Source: an uncultured Pelagibacteraceae bacterium (GTDB taxonomy: Bacteria; Pseudomonadota; Alphaproteobacteria; Pelagibacterales; Pelagibacteraceae). From it: a stretch of DNA of 63,712 nt. The translations under genes were made by a program, and so were the position numbers. Shown piece by piece: positions 1 through 63,712 of the stretch. Where the stretch lies: positions 1 through 63,712 of the forward strand of contig CACPOX010000006.1 in assembly GCA_902635665.1 (NCBI GenBank), written 5' to 3'. The notes under the pieces were generated by a model that made no database searches, was not told the DNA's origin, and saw only the letters and a program-made list of their open reading frames with translations. Within the stretch, counting starts at the first letter, position 1; every line of letters starts with the position of its first letter.

Positions 1-7
1 AATTTTA

Positions 8-640
8 ATGCCATCAGAAAAAGATGGGGTAATGATAATATTATCTTCTCCTTCAGGAGCGGGTAAAACTACCCTTGTAAAAAAGTTATCTGAAAAAGAT
101 AATTTTGAAATTTCAATATCTCATACCACCAGAAACCCAAGACCTAATGAAAATCAAAACGAAGATTATTTTTTTGTTAATGAATTAGAGTTTAAAAGAT
201 TAATTAAAAACGAGGAGTTCTTGGAATATGCGAAGGTTTTCAATAATTTTTATGGCACAACTAGAACTCCAGTAATAGATAAACTAAATAAAGGTAAAAA
301 TGTTCTTTTCGATATTGATTGGCAAGGAGCTGATCAGATAAAAAATAAAAAATTAGATTATAAATTGATTACTTTTTTTATTCTTCCTCCAAGTAAAGAA
401 GTTTTATTTGAAAGATTATCTAAACGACATATGAATGATAAATTAATAGCAGAAGAAAGAATGAAACAATTCGAAAGAGATCTATTGCATTGGATAAATT
501 ATGATTACGTTGTTATTAATAATGATTTAACTGATTGTTATTCCAAAATTACCAATTTGATTGACGCAGTAATAAATAATGGCTCAAGAGATTATGATCT
601 AGATTATGTTAGAAGTCATGTTGATAAACTAACTTCTTAA
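8..640 (+). CDS. gmk: Guanylate kinase
   Basis: Cytosolic enzyme that phosphorylates GMP to GDP with ATP. The P-loop SPSGAGKT lies at residues 14-21, followed by the GMP-binding stretch TTRNPRPNE near residues 40-50 and the lid region rich in Arg. The length of 210 residues is normal for the family. It converges on rsmA with a 12-base overlap. The chosen ATG is 7 bases from the window edge, so a longer N-terminus starting outside the window cannot be excluded, but the P-loop position fits this start. Confidence 0.95.
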
Positions 641-1414
641 ATTTTCATATTCGCAAACTAGCTTATAGTAGGTCTCTAAATTTAAATTTTGAGGTCTCAA
701 ATTCAAATCAATTTTCAGCTTTTTTAGAATTCTTTTATCTCCATTAAATATTTGATTAAAAGGTTTTTTTAACATCTTTCTCCTTTGATTAAAAAAAATT
801 CTTGTTATTTGCTCTAAATTATTTGGATCTTTTATTTTAACAAAATTTTTTTTTGGGTAGAAATATAATAAAGAGCTATCTATCTTTGGCTTTGGGAAAA
901 ATGCATCAGGTTTGATATCGCATATTTTTTTTATATTTAGTTTCCAATTAGAAATAATAGATAACCTCCCATAATTTGAACTATTAAATTCTGCAATTAT
1001 TCTATCAGCAACTTCTTTCTGAAACATTAAAACCAGACACTCAAACCAAAATCTATCTTTTAAATTAATTATCCATTTACTTAAAATTTCTGTTGATATA
1101 TTATATGGTAAATTTCCAAAAACTTTTACTTTGTCTTTGAAAAGATTATTTTCATCTATTTTTAAGACATCATCATTAATTATTGTAAGCTGATCTTTGA
1201 ATTTATTAACTAGATTTGTAGCAAGCTTATTATCTTTTTCGATTACAAAAAATTTTTTTGGATTTTTTTTAAGAATATAGGATGTTAAGTTTCCAGTTCC
1301 CGGGCCAATCTCAAGTATAATCTTATTTTCAATATTTGTTATATTTGTGATTTTTTCTAAAATATTTTCATCTATTAAAAAATTTTGACCTAAACTTTTT
1401 TTTGGTTTAATCAA
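629..1414 (-). CDS. rsmA: 16S rRNA adenine dimethyltransferase RsmA/KsgA
   Basis: Dimethylates the two adjacent adenines in the 3'-terminal helix of 16S rRNA with SAM, a late step of small-subunit maturation. The sequence shows the N-terminal KKSLGQNFL signature (residues 5-13), the SAM motif I LEIGPGTG (34-41) and the catalytic NLPY motif (101-104). The length of 261 residues is normal. The gene overlaps pdxA by 4 bases and belongs to the run lptF-lptG-lptD-surA-pdxA-rsmA, a familiar alphaproteobacterial order. Confidence 0.96.
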
Positions 1415-2373
1415 TTTTTATCCAAAAATGTAATTGCTTTTATTAAACTTAAAGGGTTAGATTTATTTTTACCCAACATATCCTCATTTGGTCCATGATC
1501 TGGTGAAATTCTTAAAAAAGGAAGGCCAAGGGTTATATTTATAGCATCATATTCAAATAATGTTTTTAATGGAGTTAATACCTGGTCATGATACATACCT
1601 AATATAACATCAAATTTTTTTCTATTATTTTTTAAAAAAATTGTATCCGCAGAGTATGGTCCGGATACTTTAAAATTATGTTTTTTAAGATATTTAACAG
1701 TTGGTTGAATAATTTTCTCATCTTCATTAAATCTATCAATACTCTCACAGTGTGGATTTAAACCAAGAATTGCAATTTTAGGTTTTTTCCTTATTTTTTT
1801 TTTATAAAATTCATCGATCAATTTTACTTTTAAGATAATATTTTTTTTATTTATCTTTTTTGATACAGATTTTAATGGAAGATGTGTTGTAACTGGGCAG
1901 ACAGATAAATTTTTATTATATATTAGCATTGCATTTTTCCTGATATTAAATTTTTTTGAAATATATTCTGTTATTCCTAAGTAATTTTTATTTAAAAAAG
2001 TTTTTTTATTAATAGGTCCATTAATAAACTTACTCACCTTTTTCTCTTTTATTATATTAAAAGAAACATCAAATGATTTTTTGATATAACTATTTGATTT
2101 TGATGTTATTTTTTCAAAAGCTTTTTTTGGATTATAATCAATATCAATTAAATTAATAAACTTATTATTTAATTTATTATTTGTAAATTTTTTCTTATCT
2201 AATAATTTAATTTTTTTTTTTATTTTTAATTTTTGCATTTGTAATTTAACTAAATTAAATGAAGCAACTAAAATAAGGGGACTTTTAATTTTTTTTTTAA
2301 GTGATTTAAAAAATATTTCTAAAAAAATACTATTTGGTTCACCAGCTACTATCAAAATAGGTTTATATTTCAT
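1411..2373 (-). CDS. pdxA: 4-hydroxythreonine-4-phosphate dehydrogenase PdxA
   Basis: Oxidises 4-phosphohydroxy-L-threonine in the DXP-dependent pyridoxal phosphate pathway. The sequence shows the VAGEPNSI start motif, the metal-binding histidines in TTHLPLKS, GLNPHCES and MYHDQVL, and the C-terminal SPDHGPNED signature. The length of 320 residues is typical. It is unusually rich in Lys, Asn and Ile, as expected from the base composition. It overlaps surA by 11 bases and rsmA by 4, so it is probably cotranscribed with both. Confidence 0.95.
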   Translation of the reverse strand: MKYKPILIVAGEPNSIFLEIFFKSLKKKIKSPLILVASFNLVKLQMQKLKIKKKIKLLDKKKFTNNKLNNKFINLIDIDYNPKKAFEKITSKSNSYIKKSFDVSFNIIKEKKVSKFINGPINKKTFLNKNYLGITEYISKKFNIRKNAMLIYNKNLSVCPVTTHLPLKSVSKKINKKNIILKVKLIDEFYKKKIRKKPKIAILGLNPHCESIDRFNEDEKIIQPTVKYLKKHNFKVSGPYSADTIFLKNNRKKFDVILGMYHDQVLTPLKTLFEYDAINITLGLPFLRISPDHGPNEDMLGKNKSNPLSLIKAITFLDKN

Positions 2374-3295
2374 TTATTATTACGTCTTTTTTCAATTTAC
2401 TAAGATAAATGTTGGAAAGTTGATTCAATTGTTGATTTGTTTTTATTCTAATTAGTCTCTCAATTTTTATATCTAAGTCTTCTTCTGAGGTTTTGTTTAA
2501 TTTTTTATTCTCAATTTTTATTATTAAATAACCACTTGGGGTAAGCAGGGGCCTTGTGTATTCTCCCACTTTTAATTTAGATAGTTCTTTCTTTAATTTC
2601 AAATTTAAAGAACTTTTGTCGATCCACCCTATATTACCTCCTTTAGTCGCTGTATCAGAAATGCTGTGAATTAAAGCTGCATTACTAAAACCTTCATTTT
2701 TAATATCATTTTCAATTTGTTTATATTTTGTTTTTATTTCTCTTTCTTTCATTTTGGGAATTAATATTTCTGATAAAAGTAGTTTTTCATCTGGATTATT
2801 TAAAATTTCTTTTTTAATATTCTCTCTATTAATTTTAATTTTTGATTTAAATTTTTGAAATATCATTTCATTCCACAATCTTTCAATTGTAATTTTATTT
2901 TTTACATACCCATAATCTAAATCATTATTTTTTAAATATTGTTTATATTGTTTAATAGAATTTAAATTCATCTGTTTATAGATTGAGCTGATAATATTAT
3001 TTAATTTTTGTTCATCTATATAAATTTCATCCACAATTTTTAACAAATTTATAATTTTAACTTTTTCTCTTATTAAAGAGTTTTTAGAAATTTCAAATAA
3101 TTTTTCATTATCTAGGTTTTTGATTTCTGGATTGAGAATTTTTAAGTACTTAATCTGATTATAAATATCAATTGTAGTAATTATCTCATTGTTTACTTTA
3201 ATTAATATTTTATTTTCAGTTGCGTACAAATCTTTAAATAAAATAAAAACCACAAGTATCGAAATAAAAATTCTTGATATGTTTACTTTTTTCAT
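2363..3295 (-). CDS. surA: SurA-type periplasmic peptidyl-prolyl isomerase/chaperone
   Basis: Periplasmic chaperone for outer-membrane beta-barrels. It starts with a signal peptide (hydrophobic residues about 9-24, ending near LYATE), continues with a SurA N-terminal-like helical region, and has one parvulin domain near residues 170-265 containing GGNIGWIDKSSL and GEYTRPLLTPSGY. At 310 residues it is shorter than E. coli SurA, which has two parvulin domains; only one is visible. It lies 1 base from lptD, whose product is a classic SurA client. Confidence 0.88.
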   Translation of the reverse strand: MKKVNISRIFISILVVFILFKDLYATENKILIKVNNEIITTIDIYNQIKYLKILNPEIKNLDNEKLFEISKNSLIREKVKIINLLKIVDEIYIDEQKLNNIISSIYKQMNLNSIKQYKQYLKNNDLDYGYVKNKITIERLWNEMIFQKFKSKIKINRENIKKEILNNPDEKLLLSEILIPKMKEREIKTKYKQIENDIKNEGFSNAALIHSISDTATKGGNIGWIDKSSLNLKLKKELSKLKVGEYTRPLLTPSGYLIIKIENKKLNKTSEEDLDIKIERLIRIKTNQQLNQLSNIYLSKLKKDVIINEI

Positions 3296-3296
3296 T

Positions 3297-6092
3297 TTAT
3301 TTTGAGATACTTTGGCCCACAGTTGTTATAGGAATCAATGTTAGTTTGAAAATTAGATCTTCAGATGGAATTAAATCTCTATCTTCATAATATGTCTTAT
3401 TATAAGTGACACCAGCAACCAAACAATCATTTTTATATTCATAAATCAGATTATAATACTCGGCGATATCAAGTTTTCTATTTTGTCTTGTTTTAAAAGA
3501 TAAGTAATTTTCATCATTAATGCTTAAAGTAGAAATATTTTCTATAATATTGGAACTTCCAATAACACCGTTTTCTTCAATGAAATTAAATTCTGTTTTA
3601 AAATTATTTTTTGAGAACACGAAACCTAAAGAGTTATATTCTACTTTATCTAAATCATGATTTATTGAAAAATCGTAATTTATTGCAAAATTTTCACTAA
3701 AATTGTTATTTATACTTCCAAATATATTAGAATTTTTTTTCATTATACCACTAGATAATGGTATATTGTTATTCTTTTTATCTCTTAAAATAGTTCCAAG
3801 TTTAAGCTCAAAATATTTGTTTATATTTTCTAAATTTTCTTTTTTATAATCTATACCTAAAGTTAAACTTGCCCCTGACTCAAGTGTATCTTGTAAACCT
3901 AAACGATTTATATCAAAAATATTATTATTGTTAATTTTTCGACTAGTATCTGAATGATTAATCATATTTGAGGGATTGTATCTAAATGAAAGTTTAGGCT
4001 CGAAATAATCTATAAATTTATTATCACCTTTAATCATTGGGAGGCTTGAGCTGAACTCAAAAACCCCAAGTAAATCAGTTTCTACACTTGAACTATAGTC
4101 CTCATCATTTTTTCCACTAGTTATTAAATTTTTCACATATACATTAACGTTATTTTGAACTCCAGATTTAGTTATTAAATCAAAACCTCTAAAGTCAAAG
4201 TCATTGATGATTCTAGATCTTAAATTATTTGTATTTTTTAAAATATTACTTCCTACAGATGAAAAGCTTAAAAATCCATATTTATCACCATCATTTAATT
4301 CACCAGAAAGATTATAATATGGAAGAATAAATTCATATCTATCACTATTGCCTTTTTGAAGATCTTCATAAGATGTCATACCAGTCACAAGGTTATACTT
4401 TTCATTTTTGAGATTAATTTTAATTTCGGAAGTCAATAAATCATTATTTTGTGGTTTTATTTCTTCATTTGTTAAACTTTGATCAAATATTTTTAAATAC
4501 GTATCATTGTTAATTTTTTGAACCGAAATATCCAAAGTGCTTTCAGAGAAATTTTTTAAATTTAGATCTGAGCTATACTTAGAAAAAATATGAGTTATAG
4601 AATTTTGGTCTTTGTTTGTTTTTGACTTATAACCTTCAGTAATACTTAAATCAGCAATTAATGAGGAATTTTCTCTTTTTAATCTGTATTCATTTTGAAT
4701 TTTAATAATATTTTTATCATAAATAGCAGGACTAAATGTAAAATCTTGATTATCAGCCGATGCCCAAAAATAGGGAATTTGAATGGAAGATCCTAAAATT
4801 TTTGAGTTACTTAATCTTGGAGCTAAAAAACCTGATTGTCTTTCAACAGTAGGACCTGGGTGAAAAAATTTTGGAAAGTAAAAAATAGGTTTATCGTAAA
4901 CTTTTAGCAAAGCATTGTCATAAGTGATTATCTTTTTATTTTTATCATATTCAATTTTTTCAGCTTGAAGAGACCAAGGAGGACAATCGTTATCCTCTTT
5001 ACTACAGCTTGTAAATACACCTTTATTAATAACTGTAACTCCATTTTTGCTAGACGAAGAAACGCCTTTTAATCTAGGATCATTTTTTTTATTATTAAAT
5101 AGATCTTTTTTAAGCTCAATATTTATATCTTGTGTAAAAAAAGTTTCGTTTTTAAGGTCAAATATTCCACTTTTTATATAATATTTATCATTCAAAGGTT
5201 TTGAATAGTCAGTGTTTATAGAAATATTTTCACCTTTCAAAATCTCATCATCTAGAGATAAATGAAAATTTGTAATCTCATAATATGAGTCATTTTTGAT
5301 ATCATTAATGGTAGCTTTGTTTTTTGATTTAATTACTCTATTTTTATTAGAAAAAAAAATACTCTCTGATTTTAAAACAAATCTGTTATCAATTCTCGCA
5401 TCTGTTTTTCCTTCAGTAATTATTTTTTCTTCATTTTTGTAAAAATAAATTTCATCTGATATAATTTTGTTATTATTTAGTATATCTTTGAACTCAACTT
5501 CACCAGATGCACTGACTTTAAAATTTTTTATATCAATTGTAAGCTCAGTATTTGATTTGAAATTATAATTATCATTAACAGAAGCATTTGTTAAACCTCT
5601 GCTTATAATTTTTTTATCATTTTTAAAATAAGTAATATCATTAGACTTTATATTATAATTTTCAGTTAAATTAATAATTTTAACCTCATTGTCAGCCTTG
5701 AAAATATTTTCGTTTATATTAAAAGAGAAATTGCTTGATGTTAGTATTTTTTCATTGTTATCAATTAATTTTATTTTATTTTTAGCTAAAATAATGTTTT
5801 CTTCTTTTAAATATGAAATATTTTCACCATATATAACGTAATTTTTTTTTGGAAATTTAATTATTACCCCACCATTAACATTTAAAATATTCCTATTTTT
5901 ATCATACTGAAAATTGTCAGCTTCAATATTTATCCCACTATCTGATTCTATAATTCCACGCTCAGAACCAATAATTTTATTACCATTTTCTAGAATTTCG
6001 ATTTTAGAAACATTAAAAATAAATTGCTCGCTGGCTAATGCATTGAAGCAAAAGTTAAAAAAAAATAAAAAAATAATTATTTTATTTTGCAT
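3297..6092 (-). CDS. lptD: LPS-assembly outer-membrane protein LptD
   Basis: Outer-membrane translocon that inserts lipopolysaccharide into the outer leaflet. A short signal peptide (residues 1-20) precedes many OstA/LptA-like beta-jellyroll strands (about 25-330). The C-terminal half is a beta-barrel containing FFHPGPTVERQSGFLAPRLS near 400-425. Cysteines occur in FTSCSKEDNDCPP and near the C-terminus (NDCLVAG), as needed for the family's disulfides. At 931 residues it is longer than E. coli LptD, mainly in the jellyroll part. It sits between surA and lptG, and with lptF the cluster encodes most of the LPS export machine. Confidence 0.93.
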   Translation of the reverse strand: MQNKIIIFLFFFNFCFNALASEQFIFNVSKIEILENGNKIIGSERGIIESDSGINIEADNFQYDKNRNILNVNGGVIIKFPKKNYVIYGENISYLKEENIILAKNKIKLIDNNEKILTSSNFSFNINENIFKADNEVKIINLTENYNIKSNDITYFKNDKKIISRGLTNASVNDNYNFKSNTELTIDIKNFKVSASGEVEFKDILNNNKIISDEIYFYKNEEKIITEGKTDARIDNRFVLKSESIFFSNKNRVIKSKNKATINDIKNDSYYEITNFHLSLDDEILKGENISINTDYSKPLNDKYYIKSGIFDLKNETFFTQDINIELKKDLFNNKKNDPRLKGVSSSSKNGVTVINKGVFTSCSKEDNDCPPWSLQAEKIEYDKNKKIITYDNALLKVYDKPIFYFPKFFHPGPTVERQSGFLAPRLSNSKILGSSIQIPYFWASADNQDFTFSPAIYDKNIIKIQNEYRLKRENSSLIADLSITEGYKSKTNKDQNSITHIFSKYSSDLNLKNFSESTLDISVQKINNDTYLKIFDQSLTNEEIKPQNNDLLTSEIKINLKNEKYNLVTGMTSYEDLQKGNSDRYEFILPYYNLSGELNDGDKYGFLSFSSVGSNILKNTNNLRSRIINDFDFRGFDLITKSGVQNNVNVYVKNLITSGKNDEDYSSSVETDLLGVFEFSSSLPMIKGDNKFIDYFEPKLSFRYNPSNMINHSDTSRKINNNNIFDINRLGLQDTLESGASLTLGIDYKKENLENINKYFELKLGTILRDKKNNNIPLSSGIMKKNSNIFGSINNNFSENFAINYDFSINHDLDKVEYNSLGFVFSKNNFKTEFNFIEENGVIGSSNIIENISTLSINDENYLSFKTRQNRKLDIAEYYNLIYEYKNDCLVAGVTYNKTYYEDRDLIPSEDLIFKLTLIPITTVGQSISK

Positions 6093-7155
6093 TTATATTT
6101 CTCAGAAAATAAGTGTTTATTATCAATAAAATAATTAATGGTAAAGTTATTGAGATGATTGTATTAATTTTTTCAGTAACACCAAGCACATAAAAATAAT
6201 TATAAATATAATATATTGATACGGAAACTAATAATCCAAATATAATTTTAAGATATCTATTCGTTATATTTTTTGAATTAAGCATAATTACACTTGATAC
6301 AAGAGTCATTAAAACTAAATAAACAGGATACAAAAACAAATTTAATAGATGAAGATTTAAATCAGTTACAGAATAATTTAGTTTTAGATAATTGTCTCTC
6401 ATTTCAATTAATTCTACAAGAGAAAGTGAAGACAGGTTAGAAAATAAATTTTGAATAATTTCATAATCAAAGTTTGTCTCGAGTTTAATTAGTTTTTCTT
6501 CTACCTTATAATTTTGTTTAAAAATTTCAGCGTCATAAATAAGCCAGTTTTTATTTTTGACATCTATTTTTTTACTTTTAATATTTCTTATTATTTTAAA
6601 GTTACTATCAAATTCCGATAGATAAACATCAACTATAAAATTTTTCTCAATTTTTGATGCATTTATCATTAAGATTTTGTCATCAATAACATCTTTAATC
6701 CAAAGACCATTATTAGTGATTACAGCCAAATATTTATCATCTGTAGTATATGAAGATTTTAATTCTAAGTAGAAATTTTTTAAATTTGACGAAAAGTTAT
6801 AAAAAAAAGTGATAATAACTATGCCCAAAAAAAATGTTAGAGAATTTATTATTGCTAAGATTTTAGAGTTTTTTAGACCCGAGTATTTTAATGTGTTTAT
6901 TTGATTATTTTTAATTAATTCATGGAAAAAAAGTTGTGTTGAAATTAAAAAAATAAAAGGAAACATTTCAAATATTAAAGATGGAGTGTTCAATAAAGAT
7001 AAGTAAATAGGAAAATAGGTTGAAACACTTATATCTTTAAAAAAATCAAGCTCAGTGAGTAAATTTAAAATAAAAATAAGACAAAAAGTAATAAGAAAAA
7101 TATTAAAAAAAGAATTTAAAAATATTTTACTTAAAAATTTAATGTATGTTTTCAT
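6082..7155 (-). CDS. lptG: LPS export ABC transporter permease LptG
   Basis: Inner-membrane permease of the LptB2FG transporter that extracts LPS from the inner membrane. The YjgP/YjgQ architecture is visible: three N-terminal membrane spans (about residues 10-120), a periplasmic beta-jellyroll (about 130-265) and three C-terminal spans (about 270-350). The length of 357 residues is normal. The gene overlaps lptD by 11 bases and lptF by 4. The partner ATPase LptB and LptA/LptC are not in this window. Confidence 0.92.
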   Translation of the reverse strand: MKTYIKFLSKIFLNSFFNIFLITFCLIFILNLLTELDFFKDISVSTYFPIYLSLLNTPSLIFEMFPFIFLISTQLFFHELIKNNQINTLKYSGLKNSKILAIINSLTFFLGIVIITFFYNFSSNLKNFYLELKSSYTTDDKYLAVITNNGLWIKDVIDDKILMINASKIEKNFIVDVYLSEFDSNFKIIRNIKSKKIDVKNKNWLIYDAEIFKQNYKVEEKLIKLETNFDYEIIQNLFSNLSSLSLVELIEMRDNYLKLNYSVTDLNLHLLNLFLYPVYLVLMTLVSSVIMLNSKNITNRYLKIIFGLLVSVSIYYIYNYFYVLGVTEKINTIISITLPLIILLIINTYFLRNINAK

Positions 7156-8291
7156 GTCTTAGAATTTTTAAATTTAAATTTTAAAACAAAAACTATATAT
7201 AAATAAATTGACATAATCACTGGAATTGAAAAAATCAAAATATTATTAAATAAATTTTTCTCCACAAATCTTAGTGTTAGCTCAGATAAAATAATTATAA
7301 ATAATCCTATTAAAAATATTTTTAATCTGTAAAGTGTATAATTACTATTTTCTTTTGATTTGGTTATGACTAATAAGCAAATAAGCATTAGTACAGGGAT
7401 ATATAATGGAATAGTAATTCTTTTATGAAACTCTTTTAAAATATTATTTAAATTTTCTGATCTACAATTTTCGATTTCTAATTTTTTACTTAAATCTATG
7501 GAAATTTTATTATAAATATTTTTATAACAAGTAAATAAATCTAAAGTAGATACTTCTTGAGTTTTTTTATATGTAGTAGTATTGGTTTGAATATCGCTTA
7601 AATTTAAATACGATCTTTTAAACTTTAGATTTGTGATTTTATCATTGACTACACTAATAGTTTCACCATTGTATAAATCGAAAATTTGATTTCCACCACT
7701 ATTTAAAAATTTACCTTTATTAGCATATGTAATTTGAAAATTATTAAAATTACTTCCACTTTTTATGTATATTTCTGTAAAATAGTCATTTTCATCTTTG
7801 TAATCACTGTAAATTGTCAAGTCTTTAATTGTATCGTTAAATTTTCTAGGTTTGATAAGATTTTCTAAAATATTTATGTTTGAATTTCTAAGATATGATC
7901 TTGCTTTATCTTGTGACATCGGAACAATGTAAGATGTTAAAATTATTTGGAAAAGCACAAGAATTATTGAAAATTTGAAAAAGAAATTTATTAAAGATAT
8001 TTTACTTACCCCGAAGTTCCAAAATATTATTAATTCATTTTCTATTTCGTATTTCGTAATTATATAAATGAAGCTTAAAAAAAATATAAATGGAAGCAAT
8101 TTTGTAATTACTTTTGGAAAGATTAATAATGTAAATTTTATATAAGTTAAGTGATCTCTTCCATCCTCAATCATTATATCAAGGTGATTTACAGCTTGAA
8201 AAATCCAAATAACTAATGCGGCAAAAAAAAGTGCTATAGTGAAAAAAATTAGGCAATCTGATAATATTTTTTTAAATAAGATTTTTTTCAT
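7152..8291 (-). CDS. lptF: LPS export ABC transporter permease LptF
   Basis: Second permease of LptB2FG. It has the same layout as LptG: spans near residues 10-35, 50-80 and 95-125, a periplasmic domain, then three C-terminal spans from about 290. The segment SYIVPMSQDKARSYLR after the third span is typical of LptF. It is the first gene of the lptF-lptG-lptD-surA-pdxA-rsmA run and diverges from pepA, leaving about 60 bases for both promoters. Confidence 0.92.
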   Translation of the reverse strand: MKKILFKKILSDCLIFFTIALFFAALVIWIFQAVNHLDIMIEDGRDHLTYIKFTLLIFPKVITKLLPFIFFLSFIYIITKYEIENELIIFWNFGVSKISLINFFFKFSIILVLFQIILTSYIVPMSQDKARSYLRNSNINILENLIKPRKFNDTIKDLTIYSDYKDENDYFTEIYIKSGSNFNNFQITYANKGKFLNSGGNQIFDLYNGETISVVNDKITNLKFKRSYLNLSDIQTNTTTYKKTQEVSTLDLFTCYKNIYNKISIDLSKKLEIENCRSENLNNILKEFHKRITIPLYIPVLMLICLLVITKSKENSNYTLYRLKIFLIGLFIIILSELTLRFVEKNLFNNILIFSIPVIMSIYLYIVFVLKFKFKNSKT

Positions 8292-8352
8292 TGAAATATG
8301 CTATTTTTACTCATATATAGCATCCATCTCGTATAGAGTGTATTTAAAATTT

Positions 8353-9807
8353 ATGTCAGTAAAAATTAATTATAATAAAAGCTCATTAAAGAGTAATTCC
8401 TTAAATTTGATTCTTTTTACAGATGAAAAATTCAGTATTTCAGGTTTAAAGAAACATATTTCAAAGAAAGATTATGCTTATCTATCAGACCTAATAAAAA
8501 CAAAAGATTTAAAAAAAAATATACACTCATTTGATGTAAATTCACAAAGAAAAATCGTTTTAGTGTCTTTAAAAAAAAATGTAAAAAATTATGATTTGGA
8601 AAATTTAGGAGCAAAGTTTTACGATTTATTTAAAGATTTTAAACAAAATGAATATTATCTTAATACTGATGTTGTCGGAACTAATTCAAAGCACCTCGTT
8701 GGGTATTTTTTGCATGGTTTAAAATTAAAATCTTATACATTTGAAAAATATAAAACAAAAAAAATAAATAAAAATATTTCAATAAACGTCATTGGAAAAA
8801 ACAAACCATCATTAGTTGATCAAATTAAATTTAAATCAATTGAGGAAGGATCATATTATACTAGAGATTTAGTATCTGAACCTGGGAATATTTTACATCC
8901 AGACGAATATGCAAAAAGATTAGGTTTATTAAACAAATATGGTTTAAAAATTAATATTTATGATGAAAATAAACTAAAAAAGCTTGGAATGAATACTTTA
9001 CTTGGAGTAGGTCAGGGAAGTATCAGAGGTTCTTACTTAGTAACAATTGAATGGAATGGATTAAAAGATAAGTCTAAACCTTTAGCTTTTGTTGGGAAGG
9101 GTGTTTGTTTTGATACTGGAGGAATATCATTAAAGCCTGCAAAATTTATGGAGGATATGACTTATGATATGGCTGGTTCAGCAGTAGTAGTTGGATTAAT
9201 GAAAAGTTTAGCATTAAGAAAGGCAAAAATAAATGCTGTAGGTGTAGTTGGTTTAGTAGAAAATATGCCAGGTGGTAATGCTCAAAGACCTGGTGATATA
9301 GTTAAATCTTATAGTGGAAAAACAGTTGAAATTTTAAATACTGATGCTGAAGGAAGGTTAGTTCTAGCGGATGCACTTACATTTACAGAAGAAAAATACA
9401 AACCAAAATTTATAATTGATTTAGCAACTTTAACTGGAGCTATAATTGTTTCCTTAGGGTCTGAATATGCTGGATTATTTTCTAATGATGACAAATTATC
9501 TAAACAATTAATTCATGCAGGAGAGAATGTTGAAGAAAAAGTATGGAGAATGCCGTTAAACAAAAATTTTGATAAATTAATAGATTCAAAAAATGCAGAT
9601 ATGCAAAACATAAACTATTTAGGAGGCGCTGGATCTACTACAGCTGCACAATTTTTACAAAGATTTATTATAAATAAAACACCTTGGGCTCATTTAGATA
9701 TTGCTGGCATGGCTTTTTCAAAATATGGAGGGGCTTTAAATTCAGGCGGTGCCACAGGTTATGGCGTAAGATTATTAAACAAACTAATAGAGGAATATTA
9801 TGAGTAA
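8353..9807 (+). CDS. pepA: Leucyl aminopeptidase PepA (M17 family)
   Basis: Cytosolic di-metal aminopeptidase that removes N-terminal residues from peptides. The C-terminal catalytic domain carries GVCFDTGGISLKP (near residue 250) and the signature NTDAEGRL (near 330), which supply metal ligands and the active-site Arg. The length of 484 residues is typical. An in-frame ATG at 8239 exists, but it would place the N-terminus inside lptF and add 38 residues unlike the family, so the ATG at 8353 is used. It overlaps ndk by 8 bases. holC, often found between the two genes in alphaproteobacteria, is absent. Confidence 0.95.
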   Translation: MSVKINYNKSSLKSNSLNLILFTDEKFSISGLKKHISKKDYAYLSDLIKTKDLKKNIHSFDVNSQRKIVLVSLKKNVKNYDLENLGAKFYDLFKDFKQNEYYLNTDVVGTNSKHLVGYFLHGLKLKSYTFEKYKTKKINKNISINVIGKNKPSLVDQIKFKSIEEGSYYTRDLVSEPGNILHPDEYAKRLGLLNKYGLKINIYDENKLKKLGMNTLLGVGQGSIRGSYLVTIEWNGLKDKSKPLAFVGKGVCFDTGGISLKPAKFMEDMTYDMAGSAVVVGLMKSLALRKAKINAVGVVGLVENMPGGNAQRPGDIVKSYSGKTVEILNTDAEGRLVLADALTFTEEKYKPKFIIDLATLTGAIIVSLGSEYAGLFSNDDKLSKQLIHAGENVEEKVWRMPLNKNFDKLIDSKNADMQNINYLGGAGSTTAAQFLQRFIINKTPWAHLDIAGMAFSKYGGALNSGGATGYGVRLLNKLIEEYYE

Positions 9808-10210
9808 TATAGAACAAACTTTATCAATAATTAAACCAGACGCTGTAGAAAGAAACCTTGAAAACGAAATTAAGGAAATGTTTAAAAATAATGGTTTTTC
9901 AATTTTAAAAGAAAAAAAAATTCAAATAGAAAAATCTGAAGCAGAAAAATTCTATAAAGTTCATGAAACCAAGCCATTTTACAATGATTTATGTGAATAT
10001 CTTTCATCAGGACCCATAGTTGTAATGGTTTTAGAGAAAGAAAATGCAGTATTGGGAAATAGAGAGTTGATGGGGGCAACTAATCCAAAAGATGCAGAAG
10101 CAGGCACCATAAGAAATAAATATGGTATTTCAATAGATAAAAATTCTGTACATGGGTCAGATAGCATTGATAATGCAAATAAAGAAATTGATTTTTTCTT
10201 TAAAAATTAA
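9800..10210 (+). CDS. ndk: Nucleoside diphosphate kinase
   Basis: Transfers the gamma-phosphate of ATP to nucleoside diphosphates through a phosphohistidine. The sequence shows the TLSIIKPDAV start and the active-site motif NSVHGSDS with the catalytic His near residue 118. The length of 136 residues matches the short bacterial form. It overlaps pepA by 8 bases and converges on purN with an 11-base overlap. Confidence 0.97.
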   Translation: MSNIEQTLSIIKPDAVERNLENEIKEMFKNNGFSILKEKKIQIEKSEAEKFYKVHETKPFYNDLCEYLSSGPIVVMVLEKENAVLGNRELMGATNPKDAEAGTIRNKYGISIDKNSVHGSDSIDNANKEIDFFFKN

Positions 10211-10781
10211 AAACTTTAAATATAGCCTTTGGATAAAGCTTGTGTTCTTGAACTAATATTTTTTTTGATAAGGAATTCGCAGTCTCATATTTGTTAATTT
10301 TAATTTTTTTTTGTAAAATTATCTTTCCAGAATCTAATTTTGAATTTACAAAGTGAACAGTGCAACCTGAATATTTTTCCTTATTATTCAATGCTCTTTG
10401 ATGGGTATTTAAACCTTTATATTTAGGTAATAGTGATGGATGAATATTAAGTATTTTTCCTTTAAATTTTTTAATAAAATTTTTCGATAAAATTCTCATA
10501 AATCCTGCAAGACAAATCATTTCTATTTTATTTTTTTTTAATTCTAGAAGTAAATTTTTTTCAGCAATTTTTTTATTTTTAAAATTAAATATTTTATTTT
10601 TTATTTTATAAATTTTTCCATAATTTAAACCTATTGCTTTTGGATTATTGGAAATTATTAAATCCACCGAAATTGGCGAAACTTTTTTTTTGGAAAATTT
10701 TATTAATGATTTTAAATTACTTCCTGTACCAGATATAAATACAGCTGTTTTTATTTTATTATGTCCAGTCAATAGAACCAT
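10200..10781 (-). CDS. purN: Phosphoribosylglycinamide formyltransferase PurN
   Basis: Third step of de novo purine synthesis: formylates GAR with 10-formyl-tetrahydrofolate. The sequence shows the phosphate-binding SGTGSNLKSL near the N-terminus, the signature HPSLLPKYKG with the catalytic His, and DSGKIILQ. The length of 193 residues is usual. Its start lies 23 bases inside the end of purM, so translation is probably coupled; purMN is the standard pair. Confidence 0.95.
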   Translation of the reverse strand: MVLLTGHNKIKTAVFISGTGSNLKSLIKFSKKKVSPISVDLIISNNPKAIGLNYGKIYKIKNKIFNFKNKKIAEKNLLLELKKNKIEMICLAGFMRILSKNFIKKFKGKILNIHPSLLPKYKGLNTHQRALNNKEKYSGCTVHFVNSKLDSGKIILQKKIKINKYETANSLSKKILVQEHKLYPKAIFKVFNF

Positions 10782-11787
10782 TTAACTTAACTTTATTTTT
10801 TCCAGAAGAAATTTTACCAATAACATAAGGGGTATATTTTTTTGAAAAATAGTTTCTAACTTTTTTGAGATTTTTAGAATTAATTATCAAACAAAAACCA
10901 ACTCCACAATTAAATGTTTTAAGCATTTCGTCATCAGAAACACCATGATTTTTAAGCCATTTAAATATTTTAAATGTTTTAACTTCATTTAAATTTATAT
11001 TTGCTGATAATTTTTCAGGAATAACTCTTTTAATATTATCAGAAATGCCTCCTCCAGTTATATTTGCACAACCATTAATTAAATTTCTATTTATTAAATT
11101 AATTATTTCTTTTACATATATTTTAGTTGGTTTTAAAAGCTCTGATTTTAAATATTTATCTTTGTTAATGTTAATTTTTTTTTTCTTAATTAAATATCTT
11201 ACAAGTGAATAACCATTAGAATGTAATCCACTGGATGGAATTGCAAGTATGAGGTCATTTTTTTTAATTTTGTTTTTTTTTAAAATTTTATTTTTTGCAA
11301 CGATACCTACAGCAAAGCCGGCAATATCAAATTTACCTTTTTCATATGTTCCTGGCATTTCAGCAGTTTCACCACCAACAAGTTCACATTCAGATTGCCT
11401 ACAACCTTTGACAATACCTTTAACAATTGATTTTAGTTTTTTTAAATCAATTTTGTTTATAGAAACATAGTCTAAAAAAATCATTGGTTTTGCGCCCTGA
11501 ACAATTAGATCATTCACGCTCATAGCCACTAGGTCAATTCCAATTGTGTCAAATTTATTTAAGGTATTTGCTATTTCTATTTTAGTTCCAACACCATCAG
11601 TACATGCAACAATTCTAGGATGTACTATATTATTTGGTATTGTTGTAATGGAGCCAAAACCTCCAATTTTAGAATACTTTTTTTTGCCTTTTTTTTTTGC
11701 TGAAAATGCAGAAATGAAATTAATAAATTTATCAGCAGCCCTTATATTAACGCCACTTTTTCTGTAGGTAAATTTTTTTTTATTCAT
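10759..11787 (-). CDS. purM: Phosphoribosylformylglycinamidine cyclo-ligase PurM
   Basis: Closes the imidazole ring to give AIR in purine synthesis, using ATP. The sequence shows the N-terminal TYRKSGVNI, the glycine-rich GGFGSITTIP, ACTDGVGTK, the signature ELVGGETAEMPG and the C-terminal GVGFCLI. The length of 342 residues is normal. It is followed by purN and diverges from the DUF2066 gene with an 11-base gap, so a promoter for one or both must lie inside coding sequence. Confidence 0.96.
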   Translation of the reverse strand: MNKKKFTYRKSGVNIRAADKFINFISAFSAKKKGKKKYSKIGGFGSITTIPNNIVHPRIVACTDGVGTKIEIANTLNKFDTIGIDLVAMSVNDLIVQGAKPMIFLDYVSINKIDLKKLKSIVKGIVKGCRQSECELVGGETAEMPGTYEKGKFDIAGFAVGIVAKNKILKKNKIKKNDLILAIPSSGLHSNGYSLVRYLIKKKKININKDKYLKSELLKPTKIYVKEIINLINRNLINGCANITGGGISDNIKRVIPEKLSANINLNEVKTFKIFKWLKNHGVSDDEMLKTFNCGVGFCLIINSKNLKKVRNYFSKKYTPYVIGKISSGKNKVKLNGSIDWT

Positions 11788-11798
11788 TAATATGTTTT

Positions 11799-12887
11799 AT
11801 GAAATTTATTTTTCAATTTGTTAAATTAAGAAACTTATATAATTTTTTTTTATTTCTTGCTTTAATAAATGTTTTTTTTTCCACAGAAAATATTAATGCA
11901 AAGACTTTTTCAGTAAATGACATAGAAATATCTGTGCCTTTTGAAATTAATTTTAATAAAAATAAAATTATTGACAAAGGGTTTACCGAAGCTTTTAATG
12001 AACTTATATTGTCAATTGTACAAAGCAAAGATCAAAATAGTTTTAAAAATACCTCTCTTAACCAAATAAAAGGAATGATTGAGACTTTTTCTATAAAAGA
12101 GGAAAAGTTTATTGATAATATCTATTACCTTACTTTAAATGTCTCATTTAATAAAAGGAGTATATTTGAATTGTTAGAGGCAAAAAATATATATCCATCT
12201 TTACCTGAAAAAAAATTTTTTTTATTTATACCAGTTTTCGTGGATCAAAATACCAATCAAGTATCAATGTTCTCAGATAGCAAATTGTTTAATAATTGGA
12301 ATCAATACAATAAAAAATATAGTCTTTTAAATTATATTTTACCTACAGAAGATCTTGAGGATTTTGATTTAATAAAAAGCAATATGACAAATTTAGAAAG
12401 TTATGATTTTAAAGAAATAATAAATAAATATAACATTAAAGATCATATAATTATGATTGTATTTAAAAATAAAAAAAAAATTAGAGTGTTTAATAAAATA
12501 TCTATAAATAATAAAAGTAATTTAAAAAATTTAAGTTTTAATGAAATAGATTTAAATAACGAGGAACAATTAAACGGATTTATAGAAAATTTAAAATTGA
12601 TTTATGAAGATTTTTGGAAATCACAAAATGAGATTAATACATCAGTTAAATTATCATTAAATATTTCTTTACAAAATACTAACAATATAAAAATTAATGA
12701 GTTTGAAAGAATTCTCTCAGATATTGATTTAATATATAATTTTTATATTTACAAATTTAATAATAAAAATAATTTTTACAAAGTTGTATTTAATGGAACT
12801 CCTGATAAATTTTTAGAAATAATGAAACTTCATAATTATGAGCTTGAAATTAAAAATAAAATTTGGATATTAAATGAAAAATCTTAA
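11799..12887 (+). CDS. DUF2066-type secreted protein of unknown function
   Basis: Assigned to the DUF2066 group by position and overall pattern, not by a biochemical motif. A membrane anchor or signal peptide (about residues 12-35, ending ENINAKTFSV) precedes a 330-residue extracytoplasmic region. A comparable gene commonly lies between purM and the DnaA-like hda gene in alphaproteobacteria, which is exactly its place here. It overlaps hda by 14 bases. The start at 11799 is the ATG 11 bases after the divergent purM start. The function is not known. Confidence 0.75.
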   Translation: MKFIFQFVKLRNLYNFFLFLALINVFFSTENINAKTFSVNDIEISVPFEINFNKNKIIDKGFTEAFNELILSIVQSKDQNSFKNTSLNQIKGMIETFSIKEEKFIDNIYYLTLNVSFNKRSIFELLEAKNIYPSLPEKKFFLFIPVFVDQNTNQVSMFSDSKLFNNWNQYNKKYSLLNYILPTEDLEDFDLIKSNMTNLESYDFKEIINKYNIKDHIIMIVFKNKKKIRVFNKISINNKSNLKNLSFNEIDLNNEEQLNGFIENLKLIYEDFWKSQNEINTSVKLSLNISLQNTNNIKINEFERILSDIDLIYNFYIYKFNNKNNFYKVVFNGTPDKFLEIMKLHNYELEIKNKIWILNEKS

Positions 12888-13536
12888 TCAACTTATACTC
12901 AAGTTTGATTATGAGCAAAATTTTAAAGATCAAGATTTTTATGTTTCTACTTGTAACGAAAATTGCTTCAATCTTTTGAATAATTGGCCAAAATGGGAAA
13001 AAAATTTTGTTAACTTAATTGGTGAAAAATTTTCTGGTAAGTCACATTTAGTGAATATTTTTTTACAAAAGAATAAAGGTATTAAAATAAATGCAGAAAA
13101 TATTACAAATGATTTTCTTAAAAATACCAAGATTTATGAAAATATAGTCATTGAAAATTTAAATGAAAAAGTAAATGAAAAATTATTATTCACACTTATT
13201 AATATAGTTGATCAGGATAATAAATATTTAATAGTTACTTCAAAAATTCCAATAGTTGAATTTAAATTTAAGTTAGATGACCTAAATTCTAGATCCCATA
13301 TTTTTATTTTGTCTCAGATTGAAAAACCAGGAGATGATTTAATGTACGCATTAATATTAAAAAATCTTTCTGACCGTCAAATATTTATCGATAAAAAACT
13401 TATTGATTTCATTATTAAGAGAATTAATAGATCATATGGTAAAATATCTGATTTCATATATAAAATCGACGAAATTAGTTTAAAAAGAAAAAAACCAATC
13501 GATTTTAAAATTATTAAAGAAGCATTAGGAGATTAA
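12874..13536 (+). CDS. hda: DnaA-homologous regulator Hda/HdaA
   Basis: DnaA-like AAA protein that with the sliding clamp inactivates DnaA-ATP after initiation. The N-terminus carries a clamp-binding-type motif QLILKF (residues 6-11). A Walker A-like GEKFSGKSHL (about residues 50-59) and the DnaA-type C-terminal helices (RINRSYGKISDF near 190) are visible. There is no DNA-binding domain IV, which fits 220 residues. It overlaps the DUF2066 gene and abuts aspS without a gap. Confidence 0.88.
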   Translation: MKNLNQLILKFDYEQNFKDQDFYVSTCNENCFNLLNNWPKWEKNFVNLIGEKFSGKSHLVNIFLQKNKGIKINAENITNDFLKNTKIYENIVIENLNEKVNEKLLFTLINIVDQDNKYLIVTSKIPIVEFKFKLDDLNSRSHIFILSQIEKPGDDLMYALILKNLSDRQIFIDKKLIDFIIKRINRSYGKISDFIYKIDEISLKRKKPIDFKIIKEALGD

Positions 13537-15321
13537 TTGAATAAGTATAGAACACACAATTGCAATGAATTAAGAAAAGAGGATGTAGATAAAAATATTT
13601 CTCTTTCAGGTTGGATTAATAAAAAAAGAGATCATGGAAATTTATTATTTATTGACTTGAGAGATAATTATGGAATTACCCAATGTATTATTGATAAAGA
13701 AAACAAGAATTTTTTTGAACTCGAAAAAACTCAATTAGAAACTGTTATAAAGATTGAAGGTAAAGTTGTTAATAGATCAAAAGACACAATAAATAATGAC
13801 ATTGATACAGGCGAAATCGAAGTTTCAATTGAGAAATATTATATTTTAGGAACTTGTAGAGAATTACCTATGCCAGTGTTTAGCGATCAAGAGTATGCAG
13901 AAGAAATAAGATTAAAATATAGATTTTTAGATTTAAGAAGAAAAAAAATTCATGAAAATATTATTTTAAGATCAAAAGTAATTTCTTATATACGGAATGA
14001 AATGACAAAATTGGGTTTTTTAGAATTTCAAACACCAATATTAACTTCATCCAGTCCAGAAGGTGCAAGAGATTTTTTGGTCCCAAGTCGTTTAAATCCT
14101 GGAAAATTTTATGCATTACCGCAAGCACCTCAGCAATTTAAGCAATTAATAATGGTTTCAGGTTTTGATAAATATTTCCAAATAGCACCATGTTTTAGAG
14201 ATGAAGATGCTAGAGCAGACAGAAGCCCGGGTGAATTTTATCAGTTAGATTTGGAAATGTCATTTGTTGAACAAGAAGATGTTTTTAATGTTGTTGAAAA
14301 ATTAATGGTTAATACATTCAAAAATTTTTCAGATAAAAAATTAATGTTCAATAAATTTCCAAAAATTTCATATGCAGATGCAATGCTTAAATATGGCAGT
14401 GATAAACCAGATTTAAGAAATCCACTTATTATACATGATATTTCTGATATTTTTAAAAGAGAGGATGTTTCTTTTGAAATATTTAAAAAACTTTTAAAAT
14501 CTGGATCTAAAGTAAGGTGCATTGTTACCAAAAATACAAAAGATAAGCCTAGAAGTTTTTTTGAAAATATAGACAAATGGGCAAAGGAAGAAGGAGCTTC
14601 TGGCTTAGCGTATTTTACTTTTGAAAAAGATAAAAAAATTTCAGCCAAAGGTCCAATTGGTAAATTCTTTTCTGAAGAAGCACTATTAGAAATCATAAAA
14701 ATAACTAATTGTGAAATAGGTGACAGTATTTTTATGGCATGTGAAAAACAGGGTGAATTAGAAAAAATTACAGCTCTAGCTAGAGATAAAATTGCGCAAG
14801 ATTTAAATCTAATTGACGAAGATATTTTCGCGTTTTGTTGGATTGTAGATTATCCAATGTTTGAAAAAGATAAAATTACTAACAAGATTAAGTTTAGTCA
14901 TAACCCTTTTTCAATGCCTCAAGGCGATTTAACTGAAAAAAATTTCAAAAATCCTTTGGATATACTTGCGTATCAATATGATATTGTTTGTAATGGAATA
15001 GAATTATCATCTGGAGCAATTAGAAATCATAAACCAGAGCTAATGTATAAACTCTTTTCAATTGCAGGATATGAAAAAAAACAAGTTGATGAAAAATTTA
15101 GTGGAATGATTAATGCATTGAGTTATGGAGCTCCCCCTCACGGAGGCATAGCACCTGGCATTGACAGAATAGTAATGTTATTAGCCAATGAGAAAAATAT
15201 TAGAGAAGTAACAATGTTTCCAATGAATCAAAATGCAGAAGATTTAATGATGAATGCACCATCAGAAGTAAATTTGGATCAATTAAAAGAGTTGAACTTG
15301 GTATTAAAGACCAAAAAATAA
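13537..15321 (+). CDS. aspS: Aspartyl-tRNA synthetase
   Basis: Class II synthetase charging tRNA-Asp. It has an N-terminal OB-fold anticodon domain (about 1-110, SGWINKKRDHGNLLFIDLRD region), class II motif 2 at FRDEDARADR, a bacterial-type GAD insertion in the middle, and motif 3 at GGIAPGIDRI near the C-terminus. The length of 594 residues is the bacterial type. The start is a TTG directly after the hda stop; no in-frame ATG precedes the conserved YRTHNCNELR start. Confidence 0.96.
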   Translation: MNKYRTHNCNELRKEDVDKNISLSGWINKKRDHGNLLFIDLRDNYGITQCIIDKENKNFFELEKTQLETVIKIEGKVVNRSKDTINNDIDTGEIEVSIEKYYILGTCRELPMPVFSDQEYAEEIRLKYRFLDLRRKKIHENIILRSKVISYIRNEMTKLGFLEFQTPILTSSSPEGARDFLVPSRLNPGKFYALPQAPQQFKQLIMVSGFDKYFQIAPCFRDEDARADRSPGEFYQLDLEMSFVEQEDVFNVVEKLMVNTFKNFSDKKLMFNKFPKISYADAMLKYGSDKPDLRNPLIIHDISDIFKREDVSFEIFKKLLKSGSKVRCIVTKNTKDKPRSFFENIDKWAKEEGASGLAYFTFEKDKKISAKGPIGKFFSEEALLEIIKITNCEIGDSIFMACEKQGELEKITALARDKIAQDLNLIDEDIFAFCWIVDYPMFEKDKITNKIKFSHNPFSMPQGDLTEKNFKNPLDILAYQYDIVCNGIELSSGAIRNHKPELMYKLFSIAGYEKKQVDEKFSGMINALSYGAPPHGGIAPGIDRIVMLLANEKNIREVTMFPMNQNAEDLMMNAPSEVNLDQLKELNLVLKTKK

Positions 15322-15323
15322 TT

Positions 15324-16148
15324 TTATTTTTTACCTTTTAAATTTATTTTAACATCAGAAAGATCCACTAGATTTTTTTTATAGTTATTTCTTACAAAAC
15401 CTTTGCTTGTTATATCTTTTACAATTTTTAACAATTGATTTTGATCCTCTGAATTTTGTTCGTCCATAATAGTATTATCATTTGCGCCAATAGCTGGAGT
15501 ATGAGCTAGATCTTCTCTATTTTGATATGAAATTGCTAATTCTCTAAAAATATAATCTAGAATAGATGTGGCGGTTAATATTCTGTCGTTTCCAACTACT
15601 TTTCCAGAAGGCTCAAATTTTGTTCCAATAAATGCACTAATAAACTCATCAAGCGGAACACCGTATTGAAGACCTAGAGATATTGCTATTGCAAAGTTAT
15701 TCATTAAAGCCTTTACAAGTTCGCCTTCTTTGCTTGTATCAATAAATATTTCTCCAATTTTTCCGTCTTCATATTCTCCTGTATGCAAATAAACTTTATG
15801 ATCACCAATCGTAGCTTTTTGTATATAGCCTTTTCTTCTGTCTGGCATACTAAACCTCTTACTTATTTTTTCATTGTTTTTACTCAGATTGGTTACAATG
15901 CTTTCTTTAGTAATAGAACTATTGTTGGCGGTTTCTGAAACTATTTCTACTTTTTTATTCTCTACTACCTTATTAGTATTTGGGTTGAGACTTTTTGTTT
16001 TTCTATTATCAAGCTTTACATCTAAAACCTCAAATTTTCCATCATCTCTTTTTTCTAAATTTCCTAACTCTGCTTCATTTATATCATCCAAATAATGATT
16101 TACTTTGAAGGTGCAGGTATAATAAGTTTCAACAAGGTATTTTGCCAT
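15324..16148 (-). CDS. Stand-alone protein resembling the C-terminal domain of B12-dependent ribonucleotide reductase
   Basis: Residues from about 100 ([20 protein letters not shown]) through [19 protein letters not shown] and [20 protein letters not shown] near 215 resemble the C-terminal TSCPD-like portion of alphaproteobacterial NrdJ. The first 100 residues ([20 protein letters not shown] onward) are not from NrdJ and are followed by a low-complexity linker. The reductase barrel, its active-site cysteines and the zinc ribbon found at NrdJ C-termini are absent, so it cannot be a reductase by itself. The role is unknown; an accessory or regulatory module is possible. It converges on aspS with a 2-base gap. 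Confidence 0.8.
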
Positions 16149-16261
16149 TTGTCCTCTTTTTAAATTTTAATTTGAATATTGATTCATTTAATTTATATAC
16201 ATATTCATATTTTAGTCTAATTTAAATTTTACAATTTTTAATTGAATAAATAAAAAAAATT

Positions 16262-16621
16262 ATGTTGACACTTTTAAAAAAAATTTTCACTTGGTGGAAT
16301 CAAGACACTTTTGGGACAAGATTAAAAACAATTTTTTTTGGAAAATATGTTGGTACTGACGAATTTGGTAACAAGTATTATGAGAGTAAAAAAGGAAAAA
16401 GATGGGTTATTTATTCTGGAACAATCGATGCCTCCAAAATTCCAGTAGAGTGGTATTCATGGATACATTTTACTCCTAATAAAATTGAAAAAAAAAATAA
16501 ATTTGAAAAATATGATTGGCAAAAACCACATCAAGAAAATTTAACTGGAACTGAAGCAGCATACTACCCAAATAAAAATAAAGATGGTGTTAAAAAAAAA
16601 TACTCTACTTGGAAAGAATAA
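16262..16621 (+). CDS. NADH dehydrogenase accessory subunit, NDUFA12/B17.2 family
   Basis: Supernumerary subunit of respiratory complex I shared by mitochondria and alphaproteobacteria. Characteristic stretches are the N-terminal WWNQDTFGTRLKT, VGTDEFGNKYYE, KRWVIYSG, and the core PVEWYSWIHF followed by WQKPHQENLTGT. The length of 119 residues is usual. It probably attaches to the peripheral arm of complex I at the inner membrane. It overlaps the DUF2155 gene by 38 bases, and both are commonly neighbours in alphaproteobacteria. Confidence 0.92.
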   Translation: MLTLLKKIFTWWNQDTFGTRLKTIFFGKYVGTDEFGNKYYESKKGKRWVIYSGTIDASKIPVEWYSWIHFTPNKIEKKNKFEKYDWQKPHQENLTGTEAAYYPNKNKDGVKKKYSTWKE

Positions 16622-16991
16622 TTTAAAATTAATTTTTTTCACTTTTTTAATTTATTTTTATTTAATATTAAATTTAAAATCAGATAATAATTTAGAGGGT
16701 ACTTATACTGATATAAAAATTTTAGATAAAATAAGTTCTAAAAATACTTTAGTTAAGTTAAGAAATGGTGAATTAATAACATTTAAAGATTTAGCAATAA
16801 AAAGTCTTAAATGTAAAAATTCAGAGTTCGATGATAATCCTGAAATTACTGCATATATCCAAGTAAGAGATTTAACCTATAAAAGCAATGATGAAGTTTT
16901 TGTCTTTAATGACTGGATGTTTTCTTCGAGTCCTTCTATTACACCTTTTGATCACCCTGTTTACGATGTTTGGCTTATAAGTTGTTATTAA
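16584..16991 (+). CDS. DUF2155 secreted protein
   Basis: Small exported protein of unknown function. After an N-terminal hydrophobic segment (about residues 14-31) come ILDKISSKNTLVKLRNGE, a cysteine-containing region (LKCKNSE) and the conserved end FNDWMFSSSPSITPFDHPVY, DVWLISC. These are typical of DUF2155. The ATG at 16584 lies inside the NDUFA12 gene; no closer in-frame ATG exists before the hydrophobic segment, so translational coupling is likely. It converges on accC with a 4-base overlap. Confidence 0.82.
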   Translation: MVLKKNTLLGKNNLKLIFFTFLIYFYLILNLKSDNNLEGTYTDIKILDKISSKNTLVKLRNGELITFKDLAIKSLKCKNSEFDDNPEITAYIQVRDLTYKSNDEVFVFNDWMFSSSPSITPFDHPVYDVWLISCY

Positions 16992-18325
16992 ACAATAGTA
17001 TCATTATCCAGCCAACTTACATTAAAGTTAGAACTAATAAATTTTTTGTGATTAAGTAATTTTTTATGTAAAGGGATAGTAGTTGTTATTCCCTCAATAA
17101 CAAATTCATCTAATGATCTATTCATTCTTTGTATAGCTTCAGTTCTATTTCTGCCATGACAAATTAATTTACAAACCATACTATCATAATAAGGAGTTAC
17201 CTTATATCCTTGAAATATTGCACCATCGACTCTAGTTCTAAAACCAGATGGTTGATGGCACATTGTAATAACTCCAGGCGAAGGTTGAAAGTTTTTACTT
17301 GCATCCTCGGCGTTAATCCTACATTCAATTGCATGACCTCTAGGATTTATATCACTTTGTTTCAAAGCTGTTTCTTCTGAAAAAGCAATCCAAATTTGTT
17401 CTTTGATTATATCGATCCCTGTAACCATTTCTGTTACAGGATGTTCAACTTGAACTCTTGTATTCATTTCAAGGAAATAAAACTTACCACCTTCATATAT
17501 AAACTCCACAGTTCCTGCTCCCATATAACCTATTTTAGCTACCATTTTTACTGTTCTTTCAAATAAATCTTTTCTTATTTCATCATTTAAAACTGGACTT
17601 GGTGTTTCCTCTATTAATTTTTGATGTCTTCTTTGAACCGAACAATCTCTTTCATGAAGGTGTACCACTCTATTTTTTCCAGCTAATATTTGCACTTCAA
17701 TATGTCTTGGATTTTGGAAAAATTTTTCAATATAAACCTCGTCATTTCCAAAGTATTTTTGAGCTTCTGATTTAGCAGTTGAAAATAATGTTTCAAATTC
17801 TTCTTCCTTATAAACTATTTTCATACCCTTACCTCCACCTCCACCTGAGGCTTTAATTAAGACAGGAAAACCAATTTTTTTACAAAGTACTTTTGCTTCA
17901 GAGATATCCTTTACACCGCCTTCGGACCCCTCAATAACAGGTAATCCATTTTCTTTAGCTATTCTTTTTGCTTGAATTTTATCTCCCATCATTTCAATAT
18001 GTTTTGATGAGGCTCCAATAAAATTAATTTTATTCTCTTCTAAAATTCTAGCAAAATTTGCATTTTCAGAAAGAAAGCCATAGCCAGGATGAACTGCATC
18101 AGCATTTGTAAGTTCTATTGCGGACATTAGAGCTGGAATATTTAAATAACTATTTGCTGGTTGATGTGAACCAATACATACACTTTCATCAGCCATTCTT
18201 ACATGCATACTTTCTCTATCTACATCAGAATGAACAGCGACAGTAGGAATTCCCCATTCTTTACATGCTCTAATAATTCTAACTGCAATTTCCCCACGGT
18301 TTGCAATTAAAATTTTTTTGAACAT
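16988..18325 (-). CDS. accC: Biotin carboxylase subunit of acetyl-CoA carboxylase
   Basis: Carboxylates the biotin on AccB with bicarbonate and ATP, the first half-reaction of fatty-acid synthesis. It shows FKKILIANRGEIAVRI at the start, the glycine-rich ATP-grasp loop KASGGGGGKGM, the catalytic region FLEMNTRVQVEHPVTE and HAIECRINAED. The length of 445 residues is typical. It follows accB by 3 bases in the usual aroQ-accB-accC operon. Confidence 0.97.
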   Translation of the reverse strand: MFKKILIANRGEIAVRIIRACKEWGIPTVAVHSDVDRESMHVRMADESVCIGSHQPANSYLNIPALMSAIELTNADAVHPGYGFLSENANFARILEENKINFIGASSKHIEMMGDKIQAKRIAKENGLPVIEGSEGGVKDISEAKVLCKKIGFPVLIKASGGGGGKGMKIVYKEEEFETLFSTAKSEAQKYFGNDEVYIEKFFQNPRHIEVQILAGKNRVVHLHERDCSVQRRHQKLIEETPSPVLNDEIRKDLFERTVKMVAKIGYMGAGTVEFIYEGGKFYFLEMNTRVQVEHPVTEMVTGIDIIKEQIWIAFSEETALKQSDINPRGHAIECRINAEDASKNFQPSPGVITMCHQPSGFRTRVDGAIFQGYKVTPYYDSMVCKLICHGRNRTEAIQRMNRSLDEFVIEGITTTIPLHKKLLNHKKFISSNFNVSWLDNDTIV

Positions 18326-18328
18326 TAT

Positions 18329-18763
18329 TTATTCTAGGATAATAATAGTTTGACCAAATTCTACAGGTTGGCCGTCTTCAACACAAATTTCTTTTACTAC
18401 ACCATCTGCTGTAGAGGGAACATGATTCATAGTTTTCATTGCCTCAACAATCATTATTGTATCACCTTTTTTAATTTTTTTTCCAACCTCAACAAATTTC
18501 TTAGCACCAGGTTCTGGAGCATGATATGCTGTTCCTATTATAGGTGATGTAATTTCAGTTCCTGTTTTAACATTTTGAGTTTGAGCAGATACCGAACTTG
18601 TTGAAGATGATGACGGCGAAAAAACTTGTGGCTGATTGCTAATTGAAACGTTATTTTTTGATACTTTAATTTTTGTATCTTTTTCTGTTATCTCTATTTC
18701 GGTAAGATTAAATTCTTTTAAATAATCACTTAATTCTTGAATTATTTTTTTATCTATTTTCAT
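18329..18763 (-). CDS. accB: Biotin carboxyl carrier protein
   Basis: Swinging-arm carrier of acetyl-CoA carboxylase. The N-terminal helix (residues 1-25) is followed by a Ser/Thr/Gln-rich linker (about 38-66) and a C-terminal biotinyl domain with the modification site EAMKTMNHV; the lysine of AMK carries biotin. The length of 144 residues is usual. It overlaps aroQ by 14 bases and precedes accC. Confidence 0.96.
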   Translation of the reverse strand: MKIDKKIIQELSDYLKEFNLTEIEITEKDTKIKVSKNNVSISNQPQVFSPSSSSTSSVSAQTQNVKTGTEITSPIIGTAYHAPEPGAKKFVEVGKKIKKGDTIMIVEAMKTMNHVPSTADGVVKEICVEDGQPVEFGQTIIILE

Positions 18764-19199
18764 TTTGCAAAGACTTTTGTAATGAAATTATGGCCAAAAT
18801 ATATCCTTCTGAACCTAATCCAAAAATTCCTCCAGTTACCACATCACTTATGAGTGATTTATGTCTAAATTCCTCTCTTTTATAAATATTTGATATGTGA
18901 AGCTCTATTATCGGTTTTTTAAATAGATCTAGGGCATCTCTAATTGCTACAGAAGTATGAGTGAAACCAGCAGCATTTATAATCATGCCATCATATTTTT
19001 CTCTAGCATCTTGAATTATATTGACCAGTTCTCCTTCTACATTAGATTGTACAAATTCTATATCAAGACTAATTTCTTGTCCTTTTTTAATACAATTTGC
19101 CTTAAGTTTTTCAAATGTAGTCGATCCATATTGTGATTGTTCTCTTTCACCTAATAGATTAAGATTTGGACCGTTAATAATAATAATTTTATTATTCAT
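18750..19199 (-). CDS. aroQ: Type II 3-dehydroquinate dehydratase
   Basis: Dehydrates 3-dehydroquinate in the shikimate pathway. The sequence shows NGPNLNLLGERE with the catalytic region at residues 9-20, NAAGFTHTSVAIRDAL near 75-90, and the substrate-binding ELHISNIYKREEFRHKS. The length of 149 residues is the normal size of the dodecameric type II enzyme. It is first of the aroQ-accB-accC operon and diverges from thiS with a 16-base gap. Confidence 0.96.
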   Translation of the reverse strand: MNNKIIIINGPNLNLLGEREQSQYGSTTFEKLKANCIKKGQEISLDIEFVQSNVEGELVNIIQDAREKYDGMIINAAGFTHTSVAIRDALDLFKKPIIELHISNIYKREEFRHKSLISDVVTGGIFGLGSEGYILAIISLQKSLQNENR

Positions 19200-19215
19200 T
19201 CAGCATTTATATACG

Positions 19216-19434
19216 ATGAAAAAAATAAAAAAAATAAAAATTAAAATAAATGGTAAAATCAAATCCATAAATGAAGGATCTAATCTATCAAAATTGTTAA
19301 ATCACCTCAAAATACCTTTAAATAAAGTAGCTATTGAGCTTAATGAGGAAATAATAGATAAAAAAAAAATTAGTAAAATAAATTTAAAAAAAAATGATAA
19401 CATTGAAGTAGTTCATTTCATAGGAGGTGGTTAA
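19216..19434 (+). CDS. thiS: Sulfur carrier protein ThiS
   Basis: Ubiquitin-like sulfur carrier for thiazole synthesis in thiamin biosynthesis. The product of 72 residues begins MKKIKKIKIKINGK and ends with the required Gly-Gly, here HFIGGG, whose C-terminus is adenylated and thiocarboxylated. The start at 19216 is chosen because the longer reading frame runs back through the divergent aroQ gene. It is tightly coupled to thiG. Confidence 0.93.
   Translation: MKKIKKIKIKINGKIKSINEGSNLSKLLNHLKIPLNKVAIELNEEIIDKKKISKINLKKNDNIEVVHFIGGG
19423..19428 (+). promoter_or_regulatory. Ribosome binding site of thiG inside the Gly-Gly codons of thiS
   Basis: The sequence GGAGGT encodes the last glycines of ThiS and at the same time forms a perfect Shine-Dalgarno sequence 7 bases before the TTG at 19436. 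This favours TTG at 19436 over the in-frame GTG at 19427, which overlaps the motif itself. Confidence 0.65.
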
Positions 19435-19435
19435 G

Positions 19436-20209
19436 TTGAAAAAAGATAACCTAATTATTGCAAAGAAAAAATTTACATCAAGGCTAATTGTTGGAACTGG
19501 AAAATATAAAAGCATGACTGAATGCGCTAAATCAGTAAGACTTTCAGGTGCACAAATTGTAACAGTTGCAGTTAGAAGAGTTAATATTTCTGATAAAAAA
19601 AAACCGTTATTAATGGATTATATAGACCCAAAAAAAATTACTTATTTACCTAATACTGCAGGATGTTTTAATTCAAAAGAGGCCTTGAGAACACTTAGAT
19701 TGGCAAGAGAAATCGGCGGATGGAGACTAGTAAAGTTGGAAGTTTTGGGAGATAAAAAAAACTTATTTCCCGATATGATTGAAACTTTAAAATCTACAGA
19801 GGTATTAGCGAAGGAAGGTTTTAAAGTAATGGTTTATTGCAATGATGATCCATTAATGGCTAAACGTTTGGAAAACGTTGGGGCAGAGGCAATTATGCCA
19901 TTAGCAGCTCCTATAGGTTCAGGACTAGGAATACAAAATAAAATTAATATTCACATAATAAGAAAACAAACAAAATTACCCTTGATTATAGATGCTGGCT
20001 TAGGACAGGCTTCAGATGCAGCAGTTGCAATGGAGTTAGGATGCGATGGTGTCCTTGTTAATACAGCAATTGCAAAGGCAAAAAAACCATTTGAAATGGC
20101 CCTTGCTTTTAAAAATGCAGTTGTTGCGGGAAGGCAATCTTATAAATCTGGAAGAATAGATAAAACTTTAATGGGCAATCCATCTTCACCATTAAAAGGA
20201 ATTATTTAG
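19436..20209 (+). CDS. thiG: Thiazole synthase ThiG
   Basis: Condenses 1-deoxyxylulose 5-phosphate, dehydroglycine and ThiS-thiocarboxylate to the thiazole phosphate of thiamin. The TIM-barrel sequence shows FTSRLIVGTGKY, the Schiff-base lysine in RLVKLEVLGD, the phosphate-binding AAPIGSGLGIQN, and DAGLGQASDAAVAMELGCDG. The start is taken as TTG at 19436 because of the strong ribosome binding site 7 bases upstream; GTG at 19427 is the alternative. It converges on rne with an 8-base overlap. Confidence 0.94.
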   Translation: MKKDNLIIAKKKFTSRLIVGTGKYKSMTECAKSVRLSGAQIVTVAVRRVNISDKKKPLLMDYIDPKKITYLPNTAGCFNSKEALRTLRLAREIGGWRLVKLEVLGDKKNLFPDMIETLKSTEVLAKEGFKVMVYCNDDPLMAKRLENVGAEAIMPLAAPIGSGLGIQNKINIHIIRKQTKLPLIIDAGLGQASDAAVAMELGCDGVLVNTAIAKAKKPFEMALAFKNAVVAGRQSYKSGRIDKTLMGNPSSPLKGII

Positions 20210-22013
20210 TTTTTTTATAATACCTCTTTTTCTTGTAAGTTTTTTTAATAATTGTTTTATTAATTTTTTTTTCTGAATTTTTAGTTTCTTTAATTTGGAT
20301 ATCTAAATTTTTAAGTTTCTCGTAATATTCTATAAGTTCAATTGTTTTTTTTGATTTATTTTGAACATTAATTATATACTCTGGAATTATCAAAGAATTA
20401 TCCCTCACAATGTCTATCTTAATTTTGTTTTTTTTTTCGAAATAAGTTAAATCATTTACAAAATTTTCTTTTAAAAAATCAGATATTTTTTCACAAACTC
20501 TAAGTTCAACAAATTTAGCTTTATTTATTAATGCTTTTAATTCAACGATTTTTAGAAGTTTTTGAGCAAATGACTCGTCAGTTAATGTTACTTTCCACTT
20601 AATAGCACTTTCCCTTAGTCTTTGTCGTGACATTTCTAAAAGTCCAAAATTACTTATTCTTCCTATTTGAATTCTTGCTCTATCTGTTCTGCACTTTTCT
20701 TTTAGTTTTCTTTCTACCAATCGTCTATTTCCATAACTAAGCATATCAATAAAATCTATTATTATTAAACCAGACAGATCTCTAATTTTTATTTGTCTTG
20801 CTATTTCTTCAGCTGCTTCGATATTTGTATCAAGTGCAGTACTTTCAACATTTTTACCTTTAATGGAACTTCCAGAATTAATATCAATTGAAACAAGAGC
20901 TTCTGTTGGATTAATAACTAAATACCCGCCTGATTTAAGTTTTATCTGAGAGTCAAAGATTTGATTTAATTTTTGTTCAATATTTTCTTGAATAAATAAT
21001 GGAACTTTGCCTCTATATTTTTTTACTTTTTTTACACTAGAAGGCATCATTGTTTTCATAAAAGACTGAGCTTTTTTGTAACCCTCATTACCCTCAACCA
21101 AAATACTTTGCGTGTTTTCATCAAACATGTCTCTTAAAGTTCTTTTGATAATTTCACTTTCTTGATGAATTAATGATGGAGCAATTGAGTTAATTGCGTT
21201 TTCTTTTATTTGACCCCAAGTGTTTATTAAAGTGGTTAAATCATTATTTATCTCATTTTTTGTTTTGTTACTTCCTGCAGTTCTAACTATCAGCCCCATT
21301 TGTTTAGGAATTTCAATTTCATTTAAAATGGATCTAATTTTTTTTCTGTCTGCAGGATTAAATATTTTTCGAGAAATTCCTCCACCTTTAGGAGTGTTTG
21401 GCATTAAGACTATATACTTCCCTGCAATAGAAATAAAAGTACTAAGCGCAGCACCTTTTTGACCTCTTTCATCTTTTATAACCTGCACAAGAATTACTTG
21501 ATTTGGTTTTATTACTTCCTGAATTTTGTATCTTTTGAATGGATATCTATTTCCTTTTTTTTTGTCTTTATCTTCATCTAAATTTTCTTTTTCTTTATTT
21601 TCTTTATCATCAACCAGTTCATCTTCTTGGTCTATTTTTTTTTCAATTGGATCATCTATTTCTAATTTTCCCTCGGCAATATTTTCCTCTTCTTTTGCTT
21701 CAACTTGTCTTGAAAGTTCCTCTCTAGCTTTTTCTTCTTGTTGTTTAATTTTTTCTAAATCTGCTTTTGGTATTTGATAGTAATCTGACTGAATATCATT
21801 GAACGAAAGAAAACCATGTCTTTCTCTTCCAAAATCAACGAACGCAGCTTGCAAAGAGGGCTCTATTCTGCTTACTTTACCCAAGTAGATATTATTTTTA
21901 ATTAAAGTATTCTTTAAGCCTTCGTATTCGTAATCTTCAATATTTTCACCTGATTTAAGAACAACCCTAATTTCGTTAGGATGCGAAGCATCAATGTATA
22001 AATTTTTTTCCAT
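20202..22013 (-). CDS. rne: Ribonuclease E/G family protein (RNase E, short form)
   Basis: Endoribonuclease for mRNA decay and rRNA processing. The S1 domain near the N-terminus is interrupted by a Glu/Lys/Asp-rich insertion (about residues 88-160), as in alphaproteobacterial RNase E. The DNase I-like catalytic domain keeps both metal-binding Asp residues, in SIDINSGS (about D375) and IIIDFIDM (about D419). The zinc-link CPxC motif expected after LEMSRQRLR is missing: the sequence there reads ESAIKWKVTL. At 603 residues it lacks the long C-terminal degradosome scaffold. It diverges from mrcA; amiC, often between them in alphaproteobacteria, is not here. Confidence 0.9.
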   Translation of the reverse strand: MEKNLYIDASHPNEIRVVLKSGENIEDYEYEGLKNTLIKNNIYLGKVSRIEPSLQAAFVDFGRERHGFLSFNDIQSDYYQIPKADLEKIKQQEEKAREELSRQVEAKEEENIAEGKLEIDDPIEKKIDQEDELVDDKENKEKENLDEDKDKKKGNRYPFKRYKIQEVIKPNQVILVQVIKDERGQKGAALSTFISIAGKYIVLMPNTPKGGGISRKIFNPADRKKIRSILNEIEIPKQMGLIVRTAGSNKTKNEINNDLTTLINTWGQIKENAINSIAPSLIHQESEIIKRTLRDMFDENTQSILVEGNEGYKKAQSFMKTMMPSSVKKVKKYRGKVPLFIQENIEQKLNQIFDSQIKLKSGGYLVINPTEALVSIDINSGSSIKGKNVESTALDTNIEAAEEIARQIKIRDLSGLIIIDFIDMLSYGNRRLVERKLKEKCRTDRARIQIGRISNFGLLEMSRQRLRESAIKWKVTLTDESFAQKLLKIVELKALINKAKFVELRVCEKISDFLKENFVNDLTYFEKKNKIKIDIVRDNSLIIPEYIINVQNKSKKTIELIEYYEKLKNLDIQIKETKNSEKKINKTIIKKTYKKKRYYKKTK

Positions 22014-22114
22014 AATTTTGTGATTTTATTTTTCATTAATATTTATTTTTTTAAAAATTTTGTTTTATTTTTTTGCCATATCTTTAACAAATTCCAAGAT
22101 ATAATGGAAATAAA

Positions 22115-24451
22115 ATGAATAAGTTTTTAAAAAATATACTAGTTTTTTCTATAGTCATTATTTTATTAGGAGGTCTATCAATTATAGGAATATTATGGAC
22201 TTATTCTAACGATATTCCTGATTATAAATTTTTAAAAAACTATAAACCATCAGTTTCTAGCAAGGTTTATTCTGGTAACGGCGAACTTGTTGCAGATTTT
22301 TCACAAGAAAAAAGAGTATTTGTTCCTTTCAATTCTATTCCAAAAAATGTGATAAATGCTTTTTTATCTGCTGAAGATAAAAATTTTTTTTCTCATCCAG
22401 GAGTTGATGCTAAAGGTGTTTTAAGAGCAATTATTAATAACATTTCCAATGTTTTGTCTTCAAAAAGACTAGAGGGCGCATCAACTATAACACAACAAGT
22501 CGCAAAAAATTTCCTATTAACAAATGAAGTAAGTTTAAATAGAAAGATTAAAGAAGCAATACTAGCATTTAGAATTGAAAGGGCATTATCTAAAGAAAGA
22601 ATTTTAGAATTATACCTTAATCAAATTTATTTAGGTAGTGGTGCCTATGGAGTTGCTGCTGCAAGTCTAGAATATTTTGATAAATCAATTAGAGATTTAA
22701 ATTATTCTGAAGCTGCATTGTTGGCAGCTTTACCCAAGGCACCAAGTAGGTATAACCCTTATAAAAACCCAGAAACTGCAAAATTCAGAAGAAATTTAGT
22801 TTTAAAAAACTTATTTGAAAATAATTATTTGACTTACGAGTGGTATGAAAAACTTAAAGATGAGGAAATTAAATTAAAAAAAAATAAGAAAATTTATCTA
22901 GAGGATGCACAATATTATATAGAAGATGTAAGAAAGCACGTAATAGAAACTCTAAGTTATGACAAAGTCTACAAACAGGGATTTAGCATTAACACACCTA
23001 TTGATTTAAATTTACAAATAATTGCAACAAACTCTCTTAGAAATGGATTGATAGCATACGACCAAAGAAAAGGATGGAGAGGTCCACTTACAAATAAAAA
23101 ATATACTAGTGAATGGAATAATAATTTAGATAAATTTTATTTAGAAAATTCACTAAATTGGAAAATAGCGATTATAAAAAAAGTAAATAAATTTTCAGTA
23201 AATATAGAAACTCAGGATAAAATTGATGGAATAATTGAGTTTGCAGATATTTCTTGGACAAAGAAAGAATTTGATAAAATATTAAAATCTGGAGATATAG
23301 TTTACGTAAAAAAAATAAAAGAGAATAGATTTAGTTTAAAACAACTACCAAAAGTAAATGGTGGAATTGTTGTTATGGACCCTTACACTGGTAGAGTATT
23401 AGCTTTGAGTGGGGGTTTTAGTTTTAAAAAAAGTGAATTTAACAGAGCAACACAAGCAAAAAGACAACCAGGATCTGCATTTAAACCATTTGTATATGCC
23501 TTAGCTTTGGAGAACAATTACAATCCAACTTCATTAGTATTAGACGCTCCCTTGGTTTTAGATCAAGGTGAAGATTTAAAAATGTGGAAGCCAGAAAATT
23601 ATGGCAAGAAATTTTATGGCCCATCTACTTTGAGAGTTGGATTAGAAAAATCTAGGAATTTAATGACAGTAAGAATAGCTAAAAATTTAGGTTTAGAAAA
23701 AATTATAAATTTTTCAAAAGATCTTGGAATTTATGAAAATCCAGAAGAACTACTATCAATTTCTCTTGGTTCAGCAGAAACTACTTTATTAAAACTTACT
23801 TCTGCGTATTCTGCTTTTTTAAATGGAGGAAAATTAATTAATCCGATATTAATTGATAGAATCCAAGATAGTGAGGGAAATACAATTTATAATAGCGATA
23901 AAAGAAAGTGTGTAGATTGTGATAAAATTTCATATTTAACGAAAGATTATCCAAGAATAAAAAATAATTATAAACAGATTTTTTCTCCAGAAACTGCCTA
24001 TCAGATGACATCAATATTGGAGGGTGTTATTCAAAGAGGGACAGCAAAGAAATTAAAAGATTTAAAACTAAATATTGCTGGAAAAACCGGAACTACAAAT
24101 AAAAATACTGATACTTGGTTTATTGGTTTTACATCAAATTTATTGGTTGGAGTCTATGTTGGTTCAGATAACCCTACACCTTTAGGAAGATATGAAACAG
24201 GATCAAAAACTGCTTTACCAATATTTAAAAGCTTTATTGAAGACGCGGTAAAAAAATCTGACGCTAGACCTTTTAAAGCAGCAAAGGGGACAGTCATGAT
24301 GGTTGTTGATCCAATTTCTGGGCAAAAAGCCAAATTTTCATCAAAAAATACAATTATAGAAGTATTTAAAAAAAAGAGTGTAGTTAACGGTAAAGTAAGT
24401 TACTCAAATACAGATAGATTAGATGAAAATAATATATTAAAGTTTTATTAA
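22115..24451 (+). CDS. mrcA: Bifunctional penicillin-binding protein 1A
   Basis: Polymerises and cross-links peptidoglycan in the periplasm. It has a single N-terminal membrane anchor (about residues 7-29), a GT51 glycosyltransferase domain with EDKNFFSHPGVD and EGASTITQQVAKN, an intervening OB-like region, and a transpeptidase domain with the nucleophile motif SAFK (about 453), SRN, and KTGTT (about 653). The length of 778 residues is typical. Its stop overlaps the prfB ATG (TAATG), so the two are translationally coupled. Confidence 0.96.
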   Translation: MNKFLKNILVFSIVIILLGGLSIIGILWTYSNDIPDYKFLKNYKPSVSSKVYSGNGELVADFSQEKRVFVPFNSIPKNVINAFLSAEDKNFFSHPGVDAKGVLRAIINNISNVLSSKRLEGASTITQQVAKNFLLTNEVSLNRKIKEAILAFRIERALSKERILELYLNQIYLGSGAYGVAAASLEYFDKSIRDLNYSEAALLAALPKAPSRYNPYKNPETAKFRRNLVLKNLFENNYLTYEWYEKLKDEEIKLKKNKKIYLEDAQYYIEDVRKHVIETLSYDKVYKQGFSINTPIDLNLQIIATNSLRNGLIAYDQRKGWRGPLTNKKYTSEWNNNLDKFYLENSLNWKIAIIKKVNKFSVNIETQDKIDGIIEFADISWTKKEFDKILKSGDIVYVKKIKENRFSLKQLPKVNGGIVVMDPYTGRVLALSGGFSFKKSEFNRATQAKRQPGSAFKPFVYALALENNYNPTSLVLDAPLVLDQGEDLKMWKPENYGKKFYGPSTLRVGLEKSRNLMTVRIAKNLGLEKIINFSKDLGIYENPEELLSISLGSAETTLLKLTSAYSAFLNGGKLINPILIDRIQDSEGNTIYNSDKRKCVDCDKISYLTKDYPRIKNNYKQIFSPETAYQMTSILEGVIQRGTAKKLKDLKLNIAGKTGTTNKNTDTWFIGFTSNLLVGVYVGSDNPTPLGRYETGSKTALPIFKSFIEDAVKKSDARPFKAAKGTVMMVVDPISGQKAKFSSKNTIIEVFKKKSVVNGKVSYSNTDRLDENNILKFY

Positions 24452-25546
24452 TGGAAAATAATTATCAAAATTTAAAAGAAGAAGTACAAAAAATAAATCT
24501 TAGAATAAAGGAGTATCTTTGAAAAGAATGAAATTTATTCAAAAATTCAACTTTTAAATCAACAAATGCTACAAGCCAATTTTTGGCAAAATAAAAATAA
24601 TTCAAAAAAAATAATAAAAGAAAAAAAACTTTACGAGGATTTGTTAATTTCTTTCAATAATTCTGAGGAAAAACTCAAAGATTTAGATGATCTAATTGAA
24701 TTAGCCTTAGAAGAAGAGAATTTAAGTTTTCAAAAAGATATTTTACAAAATATACAAGATTTGAAAAGTGAAGCAAAAAAAAATGAAATTAAATGTTTTT
24801 TATCTGATGAAGCTGACTCACTAGATGCATATGTTGAAATACATGCTGGTGCTGGTGGTACGGAAAGTCAGGATTGGGCTGAGATGTTAAGAAGAATGTA
24901 TTTAAAATGGTCAGATAAAAAAAATTTTAAATCATATATTATTAGCGAACATAAAGGTGAAGAAGCAGGAGTTAAGTCTACAACAATTAAAATAAATGGA
25001 GATTATGTATTTGGGTGGTTGAAAAAAGAGTCTGGCATTCACCGTCTTGTAAGGATTTCACCTTTTGACTCAGGGGCAAGGAGACATACTAGTTTTGCAA
25101 GTGTTTGGATATATCCAGTTGTTGATGAAAATATAGATGTTAAAATTTTAGAAAAAGACTTGAGAGTTGATACTTATCGTTCTAGTGGAGCAGGTGGTCA
25201 ACATGTAAACACAACTGATAGTGCTGTTAGGATAACACACATTCCATCAAAAATTGTTGTACAATGCCAAAACGAAAGATCTCAACATAAAAATAAGGAA
25301 ACATGTATGAATATGTTAAAAGCAAGATTGTATGATTATGAGATAAAAAAAAGAGAAAAAGAAAGCCAAAATGTTGAGAGTTCTAAATCTGATATAGGGT
25401 GGGGTTATCAGATTAGATCATATGTTTTACAACCATATAGATTAGTAAAAGATAATAGAACAAATTATGAGAGCACCAGTCCAGAAAAGGTATTAGACGG
25501 TGATATAGATGAGTTTTTAGAAAAATCACTTTATGAAATTAAATGA
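24451..25546 (+). CDS. prfB: Peptide chain release factor 2, with programmed +1 frameshift
   Basis: Recognises UGA and UAA stop codons and triggers peptide release. Translation from ATG 24451 reads 23 codons to an in-frame TGA at 24520-24522; a +1 shift gives GAA at 24521 and continues to 25546. The shift site is AAAGGAG-TAT-CTT-TGA, matching the known autoregulatory arrangement. The long frame has SPF in RISPFDSGARR (stop recognition) and GAGGQHVNTTDSAV with the catalytic GGQ. Annotation that starts at the ATG 24566 would lose about 38 residues. It overlaps the next gene by 4 bases. Confidence 0.95.
24507..24522 (+). promoter_or_regulatory. Programmed +1 frameshift site of prfB
   Basis: An internal Shine-Dalgarno-like AAAGGAG (24507-24513) lies three bases before the slippery CTT (24517-24519) followed by the stop TGA. 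TAT CTT TGA equals the E. coli site; the base after the stop is A rather than C. Low RF2 would slow termination and favour the shift, a known feedback loop. Confidence 0.93.
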
Positions 25547-27960
25547 AGAATAGAATTTTAAAATTTATTTTATTTCCTTTTATTATTTTAATTTCATTAT
25601 TAATGTATTTAAGTGTTATTGGAATAGAGACAGAAACGTTTAATAATCAAATAAAAGAACAAGTAACTAAAATAGATAAAAACTTAAATTTAGAGTTAAA
25701 AAAAATTAAGTTAACCCTTGACTTGTTGAATTTTAAAATAAACACAAAAACAGTCGGGTCTACAGTTTATTATTCTAATAGACCTTTGAAATTAGAGTAT
25801 ATAAAATCACAAATTTCCTTAACTTCTTTTGTAAAAAAAAAAATTATTTCCTCTGATATAGAAATTGTATCAAGGTCTATATTATTTAAAGATTTTATTA
25901 AATTTCTAAGAGGTGTAAAAGATACACCACAATTATTAATTTTAGAAAACGCTGTTAAAAAAGGTTATATAATTTTTGATTTAAATTTAAATTTAAATGA
26001 AAAAGGAGAGGTAAACAATAATTATGAGCTAAACGGCTCATTAAAAAATGCGAAAATAAACTTTTTTAATGACAATATTTTTGAAGCCATAAATTTTAAT
26101 TTTAATTTAAATAATGATAATTATTTATTTAAGGATATAAAATTTAAAACAAATAAGGTTAAATTTACATCTGAATTATTAAATATAAAAAAAAAAGAAA
26201 ATCACTTTGTTGTTCAGGGAGAATTTCAAAATAGACAAACAAGTTTAAATAAAAGTTTATTAAGACTGTTTAAAGTAAATTTAAATGATTTAGATTTAGA
26301 GGACACTAATTTTAATTCAAATAATATATTTTCGTTTAATATTGATAATGAATTAAATTTTAATAATATTGTTATAGAATCAAAATTAAATATAGATCAA
26401 TTTAAATACAAACAATCTAATTTTATTAACAAGTATTTTTCAGATCTTAATGAAACTATTGTTTTAAAAGACCAGCAAATAAAATTAAAATATGTTAATG
26501 GTGAAATTTTAATTGATGGACAGGGTAAAATCAAATTAGAAGAAAAATTTGATCAAATTCAATATTTAGTTAGTAAAAATGAAGACGATTTTAAAATTAT
26601 AACAGATTTAAAATTAGAAAATATTAATTTAAAAATTAATAGATATTTAAAAAATTTTTTCCCTAAAGCAAATAATCAAATAAATTTAAAAGATCAAATA
26701 CTTAATATTAAATATCAAAATAAAAATTTTTTAGTATCAGGTAAGGGAAAGATAAAAATAGATAGTGAGATTGAGGATACACAATATATTATAAAAAAAA
26801 TTAAAGAAAAAATAGATTTTGATTTAAAATTAAATTTAACAAAAACTAAATTTAAAATAGGTCCTTTAAATTACAAAAAAAGAAATACATCTAAAGCATC
26901 TTTAAGCATTATAGGTAGCTATGATAGTAGTGAAAATATAAATATTAATAATTTGAATATTTTAGAAGACAAAAATAATATTAATATTAGCAATTTAGTT
27001 ATAGAAAAAAATAATTTAATTAGTGAATTTGAAAAAGCAAATTTTGATTTTGTAGATAAAGATAATAAACAAAATAAGTTAAAAATAAGAAAAATAGATC
27101 AATATAATTATGAACTCGAGGGCTTATATTACAACGCAAAAAATTTGATTGAAGAGCTTCTTGATGGCGAAGATAAAGTAGAAAAAAAAATGTTTAAAAA
27201 TAATATTGGTTTAAATGTTAATATCAATGAAGTTTTAATTGATGAAAATTATTTTGTTAAAAAATTAAAAGGAAATTTATTTATCAAAAATAATAAAGTA
27301 GATAGCGCGTATTTTTCAGCTAATTTTAGAAATAAAGATAATATATATCTTACAATTACAACTGATAATGAAGGAAATAAAATTACAACACTCAATTCAT
27401 CATGGGCCAAACCTCTTGTAAATAGATATAAATTTATAAAAGGATTTGATGAAGGTAATTTGGATTTTACTTCTTACAAAATTAATCAAGTTTCAAGTTC
27501 AAAATTAGTTATAGATAATTTTAAGGTTAAAGAAATTCCAGTTCTAGCAAAGTTGTTAGCATTAGCCTCTCTTCAAGGTATTGCTGATCTCTTGACTGGA
27601 GAAGGTTTAAGATTTACTGATCTTGAAATGAATTTTTCAAATGAAAAAAATTTAATGAGAATTGAAGAGCTATATGCTATTGGACCCTCAATATCTATAC
27701 TATTAGAAGGCTATATTGAAAAAGATAAACTTATAAGTTTAAGAGGTACGTTAGTTCCAGCCACAACAATCAACAGAACAATTGCATCAATACCATTACT
27801 AGGGGATTTATTGGTTGGAAAAAAAGCTGGCGAAGGTGTTTTTGGAGTAAGTTTTAAGATAAAAGGACCACCAAATGATCTAGAAACAACGGTTAATCCA
27901 ATTAAAACATTAACACCAAGATTTATTACTAGAACTTTAGAAAAAATTAAAAAAAATTGA
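25543..27960 (+). CDS. AsmA-like (YhdP/TamB-type) large periplasmic protein
   Basis: An inner-membrane anchored protein with one N-terminal span (about residues 6-25) and a very long periplasmic part made of alternating beta-strands. The C-terminal region (ALASLQGIADLLTGEGLRF, IGPSISILLEGYI, GTLVPATTINRTIASIPLLG, about 650-790) is the AsmA-like C-terminal signature of the YhdP group. Such proteins are thought to form bridges that move phospholipid to the outer membrane. At 805 residues it is shorter than E. coli YhdP. It overlaps prfB by 4 bases and converges on tyrS. Confidence 0.82.
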   Translation: MKNRILKFILFPFIILISLLMYLSVIGIETETFNNQIKEQVTKIDKNLNLELKKIKLTLDLLNFKINTKTVGSTVYYSNRPLKLEYIKSQISLTSFVKKKIISSDIEIVSRSILFKDFIKFLRGVKDTPQLLILENAVKKGYIIFDLNLNLNEKGEVNNNYELNGSLKNAKINFFNDNIFEAINFNFNLNNDNYLFKDIKFKTNKVKFTSELLNIKKKENHFVVQGEFQNRQTSLNKSLLRLFKVNLNDLDLEDTNFNSNNIFSFNIDNELNFNNIVIESKLNIDQFKYKQSNFINKYFSDLNETIVLKDQQIKLKYVNGEILIDGQGKIKLEEKFDQIQYLVSKNEDDFKIITDLKLENINLKINRYLKNFFPKANNQINLKDQILNIKYQNKNFLVSGKGKIKIDSEIEDTQYIIKKIKEKIDFDLKLNLTKTKFKIGPLNYKKRNTSKASLSIIGSYDSSENININNLNILEDKNNINISNLVIEKNNLISEFEKANFDFVDKDNKQNKLKIRKIDQYNYELEGLYYNAKNLIEELLDGEDKVEKKMFKNNIGLNVNINEVLIDENYFVKKLKGNLFIKNNKVDSAYFSANFRNKDNIYLTITTDNEGNKITTLNSSWAKPLVNRYKFIKGFDEGNLDFTSYKINQVSSSKLVIDNFKVKEIPVLAKLLALASLQGIADLLTGEGLRFTDLEMNFSNEKNLMRIEELYAIGPSISILLEGYIEKDKLISLRGTLVPATTINRTIASIPLLGDLLVGKKAGEGVFGVSFKIKGPPNDLETTVNPIKTLTPRFITRTLEKIKKN

Positions 27961-27961
27961 T

Positions 27962-29212
27962 CTATTTAAAATTGTAACATTGAATTTTAATATGTCTTTT
28001 CTTTCCTATCGAAAGTTTTAAATAACCATTGTGAAACAATTCATTAAAAATAATTAATTTTTCGTCAGTAATTAATTGATCATCTAATTTAATAGCCTTT
28101 CCCTTTATTAATCGTCTAATTTCACTTTTTGATTTTTCTAATTTAGATAAAATTATAAGTTCAACAACATTCAATTCATTGTGAACATCTTTCTTTGAAA
28201 GTTTTATTGTAGGTATAGCACTGTTGCTATAAATTAAAGAGTTTTTATTATAAAATGCTTCTTTTGCTGCTTTCTCGGAATTTTGTGCAGCTTTCTTACC
28301 ATGAAGCATTGTAGTTGTTTCATTTGCTAATTTAATTTTAAGTTGATTGATATCATCACTTTTAATTTTATTTATTTCTTCAATATTTAAATCAGTGAAC
28401 ATTTTTAAAAATTTAATTACATCTCTATCATCTACGTTTCTCCAAAACTGCCAATAATCATAAGCTGATAAGTATTTTTCATCCAACCAAATAGCCCCAC
28501 TTTCAGTTTTTCCCATTTTAGCACCAGTTGCTAGTGTGATTAGGGGCGTTGTTAAACCAAAGGTTCGATTATTAGAATATCGTTTTATAAGTTCAACACC
28601 ATTAACTATGTTACCCCATTGATCTGAACCTCCAATTTGTAAGACACAATTTTTTTTCTTATTTAATTCAAGAAAATCATATGCTTGTAAAATCATATAA
28701 TTAAACTCCATGTAACTCAACGACTGCTCTCTATCCAATCTAAGTTTTACACTATCAAATGTTAGCATTCTATTTATCGTGAAATGTTTTCCTATTTCTC
28801 TCAAAAATGAAATATAATTTAAATCTTTAAGCCAAGTATAATTATTTACAAATATGGGTTTTGTATTTGGATCATCATTATCTAAAAATTTTTTTAAAAT
28901 ATTTTTGATATTTTTGATATTTTTTTCTATTTCTGCTTCACTTAATATTTTTCTAGTTTTGTCTTTACCAGAAGGATCCCCAATTCTTGTAGTTCCTCCA
29001 CCAAGTAAAACTATTGGCTGATGTCCATTTTTTTGAAGTAGTCGTAAACACATTATTTGCAATAAACTACCTACATGTAAGCTTTCAGCTGTACAATCAA
29101 AACCTATATAACCTTTAATCTTTTCTTCATCTAATTGTTTAGACAATTCATCTTCACTTGTGCATTGATAGAAAAAACCTCTATCTTTAAATTCTTTCAA
29201 AAATTTATTCAT
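27962..29212 (-). CDS. tyrS: Tyrosyl-tRNA synthetase
   Basis: Class I synthetase charging tRNA-Tyr. The ATP-binding HIGH-like motif appears as LHVGSLLQI, the specificity region as GGSDQWGNIVNG, and the KMSKS loop as AKMGKTESGA. A C-terminal S4-like RNA-binding domain is visible (LSKLEKSKSEIRRLIKGKAI). The length of 416 residues is normal for the bacterial TyrS. It diverges from anmK with about 45 bases between the starts. Confidence 0.96.
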   Translation of the reverse strand: MNKFLKEFKDRGFFYQCTSEDELSKQLDEEKIKGYIGFDCTAESLHVGSLLQIMCLRLLQKNGHQPIVLLGGGTTRIGDPSGKDKTRKILSEAEIEKNIKNIKNILKKFLDNDDPNTKPIFVNNYTWLKDLNYISFLREIGKHFTINRMLTFDSVKLRLDREQSLSYMEFNYMILQAYDFLELNKKKNCVLQIGGSDQWGNIVNGVELIKRYSNNRTFGLTTPLITLATGAKMGKTESGAIWLDEKYLSAYDYWQFWRNVDDRDVIKFLKMFTDLNIEEINKIKSDDINQLKIKLANETTTMLHGKKAAQNSEKAAKEAFYNKNSLIYSNSAIPTIKLSKKDVHNELNVVELIILSKLEKSKSEIRRLIKGKAIKLDDQLITDEKLIIFNELFHNGYLKLSIGKKRHIKIQCYNFK

Positions 29213-29257
29213 AAGTTTATAGTTACAATATACAAATTTTTTTTAAAAAACATATTA

Positions 29258-30400
29258 ATGAAAAAAAAATTATATACCGCAATTGGACTAATGAGTGGAA
29301 CATCTATGGATGGTATTGATTTATCAATAATTAGTTCAGATGGATACGATGGATTTTCAAACATTTTAGATGATTATTATGAATATGATAAATATCTTCA
29401 GGATCAGTTAATTCGATTAAGAGATCTAGTCTTAACAAAGAAAGATCTTTTACAAAATTCAAAAAAATTAAGAGAATTGGAGCGTAATTTAACTCTTTTT
29501 CATGCTGATGCGGTTAATCAATCATTAAAAAAATATGGAGATCCTATTGATTTGATAGGTTTTCATGGCCAAACAATTTTTCATAAGCCAAATGAGAAAA
29601 TTACCAATCAATTAGGAGATGGGAAATTGTTATCTCAAATAGTCAAAAAAAAAGTCATATATGATTTTAGACAAGCAGATATTCAAAATAATGGTCAAGG
29701 TGCACCTTTAACACCAATTTTTCATCATATTTTATCAAAAAAAATCAATCAAAATTTTAATATTAAATTTCCAATAGGCTTCTTAAATATTGGTGGTATC
29801 GCAAATGTTACAAAAGTTATTAATGATTCAGATAATTTTTTAAATACCCTTTCTGCTTTTGATATAGGTCCAGGTAATTGTTTAATTGATGAGTGGGTAA
29901 GAAAGAATTCTGATAAAAAATTCGATAAAAATGGTGAACTAGCTAGAGCAGGGAAAGTCGATCAATTAATTCTAAATCAGGCAATAGATAATTTTAAAAT
30001 TAATTCTTACTCTCAGTCATTGGATATTAAAAATTTCGATGTATCCTTTGCAAGAGGTTTATCTTTAGAAGATGGTTCTGCTACTATAACAGATTTTACA
30101 GCATATTTGATTGCAGAAGGATTAAAATATATTAGTAAAAAAAATAGCATCACATTTTTACTCTGTGGTGGTGGTAGAAAAAATATTAATTTAATTAATT
30201 GTATTAAAAACTATTTGTCAAATGAAAATAATATTACTTTAGAAATTATAGATAACTATAATTTAAATGGTGATTATATTGAGTCTCAGGCATTTGCATT
30301 TTTAGCTATAAGATCATTTTTAAATTTACCAATTTCTTTTAGCACAACAACTGGATGTAAAGAATTTACAGTTGGCGGTAAATTAGTAGAAAATTTTTAG
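29258..30400 (+). CDS. anmK: Anhydro-N-acetylmuramic acid kinase
   Basis: Phosphorylates and opens 1,6-anhydro-MurNAc in cell-wall recycling. It shows the N-terminal nucleotide-binding GLMSGTSMDGID, GFHGQTIFHKP, DFRQADIQNNGQGAPLTP and the C-terminal LLCGGGRKN. The length is 380 residues. An upstream in-frame ATG at 29135 lies inside tyrS and is rejected; the ATG at 29258 gives the family N-terminus. It converges on the hydrolase gene with a 4-base overlap. The tyrS-anmK pair is common in alphaproteobacteria. Confidence 0.95.
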   Translation: MKKKLYTAIGLMSGTSMDGIDLSIISSDGYDGFSNILDDYYEYDKYLQDQLIRLRDLVLTKKDLLQNSKKLRELERNLTLFHADAVNQSLKKYGDPIDLIGFHGQTIFHKPNEKITNQLGDGKLLSQIVKKKVIYDFRQADIQNNGQGAPLTPIFHHILSKKINQNFNIKFPIGFLNIGGIANVTKVINDSDNFLNTLSAFDIGPGNCLIDEWVRKNSDKKFDKNGELARAGKVDQLILNQAIDNFKINSYSQSLDIKNFDVSFARGLSLEDGSATITDFTAYLIAEGLKYISKKNSITFLLCGGGRKNINLINCIKNYLSNENNITLEIIDNYNLNGDYIESQAFAFLAIRSFLNLPISFSTTTGCKEFTVGGKLVENF

Positions 30401-31053
30401 TATAATGCTGTTTCTTTTTTAATGTACTTGTTTAGACTTTTAATTAAGACATCATCTGTTTTAGAAAAAAAATGATTAGCCTCTGGTATTGTTGTGAATT
30501 CAACTTTTATTCCTTTCTGAGCACTAAGTCTTTTGTCTAAATCAGAAATAAATTCAACAGGCACTAATTCGTCTTTTTTACCATACACCACTAAACCTGA
30601 AGTAGGACATGGTGATAAAAAAGAAAAATCATAAACATTTGGCTGAGGAGAAATAGCAACAAATCTATTTATTTCTGGTCTTCTCATAAGTAGTTGCATA
30701 GCTATAAGTGATCCAAATGAAAATCCAGATACCCAGCATTGTGAATTGTCAAAATTTTCTCTCTCTAACCAATCTAAAGCCGCAGCCGCATCAGCAAGTT
30801 CACCTTGGCCATTATCAAATTCCCCATCACTTTTTCCTACACCTCTGAAATTTACTCTACAAACAGAAAAATCATTTTCCATAAACGTATGAAATGTATC
30901 TACTACAACTTTATTATTCATAGTTCCTCCATATTGAGGATGTGGTTGTAATACTAAAGCAATTGGAGAAGTATTTTTTTTACTTTTATAATATTTTGCC
31001 TCTAACCTTCCAGCTGGTCCAGGTATGAAAATTTCTAAAATTTTATTATCCAT
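30397..31053 (-). CDS. Alpha/beta hydrolase (dienelactone-hydrolase-like)
   Basis: Probable cytosolic serine hydrolase of unknown substrate. The nucleophile elbow GFSFG near residue 110 supplies the Ser; HPQYGGTMNN, NFRGVGKSDGEFD and the late EANHFF give the oxyanion region and the His, and Asp is in GKKDELVP. The length of 218 residues fits the family frequently found beside iscR-suf operons. There is no signal peptide. Its start lies 5 bases from a Fur-like box (31058-31076), so iron control is possible. Confidence 0.85.
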   Translation of the reverse strand: MDNKILEIFIPGPAGRLEAKYYKSKKNTSPIALVLQPHPQYGGTMNNKVVVDTFHTFMENDFSVCRVNFRGVGKSDGEFDNGQGELADAAAALDWLERENFDNSQCWVSGFSFGSLIAMQLLMRRPEINRFVAISPQPNVYDFSFLSPCPTSGLVVYGKKDELVPVEFISDLDKRLSAQKGIKVEFTTIPEANHFFSKTDDVLIKSLNKYIKKETALY

Positions 31054-31057
31054 ATGC

Positions 31058-31076
31058 GATAATGATTATTATTCTC
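31058..31076. promoter_or_regulatory. Fur-like iron box between the hydrolase gene and iscR
   Basis: The 19 bases GATAATGATTATTATTCTC match 16 of 19 positions of the classical Fur consensus. The site lies between the divergent hydrolase and iscR genes, 115 bases before iscR. Which protein (Fur, Mur or other) would bind is not known from the window. Confidence 0.55.
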
Positions 31077-31135
31077 AAAAAAAAAGTAGGTTTAGCATAT
31101 GTTAGCGACAATATGTTAATTATTTTTTAAACTCT

Positions 31136-31160
31136 AAACTTGACCATTTTAGTCAGGTAT
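31136..31160 (+). promoter_or_regulatory. IscR type 1 binding site overlapping the iscR promoter
   Basis: The 25-base element, with half-sites TTGACC and TAGTCAGG, fits the E. coli type 1 consensus ATASYYGACTRWWWYAGTC plus RRSTAT at 23 of 25 positions. It covers the -35 element and spacer of the candidate promoter, as expected for autorepression by [2Fe-2S]-IscR. Confidence 0.8.
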
Positions 31161-31167
31161 GTATAAA
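31140..31167 (+). promoter_or_regulatory. Promoter of the iscR-suf operon
   Basis: A -35 TTGACC (31140-31145) and a -10 TATAAA (31162-31167) are separated by 16 bases. The predicted start falls near 31174, followed by the ribosome binding site AAGGG before the ATG at 31191. Confidence 0.65.
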
Positions 31168-31190
31168 AACCCACAATTTAAGGGTAAAAT

Positions 31191-31616
31191 ATGAAATTAA
31201 CATCTAAGGGCAGATATGCCGTAATGGCATTAGTAGATTTAGCTAGGTTTGACAACATCAACCCAGTATCTCTGAGGGATATATCTTTGAGACAAGGTAT
31301 ATCGTTAGATTATCTAGAACAAATTTTTTCTAAATTAAAAAAAAATGAAATAGTAAAAAGTATAAGAGGAACTCAAGGAGGATATGTTCTTAATAAAAAC
31401 CCGAACGATATTAAATTAACAAATATTTTTCATGCAGTAGATGAAAAAGTAAAAACTGTTCAATGTAAAAAAGAATCTAAAAAAGGATGCAACGGCAAAG
31501 CTACAAAATGTATTACTCATAATTTATGGGACGAATTAGAGATACACATAAATACATTCTTTGAAAATAAAAGCCTAAAAGATTTATTAAATAACAATAA
31601 AGAAACAAGAGTTTAG
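31191..31616 (+). CDS. iscR: Rrf2-family iron-sulfur regulator IscR
   Basis: Transcription factor that senses the iron-sulfur status of the cell. The N-terminal winged helix begins [18 protein letters not shown] and contains the recognition helix region [11 protein letters not shown]. Three cysteines (near residues 86, 94 and 101, in [10 protein letters not shown] and KATKC) are placed to bind a [2Fe-2S] cluster. The length is 141 residues. It leads the suf operon, one base from sufB, and an IscR box lies over its promoter. Confidence 0.93.
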
Positions 31617-31617
31617 A

Positions 31618-33060
31618 ATGGACAACAGACAAAAAGAAATAAATAATTTAAAAGACTACAAATATGGTTTTTCAACAGATATAGAAAATGTTCAAGCCCC
31701 AAAAGGTTTGAATGAAGATGTTATTAAATTTATTTCTAATATTAAAAAAGAACCTGCATGGATGCTTGAGTTTAGATTAAAAGCTTTTGAAAGATTTAAA
31801 GTATTAAATGAACCAGATTGGCAGAAACCTAAATTTCCAAAAATAGATTATCAAGATTTATATTATTACTCTGCTCCCAAAAGCATGAAAGAAAAGCCAA
31901 AAAGCTTAGATGAATTGGATCCTAAACTTTTAGAAACTTATAAAAAACTTGGAATTCCTTTACAAGAGCAAGCTAGATTAAATGGAATAGCTGTTGATGC
32001 TGTATTTGATTCAGTTTCTGTAGCCACTACTTTTAAAGATGAATTAACCAAACAAGGAATTATATTTTGCCCTATATCAGAGGCAATCCAAAATCATCCT
32101 GAATTAGTCAAAAAATATTTAGGCTCTGTAATCCCAACAAGTGATCATTTTTTTGCAACATTAAATTCAGCAGTTTTTACAGATGGTTCTTTTGTATACA
32201 TTCCAGAGGGTGTTAGATGTCCAATGGAACTATCAACTTATTTTAGAATTAATGCAGCAAATACAGGTCAATTTGAAAGAACATTGATTATAGCTGATAA
32301 AGGCAGTTATGTAAGTTATTTAGAGGGATGTACTGCCCCAATGAGAGATGAAAATCAATTACATGCTGCAAATGTAGAATTAGTAGCACTCGATGATGCT
32401 GAAATAAAATATTCTACTGTTCAAAATTGGTATCCAGGAGACAAAGATGGAAAAGGCGGGATTTATAATTTTGTTACGAAAAGAGGATTGTGCAAAGGAA
32501 AAAATTCAAAAATCTCATGGACGCAGGTTGAAACAGGTTCTGCAATAACCTGGAAGTATCCTAGTTGTATTCTTAAGGGAGATAATTCTGTTGGTGAGTT
32601 TTATTCAATAGCTATTACTAACAATCATCAAAAAGCTGATACAGGCACTAAAATGATCCATTTGGGAAAAAATACTAAAAGCAAAATAATTTCGAAAGGA
32701 ATATCAGCCGGTAGTTCAGATATGACTTATAGAGGCTTAGTCGATATTTCATCAAAAGCTAAAAATTCAACTAATTATACTCAATGCGACTCTTTATTAA
32801 TGGGCAACAAATGTGGAGCTCACACTGTTCCTTATATAAAAAATAAAAATTCTGAGTCTAATATTGCTCATGAGGCTACCACATCCAAGATTAGTGAAGA
32901 GCAGCTACATTATTGTCAACAAAGAGGATTAAATCCAGAGGAAGCTGTTGGCTTGATTGTTAATGGTTTTTGTAAGGAAGTATTGCAACAATTGCCTATG
33001 GAATTTGCTGTAGAGGCTCAAAAACTTGTAGGTATCAGTCTGGAAGGAAGTGTAGGTTAA
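31618..33060 (+). CDS. sufB: Fe-S cluster assembly scaffold subunit SufB
   Basis: Core scaffold of the SufBC2D complex on which clusters are built. The sequence shows the SufB core ([20 protein letters not shown]), [20 protein letters not shown], and the C-terminal [12 protein letters not shown] and [20 protein letters not shown]. The length of 480 residues is standard. It sits between iscR and sufC, spaced by 1 base on each side. Confidence 0.97.
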
Positions 33061-33061
33061 T

Positions 33062-33796
33062 ATGCTTAAAATAAATAATCTAAATGCAACAATTGATAAA
33101 AAGTCTATTTTAAATGGGCTATCCTTAGATATAAATCCTGGTGAGGTTCATGCAATTATGGGTCCTAATGGATCTGGAAAAAGCACATTATCAAATATTT
33201 TATCTGGAAAAAAAGGTTATGAAGTTTCTGGGGAAATTTTTTTTGAGGAAAAAGATTTATTTGAGCTTGAAACAGAGGAACGAGCACATAAGGGTATATT
33301 TTTAGCTTTCCAATATCCTTTAGAAATTCCAGGTGTAAATACAAATATATTTTTAAAAACTTCTTTGAATGCTGTTAGAAAAGCTAGGGGTGAGAAAGAG
33401 CTTGATGCTATTGAATTTCTAAAATTGGTAAAAGAAAAATCCAAAGAACTAAAATTTGATGAGGAAAAATTAAATAGACAGTTAAATGTTGGGTTTTCTG
33501 GAGGTGAAAAAAAGAAAAATGAAATTTTACAGATGTCGTTGCTAGCTCCAAAACTATCAATTTTAGATGAAACAGATTCTGGTTTAGATATTGATGCTTT
33601 AAAGATTGTTGCAGATGGAGTTAATACATTGAGAGATAAAAACAATTCATTTTTAATTATTACACACTACCAAAGATTACTTGATTATATAAAACCTGAC
33701 TTTGTTCATGTTTTAATGAATGGAAAAATTGTAAAATCAGGTGGTCCAGATTTAGCTTTAGAATTAGAAAAAAAAGGATATGAAAATTTTAATTAA
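33062..33796 (+). CDS. sufC: Fe-S assembly ATPase SufC
   Basis: ABC-type ATPase that drives conformational change of the SufBCD scaffold; it is soluble rather than a transporter. Walker A is GPNGSGKSTLSN, the signature motif is GFSGGEKKKNE, and Walker B is LSILDETDSGLD, with H-loop ITHYQRLL. The length of 244 residues is normal. Its stop directly precedes the sufD ATG. Confidence 0.97.
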   Translation: MLKINNLNATIDKKSILNGLSLDINPGEVHAIMGPNGSGKSTLSNILSGKKGYEVSGEIFFEEKDLFELETEERAHKGIFLAFQYPLEIPGVNTNIFLKTSLNAVRKARGEKELDAIEFLKLVKEKSKELKFDEEKLNRQLNVGFSGGEKKKNEILQMSLLAPKLSILDETDSGLDIDALKIVADGVNTLRDKNNSFLIITHYQRLLDYIKPDFVHVLMNGKIVKSGGPDLALELEKKGYENFN

Positions 33797-35044
33797 ATGA
33801 AAGAACAATTACACAAAGATTTTGATAATAGTATAAAAAATTTAAGTTTATCTCAAAAAGACATTGAAATTAAAAAATTTTGTTTAGATAATTTTATAGA
33901 CAAAGGTTTCCCGAACCGAAAAGAAGAAGATTGGAAATTTTCAGATCTTAATCAAATAATAAAAAAAAATATTGGAGAACTAAGTTTTTATAACGATCAA
34001 GCATCTACTAATAAAGTCGATACATCTGTATTTGTAGATGGATTAGAGCATAATAAAATAGTTTTTATAAATGGTAGAATTGAAAAAATTGAATTTGAAT
34101 ATGAAAAAAAAGATCAAATAGAAATAATTGATCAATCAGAAACTATAAATGAATTTAAAAATAGCAATTCATTATCAGACTTGAACAATGCCTTTACTAA
34201 TAAAAGTTTTAAAATATTGGTAAAAAAAGGTTATCAATTAGTAAAACCTCTTATTATTTATCATACAACAAATTCAAAAATTTGGTCTAAAAACATTAAC
34301 TTACGACTTAATTTTGAACTAGATAAAGATAGTTCATTAAGATTAATTGATTTATTTAACGATAAGTCTGAAAAGAATTTTTTAAATATATTTTATAACT
34401 TTGAATTAAAAGAAAATGCAGTTTTAAAAAACTATAAAGTAGACAAATTTGATAATAAAAATATTAAATATTCTTTTAATAATATTGATCAAGAAAAAAA
34501 CAGTATTTCTGAAACATTTATTTTATCCTCTGGATCAAATTTTTCCAAAAACGAGATAAATTGTAATTTAAATGGAGTTTATTCATCAGCTTTTGTAAAT
34601 GGTGTTTTTTCATTGAACAATGACAAACATCACGAAATCAGATCAATAATAAATCATTTAACTGAAAATACAAAAAGTTATCAACTAATTAAAAGTGTTT
34701 TAGATGAAAGTTCTAAAGCAGTGTATCAAGGAAAAATATTTGTAAATTCTGATGCTCAGAAAACCGATGGATACCAATTGAGCAAAGCAATTTTGTTAAA
34801 TAAAGAATCGGAGTTTAATGCCAAGCCAGAACTAGAAATTTATGCTGATGATGTTAAATGCACGCATGGTTCAGCTTCAGGTAGCTTAAATGAAGACTCC
34901 ATATTTTATTTAATGTCTAGAGGTTTAAGTTATCAGCAATCAAGAGAGCTATTAATCAATGGTTTTCTGCTTGATGTTGTAGAAAAAATTACTGACTCAG
35001 AAATAAAAAACTTAATAAAAAATATGATTGGAATAAAAGAATGA
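33797..35044 (+). CDS. sufD: Fe-S assembly subunit SufD
   Basis: Partner of SufB in the SufBC2D scaffold, needed for iron acquisition. It is more divergent than SufB. It shows the N-terminal FPNRKEEDWKFSDLN typical of SufD, a beta-helix middle, and the C-terminal signature HGSASGSLNEDSIFYLMSRG with QQSRELLINGF. The length is 415 residues. It overlaps sufS by 4 bases. Confidence 0.94.
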   Translation: MKEQLHKDFDNSIKNLSLSQKDIEIKKFCLDNFIDKGFPNRKEEDWKFSDLNQIIKKNIGELSFYNDQASTNKVDTSVFVDGLEHNKIVFINGRIEKIEFEYEKKDQIEIIDQSETINEFKNSNSLSDLNNAFTNKSFKILVKKGYQLVKPLIIYHTTNSKIWSKNINLRLNFELDKDSSLRLIDLFNDKSEKNFLNIFYNFELKENAVLKNYKVDKFDNKNIKYSFNNIDQEKNSISETFILSSGSNFSKNEINCNLNGVYSSAFVNGVFSLNNDKHHEIRSIINHLTENTKSYQLIKSVLDESSKAVYQGKIFVNSDAQKTDGYQLSKAILLNKESEFNAKPELEIYADDVKCTHGSASGSLNEDSIFYLMSRGLSYQQSRELLINGFLLDVVEKITDSEIKNLIKNMIGIKE

Positions 35045-36258
35045 ATATTGATTTGATAAAAAAAGAATTTCCAATTTTTGATGAAAAAATTCAAAATAAT
35101 GATCTAGTTTATTTAGATAGTGCAAATTCATCTCAAAAACCTAAAATAGTTGTAGATAGAATTAATGAATTTTATACCAAACAATTTTCAAATGTTGGTA
35201 GAAGTGTTCATTATCTAGCGGTTGCTGCTACTAATTTATATGAAAATACCAGAACATCTGTTCAAAAATATATTAACGCTAAAGATAAAAATGAAATTGT
35301 TTTTACAAAGGGTGCTACGGAAGCATTAAACTTAGTTGCTAATACATTAGGTCAAAGTTACTTACAGGAAGGTGACGAAGTATTGATCACAGAACTTGAG
35401 CATCATTCAAATTATGTTCCATGGCATTTCTTAAGAAAATCAAAAAATATAAAAATTAATTTTGCTGAAATAAACGAAGAAGGTGAAATTACTCTTGAAG
35501 AAATAGAAAAGAAAATCACTACAAAAACAAAATTAATTTCAATTACTCATTTGTCTAATGTAACAGGTGCAATTTTACCAGTAAAAGAAATAACCCAGCT
35601 TGCACATTCAAAAGGAATAATTGTTGTAGTAGATGGATGTCAGGGAGCACCACATTTAAAACTAGATATGGAAGATTTAGATTGTGATTTCTATGCAATT
35701 TCATGTCACAAAATGTACGGACCTACAGGTTTAGGAGTTCTATATGGTAAAAAAAAATGGTTAGAAGAACTACCTCCATACCAAGGTGGTGGAGGAATGA
35801 TAAATGAAGTTAAAAAAGATAGAATTTCCTATGGTGAATTACCTAATAAGTATGAGGCAGGGACTATGGCTACAGCACAAGTAATAGCTTTTGAACAATC
35901 AATAAAATTTTTGGAAAGTATTGGTATAGAAAATGTTATGAAGCATGAAGCTGATTTAATTGCATACGGGCAAGAATTATTGCAAAAAAATAATTCAGTT
36001 AAACTAATAGGTAATCCAAAAAATAAAGGTGGAGTGTTATCATTCACTGTGGAAGGAGTTCATCCTCATGATATAGCAACCATCTTGGATGAAGATGGGG
36101 TTGCAATAAGAGCTGGACATCATTGTTGTCAAATTCTTCATGATAAATTAAATATTCCAGCAAGTGCAAGAGCATCAGTTGGTATATATAATACAAAAGA
36201 AGATTTAGATCAGCTAAATGAGTCGATAAATAACTGTAAAAAAATATTTAATCTATAA
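35041..36258 (+). CDS. sufS: Cysteine desulfurase SufS
   Basis: PLP enzyme that mobilises sulfur from cysteine for cluster assembly. The PLP lysine lies in YAISCHKMYGPTG, the cofactor His in ELEHHSNYVPW, and the active-site Cys loop in IRAGHHCCQILHD, where two adjacent cysteines occur. The length of 405 residues is the SufS type. Its stop overlaps the start of sufU (TAATG). Confidence 0.97.
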   Translation: MNIDLIKKEFPIFDEKIQNNDLVYLDSANSSQKPKIVVDRINEFYTKQFSNVGRSVHYLAVAATNLYENTRTSVQKYINAKDKNEIVFTKGATEALNLVANTLGQSYLQEGDEVLITELEHHSNYVPWHFLRKSKNIKINFAEINEEGEITLEEIEKKITTKTKLISITHLSNVTGAILPVKEITQLAHSKGIIVVVDGCQGAPHLKLDMEDLDCDFYAISCHKMYGPTGLGVLYGKKKWLEELPPYQGGGGMINEVKKDRISYGELPNKYEAGTMATAQVIAFEQSIKFLESIGIENVMKHEADLIAYGQELLQKNNSVKLIGNPKNKGGVLSFTVEGVHPHDIATILDEDGVAIRAGHHCCQILHDKLNIPASARASVGIYNTKEDLDQLNESINNCKKIFNL

Positions 36259-36722
36259 TGAATTTAAAAGAACTTTATCAAGAAATTATATTAGAACACG
36301 GTAAGAACCCTAGAAATCTTAGAAAGACAGAAGGTTTTAATAAAGACGCCAAAGGTAACAATCCTCTTTGTGGTGATAATGTTCATGTTTATTTAAAACT
36401 AAATGGACAAAAAATTGTTGAAGATGCGTCCTTCGAAGGGAGTGGTTGTGCCATTTCAATGGCTTCAGCTTCTATAATGACAGATTTGATTAAAGGGAAA
36501 AATGAACATGAGGCTAAAGAAATAGTTGAGGATTTTTTAGGCATGATTAAAGAAAAACCTGTATTAAAATCTAAGTATTTGAGCGAAGATGAAAAAACTA
36601 AACTAATGTGTTTATCTGGCGTTAAGCAATATCCAATGAGAGTTAAATGTGCAACTTTATCTTGGCACACAATGGTTTCTGCTTTTGATGAAAAAACAGA
36701 AGAAGTAAAGACAGAGAATTAA
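36258..36722 (+). CDS. sufU: SufU-type sulfur acceptor/scaffold
   Basis: Accepts sulfur from SufS, as a zinc-dependent transferase in characterised SufU, or acts as a scaffold. Metal-binding cysteines are in NNPLCGDNV, GSGCAISMAS and RVKCATLSW. The segment between the second and last cysteine is longer than in IscU, and the context GVKQYPMRVKCATLSW is SufU-like. An extra Cys lies in LMCLSG. The length is 154 residues. Many alphaproteobacterial suf operons use SufE in this role instead. Confidence 0.88.
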   Translation: MNLKELYQEIILEHGKNPRNLRKTEGFNKDAKGNNPLCGDNVHVYLKLNGQKIVEDASFEGSGCAISMASASIMTDLIKGKNEHEAKEIVEDFLGMIKEKPVLKSKYLSEDEKTKLMCLSGVKQYPMRVKCATLSWHTMVSAFDEKTEEVKTEN

Positions 36723-36725
36723 ATT

Positions 36726-37025
36726 ATGTCAAAAAAAGAACAGATAATTGAAGAAATAAGAAAAATTTATGACCCAGAGTTACCAGTAAATATCTACGAA
36801 TTGGGTTTGATTTATGATATTAAAGTAAAGGATGAAAAATTTGCTATTATCAAAATGACTTTGACAACTCCAAACTGTCCAGTTGCAGAAAGTTTACCCA
36901 AGGAAGTAAAAGAGGGTGCAATGCAAGTCGAAGGCATTGAGGATGTTAATCTTGAGTTAGTTTGGGATCCACCATGGAACAAAGATATGATGTCGGAAGC
37001 AGCAAAATTAGAATTGAATTTGTAA
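36726..37025 (+). CDS. sufT: SufT/MIP18-family (DUF59) protein
   Basis: Iron-sulfur maturation factor of the MIP18 family, thought to help deliver clusters to target proteins. It shows DPELPVNIYELGLIYDI, the cysteine motif TTPNCPVAESLP and the C-terminal VWDPPWNKDMMSEAAKLEL. The length of 99 residues is a bare DUF59 domain. The stop TAA overlaps the sufA ATG. Confidence 0.93.
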   Translation: MSKKEQIIEEIRKIYDPELPVNIYELGLIYDIKVKDEKFAIIKMTLTTPNCPVAESLPKEVKEGAMQVEGIEDVNLELVWDPPWNKDMMSEAAKLELNL

Positions 37026-37360
37026 TGAACCCTATAATTAAACTAAGTGATAACGCAGCTTCAAGAATAAAAGAAATAATGGCTAATGCTGAAAAAGATT
37101 CTATCGGCGTTAGAGTATCAGTAAAATCTGGTGGTTGCGCAGGGATGTCTTATGTAATGGAGTATACAAAAGAGTTAAATTCTAATGATGAAGTTATTGA
37201 AGATAAAGGTGTGAAAGTATTCGTTGATTCAGCTGCTATTATGTATCTGCTTGGAACTGAAATGGATTATAAAAAGGAGGAATTATCTTCGTCATTTGTG
37301 TTTAATAATCCTAATGAAACTGAGCGTTGTGGCTGCGGAGAGTCGTTTAAAATCTCATAA
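37025..37360 (+). CDS. sufA: A-type Fe-S carrier SufA/IscA
   Basis: Carrier that transfers clusters from the scaffold to target proteins. The three conserved cysteines are in SVKSGGCAGMSY and the C-terminal ERCGCGESF. The length is 111 residues from the ATG at 37025, which overlaps the sufT stop; the longer frame from 36962 is rejected because it lies in sufT. It is the last gene of the iscR-sufBCDSUTA run. Confidence 0.95.
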   Translation: MNPIIKLSDNAASRIKEIMANAEKDSIGVRVSVKSGGCAGMSYVMEYTKELNSNDEVIEDKGVKVFVDSAAIMYLLGTEMDYKKEELSSSFVFNNPNETERCGCGESFKIS

Positions 37361-37391
37361 GTTGTATTATCCCATTTACCGCATATCTGTA

Positions 37392-37420
37392 TTGCATTAT
37401 ATGCATAACTAAGATATAGA
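37392..37420 (+). promoter_or_regulatory. Candidate promoter of the 56-residue ORF
   Basis: TTGCAT (37392-37397) and TATAGA (37415-37420) are spaced by 17 bases. Transcription starting 6-7 bases later would begin at the ATG of the small ORF (37427), giving a leaderless message. No Shine-Dalgarno sequence precedes that ATG. Confidence 0.45.
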
Positions 37421-37426
37421 TTCTAT

Positions 37427-37597
37427 ATGAACAAATTTGAGTTTAAAAATCTTGTTAAAAACTTGAAAGATTCTTTAAAGGAAAAAACATTCTTTAAAGA
37501 GCTACGTAAAGAAGTGGAAACTGGTGCTAACGGAACACAAGATTACGTAGTCAAAAAAGGTGTTAACAAAGATACGATTGCAACAACTAAACAGTAA
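37427..37597 (+). CDS. Small basic protein of unknown function, 56 residues
   Basis: An ORF from ATG 37427 to TAA 37595-37597 fills the 246-base gap between sufA and the convergent glnA. The product begins MNKFEFKNLVKNLKDSLK and ends GVNKDTIATTKQ. It is Lys-rich with no signal peptide or membrane span; the first 32 residues could form an amphipathic helix. An in-frame TAA at 37406 excludes a longer start. No family is recognised. The neat fit into the gap and the promoter-like sequence support it, but it could be non-coding. Confidence 0.55.
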   Translation: MNKFEFKNLVKNLKDSLKEKTFFKELRKEVETGANGTQDYVVKKGVNKDTIATTKQ

Positions 37598-37606
37598 TAA
37601 AGTTTA

Positions 37607-39013
37607 TTAGCTACTGTAATACATCTCAAACTCTACAGGATGAGGTGCATGTTCAAATTTGTGTATCTCTTCAAACTTCAGAGCAATATAAGCATCAATC
37701 TGATCATCAGTAAAGACACCGCCTTGAGTTAAAAACTCTCTATCTTTATCTAAACTTTCCATCGCTTCTCTCAAAGAACCACAAACTGTTGGGATAGCTT
37801 TAACTTCTTCAGGTGGTAATTCATATAAATCTTTATCAAAAGACTCACCTGGATGGATTTTGTTTTTAATTCCATCAATACCAGCCATCAACATAGCTGC
37901 AAAAGTTAAATATGGGTTTCCTGCAGCATCTGGAAATCTAATCTCACATCTAGCACCTTTTTTACTTAATGTAATCGGTATTCTACAAGAAGCAGATCTA
38001 TTTCTTGCTGAATATGCAAGAAGAACCGGAGCTTCAAAACCTGGTATTAACCTTTTGTAACTGTTTGTTGTAGAGTTAGCAAAAGCATTTATTGCTTTAG
38101 CATGTTTTAGAATTCCACCAATATAATGTAATGCAGTTTCACTTAATCCAGAATATGCATCTCCTGAAAATACTGGAGTATCACCTTTCCAAATAGATTG
38201 ATGGATGTGCATTCCCGAACCATTATCACCAGCAACTGGTTTTGGCATAAATGTTGCTGTTTTACCAAAAGAATGGGTAACCATTTGTACAACATATTTA
38301 TATAATTGTACGTTGTCAGCTTGGTTTACTAAAGTTCCAAAATACATTCCAAGTTCATGCTGACTAGGAGCAACTTCATGGTGATGTTTTTCAACTTTAA
38401 TACCAACTTCTTTTAAATTTTTGAGATATTCACCACGCATGTCTTGCTCACTATCAACAGGTGGTACTGGGAAGTAACCTCCTTTTATTTGTGGTCTGTG
38501 TCCCATATTTCCATTTTCATACTCTTTACCTGAGTTGTAAGGACCTTCTTTACTATCTAATTTAAATCCGCACTCATTCATATCATTTTTGATTCTTACA
38601 TCATCAAACACAAAAAATTCTGGCTCAGGTCCAAAAAACGCTTTGTCACCTATACCTGAAGCTTTTAAATATTCTTCAGCTTTTTTTGCAACACCTCTTG
38701 GATCTCTTTCATAAGGATCTTTTTTTATTGCATCTAGAATATCACAAAACAAAACTACAGTATTATGAGACGTAAAAGGATCCATGAACATTCTTGCTGT
38801 ATCAGGTTTTAAAATCATGTCAGACTCATTAATTGCTTTCCATCCAGCAATAGATGAACCATCAAAGAAGACGCCCTCATTCAACATACCTTCATCAACT
38901 ATTGAAGCATCCATTGTTAAATGTTGTAATTTCCCTCTTGGATCAGTGAACCTAAGATCCACAAATTCCGCATCTTTTTCTTTAATAAATTTTATAACTT
39001 TTGCTGCACTCAT
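37607..39013 (-). CDS. glnA: Glutamine synthetase, type I
   Basis: Assimilates ammonium by ATP-dependent synthesis of glutamine. The sequence shows [25 protein letters not shown], the ATP-binding [25 protein letters not shown], and the adenylylation loop LYELPPEE whose Tyr is modified in GSI-beta enzymes. The length of 468 residues is standard. A good ribosome binding site (GGAG) lies 7 bases before the start. The 137-base region shared with ybaK contains palindromes described separately. Confidence 0.97.
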
Positions 39014-39072
39014 TTTGTCTCCTATGTAATTCTGTTTGGCCTAATTAGCAAAAATATACTTAAAAAACTTGC

Positions 39073-39128
39073 TTATTTAATAAATAACACCTATGCAATT
39101 TTCACATAAGTAGTGTAATTAGTCACTA
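39073..39128. promoter_or_regulatory. Palindromes in the glnA/ybaK intergenic region
   Basis: TTATTTAATAAATAA (39073-39087) is a perfect 15-base palindrome around one A. A second inverted repeat has arms TAGTG (39111-39115) and CACTA (39124-39128). Either could be an operator for nitrogen control of glnA, but AT-rich sequence yields such patterns by chance. No sigma-54 or NtrC-type site was recognised. Confidence 0.3.
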
Positions 39129-39150
39129 AAAATATAAATTAATTTAACCT

Positions 39151-39633
39151 GTGAATACAATATTTAACAAAGAGCCAGTTTTAAGGGCAGAAAAGTCACT
39201 TAAACAATTTAACGCTGATTTAAAAGTAATAGAATTGAAACAAACTGCTAGAACAGCTAATGATGCAGCTACAGCTTTAGGTTGCAAGGTTGGTGCAATT
39301 GTAAAGAGTTTGCTTTTTAAAGCAGGAGAAAAATTTATTCTTTGTTTGGTGTCAGGAGACAAGAGATGCTCACTCAATAAACTTAAAAAAATCTTAAATG
39401 AAAAAGATGTTTCTATGGCTAATCCTGACGATGTTAAAAGAGTTACAGGTTACACAATAGGAGGCGTTTCACCCACAGGTCATTTAATAAAAATAAAAAT
39501 ATATATCGATGAAAATTTAAAAAATTTTGACTCTATCTATGCAGCTGCCGGACATCCTAACGCAGTTTTCGGAATAGACTTCGAAAATTTAAAAGCTTTA
39601 ACTTCAGGTGAAACAAAAGAGATAACAGAATGA
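39151..39633 (+). CDS. ybaK: YbaK/EbsC-type aminoacyl-tRNA deacylase
   Basis: Trans-editing protein of the YbaK/ProX group that hydrolyses mischarged tRNA, typically Cys-tRNA-Pro. It shows TANDAATALGCKVGAIVKSL, a conserved lysine after GAIV, and the C-terminal AAGHPNAVFGIDF. The length of 160 residues is normal. It starts at GTG. It overlaps the EamA gene by 4 bases. The exact mischarged substrate cannot be told from sequence. Confidence 0.88.
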   Translation: MNTIFNKEPVLRAEKSLKQFNADLKVIELKQTARTANDAATALGCKVGAIVKSLLFKAGEKFILCLVSGDKRCSLNKLKKILNEKDVSMANPDDVKRVTGYTIGGVSPTGHLIKIKIYIDENLKNFDSIYAAAGHPNAVFGIDFENLKALTSGETKEITE

Positions 39634-40517
39634 GGAAACCACAATTAATTGATTATTTGTTATTAACTTTATTATCATTAATATGGGCGTCAGCTTTTTT
39701 TAATATAAAAATTGCCACATATTCATTTGGACCTATCACAATAGGTTTTTTAAGATCTTTTTTAGGCGCTATACCAGTTTTAATTTTATGTTTTTATAAA
39801 AATATAAGAATTGAAGCATTTTCAAAAGATTGGAAGTGGTTTGCAATTATAGGATTGGTAAATTTAGTTATTCCATTCATACTTATATCTTATGGAGTAA
39901 ATTTTGTTCAAAGTAATTTAGCAGCTATTTTGATGTCTACAACACCATTAAGTTCAACTGTTTTAGCTCACTTCTTTTTAAAAGGAGAAAAATTTAATCT
40001 CTTAAAAACTATTGGATTGTTAATAGGGTTTTCAGGAATAGTTTTTTTATTTTCAGATAATTTTTTAATTAATGAAAATAACTTTGTTGCTGCACTTTTA
40101 ATTCTGCTAGGATCTACTTGTTATGTAATTGGGGGAGTAATAACCTTAAAAATAAGTAACAAAGAAAACGAAAATGTTACAGGTTCAATTTTAATTTGGT
40201 CAACAATTATACTTTTTCCATTCACTTTAATTTTTGAAAAACCTTGGATGTTAAATCCTTCAATGGACTCAATTATATCTGTAATATATTTAGGAATTTT
40301 TCCTACAGGAGTAGCATGGTTGTTGAGATTTAGAATTTTAAAAACAAATGGTCTTATATTTCATTCACAAGTTTCATATATTATTCCAATATTTGGAATT
40401 ATTTTAGGATACATATTTCTCAATGAAATAATTACCTCAAAAATTATAGTTGCATTAATTGCTGTATTTATTGGAATATATTTAGCAAGAAAAGCAGATT
40501 ATAAAAATATTACTTAA
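39630..40517 (+). CDS. EamA-family (DMT) membrane transporter
   Basis: A ten-helix inner-membrane carrier made of two EamA repeats of about 140 residues each. Typical segments are LSLIWASAFFNIKIA in the first helix, GPITIGFLRSFLGAIPV, and in the second half GIFPTGVAWLLRFRIL. The length is 295 residues. Members of this family export amino acids or other metabolites; the substrate here is unknown. It converges on the homocysteine methyltransferase gene with an 8-base overlap. Confidence 0.88.
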   Translation: MRKPQLIDYLLLTLLSLIWASAFFNIKIATYSFGPITIGFLRSFLGAIPVLILCFYKNIRIEAFSKDWKWFAIIGLVNLVIPFILISYGVNFVQSNLAAILMSTTPLSSTVLAHFFLKGEKFNLLKTIGLLIGFSGIVFLFSDNFLINENNFVAALLILLGSTCYVIGGVITLKISNKENENVTGSILIWSTIILFPFTLIFEKPWMLNPSMDSIISVIYLGIFPTGVAWLLRFRILKTNGLIFHSQVSYIIPIFGIILGYIFLNEIITSKIIVALIAVFIGIYLARKADYKNIT

Positions 40518-41412
40518 GCTTTGCCATTGCCGCAATATGAGCAGGGCCAGTTTCACAACAACCTCCAATAATAGAAGCGCCTGATTGTTTAAACTTTTTT
40601 GATATTTCAAAAATTTTATTTGGAGTTAAATCTTTTCTTCGACCTAAAAATTCATTTGGATTACCATTTGATTTCAAGTAACTGGCTTTGTATCCATCTT
40701 TAGATTTTGTAGTTATAAACCCATTTAATTTAAAACCAAAAGGTACATTTAATTCTTTTAATTCTTTAAGATTTTTCTCATAATTTTCTGGCGAAACACA
40801 AGACAACATTACTCCTAAAGCATTGTGATCAATAATACTCTTTATGTCTGAAATTTTTTCACCACTTGGTAAATTACATCCCTCAGAAATATGCATCCCA
40901 ATTAGATAGGGTTTTTTAAATTCTTTAATTGCATCAATACCACATTTAAATTCCTGGATACTGCTCCAAACATCGAAGTAAAAAAAATCAATATAAGGGT
41001 TTAATAATCGAGCTTGTTCATTAAAATTTTCAGTTATTTCTTCCTTAGATCTATCATCTGGTTCGTAGGTATTATTTTGAGGTGGTAATCCCGCAGCAAT
41101 TAAAACATCCGGGAATTTTTGTTTCACTTCAATAGCAATTTCACCAGCTTTTTTATTTAGATATTCAAATTTATCCTCAACATTATTATCTCTTAATCTA
41201 TTTCGTCTAGTAGTAAAAGTTGCAGTAACAATTACTTCTGCCCCTGCTTTTATAAAATCTAAATGAGTATCCAATAATAGTTTATGATAATCAGGATTTA
41301 TAATTGCATTAGCGCTCCATAAAGTACCATTTGGCTTCATTCCTCTTGCCAAAAGTTCTTGACCCATACCACCATCCAAAATTCTAGTTTTTTTAAAAAA
41401 ATCTAAATCCAT
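40510..41412 (-). CDS. Homocysteine S-methyltransferase family protein
   Basis: Zinc-dependent methyltransferase that makes methionine from homocysteine. The barrel begins ILDGGMGQELLARGM. Zinc ligands are the Cys in GVMLSCVSPENY and the pair in IIGGCCETGPAHIAAM. There is no B12 or folate domain, so the donor is a small methylated compound such as S-methylmethionine, betaine or a sulfonium; the donor is not identifiable here. The length is 300 residues. A SAM-riboswitch-like leader precedes it, which fits feedback by the pathway end product. Confidence 0.88.
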   Translation of the reverse strand: MDLDFFKKTRILDGGMGQELLARGMKPNGTLWSANAIINPDYHKLLLDTHLDFIKAGAEVIVTATFTTRRNRLRDNNVEDKFEYLNKKAGEIAIEVKQKFPDVLIAAGLPPQNNTYEPDDRSKEEITENFNEQARLLNPYIDFFYFDVWSSIQEFKCGIDAIKEFKKPYLIGMHISEGCNLPSGEKISDIKSIIDHNALGVMLSCVSPENYEKNLKELKELNVPFGFKLNGFITTKSKDGYKASYLKSNGNPNEFLGRRKDLTPNKIFEISKKFKQSGASIIGGCCETGPAHIAAMAKLK

Positions 41413-41450
41413 TTTTTACAAAAGTTTTAATTATTCTATTTGATCTTTTT

Positions 41451-41500
41451 GAGAGTTCCATTTTAGCAGTATAAGCCCGCAATAGGATCAAATCGGCTCT
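41451..41500 (-). promoter_or_regulatory. SAM-II/SAM-V-like riboswitch leader
   Basis: Read on the minus strand, GAGCC (41499-41495) pairs with GGCTT (41477-41473) around the loop GATTTGATCCTATTGCG. The tail contains the conserved core GCTAAA (41467-41462), then TGGA, whose GGA can pair with TCC of the loop to form the pseudoknot. The order helix, loop with TATTGC, GCTAAA, and closing pseudoknot matches the SAM-II fold as I remember it; the related SAM-V class is reported from marine bacteria. The start codon is about 40 bases downstream. Confidence 0.75.
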
Positions 41501-41503
41501 ATC

Positions 41504-41531
41504 TTTATATCTTAAAAAAAATTTAATTCAA
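41504..41531 (-). promoter_or_regulatory. Promoter of the homocysteine methyltransferase gene
   Basis: On the minus strand TTGAAT (41531-41526) and TATAAA (41509-41504) are separated by 16 bases. Transcription would begin near 41498-41500, exactly at the 5' helix of the riboswitch-like leader, so the aptamer would form the very start of the message. Confidence 0.55.
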
Positions 41532-41533
41532 TG

Positions 41534-42280
41534 CTAAGATAATAATCTAATTCCCATCCTGATAGAAACAAAAATTACCAATAAGGAAGTGAGTAAAGCT
41601 AACACCTTATTAGATAAAAATTTTATATTTAAGAAACTTCCAATTTGTCCTCCAATAAAGACAATTAAAAATAATGGCCAATAATTTATTAGTTCATCTA
41701 AAACTCTATCTTTTGTTAGTTGGCCGGCAACACCAAAAATAGAATTAATTAATATAAAAAAAGAAGCACTACTAGTAATATGTTTTGGGTATCCAGCTTT
41801 TATCAAAAACAAAAGAGGACTTAAAAATATTCCTCCACCAATTCCCACTATTCCAGACATGAACCCAATTATAGATCCAATAGAAATTGAAATTATTTTA
41901 GGAATTTTATTAATTTTTATTTGATAATTATTGAAAGATTTACTCTCAATTAGCAAAAAAATACCTGCAATTAATAAAATACAAAACAACAAAATCTCAA
42001 ATAAACTTTTTTCTATTATTATTGATCCCCCAATAAATGCAAAAGGTATAGAGCCTATTAAATATGGGAAAAGTAAATTAAAATTAGTATTTTTGGTTCT
42101 TATAAAATTAATAGAATTACCAGATACAACAATTATATTGCATACTAGAGCAATAACAGGAAAAATTGTATAAGGCACACCCCATATTAAAAGTAATGCA
42201 AGATATGTTGAGCCACCACCAAATCCAACACTTGAGTATATTAAAGCAGTTACAAAAAAAAGAATTGATAATATAATCAT
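41534..42280 (-). CDS. TSUP family (TauE/SafE) membrane permease
   Basis: An inner-membrane carrier with about eight helices of the sulfite exporter TauE/SafE family. Repeated motifs SSVGFGGGSTYLALLLIWG near the N-terminus and SGIVGIGGGIFLSPLL in the middle are the two family repeats. The length of 248 residues is typical. It could export sulfite or a sulfonated or carboxylated compound; the neighbouring methionine gene hints at sulfur metabolism without proving it. It diverges from moaB with a 9-base gap. Confidence 0.87.
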   Translation of the reverse strand: MIILSILFFVTALIYSSVGFGGGSTYLALLLIWGVPYTIFPVIALVCNIIVVSGNSINFIRTKNTNFNLLFPYLIGSIPFAFIGGSIIIEKSLFEILLFCILLIAGIFLLIESKSFNNYQIKINKIPKIISISIGSIIGFMSGIVGIGGGIFLSPLLFLIKAGYPKHITSSASFFILINSIFGVAGQLTKDRVLDELINYWPLFLIVFIGGQIGSFLNIKFLSNKVLALLTSLLVIFVSIRMGIRLLS

Positions 42281-42289
42281 TTTTAAATT

Positions 42290-42790
42290 ATGAGTGTAAA
42301 TATAGCTTTATTAACTGTAACAGATACTAGAACATTTGATAATGATAAATCAGGTTCAATCTTGGTTGAAAAAATTAAAGAGGCTAAGCATAACTTAATT
42401 GATAGAAAAATTTGTAAAGATAATAAAGAGGATATTATAAAAATTTTAAAAGACTGGACCAATCAAAAAGAGATAGATGTCTTAATTACTACTGGAGGAA
42501 CAGGTCTTACAGGAAGAGATATAACTCCTGAAGCTATTGATGAAATTGCAGATAAACACATACCTGGATTTGGAGAGGTTTTTAGAACAATAAGTCTGAA
42601 AACGGTTGGAACATCTTCCATACAATCTAGAGCTTGTGCTGCTTTATCAAATGGAAAATATATATTTGCATTACCTGGTTCATCAGGCGGTGTAACTGAT
42701 GCATGGGATGAAATATTAAAGTATCAACTAGATATAAATCACAAACCATGTAATTTTGTAGAATTATTTCCTAGATTAAAAGAAAAATAA
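42290..42790 (+). CDS. moaB: Molybdopterin adenylyltransferase/MoaB-type protein
   Basis: MoaB/MogA-fold protein of molybdenum cofactor synthesis that adenylylates molybdopterin. It shows LLTVTDTRTFDNDKSG, TTGGTGLTGRDITPEAI and ALPGSSGGVTDAWDEIL. The length of 166 residues agrees with the MoaB form. It faces the moa-msr block on the other strand, separated only by the DUF1244 and msr genes. Confidence 0.9.
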   Translation: MSVNIALLTVTDTRTFDNDKSGSILVEKIKEAKHNLIDRKICKDNKEDIIKILKDWTNQKEIDVLITTGGTGLTGRDITPEAIDEIADKHIPGFGEVFRTISLKTVGTSSIQSRACAALSNGKYIFALPGSSGGVTDAWDEILKYQLDINHKPCNFVELFPRLKEK

Positions 42791-43036
42791 TTATTTTTGA
42801 TATTTTTCTTTCCACTCAGAGTAAGGCATTCCATATATATGCTTCCTTGCATCAGGATCTGAAATTTCTACTCCTTTTTTTTTTGCTTCTTCCCTATACC
42901 ACCTAGATAAACAGTTTCTGCAAAAACCAGCTAAATTCATCAGGTCAATATTTTGAACATCTTTTCTTTCGTCTAAATGTTTCATTAATCTCTCAAGAGT
43001 AGCTGATTGAATATCTTTTTTAAGGATCTCATCCAT
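42791..43036 (-). CDS. DUF1244 small cysteine-containing protein
   Basis: A conserved 81-residue protein of unknown function. The core FCRNCLSRWYREEAKKKG carries a CxxC pair, and the end DPDARKHIYGMPYSEWKEK is highly characteristic of DUF1244. The cysteine pair could bind a metal. It overlaps msrQ by 8 bases, so it is cotranscribed with the methionine sulfoxide reductase genes. Confidence 0.85.
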   Translation of the reverse strand: MDEILKKDIQSATLERLMKHLDERKDVQNIDLMNLAGFCRNCLSRWYREEAKKKGVEISDPDARKHIYGMPYSEWKEKYQK

Positions 43037-43613
43037 AATTCACATCTCTATTTTTAATTTTTATTCTTAATGCCAATAACACTATTATTATTATTAAGTA
43101 TATTAAAGGCTTAAAAAAAATTGTTTTTGATAACCATATATAATGAAGAGAACCAAAAATAGCTATTACATAAACTAATCTATGTAGTTTTTTCCAATTA
43201 TTTTTAAGCAGCCTCACCATTTTTTTTGAAGAGGTAATTACTAAAGGAATTAGTAATATCCACGCAGCAAAACCAATGAATACATATTTTTTTTTTACAA
43301 CGTCATCAAATATTGGTTGCCAATTAAATCTATAATCTAATCCAACATAGGTTAACAAGTGAAGCGTGGCATAGAAAAAAACAAATAAACCTAGCATTCT
43401 TCTAAAATTTATCCATAGCGATAATTTAGTTAATTTTTTGAGTGGACTCATACTCAAAGTTAAACAAATAAAAATTAGTGTCCATTCTCCTGTAAAATGA
43501 GTAATTTCTTTTACAGGTTCAGGACCTAGTTTATTAAAAAAAATTTTATAAGTGATGATCAGAAATGGTACTAAGCTTAGAACAAAAATACTTGGCTTCA
43601 AATATTTTGTCAT
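43029..43613 (-). CDS. msrQ: Heme-binding membrane subunit MsrQ (YedZ)
   Basis: Six-helix membrane cytochrome b that feeds quinone-derived electrons to MsrP. Histidines likely to bind heme are in ITHFTGEWTLIF, FYATLHLLTYVG, and LHRLVYV/LHYIW near residues 140-155. The length is 194 residues. It overlaps the msrP stop by one base; MsrPQ together repair oxidised methionine in periplasmic proteins. Confidence 0.9.
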   Translation of the reverse strand: MTKYLKPSIFVLSLVPFLIITYKIFFNKLGPEPVKEITHFTGEWTLIFICLTLSMSPLKKLTKLSLWINFRRMLGLFVFFYATLHLLTYVGLDYRFNWQPIFDDVVKKKYVFIGFAAWILLIPLVITSSKKMVRLLKNNWKKLHRLVYVIAIFGSLHYIWLSKTIFFKPLIYLIIIIVLLALRIKIKNRDVNYG

Positions 43614-44524
43614 TAAAAATATTTTTTTAAATCCATACCAGAATATAAACTTGCTACTTCATCTCCGTAACCATTAAACATAGTTGTTGGAATTCTTGGA
43701 CTGATTATACCTTCACCAATAACCCTTTCTGTTGCTTGGGACCATCTAGGATGATCAACTGTTGGATTTACATTAGAATAAAAACCATACTCTTTTGGAG
43801 AAGCTTTCATCCATGAGGAGGTGGGCATTTTTTCAACTAATTTTATATTCACTATTGCTTTGGCACTTTTAAATCCATATTTCCAAGGAACCATCAATCT
43901 TAAAGGTGAACCATTTTGATTTGGTAATTTTTTTCCATATAACCCAGTAACCAATATAGTCAGATCATGCATCGCCTCATCTATTCTTAGACCTTCTTTA
44001 TATGGCCAATCTAAAATTGGAAATCTTTGTCCAATCATTTGTTCTGGATCTAGTATAGAAACAAATTTAACAAATTTTGCCTTACTGGTTGGTGAAACTT
44101 TGTTTAAAATCTTATTTAAAGGAAATCCAAGCCAAGGAATAACCATTGACCACCCCTCAACGCATCTCAATTTATAAATTCTTTCCTCAGAAGGGAACAT
44201 TGTATTTATTTCTTCAATAGATAGTTTTAAAGGATTTTCTACTTCTCCATCTATTATTACATCCCATGGTGTAGTTTTAAATTTTTCTGATCTTTCAACT
44301 GGATCAGACTTACCTGTGCCAAATTCATAATAATTATTATAAGTTGTTATGTACCTATACTCTGTTAATTTTAAATCTTCTTTCTTTGGGGCTGCATTTG
44401 CAGAAAAATTTAAATTTTGGCTTAAAAAAATAGAACCTGCTGTAAGTCCAAATTTTTTAATAAAGTTTCTCCTATTTTTATAAATATTTTCCGGAGTTAT
44501 CTCTGAATATTTAATTTTTTTCAT
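43613..44524 (-). CDS. msrP: Periplasmic methionine sulfoxide reductase, molybdenum subunit MsrP (YedY)
   Basis: Molybdopterin enzyme that reduces methionine sulfoxide in exported proteins. A twin-arginine signal is visible (NRRNFIKKFGLTAGSIFL, residues 17-34). The Mo-ligand Cys lies in YKLRCVEGWSMVIPW. The region GSPLRLMVPWKYGFKSAK is typical of YedY. The length is 303 residues. It overlaps moaE by 14 bases, linking the enzyme to its cofactor genes. Confidence 0.93.
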   Translation of the reverse strand: MKKIKYSEITPENIYKNRRNFIKKFGLTAGSIFLSQNLNFSANAAPKKEDLKLTEYRYITTYNNYYEFGTGKSDPVERSEKFKTTPWDVIIDGEVENPLKLSIEEINTMFPSEERIYKLRCVEGWSMVIPWLGFPLNKILNKVSPTSKAKFVKFVSILDPEQMIGQRFPILDWPYKEGLRIDEAMHDLTILVTGLYGKKLPNQNGSPLRLMVPWKYGFKSAKAIVNIKLVEKMPTSSWMKASPKEYGFYSNVNPTVDHPRWSQATERVIGEGIISPRIPTTMFNGYGDEVASLYSGMDLKKYF

Positions 44525-44963
44525 GAATGATAGGATTACCTTTCAACCAATCACTTTGGTTGTCTGTATAATGTTCTTTCTTCCATATTGGAGATCTTTT
44601 TTTAATTTCTTCGATTACATATCTTGATAAAAGATAAGCCTGATCACGATGTTTGCAAGCAATAGCAATAATTATACTTATTTCTCCTAAATTTAAATAA
44701 CCTTTGGCATGTTCAATAAAAACAGCTTTATTTTGAATATTTAGTTTTTTTTCTGTTTCCTCATAAATTTCTTTAAAACTTTTCAGTACTAGATCATCAT
44801 GACTGTCATATGTTATTCCTATAACACTTTTGTTATTATTTTGATTACGCACTGTTCCAGTAAAATAAATTGAGGCACCATAATCAGATGATGAAATAAA
44901 TTCTTCAGCTTCTTTTAAAGATATTTTTTTTTCTTTAATGTCAATAATTTTTGTGTGAAGCAT
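44511..44963 (-). CDS. moaE: Molybdopterin synthase catalytic subunit MoaE
   Basis: Inserts the dithiolene sulfurs into precursor Z, using MoaD thiocarboxylate. It shows DYGASIYFTGTVRNQN, EHAKGYLNLGEISIIIA, HRDQAYLLSRYVIEEIK and the active-site lysine region PIWKKEHY. The length of 150 residues is normal. It shares one base with the moaD stop. Confidence 0.94.
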   Translation of the reverse strand: MLHTKIIDIKEKKISLKEAEEFISSSDYGASIYFTGTVRNQNNNKSVIGITYDSHDDLVLKSFKEIYEETEKKLNIQNKAVFIEHAKGYLNLGEISIIIAIACKHRDQAYLLSRYVIEEIKKRSPIWKKEHYTDNQSDWLKGNPIIHEKN

Positions 44964-45232
44964 TAACCTCCTCCGATAGGGGGTATAATACCAATTTTTT
45001 CATTTTCTGTTATTTTATAATTGTCGCTTACTATTTTATTATCTTGAGAGCAAAAAGCAGATGATTTAACAATTTTTTTATAATTTTCATTTCCACTAAA
45101 ATTTTGATCAAGGTATTTCATCATTTCTTCTCTAATATCTTTTATTTTAATATTATTACTAACATTAAACTCAATTAAGTTATTTTTACTAAATTCTCGA
45201 CTGGCACCAAAAAGTTCAATTTTAACTTTCAT
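44963..45232 (-). CDS. moaD: Molybdopterin synthase sulfur carrier MoaD
   Basis: Ubiquitin-like carrier whose C-terminal Gly-Gly is thiocarboxylated. The product begins MKVKIELFGASREFSKNN and ends IGIIPPIGGG, with the diagnostic GG. The length of 89 residues is normal. It lies directly after moaC. Confidence 0.93.
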   Translation of the reverse strand: MKVKIELFGASREFSKNNLIEFNVSNNIKIKDIREEMMKYLDQNFSGNENYKKIVKSSAFCSQDNKIVSDNYKITENEKIGIIPPIGGG

Positions 45233-45775
45233 TTAAAATAATTCTTTTAAAAAATTCGGAATACCTTCTGGATTTTTCCATAAACCGCTTTTTCCGCCTT
45301 CTTTAATTAAGAGTTTAATATTATCAATTTTAAGATTAGCATTTACTATTTTACTTAAATCATAAATTGTTATGAGAGCAGCATTAACACCCATAATTGC
45401 CTCCATTTCTACCCCGGTTTTAGAGTAAGTAGAAACAACACAAAATACTTCTATTGAATTATCATCTTCATTCATAACTATTTTAGTTGCAGTATGATCA
45501 ATTGGTAATGGGTGACACAAAGGAATCAATTCGCTTGTTTTTTTTACCCCTAAAACCGAAGCTACCTCTGCTAATATCAAAGGGTCACCTTTTGGCATTT
45601 CTTTATTTTTAATTAAATTAAAAACCTCTTCCCCAACAAATATTTTACCTGAAGCCAATGCCCTTCTAAAAGTTTCTTTTTTGGAAGAAATATCAATCAT
45701 ATTAAAAGAACTATCTTTAAATATTTCTTTAGCCCAGTCCTTTAGTTCTTTATTATTAATCAATTTAAGTTTCAA
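45233..45775 (-). CDS. moaC: Cyclic pyranopterin monophosphate synthase MoaC
   Basis: Converts the MoaA product to cyclic pyranopterin monophosphate. It shows LIPLCHPLPIDHTA, and GVEMEAIMGVNAALITIYDL, which contain catalytic residues, and IKLLIKEGGKSG at the end. The length is 180 residues. It is shorter than some at the N-terminus but contains the whole core. It follows moaA by 2 bases. Confidence 0.94.
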   Translation of the reverse strand: MKLKLINNKELKDWAKEIFKDSSFNMIDISSKKETFRRALASGKIFVGEEVFNLIKNKEMPKGDPLILAEVASVLGVKKTSELIPLCHPLPIDHTATKIVMNEDDNSIEVFCVVSTYSKTGVEMEAIMGVNAALITIYDLSKIVNANLKIDNIKLLIKEGGKSGLWKNPEGIPNFLKELF

Positions 45776-45777
45776 AA

Positions 45778-46770
45778 TTATCCTCCAGTTTTTGACAGAT
45801 TTTTTGTTGATCCAGTATCACCCAATTCTAAATGATGAGACTCTTTTTTAAATTTCATTTGTTTTAGTATTAAGTCTTTTAATTCATTTAATTGATCATC
45901 TTCTTGTAATAGATGCCTTAAATTTATTCCTGTATTACCAAACAAACAGAGTCTTAAATCACCTCTTGAAGTAATTCTTAATCTGTTACATGATTTACAA
46001 AAATCTTTTGAGTATGGAGCAATGATACCAAATTTACCCTTAAAATTTGGATTTATATAATTTAAAGCTGGCCCCGCATCCTTGCCAAAGGTTTGATAAA
46101 TCCAATTGTTTTCATTTAAGTATTCTTTAAATGTATTTGACGAGACGTGATATTTTTTAAAATAATCCAAATTATCACCAGTCCTCATTAATTCTATATA
46201 TCTAAAATCAACTTTATTTTTTTTAATATATTTTGCCCAAGTATTAAAATCATTTATTGATGAATTTACTCCATTCAAAAGTACGGCATTAATTTTAATG
46301 TTTTCAAAACCTAAGTTTTGTAAATTTTCTATCCCATGTAAAATTTCTGGCAACCTATCATGACCAGTAATATTTTTAAAAGTTTCTTTATTTAAACTGT
46401 CAATACTTATATTTATTCCAGTAAGTCCACTACTAACAAACTGTTCTGCTTTTTTATCCAATTTGTAGCCGTTAGTTGTAATCGTTACATTTTGAATACC
46501 AGCTTCAAATTTTAAAACTTTTATGATATCAAAAAAATCTTTTCTTATTGTTGGCTCACCACCTGTAATTCTGATCTTATTTACACCAAGCTCATAAAAA
46601 CATTTTGCAAGTCGCTTTATTTCATCTAAATGAAGAAATTTTCTTTTATCGCTTTTCTCTATTTGATATCCATTAGGTAAACAATACCCGCATTTAAAAT
46701 TACATACATCAGAAATTGATAATCTAATGTATGGAAATGTTCTACCAAAGCTATCTTTAAGAATATTCAT
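45778..46770 (-). CDS. moaA: GTP 3',8-cyclase MoaA
   Basis: Radical SAM enzyme that starts molybdenum cofactor synthesis from GTP. The N-terminal cluster motif is SDVCNFKCGYC, the SAM-binding region RITGGEPTIRKD, and the second [4Fe-4S] site is FCKSCNRLRITSRGDLRLC. The C-terminus ends with the required GG. The length of 330 residues is normal. It is first of moaA-moaC-moaD-moaE-msrP-msrQ and diverges from a dioxygenase gene with a 27-base gap. Confidence 0.96.
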   Translation of the reverse strand: MNILKDSFGRTFPYIRLSISDVCNFKCGYCLPNGYQIEKSDKRKFLHLDEIKRLAKCFYELGVNKIRITGGEPTIRKDFFDIIKVLKFEAGIQNVTITTNGYKLDKKAEQFVSSGLTGINISIDSLNKETFKNITGHDRLPEILHGIENLQNLGFENIKINAVLLNGVNSSINDFNTWAKYIKKNKVDFRYIELMRTGDNLDYFKKYHVSSNTFKEYLNENNWIYQTFGKDAGPALNYINPNFKGKFGIIAPYSKDFCKSCNRLRITSRGDLRLCLFGNTGINLRHLLQEDDQLNELKDLILKQMKFKKESHHLELGDTGSTKNLSKTGG

Positions 46771-46797
46771 AAGAGATAATTTATATTATATTCTTAT

Positions 46798-47646
46798 ATG
46801 AATAATATGAACAAAATTCTTACCAAAGATGAAGTAAAAAAATTTAGAGAAGATGGCGCTGTTTATCTTAAGAATAAATTTGATATTCAATGGATTAATA
46901 AACTTCAAAGAGGTATTGAAAGAGATATTGCGAATCCCAGCCCCAGATTTAAATCACATACTGTGGAAAAGGGTGTTCCTGCTTATTTGGAGGATTATTG
47001 GACCTGGCATTTAGTTCCTGAATTTAAAGATTTTGTTTTTAATTCTCCATATGCACAAATAGCCTCTGAGCTAATGTCAGCTACAAAAATCAATTTAGTA
47101 ATGGATAATTGGTTCCTAAGAGAAGCAGGGTCAAAGTCTTCAACACCATTTCATCATGACATAAGTTATTTTGACATGGATGGAACTATGTGTGTTTTAT
47201 GGCTACCTTTACAACCAACCAAAAAAAATGAGGGCGTTGTTTGGGTTAAAGGATCACATTTATGGAATAAATTTTTTTTAAGAGTTTTGTTTAAGGATGG
47301 ACATAAAGTTGAGGGCAATGAATGTATTGTTAATGGTAAAAAATATGAATTACCTCCAGATATCTTAGGGAACAAAGATAAATATGAATTCTTACAATGG
47401 GATTGCGACTTAGGTGATGCAGTGGTCTTTGATATGAGGACGCTTCATGGAAGTTTAAATGAAATTGTTCCTGATAAAACCTTAAGCCGATATACCTTGA
47501 GAGTTGCTAAAGAAGATACAAAAATAAGTTATGATGGAGATTGGACAAGTTTTAATTACAGAAAAGCAATGCAAGAAGCTGGTTATAAAAATGAAGATCT
47601 AGTTGAGGGAGATATGTTTCCTACGCTATTTCAAGCTACAAATTAA
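46798..47646 (+). CDS. Phytanoyl-CoA dioxygenase (PhyH) family protein
   Basis: Probable non-heme Fe(II)/2-oxoglutarate oxygenase of unknown substrate. The iron-binding HxD motif is in [14 protein letters not shown], the distal His in [11 protein letters not shown], and the 2-oxoglutarate Arg in [11 protein letters not shown]. The length is 282 residues. A second ATG lies three codons in and cannot be excluded as start. It converges on the ABC ATPase gene with a 4-base overlap, so its relation to the transporter is uncertain. Confidence 0.86.
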
Positions 47647-48437
47647 TTATTAATCCTATTCATTTCTTCAAGCTCTACTTCAAGTTTATCAAGCTCTTCA
47701 CCACCAGCCATCATTCCAAGTAGTTCTTCACGACTTATATCTTTTTTATTATAGGTTCCTAAGCTTTTTCCCCTGTTTAATACTGTAAAACTATTCCCTA
47801 CTGGATATGCGTGATGCACATTGTGTGTAATCAAAATCACAGCCAATCCTTGTGAGGCGGCTTTAACAACATATTTTAAAACCATTGATGCTTGATGAAC
47901 ACCAAGTGCGGAGGTTGGCTCATCTAAAACTAAAACTTTTGCTCCAAAATATATTGCTCTTGATATTGCTAAACATTGTCTTTCTCCTCCAGACATTGTT
48001 CCCACAGCTTGAGATGGATCTCTTACATCAATCCCTATTTGACCCATTCTTTCAGCTGCAATTTTGTTTGCTTTTTCAATGTCAAAAGTTTTTAAAAAAG
48101 GAGGTCCTTTTAAAGGTTCTCTACCCATAAAAAAATTTCTTGTAACACTCATTAATGGAACTAGTGCTAGGTCTTGGTAAACGGTTCCAATTCCCATATC
48201 TAAAGCATCTTTGGGAGAGTCAAAAACAGTTTTTTTACCTTCAATAACTATTTCACCTTCATCAGGTTTATGAACACCTGCTAAAGTTTTAATTAATGTA
48301 GATTTACCTGCACCATTATCACCAAGTAAACACATGATCTCACCTTTTTTTAATTTCATAGTGACATCTTTAAGAGCTATCACTTTTCCAAAAAATTTAC
48401 TTATATTATTAAATTCAATTAGATTTTCTGACATCAT
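47643..48437 (-). CDS. Sugar/polyol ABC transporter ATPase (FrcA-like)
   Basis: Powers the neighbouring importer. It has a single nucleotide-binding domain: Walker [13 protein letters not shown], signature [14 protein letters not shown], Walker [13 protein letters not shown], and the H-loop ITHNVHH. At 264 residues it is half the size of RbsA-type ATPases with two domains and resembles the single-domain FrcA type, so it must dimerise. It overlaps the permease gene by 4 bases. Confidence 0.91.
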
Positions 48438-49561
48438 TTACTTTCAGTTACTCTTTTTCTGATAAAATTGTTGAATACTACAGCTATCAACATCATTGCG
48501 CCTAAAAATACTTTAAACCAATCAGTATCAACGTCTGTATAAAATATACCCATCGAAACAGTTCCAAATATTAGTGCTCCAAAAGCTGCACCAATTGCAG
48601 AACCATATCCTCCAGTCAATAAACATCCTCCAACAACTGCTGCCGCAATTGCCTCTAATTCTTTTAAATTACCCCTCATAGTATCTGCAGAACCAGCGTC
48701 TAAAACTTGAATAGTAGCAAAGATTGTTGCCGCAACTGCAGTTCCTATAAATAAACTAATTTTTACTCTTCCTACAGGCACTCCAACATTTGTTGCACCA
48801 TTTTTGTCTCCGCCAGAAGCAAAAATCCAATTTCCATATCTTGTCTTCATTAAAATCCATGTCGCAAAAAGTGTAACTGCGATAAACCAAATTACAGAAG
48901 GCGGAATACCAGTCGCTAATGGAGTACCATCGGTTCTTAGTGCAATTAAATTCATTGAACCTAACCAAGTAAACAACCATTTAAATGTATCAGTTGCAAA
49001 CATCCATGCGATTGGATCATTCTCAATTAAAACTCTTAAACCTGGAACCTGAGTTCTTCCTGTAATTAATCTTGTAATAGCTAAAGTTGCCCCTCTTAGA
49101 ATAAACAACATAGCAAGAGTTACTATAAATGATGGAAGTCCAGTTCTAACTACAAGGATACCATTAAAATATCCAACTAGTACAGCCATAGCAAAAGCAA
49201 AAATAATACTTACCCATAATGGCCATCCCCAATAAATAGCAGGTATAGCTATACATATTCCCGCAAAACCAATCATTGATCCAATTGATAAATCAAATTC
49301 ACCCCCAATCATTAGCATTGCTGCAGCAATTGCAATTATACCTAGGTTTGCTGATACATCTAAAAAGTTTAAAGTTCCGTATGCACTGAACATTCCAGTG
49401 TCACCTGCAACTATTCCAAAAAATATAAATACTAAGATTGCACCGCCAACCGCACCTAGTTCAGGTCTATTTAATAGTAATCTTAATCTAGAAACTTCTT
49501 TTAGTCTTTCATCTTGACCTGTAGCTTTTTTGGATGCGATACTTTTTGCTTTATCTGACAT
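48434..49561 (-). CDS. Sugar/polyol ABC transporter permease (FrcC-like)
   Basis: Inner-membrane permease of the ribose/fructose importer family. About ten helices follow an N-terminal cytoplasmic stretch of 45 residues. Family motifs include [33 protein letters not shown], and the cytoplasmic loop [20 protein letters not shown]. The length is 375 residues. It is separated from the binding-protein gene by a hairpin terminator at 49583-49615, which probably lowers its expression relative to that gene. Confidence 0.92.
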
Positions 49562-49582
49562 TAATTTGAGTTTTTTTAAAAA

Positions 49583-49615
49583 AAAAGGCCTAACTAAAAG
49601 TTAGCTAGGCCTTTT
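49583..49615 (-). terminator. Hairpin attenuator between binding protein and permease genes
   Basis: Arms AAAAGGCCTA and TAGGCCTTTT form a perfect 10-base stem, with an inner CTAA/TTAG pair. On the minus strand the stem is followed by a run of nine T. It lies 11 bases after the binding-protein stop and would let only part of the transcripts enter the permease and ATPase genes. Confidence 0.8.
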
Positions 49616-49625
49616 AAAGTATTTT

Positions 49626-50549
49626 TTATCTGTAACCTTGAGCCGCCCACTTAATTACTTTAGCAGCATTGTCAGGAGTTACAAAACCAGGACCAGTCAT
49701 AACTACTCCAGCTGGCATTGTTCCATATCTCATGTACTGACCAAAAATTGCTATTGGTAAGTAACCTTGTAGGTATTGTTGTTGGTCAATTAAAAACTCT
49801 ACTTTACCTGCAGCAGCAGCTTTTAACATATCTGGTGACATATCAAATGTTCCAAGTTTAACAGAACCAACTTTTCCTGCGGCTTCTAAAGCTTTAAGAG
49901 CAGCTTCACCTGCAAGACCAGCACCTAAAGTTAGGATAGTGTCATATCCACCACCTAGTTTAGCAGCAACAGCTTTTTGAATTTCTGTTGGGTCATTAGA
50001 AGTTCCTAAGATGTCAACAGATCCACCAAAACCTTTTTTGAACCCAGCACATCTTCTGTCTAGTGCAACGTTTCCAACTTCGTGGTTAACACATAGTGCT
50101 TTTTTACCACCAGCAGCTTTCATTTTTTGTCCGCCACCTACACCAGCTTCAAACTCAGTTTGTCCAACGTGAGCACTGATTCCTAGTGATGCAAAGTCAT
50201 CTGAACCAGAGTTCATTGAAATTACTGGGATACCAGCAGCGATAGCAGCTTTAACAGATTTTCCTAAAGCAGCAGCATCTGGAAGAGTAATTACAATACC
50301 TTTTGGTTTTTGTGAAACTGCGTTGTCAATTAATTTAGCCATTTCAACCATGTCGAAAGTAGCAGGCGCAGTGTACTTACAAGATATTCCCATATCCGCA
50401 CATCCTTTATCTACGCCATTCTTAGCAACAGACCAAAACGGGTCGTTAGCTTGTCCGTGAGATACAACAATCACATCTACCGCTAAAGCAGACACCGAAA
50501 GCATAACCCAAGCAACAAAAGCTAATAATGATTTGTATAATGTTTTCAT
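49626..50549 (-). CDS. Periplasmic sugar/polyol-binding protein of ABC importer
   Basis: Captures the substrate in the periplasm. The signal peptide covers residues 1-23 (MKTLYKSLLAFVAWVMLSVS, cut near ALA). The mature part is a type I periplasmic-binding fold similar to FrcB/RbsB, with VVSHGQANDPFWSVAKNG, ITLPDAAALGKSVKAAIA and VISMNSGSDDF. The length is 307 residues. Codons here are less AT-rich than in neighbours, as often seen for highly expressed genes. The ribosome binding site is strong (GAGAGGGA). The gene context points to inositol or a related polyol. Confidence 0.9.
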   Translation of the reverse strand: MKTLYKSLLAFVAWVMLSVSALAVDVIVVSHGQANDPFWSVAKNGVDKGCADMGISCKYTAPATFDMVEMAKLIDNAVSQKPKGIVITLPDAAALGKSVKAAIAAGIPVISMNSGSDDFASLGISAHVGQTEFEAGVGGGQKMKAAGGKKALCVNHEVGNVALDRRCAGFKKGFGGSVDILGTSNDPTEIQKAVAAKLGGGYDTILTLGAGLAGEAALKALEAAGKVGSVKLGTFDMSPDMLKAAAAGKVEFLIDQQQYLQGYLPIAIFGQYMRYGTMPAGVVMTGPGFVTPDNAAKVIKWAAQGYR

Positions 50550-50555
50550 TATTTT

Positions 50556-50563
50556 TCCCTCTC
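50556..50563 (-). promoter_or_regulatory. Strong ribosome binding site of the ABC binding-protein gene
   Basis: GAGAGGGA lies 6 bases before the ATG. The same octamer precedes the TRAP binding-protein gene at 57298-57305, suggesting a shared high-expression leader. Confidence 0.6.
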
Positions 50564-50571
50564 GTTTAAAT

Positions 50572-50585
50572 AAAAGTTAACTTTT
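50572..50585. promoter_or_regulatory. Palindrome before the ABC binding-protein gene
   Basis: AAAAGTTAACTTTT is a perfect 14-base palindrome 23-36 bases before the start codon. The position suits an operator for a LacI- or GntR-type repressor, but no regulator gene is in the window. Confidence 0.4.
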
Positions 50586-50605
50586 AATGCGCGGACGTTA
50601 ACATA

Positions 50606-50635
50606 AAAAAAACCAAGTTGTAAAGACGACAACTT
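50606..50635 (-). terminator. Candidate terminator after iolG
   Basis: On the minus strand AAGTTGT and ACAACTT form a 7-base stem around CGTCTTT, followed by GG and a run of eight T. It lies 63 bases after the iolG stop and could end the oxidoreductase operon. The stem is AT-rich, so an operator role is an alternative. Confidence 0.5.
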
Positions 50636-50639
50636 AGAA

Positions 50640-50658
50640 ATGTATAACTTTTATACAT
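50640..50658. promoter_or_regulatory. 19-base inverted repeat between iolG and the ABC binding-protein gene
   Basis: ATGTATAA-CTT-TTATACAT is a perfect inverted repeat with 8-base arms. It may be an operator for the importer genes. No T-run follows it on either strand, so it is not a typical terminator. Confidence 0.45.
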
Positions 50659-50697
50659 AGTTTATAATTGATGTAAAATTTCAATTAAAAGTTGAAT

Positions 50698-51699
50698 CTA
50701 GAATTTTATTTTAATTTGTTTTTTTTGTTTTAAAGAATTTGAGGCTGCGTTTGCTAAGATAAGAGCTCTTCTTCCATCTTCAAAACTAGATATAGGTTTA
50801 TTTTTTTTTAATGTGTAACTAGCAAGTTCATCAAGCTGAAGCCTATAGGCATCAACATATCTATCAATAAAAAAATTAAGAAGAGGTTTTTTTTGGGAAG
50901 TATTGTTTTTAGTAAATGCCTCTGTCTCGTTTTCTTTTTTATTTCCAGATATTAACATTCCTTTAGATCCAAACAATTCCACTCTTTGATCATAACCAAA
51001 ACTACAATGTCTTGAGTTAGTAATTATACATTGTACACCTTTTTTTGATCTTAAAATACATGAGGCAAGCTCATAATCTTTTATTTTGTTAAATTTTTTG
51101 TCTGAAATATTGCTTCCTGTTGAAAAAATTGAGACTACCTCATCTTTTTCTAAATAAAACCTAGCTAAATCAAAGTCATGTATCATCATATCTTTAAATA
51201 TACCTCCCGAAACTTTTAAATAATTTAAAGGAGGAGGCGCAGGATCTCTGCTAATAATTATAATTTTTTCTAGACTTCCTATTTTTCCTTTTTGAAGTTC
51301 TTTTTTTAAAGAGCTATGACCAGGGTCATATCTTCTGTTAAATCCCAACTGGATTCTTGGATTAAGTTTTTTAATTTTTCTCAGGCACTTGTTAACTTTA
51401 TCAATATTTAAATCCAAAGGTTTTTCACAAAAAATTACTTTTTTATATTTAGCAGCTTCCTCAATTAATTTGATATGTGTTGGTGTACTTGACGCAATAA
51501 ATATTAGATCTATATTTTTATCTTTAAAAGCAATTTGAGGATTATTGATAGATGTTGAGTTAAATTTTTTTGATAATTTTTGATTAAGTTTCGTATTGAT
51601 ATCAAAAGTATATTTTAAGTTAAAACTTTTATGATAAAATAAATTTTCAGCATGCATTTGACCAATTCTACCAAGACCAATTAAAGCAACGTTAATCAT
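50698..51699 (-). CDS. iolG: Inositol 2-dehydrogenase
   Basis: Oxidises myo-inositol to 2-keto-myo-inositol with NAD. The Rossmann motif is ALIGLGRIGQMHAENL, the Gfo/Idh signature lysine lies in IFCEKPLDL, and the catalytic segment GGIFKDMMIHDFDLARF, with Asp and His, is typical of IolG. The length is 333 residues. It overlaps the second oxidoreductase gene by 4 bases. Assignment to inositol rests on the catalytic motif and the neighbouring iolE; related polyols are possible. Confidence 0.85.
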   Translation of the reverse strand: MINVALIGLGRIGQMHAENLFYHKSFNLKYTFDINTKLNQKLSKKFNSTSINNPQIAFKDKNIDLIFIASSTPTHIKLIEEAAKYKKVIFCEKPLDLNIDKVNKCLRKIKKLNPRIQLGFNRRYDPGHSSLKKELQKGKIGSLEKIIIISRDPAPPPLNYLKVSGGIFKDMMIHDFDLARFYLEKDEVVSIFSTGSNISDKKFNKIKDYELASCILRSKKGVQCIITNSRHCSFGYDQRVELFGSKGMLISGNKKENETEAFTKNNTSQKKPLLNFFIDRYVDAYRLQLDELASYTLKKNKPISSFEDGRRALILANAASNSLKQKKQIKIKF

Positions 51700-52823
51700 A
51701 GCTTAACCCATTTTTTTGATTTGCTAGATTTTTTACATGCATCAATAAATTTAGCAGTTTCATATCCATCATCTTCATTAGGATAAAAAGTTCTTTTTTT
51801 TGATTTTAATGATTCAGCAAACTCTCTATAAATATTAGAAAAAGCATCCAAATAACCCTCAGGATGACCAAATTTTATTCTAGAAAATTTTTTTGAAAAA
51901 CTTGCGTCATGAAATCCTCTTTCTAATATTCTGACAGCTCCTTTTGATGGATTATATTTTAAATAAGTTGGATCATTTTGCACCCATTCTAAACTTCCTT
52001 TAGACCCGAAAATTCTTATTCTTAAACCATAAACGCCACCTCTTGCAGTACAACTCGTCCAAAACATTCCTTTTGCACCATTATCAAATTCAATTAATAC
52101 TTTAGCGTTGTTGTCCATTTTAACTGTCTTTGATACTTGACTAATATCAGCAAAAACTTTTTTTGTTTTTAATCCAGACATATAACTGGCAAGATGGCAA
52201 GCATGAGACCCAAGCTCGTTTAAAACAGTAGAAACGCCTACAATTTTTTTATCAAGTTTCCAACGAAACATTTTTCTAGAGTTTTTTTTATTTATAGTTT
52301 TTCCTTCACTCCAGTCTTGAACATACTCAAAATTAATATCTTCTACTTTTCCAATTTTTCCTTTTTCAATTAATACTTTGGCCTCTCGAACCATAGGGTA
52401 GGCTGAATAATTATGTGTTAGAGCATATTTAATTTTTTTATTTTTTTTTATTTTATTAAATAAACTTTTGGCTTGTTTTAGATCAGCAGCAAAAGGTTTG
52501 TCAGAAATAATATGAATGTTTTTATCGATAAACTTTTCAGCAATAATTTGATGACTTCCTGGTGGTGTCATTATTGATACAACATCAATTTTATTTTTTC
52601 GAAGACTTTCTTTGTTAGCCATCGTTAAATAATTTGAATAACATCTATCCTCACTAACACCGATGCTTTTCCCAAACGAAGTTGATTGTTTTGAATTTCT
52701 TGAAAAAACTCCTGCTACAATTTCATATTTGTCATCAAACCTTGATGAAATTCTATGTACGTGACCAATCCAAGAATTAGGTCCACCTCCAATGATACCT
52801 AGTTTTAATTTTTTAGATTTCAT
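51696..52823 (-). CDS. Gfo/Idh/MocA-family oxidoreductase (possible second inositol dehydrogenase)
   Basis: NAD(P)-dependent dehydrogenase acting on a sugar or cyclitol. It begins LGIIGGGPNSWIGHVHRIS with a Rossmann motif, has the signature IISDKPFAADL (here DKP in place of EKP), and a catalytic helix NELGSHACHLASYMSG. The length is 375 residues. Comparable proteins occur in cyclitol and sugar clusters. It is upstream of iolG, coupled by a 4-base overlap, and diverges from iolE by 30 bases. Confidence 0.82.
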   Translation of the reverse strand: MKSKKLKLGIIGGGPNSWIGHVHRISSRFDDKYEIVAGVFSRNSKQSTSFGKSIGVSEDRCYSNYLTMANKESLRKNKIDVVSIMTPPGSHQIIAEKFIDKNIHIISDKPFAADLKQAKSLFNKIKKNKKIKYALTHNYSAYPMVREAKVLIEKGKIGKVEDINFEYVQDWSEGKTINKKNSRKMFRWKLDKKIVGVSTVLNELGSHACHLASYMSGLKTKKVFADISQVSKTVKMDNNAKVLIEFDNGAKGMFWTSCTARGGVYGLRIRIFGSKGSLEWVQNDPTYLKYNPSKGAVRILERGFHDASFSKKFSRIKFGHPEGYLDAFSNIYREFAESLKSKKRTFYPNEDDGYETAKFIDACKKSSKSKKWVKL

Positions 52824-52853
52824 TTTTAAAACTTATATATATAAGACTTATTT

Positions 52854-53756
52854 ATGCCAGTAAAATTAGGAATAGCACCGATTGCATGGAGTAATGATGA
52901 CATGCCAGAACTAGGAGGTGATACTTCTCTAGAACAATGCTTATCAGAAGCAAGTCAGGCAGGTTTTATTGGAATTGAGTCTGGAGGAAAATTTCCCAAA
53001 ACATCTGAGGAGTTAATTCCTAAATTAAAAGAGTTCAATTTAAATCTTTGCTCAGGCTGGTATGGAGCAAATTTAAGAAAAAATAGCATTACTGAGGAAA
53101 AAAATTTAATTAAAGATCAGCTAAAATTATTTAAAGATTGCAATTCGCCTTGTATGGTTTTTGCTGAGGTTTCAGGTTCAATTCAAGGAGATCCAAACAG
53201 AAAACTTTCTACAAGACCAAAAATGGATCTTGATGAAGCTAAAGAATACTATTCTAAAATTTCTGAAATGGGAAAATATTTAGAAGATGAAGGAATGCCT
53301 CTTGCTTACCATCATCACATGGGAACTGTTATAGAAACTGAGGAAGATACCATAAGATTGTTAGAAAATACCGATGATAGTGTTAAACTTACTTTAGACA
53401 CTGGCCATATGTTATTTGCTCAGGGTAATTCTCTAAAAATTTTAAAAGATTTCAGTGAAAGACTTATTCATATGCACTGCAAAGATATTAGAAAAGATGT
53501 TTTAGAAAAATCTTTGAGAGAAGATTTAAGTTTTAGAGGAGCTTTTTTAGAGGGTGCTTTTACGGTACCTGGAGATGGTTGTATTGATTACAAACCATTA
53601 TTTGATGTATTAAAAGAAAAAAAATATTCAGGTTGGTTGGTAGTTGAAGCTGAGCAAGATCCAGCAAAAGCAAATCCTTTTGAATATGCAAAGATTGGTT
53701 ATAAATATTTAACTGAAACCTTAAATAGCAGTAATTTAGAGATCTTTAAAAATTGA
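52854..53756 (+). CDS. iolE: Myo-inosose-2 dehydratase
   Basis: Dehydrates 2-keto-myo-inositol in inositol catabolism. The TIM-barrel of the AP endonuclease 2 family starts LGIAPIAWSNDDMPELGGD, which is characteristic of IolE. Metal-binding residues are in AYHHHMGTVIET, LTLDTGHM, HMHCKD and VVEAEQDP. The length of 300 residues is normal. It diverges from the two oxidoreductase genes and converges on the pilin-like gene with no gap. Confidence 0.92.
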   Translation: MPVKLGIAPIAWSNDDMPELGGDTSLEQCLSEASQAGFIGIESGGKFPKTSEELIPKLKEFNLNLCSGWYGANLRKNSITEEKNLIKDQLKLFKDCNSPCMVFAEVSGSIQGDPNRKLSTRPKMDLDEAKEYYSKISEMGKYLEDEGMPLAYHHHMGTVIETEEDTIRLLENTDDSVKLTLDTGHMLFAQGNSLKILKDFSERLIHMHCKDIRKDVLEKSLREDLSFRGAFLEGAFTVPGDGCIDYKPLFDVLKEKKYSGWLVVEAEQDPAKANPFEYAKIGYKYLTETLNSSNLEIFKN

Positions 53757-54257
53757 TTATCTATAAATAGAAGTAAGTTCGTTATTTCCTGCCGCAACAC
53801 AAGGAGATTTAAAACAAGTACCAACAATCCATTCAGAGCCAGGATCAGGTAAAAAATTAGAGGACATAACAAATATCACACCCATTTCAACCGCTTGACC
53901 AGCTTTACCTTCAGCTTTTATTCTTGGATCAGGATCAGTTTTTACTTTTGAATCATCTGAAAAAGGATTTTCTATTTTTAAGTTTTCATTGATATAATTA
54001 ACAACTTTATCAGCTATCCATTCACCATTACATGGATCACCCCAAACAGTGAATTTACCTTCATCGTTGTTTCCACATTTATTAATTTCATCATTAATTA
54101 GATCAACAACTTTGTTGTGATTTTCTTTTACTAAATTGGCTTTAGCTTCTACTGCAGGTCTTGTACTTGCTGTCCAAATCAACATACCAACTACAAAGAT
54201 TGCAGATGCTGATACTAAAAATTCTAAAAATCCAAAATTTTTGAAATTAATTTTCAT
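53757..54257 (-). CDS. Pilin-like or pseudopilin-like membrane-anchored protein, unknown function
   Basis: A short basic start (MKINFKNFG) precedes a hydrophobic helix FLEFLVSASAIFVVGMLIW (residues 10-28), resembling a class III prepilin signal, although the Glu is at position +3 after G rather than the usual +5. The 138-residue exported part has four cysteines, in EINKCGNND, WGDPCNG and GTCFKSPC, which could form two disulfides. The length is 166 residues. No function is recognised. It is 1 base from the 2-hydroxyacid dehydrogenase gene on the same strand. Confidence 0.7.
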   Translation of the reverse strand: MKINFKNFGFLEFLVSASAIFVVGMLIWTASTRPAVEAKANLVKENHNKVVDLINDEINKCGNNDEGKFTVWGDPCNGEWIADKVVNYINENLKIENPFSDDSKVKTDPDPRIKAEGKAGQAVEMGVIFVMSSNFLPDPGSEWIVGTCFKSPCVAAGNNELTSIYR

Positions 54258-54258
54258 A

Positions 54259-55224
54259 TTAAAGTTTTACAATTTTAGATTTTTCTAACTTTTCCTCAAA
54301 AAAATCAATAATATTTTGAATTGTCTCTTTACCCATTCTTGTCATACATTCATCGGTAAAAGCTGCAGTATGCGGACTTAAGTAAACTTTTTCATTTTTA
54401 AGAAGTGGATTATTATCATCAGGTGGTTCTTTTTTAAAAACATCAATACCAGCTCCAAAAATTAAATTTTCATTGAGTGCTTTATCAAGATCTTCTTCAT
54501 GAATAATTCCACCTCTTGCTGCATTAATAATAATGCAAGTTTTTTTCATTGTTTTTAATAAATCATAATTAATTAAATTTTCGGTTTTCTCTGTCAAAGG
54601 CATATGGAGCGAAATAACATCCATAGTTTTTACTGCTTCGGATAGATCTTCTACTTTTTTTCCTCCTAATTCTTCAATTTTATCTTTGTCTACAAATGGA
54701 TCATAAACAAATACATTCATTTCAAAACCCAGACACCTTTTAATTAAAGCTTTTCCTATTCTTCCAAAACCCATTATCAAAAAATTTTTTTTCCAAATTT
54801 CTATTGTTTTTGGTAATTTATTTCTGTCTTTAAAATTTCCATCTCTTACTGTTTTGTCAAATAAGTCTTTTCTTTTTGCAATGTTTAGTAAAATAAACAT
54901 TACATGTTCTGCAACTGTAACAGCATTAGCATTAGCCGTTATTGCTATTTTTATATCTTTTTCTTTAGCTTTTTTTAAATCGATATTGTCGTAACCAACA
55001 CCATGTCTTGAAATAATTTTTAAATTTTTTGCTTCTTCAAAGGTTTCACCAGGTAGCTTTGCAATTCTTATTGATGCACCATCGCAATCTTTTAATTTTG
55101 ATTTTAAATTTTCTACTGAAGTGTCATCAGTTACTTCAACATCAAAGTTAGGGTGGTTATTAATTAATTCCATGCCTTTTTCATGGACTTTTTGAATAAC
55201 TAATATCTTTTTTTTATTACTCAT
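54259..55224 (-). CDS. NAD-dependent D-2-hydroxyacid dehydrogenase
   Basis: Oxidoreductase of the phosphoglycerate/formate dehydrogenase family. The NAD motif is LIMGFGRIGKALIKR, the catalytic Arg lies in NAARGGIIHEEDL, the Glu in FKKEPPDDNNPL, and the His in YLSPHTAAFTDE. The length of 321 residues lacks the C-terminal ACT domain of biosynthetic SerA, so a catabolic hydroxyacid is more likely. It diverges from the TRAP operon, whose substrate it may oxidise. Confidence 0.87.
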   Translation of the reverse strand: MSNKKKILVIQKVHEKGMELINNHPNFDVEVTDDTSVENLKSKLKDCDGASIRIAKLPGETFEEAKNLKIISRHGVGYDNIDLKKAKEKDIKIAITANANAVTVAEHVMFILLNIAKRKDLFDKTVRDGNFKDRNKLPKTIEIWKKNFLIMGFGRIGKALIKRCLGFEMNVFVYDPFVDKDKIEELGGKKVEDLSEAVKTMDVISLHMPLTEKTENLINYDLLKTMKKTCIIINAARGGIIHEEDLDKALNENLIFGAGIDVFKKEPPDDNNPLLKNEKVYLSPHTAAFTDECMTRMGKETIQNIIDFFEEKLEKSKIVKL

Positions 55225-55335
55225 AATTATATATCAAATTTTTAGAGAGCATTTTTAATACGAGAATTATTCTATAAAGTAAATTAGTTTTTTGATTAAA
55301 GTTGTATTTATTAAATATTTAAAATAAATTTAGCT

Positions 55336-55932
55336 GTGAATTTGACAATTAATATTCTCCTATTTGTTTTTAATACCCTTGAGAAAATAAATACTTTTTT
55401 TTTAAGAATTGGTAGACAGTTTGCATGGATAGCAATACTTCTTATGGTGATTGTTATTCTGGTACAAGTATTTTTTAGGTACGTATTAAATAATGCATTG
55501 CCGTGGCCCGATGAGGTTGCTAGATTTTTGATGTTATGGATGACAGGATTTATTGCACCCTCTGCGTATAGATGGGGTGGATTTGTTTCTATTGATTTAT
55601 TAGAGAGATTTTTGCCTAAACTTATTTCAACTTTGTTAACTTTGTTTTTGTTAATTGTATCTCTTTTTGTTTTAGTAATAGGTTTAGAATTAGGATTTAA
55701 ACATATTAATGCTGGATGGATATTCAATTCTTCTTCGATAAAAATTCCTTTTCATTTAATTGGTGGAAAAGCTGAACCAATAAAATTAGCGTGGATGTAT
55801 ATGTCATTACCAGTTGGGATTATTTTTTTAATATCAGTGAATATAGAATTAATTTTGAGAAATATTCTTACTAATTTTACAAAGTTAGAATTACCTGAAG
55901 ATTACGACAAACAAAAGTTGGAGACACAATAA
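55336..55932 (+). CDS. dctQ: TRAP transporter small permease (DctQ type)
   Basis: Small membrane subunit of a tripartite ATP-independent periplasmic transporter. Four helices are visible at about residues 28-50, 60-78, 95-117 and 150-172, with the family stretch VFFRYVLNNALPWPDEVARF. The length is 198 residues. It starts at GTG 55336, as no ATG precedes the hydrophobic part. It shares its last base with the ATG of dctM, so both are translated together. Confidence 0.9.
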   Translation: MNLTINILLFVFNTLEKINTFFLRIGRQFAWIAILLMVIVILVQVFFRYVLNNALPWPDEVARFLMLWMTGFIAPSAYRWGGFVSIDLLERFLPKLISTLLTLFLLIVSLFVLVIGLELGFKHINAGWIFNSSSIKIPFHLIGGKAEPIKLAWMYMSLPVGIIFLISVNIELILRNILTNFTKLELPEDYDKQKLETQ

Positions 55933-57221
55933 TGTTGGTTTGGTTTCTTCCTTTGTTTTTATTATTTTTATTAATTGGTTTGCCTGTATTTTTTGGATTG
56001 TTAGCAGCACCAGGGATTTTACTTTGGTTAAACGATCAAGCTAGAGATGGCGCTATGCTTTATAGAAATATTTATAATGGAATAGATAGCTTTCCTTTGA
56101 TGGCGATACCATTTTTTATGTTAGCAGGAGAGTTAATGAATAGGGGAGGAATAACCCATCGACTAGTTGAATTTAGTCAGGCTATGATGGGTCACTTAAA
56201 AGGTGGACTAGCTCATGTCAATGTACTGACTTCGATGTTATTTGCAGGTTTATCTGGTTCAGCTGTAGCGGATACATCGGCAATTGGATCGATGCTTATT
56301 CCTGCAATGGAAAAGCAAGGGTATACAAAAAAATTTGCAGCAGCTATCACTGCTGCTAGTTCTGTAATTGGACCAATTATTCCTCCATCAGGCATAATGA
56401 TTATTTATGCTTATGTGATGGGCGAGAGTGTAGCTGCATTATTTTTAGCCGGAATAGTACCTGGTATTTTAGTTGGGGTAAGCTTGATGATCACAATAAA
56501 ATTTATGGCCAAGAGATATAATTTTCCAGCAGTAACCGAAAAAACAACTTGGAGCCAAAGAGGCAAAGCGTCTCTTAAAGCTTTTTTTCCTTTGATGACA
56601 CCAGTAATAATTTTAGGGGGTATTCTTGGTGGAATTTTTACCCCAACAGAAGCATCAGCTGTAGCAGCTGCTTATGCAATGTTTATTGGTTTATTTGTTT
56701 TAAAATCATTAAAATGGAAAGACGTTCCTAAAGTGATGACAAAAGCAGCGATGGTATCTTCAGTGGTGCTTCTTTTAGTTGGTGCTGCAATGGCTTTTAA
56801 AACTGTAGTGAGCTTATCTCATGCACCAGAGCATCTTGCTGCATTTGTTTTAGGTTTAACTGATAACCCATATGTTTTATTATTTCTTATAAATATTTTA
56901 CTATTTGTAGTTGGAATGTTTTTAGATGCAGGTCCAGCGATAATTATATTGGGACCAATTCTTGGACCAGTTTTTGTTGAGCTAGGTGTTCATCCTGTGC
57001 ATTTTGCAATTATTATGTCTGTTAATTTAACCGTTGGTTTAGCAACTCCACCAATGGGTCTTGTGTTATTTGTTGCATCTTCAGTATCTGGGGAAAGAGT
57101 AGAAACAATAGCAAAAGCTATATTGCCATTTTTAGCAGTAGAAGCTATAGTTATATTTTTAATAACATATTTTCCATCAATCTCGATGACGATTCCTTTG
57201 CTTACTGGATTCGCAAAATAA
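55932..57221 (+). CDS. dctM: TRAP transporter large permease (DctM type)
   Basis: Large membrane subunit that carries substrate with a sodium gradient. It shows ALPLMAIPFFMLAGELMNRG-like sequence (SFPLMAIPFFMLAGELMNRG), SGSAVADTSAIGSMLIPAM, IGPIIPPSGIMIIYAY and GLATPPMGLVLFVASSVSG, all family landmarks. The length of 429 residues is normal. A 91-base gap separates it from the binding-protein gene. Confidence 0.94.
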   Translation: MLVWFLPLFLLFLLIGLPVFFGLLAAPGILLWLNDQARDGAMLYRNIYNGIDSFPLMAIPFFMLAGELMNRGGITHRLVEFSQAMMGHLKGGLAHVNVLTSMLFAGLSGSAVADTSAIGSMLIPAMEKQGYTKKFAAAITAASSVIGPIIPPSGIMIIYAYVMGESVAALFLAGIVPGILVGVSLMITIKFMAKRYNFPAVTEKTTWSQRGKASLKAFFPLMTPVIILGGILGGIFTPTEASAVAAAYAMFIGLFVLKSLKWKDVPKVMTKAAMVSSVVLLLVGAAMAFKTVVSLSHAPEHLAAFVLGLTDNPYVLLFLINILLFVVGMFLDAGPAIIILGPILGPVFVELGVHPVHFAIIMSVNLTVGLATPPMGLVLFVASSVSGERVETIAKAILPFLAVEAIVIFLITYFPSISMTIPLLTGFAK

Positions 57222-57297
57222 ATTTAAATATTTTTTCTACTAGTCGATAGACTCTCGAATTCAATTTAAGTATAATTTTCATACATAAATATTTAAT

Positions 57298-57305
57298 GAG
57301 AGGGA
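57298..57305 (+). promoter_or_regulatory. Strong ribosome binding site of the TRAP binding-protein gene
   Basis: GAGAGGGA lies 7 bases before the ATG at 57313. It equals the octamer in front of the ABC binding-protein gene on the other strand. Confidence 0.6.
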
Positions 57306-57312
57306 AATAATT

Positions 57313-58365
57313 ATGAGTAAATTAATAAAATCATTTTTTTCATTATTATTCTTAATTAGTTTTACTGCATCTGTTTCAGCTGCAGATTATAACTTAAGAA
57401 TGACAATGAACTCTAATGATCAAGATGAAGATTATGATGGTGCTGTAGTATTTAAAAACTACGTAGAAGCAGCTTCAAATGGAAAAATAGCTGTAGAGTT
57501 ATTTGTAGGTACTCAGCTTTGTTCAAAGGGTGCTGAATGTTTACAGGGTGTATCTGATGGAAGTATAGATATTTACATATCTACTTCTGGAGGTGCCGCA
57601 GGTGTATTCCCATATGTTCAAGTTTTAGATTTACCTTATCTAATGGCTGATGACAGAATTGCTGAAGATGTAATGCAAGGTGATTTTGTAAGAACAATGA
57701 GAAAAATGGCTCTAAAAGATTCTAATGACTCAATCAGATTGATGACAATTGGAAATACTGGTGGATGGAGAAATTTTGCCAATACAAAAAGAAGAGTTGC
57801 AAACCCATCTGACATGAAAGGTTTAAAAATCAGAACAGTTGTAGCTGATTTACCTCAGGAACTTGTAAGAGCTTTAGGTGCATCTCCAACTCCTATTCCA
57901 TGGCCTGAATTATTTACATCATTTCAAACTGGTGTAGTTGAAGGATCTAAAAATGGAATAACTGACATTATGAACATGAAGTTTCCTGATGCAGGTCTAA
58001 AATATGTTACTTTAGATGGTCATGCATACATGGGAGCATTATGGTGGATGAATAATGCAAAATATCAATCAATGTCTACAGATCTTAAAAAAGTTGTGAC
58101 TGATGGTTTTTATGCTTTGCAACAAGCAACTTTTGCTTCTCCTAAGAGAAAATCAATCAAAGCTTATGAGGACTTTGTAGCAGGTGGTGGAGATTTATAT
58201 GTTCCTACGCCTGATCAAAAAGCTAGTTTTAAAAAAGAAGCTAGCCCAGTGTATGATTGGTTTAAAGCTAATGTTAAAGGTGGAAAAGAAATTTTCAATG
58301 CTTTAACTAAAGCAGTAGCGAGTGCAGAGAAAAGAGCATCGAGCGCATACAAAAAAGATTTATAA
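57313..58365 (+). CDS. dctP: TRAP transporter substrate-binding protein (DctP type)
   Basis: Periplasmic solute receptor of the TRAP system. A signal peptide covers residues 1-23 (ending ASVSAAD). The mature protein shows FVGTQLCSKGAECLQGVSDG with two cysteines, DLPYLMADD, MKGLKIRTV containing the conserved Arg that normally clamps a carboxylate, and IPWPELFTSFQTGVVEGSKN. The length is 350 residues. The ligand is likely an organic or sugar acid but is not identifiable from sequence. The gap and strong leader before it suggest higher expression than the permeases. Confidence 0.93.
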   Translation: MSKLIKSFFSLLFLISFTASVSAADYNLRMTMNSNDQDEDYDGAVVFKNYVEAASNGKIAVELFVGTQLCSKGAECLQGVSDGSIDIYISTSGGAAGVFPYVQVLDLPYLMADDRIAEDVMQGDFVRTMRKMALKDSNDSIRLMTIGNTGGWRNFANTKRRVANPSDMKGLKIRTVVADLPQELVRALGASPTPIPWPELFTSFQTGVVEGSKNGITDIMNMKFPDAGLKYVTLDGHAYMGALWWMNNAKYQSMSTDLKKVVTDGFYALQQATFASPKRKSIKAYEDFVAGGGDLYVPTPDQKASFKKEASPVYDWFKANVKGGKEIFNALTKAVASAEKRASSAYKKDL

Positions 58366-58377
58366 TTTCAAATTAAT

Positions 58378-58409
58378 ATAATGGGGCGGATTTTAGTTCG
58401 CCTCATTAT
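58378..58409. terminator. Hairpin between the convergent dctP and Sel1 genes
   Basis: ATAATGGGGCG pairs with CGCCTCATTAT (11 base pairs, one G-T) around a 10-base loop. It is the most GC-rich hairpin nearby and overlaps the last bases of the Sel1 gene. It has no clear T-run, so it may be a bidirectional terminator or a message-stabilising hairpin. Confidence 0.5.
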
Positions 58410-58876
58410 CTAAAAGGATATATCCAAGATTTATAATCTTTTATGAGAATATGAGCTTTTTCAATTTGTTCAGGAGTCATTTTTTTAATAACTTCTTCCT
58501 GAGAAATTGCAGCATCAGGATCTCCACCAATAGCAGACAAACCATACCACATATAAGCTCTAACAAGATCGGGAGCAGGAAGTCCTCTACCAATTTCGTA
58601 ATACCATCCAACACCAGATTGAGCACCAGGATGACCTTTCATAGAAGATCTAAGATACCATTCAAATGCTCTAACATCATCTCTCTCGACACCAAGACCC
58701 ATAGCGTACATAATCCCAATAAGTTCTTCAGCGTCAGCATTACCAGATCTAGCTGCTGGCATAAGTTCTTCCATAGCTTCTTTAAATTTTCCTTGCTCCA
58801 TCAAGTCTCGAGCATTTTCTATTTCTGCAAAAACTATGCATGGAAGAAACAAAAGTATAAAAAGATATTTAATCAT
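58406..58876 (-). CDS. Secreted Sel1-like repeat protein
   Basis: A signal peptide (residues 1-17, MIKYLFILLFLPCIVFA) is followed by about three Sel1/TPR-like helical repeats: AMEELMPAARSGNADAEELI, GVERDDVRAFEWYLRSSMKG and PDLVRAYMWYGLSAIGG. The length is 156 residues. Such proteins usually mediate protein contacts in the periplasm; no partner is evident. Its start codon sits directly beside the divergent peroxidase gene. Confidence 0.87.
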   Translation of the reverse strand: MIKYLFILLFLPCIVFAEIENARDLMEQGKFKEAMEELMPAARSGNADAEELIGIMYAMGLGVERDDVRAFEWYLRSSMKGHPGAQSGVGWYYEIGRGLPAPDLVRAYMWYGLSAIGGDPDAAISQEEVIKKMTPEQIEKAHILIKDYKSWIYPFR

Positions 58877-60214
58877 TTAAAAATAATAATATTTATAATT
58901 CCATTTTTAATTTCAGCAAATAAAACTTACGCAACAGAATTACCAAAACCATTAAAGAACGAAGATTTTCATAAAGTTGATATAGAAAAAGTTAAAATTG
59001 GAAGACTTTTATTTCATGACAAAATTTTATCTGCAAACCGAAATATAGCCTGCGCAACATGTCATAGTCATAATCTAGGTGGTTCAGATGGACTTTCATT
59101 GGGCATTGGTGAAGGAGGTCAAGGAATAGGATTAGAGAGAACTGCAGGCAAGGGTGATGATAAAATAAAAAAACGAATTCCAAGAAATGCTTTAGCTTTA
59201 TGGAATTTAGGATTTAAAGAAATCACCACTTTGTTACACGATGGAAGAGTAACTAAATCAAATATATTTGGTAACGGTTTTAATACACCTGCTCAAGAAG
59301 CCCTTCCTAAAGGGCTTGATAATATAGTAGCTGTTCAAGCTTTGTTTCCAATGACTAGACAGTTTGAGATGGCAGGAAATCCAGGTGAAAATGAAATCAT
59401 AGGTTTGGTCTCAAAAGTTGGAAAAGATAGTATGAGAATTGATAGAGTTTGGCCTGTAATTACTCACAGGATTAGAGGAATTCCAGAATATGTCGAGTTA
59501 TTTAAAAATGCTTTTGATGATGTTAACAGCCCCTTAGATATTAACATTACACATATTGTTAATTCGATTGCTGCATTTGAAATTCATGAATGGACATCTT
59601 TTGACTCTCCCTTTGATGAATATTTAAATGGAGATAAACAAGCTTTAACAATAGAGCAAATAAAAGGAATGAATTTATTTTATGGAAAAGCAAACTGTAG
59701 TTCTTGTCATTCAGGATCTTTGTTGTCAGATCAAAAATTTCACTCAATAGGAATTCCTCAGTTTGGACCTGGGAGGACACGACCATTTGATCCTTATGCT
59801 CGTGACGTTGGACGAATGGTTGAAACTGACAACATAAATGATATGTATAAATTTAAAACGCCAGCATTAAGAAACGTTTCTTTAACAGCCCCCTACGGTC
59901 ATAATGGTGCATATCCAACTTTAAAATCAATAATTAAACATCATTTAAATCCGATAAAAATGAATAAGAATTGGAAACCTGAATATGCAAATTTACCTAA
60001 GGCACCTTGGTTAGAAGAAATTGATTTTGTAACTTTTTCAGACAAAAGAGAACAAGATAGAATACTATCAAGCATTGATATACAGCCAGTAGAATTGAAT
60101 GATAAAGAAATTGATCAACTTGTTTCTTTTCTAGAATCTTTGACTGGCATAAGTGGAAATCAGAGACCACTAGGTAAACCAGACAAAGTGCCAAGCGGGC
60201 TAAGTATTGATTAA
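58793..60214 (+). CDS. Di-heme cytochrome c peroxidase/MauG family protein
   Basis: Exported c-type cytochrome likely to reduce peroxide or oxidise a substrate. The two heme sites are ACATCHSHN near the N-terminus and NCSSCHSGS in the second domain; TPALRNVSLTAPYGHNGAYP is a family landmark. A signal peptide is visible around LKIIIFIIPFLISANKTYA (58877 onward). No ATG, GTG or TTG lies at a suitable place; the nearest in-frame canonical start is TTG 58793, inside the divergent Sel1 gene. The true start may be a rare codon near 58865-58889 or lost by a frameshift. The C-terminal region is complete. Confidence 0.85.
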   Translation: MLHQVSSIFYFCKNYAWKKQKYKKIFNHLKIIIFIIPFLISANKTYATELPKPLKNEDFHKVDIEKVKIGRLLFHDKILSANRNIACATCHSHNLGGSDGLSLGIGEGGQGIGLERTAGKGDDKIKKRIPRNALALWNLGFKEITTLLHDGRVTKSNIFGNGFNTPAQEALPKGLDNIVAVQALFPMTRQFEMAGNPGENEIIGLVSKVGKDSMRIDRVWPVITHRIRGIPEYVELFKNAFDDVNSPLDINITHIVNSIAAFEIHEWTSFDSPFDEYLNGDKQALTIEQIKGMNLFYGKANCSSCHSGSLLSDQKFHSIGIPQFGPGRTRPFDPYARDVGRMVETDNINDMYKFKTPALRNVSLTAPYGHNGAYPTLKSIIKHHLNPIKMNKNWKPEYANLPKAPWLEEIDFVTFSDKREQDRILSSIDIQPVELNDKEIDQLVSFLESLTGISGNQRPLGKPDKVPSGLSID

Positions 60215-60244
60215 GTTTTTAAATTAAACTGATACAAACAGAAT

Positions 60245-61327
60245 ATGAAAAAAATAAAATATGGAATTATTGGAGCAGGGACTATGGCTCGTGAACATAT
60301 TTTAAATATATCTTTAATTGATAATGCTGAAGTAGTTGCACTTGCTGACCCTCATGAAGATTCATTAAACCAGTGTAAAGAAATTCTAAAAACAAAAGTT
60401 TCTTGTTTTAAAAATTATTTAGAAATGATTGAAAAAAATATTGTTGATGTATACTTAATTTCATCCCCTAACTTTACTCATATAGAAATCTTAAAAGATG
60501 TAATCAAAACTAAAAAACATATATTAGTAGAAAAACCATTATGTACTAATACAAAAGATTGTTTAGAAATAAAAAAACTCACAAAAAATTATCCTTCAGT
60601 ATTTTGGACCGCGATGGAGTACAGATATATGCCGCCAGTATCAAAGTTTATTAATGAAATTCATAATAACAAAATTGGTAGTTTAAAAACTTTAACTATA
60701 AGGGAACACAGATTTCCTTTTTTAAAAAAAGTAAATGATTGGAATCGTTTTGAAGAATATACCGGTGGTACACTTGTTGAAAAATGCTGCCATTTCTTTG
60801 ATTTAATGAGATTGATTATTAGAAGTAAGCCACTCAGTGTTTATGCAAGTGGCGGTCAAGACGTCAATCATTTAAATGAATTGTATAATGGCAAAAAACC
60901 AGACATAATTGATAATGCTTATGTAATTGTTAATTTTGTAAATGGAGCAAGAAGTTTACTTGAGCTTTGTATGTTTGCAGAAAATTCTGACATGCAAGAA
61001 GAGCTTGTAGCTACAGGAAATAAAGGAAAAATTGAAACTTCGGTTCCATCTAATGATTCAGGTAAAACCTCATCAAGTATAAGGATTGGAATGAGAGATG
61101 GTAAAACACACATCGAAAATATTGACGTAGATAAAAAAATTCTTGAGGCCGGACACCATCATGGATCTACTTACTACGAACACTTAGCTTTTTTGAAAGC
61201 TATTGAAAACAATTCAGATCCAGAGGTTTCATTAGAAGATGGTTTAATTGCTGTTGCTGTTGGAGAGGCTGCAGAACAATCAATAAAACAAGGTCGATTA
61301 ATAAATCTAGAAGAAATAATTAGTTAA
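60245..61327 (+). CDS. Gfo/Idh/MocA-family oxidoreductase
   Basis: NAD(P)-dependent dehydrogenase for a sugar or related polyol. The Rossmann motif is GIIGAGTMAREHIL, the signature lysine lies in ILVEKPLCTN, and the catalytic segment GGTLVEKCCHFFDLMRL holds a His in the usual place. The C-terminal half includes HHHGSTYYEHLAFLKAI. The length is 360 residues. It overlaps the convergent hydroxyacid dehydrogenase gene by 8 bases. The substrate is unknown. Confidence 0.88.
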   Translation: MKKIKYGIIGAGTMAREHILNISLIDNAEVVALADPHEDSLNQCKEILKTKVSCFKNYLEMIEKNIVDVYLISSPNFTHIEILKDVIKTKKHILVEKPLCTNTKDCLEIKKLTKNYPSVFWTAMEYRYMPPVSKFINEIHNNKIGSLKTLTIREHRFPFLKKVNDWNRFEEYTGGTLVEKCCHFFDLMRLIIRSKPLSVYASGGQDVNHLNELYNGKKPDIIDNAYVIVNFVNGARSLLELCMFAENSDMQEELVATGNKGKIETSVPSNDSGKTSSSIRIGMRDGKTHIENIDVDKKILEAGHHHGSTYYEHLAFLKAIENNSDPEVSLEDGLIAVAVGEAAEQSIKQGRLINLEEIIS

Positions 61328-62243
61328 AAAAATCTGTAATTTTTTTAACTATAAAGTCACTTACTCTAATGTTTGATTCTACCGTTACACCAGAAATATG
61401 AGGTGTTAATATACAATTCATACCTTGTTTTATTTTGTTATAAAATTCACTCTCTATTGGTTCGTTTTCAAACACGTCTAGAGCAAAGCCAGAAATAATA
61501 TTTTTATGGTAAGCTTCAATTAAATCACTCTCATTTATGATGCCTCCTCTAGAGGTATTTATTATAATAGGTTTATTTTTCATTTGAGAAAATGACGATT
61601 TATTTATCATATTTTCTGTTTCATCTGTTAAAGGTAGGTGTATGGAAATGATATCTGATTTTTCATATATCTCATTTAAACTTGATAATTTAGCATCAAT
61701 TTTTTTATCATTTAATTCCTTAACATAAGGATCGTAGGCTAAAATCTTTAAACCGTTTTTTGAAGAATACTCAGCAACTTTTTTTCCAATTGTCCCAAAT
61801 CCAATTATTCCTAAATTCTTTTCTTTTATCTCTGTCGACTTAATTGTTGTTCTTGGCCATTCACCTTTAATAGTTCCACTATGAAACATTGGGATTTTTT
61901 TTATAAGAGACATTGATGAAGAGACAACATATTCAGCAACAGAGTCTGCATTCATTCCTGTAGCTGGTTGAACATGAATGTTTTTATTTTTGCAATATTC
62001 TATATCAATATTGTCTAAACCAACACCCAACCTTCCAATAAATTTTAATTTTAATGCATTTTTTAAAATGTCTGAATTTACCTGAGTTTTATTTCTTACA
62101 ATTAGACCATCATAATCTTTAATTATTTTTATTAGTTCTTTTCCATGTTTACATAATTTTTCATCGTACTTAACATCAAATTTTTTATTTAAATTTTCTA
62201 AACTATTTTGGTTGATGAATTCTGTAATTAAAATTTTGGTCAT
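61320..62243 (-). CDS. NAD-dependent D-2-hydroxyacid dehydrogenase
   Basis: Second member of the phosphoglycerate dehydrogenase family in the window. It shows the NAD motif LGIIGFGTIGKKVAEY, the catalytic Arg in NTSRGGIINESDL, Glu in DVFENEPIESEF and His in LTPHISGVTVES. The length of 307 residues means it lacks regulatory domains. It clearly differs from the copy at 54259. It is 16 bases after a PhyH gene on the same strand, suggesting a joint pathway of unknown substrate. Confidence 0.87.
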   Translation of the reverse strand: MTKILITEFINQNSLENLNKKFDVKYDEKLCKHGKELIKIIKDYDGLIVRNKTQVNSDILKNALKLKFIGRLGVGLDNIDIEYCKNKNIHVQPATGMNADSVAEYVVSSSMSLIKKIPMFHSGTIKGEWPRTTIKSTEIKEKNLGIIGFGTIGKKVAEYSSKNGLKILAYDPYVKELNDKKIDAKLSSLNEIYEKSDIISIHLPLTDETENMINKSSFSQMKNKPIIINTSRGGIINESDLIEAYHKNIISGFALDVFENEPIESEFYNKIKQGMNCILTPHISGVTVESNIRVSDFIVKKITDFFN

Positions 62244-62259
62244 TAATTTTTTACAAATA

Positions 62260-63246
62260 TTAAACTAAATTAGACAAGTCTCTTTTATTATTCTTATACG
62301 TTGGTAGTGGATATTTAAAGGCATATTTTCTTGGTATACATTTTTCTTTTGCTTTTTCCCATAGAGATAACCATTGTTTAAAGTTTTGAACTTTTAGATT
62401 TTTTTTATTTTTACTTCTTACATAAAAATTTGGAAGTGGTTCTCTACCTGATGGTTGTCCAGCAACATTATATCTAAGATCAGCACTTATCCTAAAATCA
62501 TTTGATCTGTTTGGTAATGAGCAATGTATAGAATGTTTGTGCAATAAAATCACATCTCCAACATTTGCTTCTAAATAAATATGCTCCATGTCATCAAGTA
62601 ATTTACTATTTTTTAATTCTACTTGTCCTCTGTATCCTGATACATGATTTAATAGTCCCATTTTATTTATTTTTTTTACTGTAATCATGCATCCATTTTT
62701 CTTAGTAGTTTTAGTAAAAGGGATCCATACAGTAACCATGTCAGTTAATTTTTGTCCTCTTGAATTTAAAACAGCAGCATCTTGATGCCATGGTGTTCTA
62801 CCGCTTAAACCATCATGAATTGATCCCTCTGGTAATTTTTTTTCAGGTTGTTTAATTCTAGTATTTTGAACAGGGTTAGACATTATTTCTTTACCCAAAA
62901 TTTTTTCTACAACATCCAAAATTTTTTTATTAGTAATTAAATTCCATAATGATTGAGTAGCAAAATAATCGCTATCTTTTTTTACGTGGTCTCTTGGTAA
63001 TCGAGTATTAAAATACTGATCCAAATCATAAATATTAAGCTTTGAAATATAAGAGTATTTTTTTTTAAAATCGAAATTAAGAACTTTTTTAACCTCTTTT
63101 TTTTTAGCATATTTTTGGATGAGACAATCCATGACAAATTCCATATCATTTAGAATTGGTTTTAAGTCCCTTCTAAAGTTGAGTACATTTTTAACAATCA
63201 AGTACCCATTCTCATATAATTTTTTTTGAAGACTATTTGTCATCAT
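62260..63246 (-). CDS. Phytanoyl-CoA dioxygenase (PhyH) family protein
   Basis: Probable Fe(II)/2-oxoglutarate-dependent oxygenase. The iron-binding HxD is in GRTPWHQDAAVLN, the distal His in LLHKHSIHCSLPNR, and the Arg for 2-oxoglutarate in DFRISADLRYN. The length is 328 residues. The N-terminus LYENGYLIVKNVLN is the usual PhyH start. Substrates of this family range widely, so the function is open. It is distinct from the copy at 46798. Confidence 0.87.
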   Translation of the reverse strand: MMTNSLQKKLYENGYLIVKNVLNFRRDLKPILNDMEFVMDCLIQKYAKKKEVKKVLNFDFKKKYSYISKLNIYDLDQYFNTRLPRDHVKKDSDYFATQSLWNLITNKKILDVVEKILGKEIMSNPVQNTRIKQPEKKLPEGSIHDGLSGRTPWHQDAAVLNSRGQKLTDMVTVWIPFTKTTKKNGCMITVKKINKMGLLNHVSGYRGQVELKNSKLLDDMEHIYLEANVGDVILLHKHSIHCSLPNRSNDFRISADLRYNVAGQPSGREPLPNFYVRSKNKKNLKVQNFKQWLSLWEKAKEKCIPRKYAFKYPLPTYKNNKRDLSNLV

Positions 63247-63274
63247 TAAAATTTATTTTATCATTTAAACAATT

Positions 63275-63712
63275 TCAATGTTTTGGTGCTGTGGTTAAAT
63301 AGTTAGCGTCATGAAAAGAGGTCAACTTTCTTTTTTTGGTGTTAATTATGTGCGGATAATATGAGATCTCTTTGTAATTCCATATTACCGGTTTATTTAA
63401 GGCATAACTTCCATAAATGAAAAAACGCTTTGGACAATTTCTTTCTATAAACCGCTTCACGCCATGATAGGAATTTGGAGTAGACTGAAAAAAAACAACA
63501 GTTCCTTTTTTGGGTGTAAAAGATTTGACTATTTCAAGTTCAGTTATTTTTGGAAATCTTCTAAAGCTTTTTCTTAAATTTTTTTTTGCTTTTTTTCTAT
63601 AAATAGTAAGAGAGCCGCCATTTTTTTTTGGGATGTCTGATAAATAAATTAAGAAATTATACAACCTAGTTATATCATCCCGATGAGGTCTTAATCTATA
63701 CCCTCCTTTTGA
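63275..63712 (-). CDS. 2-oxoglutarate/Fe(II) oxygenase-like protein, 5' end outside the window
   Basis: The reading frame is open from the window edge (63712) to the stop at 63275, giving at least 145 residues. It contains an HxD motif in RLRPHRDDITR, a NGGSLTIY strand, and a distal His in PNSYHGVKRF with the following RFFIYGSYAL, the pattern of a prolyl-hydroxylase-like double-stranded beta-helix. The HxD lies upstream of the TTG at 63664, so that codon is not the start. It is partial only because of the window limit. The substrate is unknown. Confidence 0.75.
   Translation of the reverse strand, partial: SKGGYRLRPHRDDITRLYNFLIYLSDIPKKNGGSLTIYRKKAKKNLRKSFRRFPKITELEIVKSFTPKKGTVVFFQSTPNSYHGVKRFIERNCPKRFFIYGSYALNKPVIWNYKEISYYPHIINTKKRKLTSFHDANYLTTAPKH

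Follow-up and report, generated by a model that had tools for sequence, protein, structure and literature searches.

The mmuM locus and its leader

The window, i.e., the whole stretch of 63,712 nucleotides analysed here from an uncultured Pelagibacteraceae bacterium (host genus Pelagibacter, by inference), carries on its minus strand an mmuM-type gene separated from the permease gene upstream of it by an intergenic stretch of 121 bases, which is the site of the aptamer. The features of this region are as follows.

41534–42280, minus strand: TauE-family permease gene, upstream of mmuM (PF01925, E = 1.6e-29)
41526–41531, minus strand: −35-like box TTGAAT, at a position matching the −35-like TTGAAA/TTTACA of aligned upstream regions (98 metY, 51 mmuM)
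41504–41509, minus strand: −10 box TATAAA, at the same aptamer distance in metY and mmuM profiles
41457–41498, minus strand: mini-SAM-II aptamer (covariance model R1, 65.9 bits)
41495–41497, minus strand: P1 5′ strand GCC, partner of GGC at 41477–41475 (three supported pairs, 131 leaders)
41479–41494, minus strand: GATTTGATCC (41494–41485) and TATTGC (41484–41479), putative SAM-binding strand and pseudoknot 5′ strand, by analogy with SAM-II
41475–41477, minus strand: P1 3′ strand GGC (same 131 leaders; two further outer pairs annotated earlier are not conserved)
41457–41467, minus strand: GCTAAAATGGA, pseudoknot 3′ strand (pairs in 62 of 62 rows; found in 157 Pelagibacter loci although outside the search pattern)
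41438–41445, minus strand: GATCAAAT, proposed anti-aptamer, perfect complement of ATTTGATC at 41493–41486 (window shuffles and predicted ligand-free fold)
40510–41412, minus strand: mmuM-type homocysteine S-methyltransferase gene, 300 aa (PF02574, E = 2.2e-52)

From 5′ to 3′, the leader reads TTGAAT, 16 nt, TATAAA, GAGCC-GATTTGATCC-TATTGC-G-GGCTT-ATACT-GCTAAAATGGA, a 44-nt linker and ATG. The first-pass annotation had proposed that a homocysteine methyltransferase gene is preceded here by a leader resembling a SAM riboswitch, and this is still the best reading. All the parts that it named (GAGCC/GGCTT, GATTTGA, TATTGC, GCTAAA and TCC/GGA) are present on the minus strand in the order claimed, and TCC (41487–41485) is able to pair with GGA (41459–41457). 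The mmuM product is 95–96% identical to the protein of uncultured Pelagibacteraceae bacterium AG-447-E19 and shows 71% identity with the ortholog of genome G026, which we take as P. ubique HTCC1062. By the former match, the source organism is a relative of SAR11.

Note that a 22-codon reading frame (41393–41461, minus strand) has its ATG within the aptamer 3′ strand and runs into the beginning of mmuM in another frame; we consider it a probable accident, because this ATG is ACG in the close relative L176. By eye, frames at 42290–46770 look like genes for the molybdenum cofactor and for a pair of methionine sulfoxide reductases. In L020 and L022, two loci of other genera, mmuM seems by eye to stand directly after the end of a TauE-like gene with no leader; an ancient tauE-mmuM pair may have received its leader by insertion.

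Detection and class of the aptamer

The covariance model R1, built from 62 distinct related leaders with none from the window, scored 65.9 bits on the window, with an E-value of 2.9e-14 over the whole genome (1.10 Mb, 37 contigs) and of 4.2e-15 in a search of 17 sources. Since R1 was built without the window and still gives E = 2.9e-14, the aptamer is beyond chance. In the same genome, R1 found a second copy before a metY-like gene (68.2 bits, contig C2), and the next unrelated match had an E-value of 0.46. This second copy (114030–114156 on C2), the only other mini element of the genome, is in tandem with a SAM-V aptamer (81 bits).

The Rfam models for SAM-II and SAM-V, which the first-pass annotation had proposed as a check, left the window without a match: a scan at gathering and permissive thresholds up to E = 10 gave no SAM-II (RF00521, RF01726) or SAM-V match in the window, and a whole-genome search with RF00521, in which 150 of 241 candidates were scored, did not list the window. 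The best Rfam match of the window was the pan motif, with 19.2 bits for a cut-off of 36.2, which we took as chance. The window aptamer stays below the Rfam cut-off for the SAM-II class (RF00521, RF01726), which is a working criterion and not a chemical one, and the Rfam models also miss the same element elsewhere: at the gathering score they overlook it in 8 of 8 other loci, and a limit of E ≤ 0.01 leaves it out in 4 of 4. The conservation in related genomes was, in turn, borne out. What the window carries is a shortened SAM-II-class aptamer, one that goes unreported by the Rfam models. In L003 (1512–1571, minus strand), a locus on contig C11 of the same genome, a sub-threshold match to RF01726 (32.9 bits for a cut-off of 44) is possibly another divergent SAM-II.

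By its sequence, the element classifies as a SAM-II variant and not as SAM-V, because its core is that of SAM-II with a very short P1 and because a separate SAM-V lies downstream in 106 of the 110 same-genus copies listed. SAM-V was rejected as the class, since neither RF01826 nor our own SAM-V model R2 matched the window; on the whole genome, RF01826 listed the C2 copy at 114030 (81 bits) together with a single weak match on C4, and not the window. With SAM-II (metA motif; RF00521 and the long-loop RF01726) the element has in common one stem plus a pseudoknot, the GATTTGA..TATTGC..GCTAAAA..GG core, a promoter few bases before P1 and a methionine gene downstream (PF02574 in the window), but it differs by a P1 of three supported pairs, by the lack of an Rfam score and by a leader in which neither a terminator nor a masked Shine-Dalgarno was found. 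Beyond SAR11, too, R1 detects this core in loci of SAM-II type (e.g., L158, L134 and L081). SAM-V resembles the element as a small H-type pseudoknot with a related ligand-binding strand, and it precedes mmuM in relatives and in P. ubique. However, the usual distance of SAM-V from the start codon is at most ten nt (PMC2704228), whereas the window aptamer ends 44 nt before the ATG. Finally, the tandem SAM-II/SAM-V leader of P. ubique bhmT has the same order as the 106 listed same-genus tandems (SAM-II-type aptamer first, then SAM-V), but the window has neither SAM-V nor the terminator which, according to a 2022 review, always follows SAM-II in the known tandems (PMC9481103).

Anatomy of the aptamer and promoter

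The five-base helix of the first-pass annotation does form (GAGCC at 41499–41495 with GGCTT at 41477–41473, four Watson-Crick pairs and one G-U), but only its inner three pairs are supported. In 131 distinct leaders, P1 consists of two C-G pairs and a third pair that is G-C in 128 and A-T in 3, and none of 1000 shuffles pairs as well, while positions beyond these three pair no more often than shuffled ones. A longer P1 was rejected for this reason, and two of the five pairs of the window are probably accidental. The three P1 and seven P2 pairs form in all 62 related rows, and the window has all of them; as P2 is invariant across these rows, covariation supports only one P1 pair.

The promoter claimed for this leader fared differently according to the method: a simple scan of the window leader found no promoter-like site, but when 98 metY and 51 mmuM upstream regions were aligned at the aptamer, a −10-like box appeared at a constant site (−13 to −8, counted back from CC), occupied in the window by TATAAA, with a −35-like box at suitable spacing in the same 149 regions, a profile that the window fits. 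Because these boxes lie at a fixed distance, the transcript should begin at P1, with an expected start at about 41500–41497. For SAM-II, a promoter few bases before P1 was described by Corbino et al. (PMC1273637). The short P1 may be explained in the same way, because bases further out would not be transcribed.

Distribution and tandem leaders in the genus

Relatives were gathered by the 5′ half only (CCGATTTGATCC, 0–2 nt, ATTGC, one base, GG), a pattern found in 63 of 201 same-genus genomes and in at least 117 stretches of named genomes, with none in viral contigs. The 3′ half (GCTAAA..GG), which is not part of the pattern, follows in 157 loci of Pelagibacteraceae or same-genus genomes. From 179 distinct loci with the core pattern, the removal of 22 outside Pelagibacteraceae and of one tandem without an assigned gene left the 156 distinct leaders, i.e., 102 metY and 49 mmuM leaders in tandem with SAM-V and 5 mmuM leaders with the mini element alone (solo). 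When the best candidates in the 201 same-genus genomes were scored, R1 gave at least 110 mini elements in at least 82 genomes, and RF01826 at least 134 SAM-V aptamers in at least 99 genomes. The mini element lies 7–17 nt upstream of SAM-V in 106 of the 110 listed, the window being among the four without, and the remaining 28 SAM-V matches of those listed have no R1 match upstream.

G026 was equated with P. ubique HTCC1062 because its SAM-V sites coincide with three of the intergenic regions that Meyer et al. 2009 list, and mini elements were found in its mmuM region (732862–732904) and in the metY region (1005763–1005805). The table of that paper, in the part available, names only SAM-V at these two regions (PMC2704228), and the available text of PMC5069961 names SAM-II only for bhmT and metX. 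The G026 bhmT leader contains a terminator-like hairpin. Upstream of SAM-V, a GCTAAA core with a run of at least eight T was found in 27 of 27 loci from other genera or from this bhmT leader, 22 of which also contain a stretch able to pair with this core. Of the 151 metY/mmuM linkers of the window's genus, no more than 10 show as many as five T in a row, and the window leader is devoid of the long T run of other SAM-II/SAM-V leaders. Two loci of other genera (L224 and L226) combine a mini-like aptamer (36–42 bits with R1), a T run and SAM-V, and they may be intermediates between the terminator-type and the mini form. Outside SAR11, a SAR92-clade (gammaproteobacterial) locus (L072, 1443–1635) shows a tandem with a SAM-II-like core upstream of a SAM-V match of 41.2 bits, just over the cut-off.

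Linker complementarity and expression platform

Instead of a terminator, the short linkers of these leaders contain segments complementary to the aptamer 5′ strand, typically AATCGG against CCGATT in metY leaders and ATCAA(A)T against the ATTTGAT region in mmuM leaders. The mean duplex energy was −9.3 kcal/mol for metY linkers (n = 87; −8.4 for shuffled linkers) and −7.2 kcal/mol for mmuM linkers (n = 34; −4.9 for shuffled linkers). None of 200 shuffled-linker sets was as good as the real groups, which are made of related and not independent sequences, and dinucleotide-shuffled targets reached the group energies in 10 of 400 (metY) and 18 of 400 (mmuM) cases. Linker by linker, with contiguous helices and shuffled linkers, only 12 of 118 gave p ≤ 0.05. 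The window linker, entered in the duplex test as 36 of its 44 nt (ended at an earlier in-frame TTG), holds a perfect 8-base complement, which 4.6% of the shuffled linkers and 19.1% of the shuffled targets equal. Among the solo leaders, the proportion of linker shuffles as good was 0.046 for the window, 0.000 for L176, 0.041 for L145, 0.392 for L260 and 0.727 for L137, so that the last two show no significant complementarity. In addition, the predicted ligand-free fold of the window uses the GATCAAAT/ATTTGATC pairing. These results lend moderate statistical support to the ability of the window linker to pair with the SAM-binding strand. In the bhmT tandem, according to PMC11508383, the linker blocks SAM binding by the SAM-II half, and the linker complementarity fits such a block without proving it.

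No terminator was found in the window leader and no Shine-Dalgarno was seen by eye near the mmuM start; the terminator or masked ribosome-binding site that follows the aptamer in a complete SAM-II riboswitch was thus not found downstream in the window. Of the five solo leaders, four were folded (the window, L176, L260 and L145). In the window, the accessibility of the start site did not drop on blocking of the aptamer (0.49 with and without the block), and the start codon alone was rather more open with the aptamer blocked (0.46 against 0.62). Start-codon masking was rejected, as the mean accessibility of −15 to +15 does not fall in the window, L176 and L145 and falls slightly in L260 (0.48 to 0.45). 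A possible pairing of AAAAAGATCAAAT with codons 2–6 was seen by eye and given no weight, the sequence being AT-rich.

The solo state and its evolution

Among 399 same-genus genomes, 89 mmuM orthologs were retrieved by protein search at E ≤ 1e-130, and their upstream regions were searched with R1 and R2. The mini element was present in 52 of these regions, 47 with both aptamers and 5 with the mini element only; none had SAM-V only, and 37 had neither. The window is a rare solo copy, its exact layout being found in 2 of the 399 genomes. A protein tree was drawn for 50 of these 89 sequences; on it, the solo state requires four changes, which are forced by the starred branches and are read as SAM-V losses. 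Note that L291, a row without aptamers on the tree, has near-identical tandem neighbours, and its leader may be missing for assembly reasons; in L364 and L368, two of the five solo leaders, apparent remains of SAM-V were seen by eye. Most likely, the window leader descends from a tandem of mini-SAM-II and SAM-V by loss of SAM-V.

Proposed mechanism and alternatives

We consider it probable that the window leader is a 5′-terminal, 42-nt mini-SAM-II of tandem origin, working as a SAM-bound OFF switch of mmuM through an anti-aptamer in the linker. The aptamer and its conservation, the place of the promoter, the lack of SAM-V and the complementarity of the linker are observed; that SAM binds, that it turns mmuM off and that the anti-aptamer acts as its counterpart in the switch are what we infer. 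The mmuM transcript would open with a SAM-II-class aptamer of 42 nt with a three-pair P1. At low SAM, the linker GATCAAAT would pair with ATTTGATC of the SAM-binding strand and undo the aptamer, and when SAM is plentiful, the aptamer would form, the linker would be freed and mmuM expression would be lowered, as a feedback on methionine synthesis. We favour a switch in which the choice between aptamer and linker pairing would be made during transcription, with early termination, mRNA decay or translation as the possible output. Under sulfur limitation, the mmuM transcripts of P. ubique increase (PMC5069961), which fits an OFF switch.

Since no expression platform was found by searching the window leader, the element could also be a relic that, after the loss of SAM-V, may still bind SAM and no longer controls mmuM. 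The leader of the closest relative, which has the same solo form, does not settle this point, because its mmuM protein (95–96% identity) is too similar for the conservation to prove selection. However, solo elements keep R1 scores of 58–68 bits, inside the range of tandem mmuM leaders (40–72 bits), and whenever just one aptamer is missing, the missing one is SAM-V (SAM-V without the mini element in 0 of 47 cases), which argues against a mere relic although the four events on the tree are few. We regard this explanation as unlikely.

A translational switch, in which SAM binding would free the linker and thereby expose or hide the mmuM start region, in the manner of metX-type SAM-II or of SAM-V, also seems rather improbable. 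In translational SAM-II, the Shine-Dalgarno lies inside the aptamer 3′ strand (PMC5352136), and the window does carry GGA at that place, but this GGA ends 44 nt before the start codon, a start codon 4–12 nt past the aptamer GG occurs in only 2 of the 156 leaders, and folding showed no fall of accessibility. As for the ligand itself, MmuM-type enzymes can use S-methylmethionine as methyl donor, and a ligand other than SAM (e.g., S-methylmethionine or SAH) would be conceivable on this ground; we hold it to be very improbable, as the core has the letters of SAM-II and the same element stands before both metY and mmuM, for which SAM is the common end product.

Significance of the mini-SAM-II leaders

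Beyond the OFF switch, we tentatively suggest, as a possibility that we find somewhat doubtful, that in this genus the terminator-type SAM-II half of the tandem leader became a self-sufficient 5′-terminal mini-aptamer of 42 nt, with the linker as its sole partner and with neither terminator nor Shine-Dalgarno masking. SAM-V would have been lost four times in mmuM leaders and the mini unit kept, the output of which might be, for instance, early elongation, Rho or mRNA decay. If true, this would represent an expression platform of a new kind, one not listed for the SAM-V leaders that have been studied best (P. ubique metY and mmuM). The available parts of the literature searched contain no SAM-II without terminator before metY or mmuM in Pelagibacter; Poiata et al. 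2009, beyond this search, may mention one.

In the metY and mmuM leaders from which SAM-V is known, another aptamer, of SAM-II type, appears to stand ahead of it, which the available parts of those descriptions do not list, and the sulfur-limitation data obtained from these leaders may therefore be read differently. The solo leaders are natural deletion experiments in which the mini unit stands by itself, so that its function becomes open to direct tests, and they bear on the puzzle of the seemingly silent SAM-II half in the bhmT tandem (PMC11508383).
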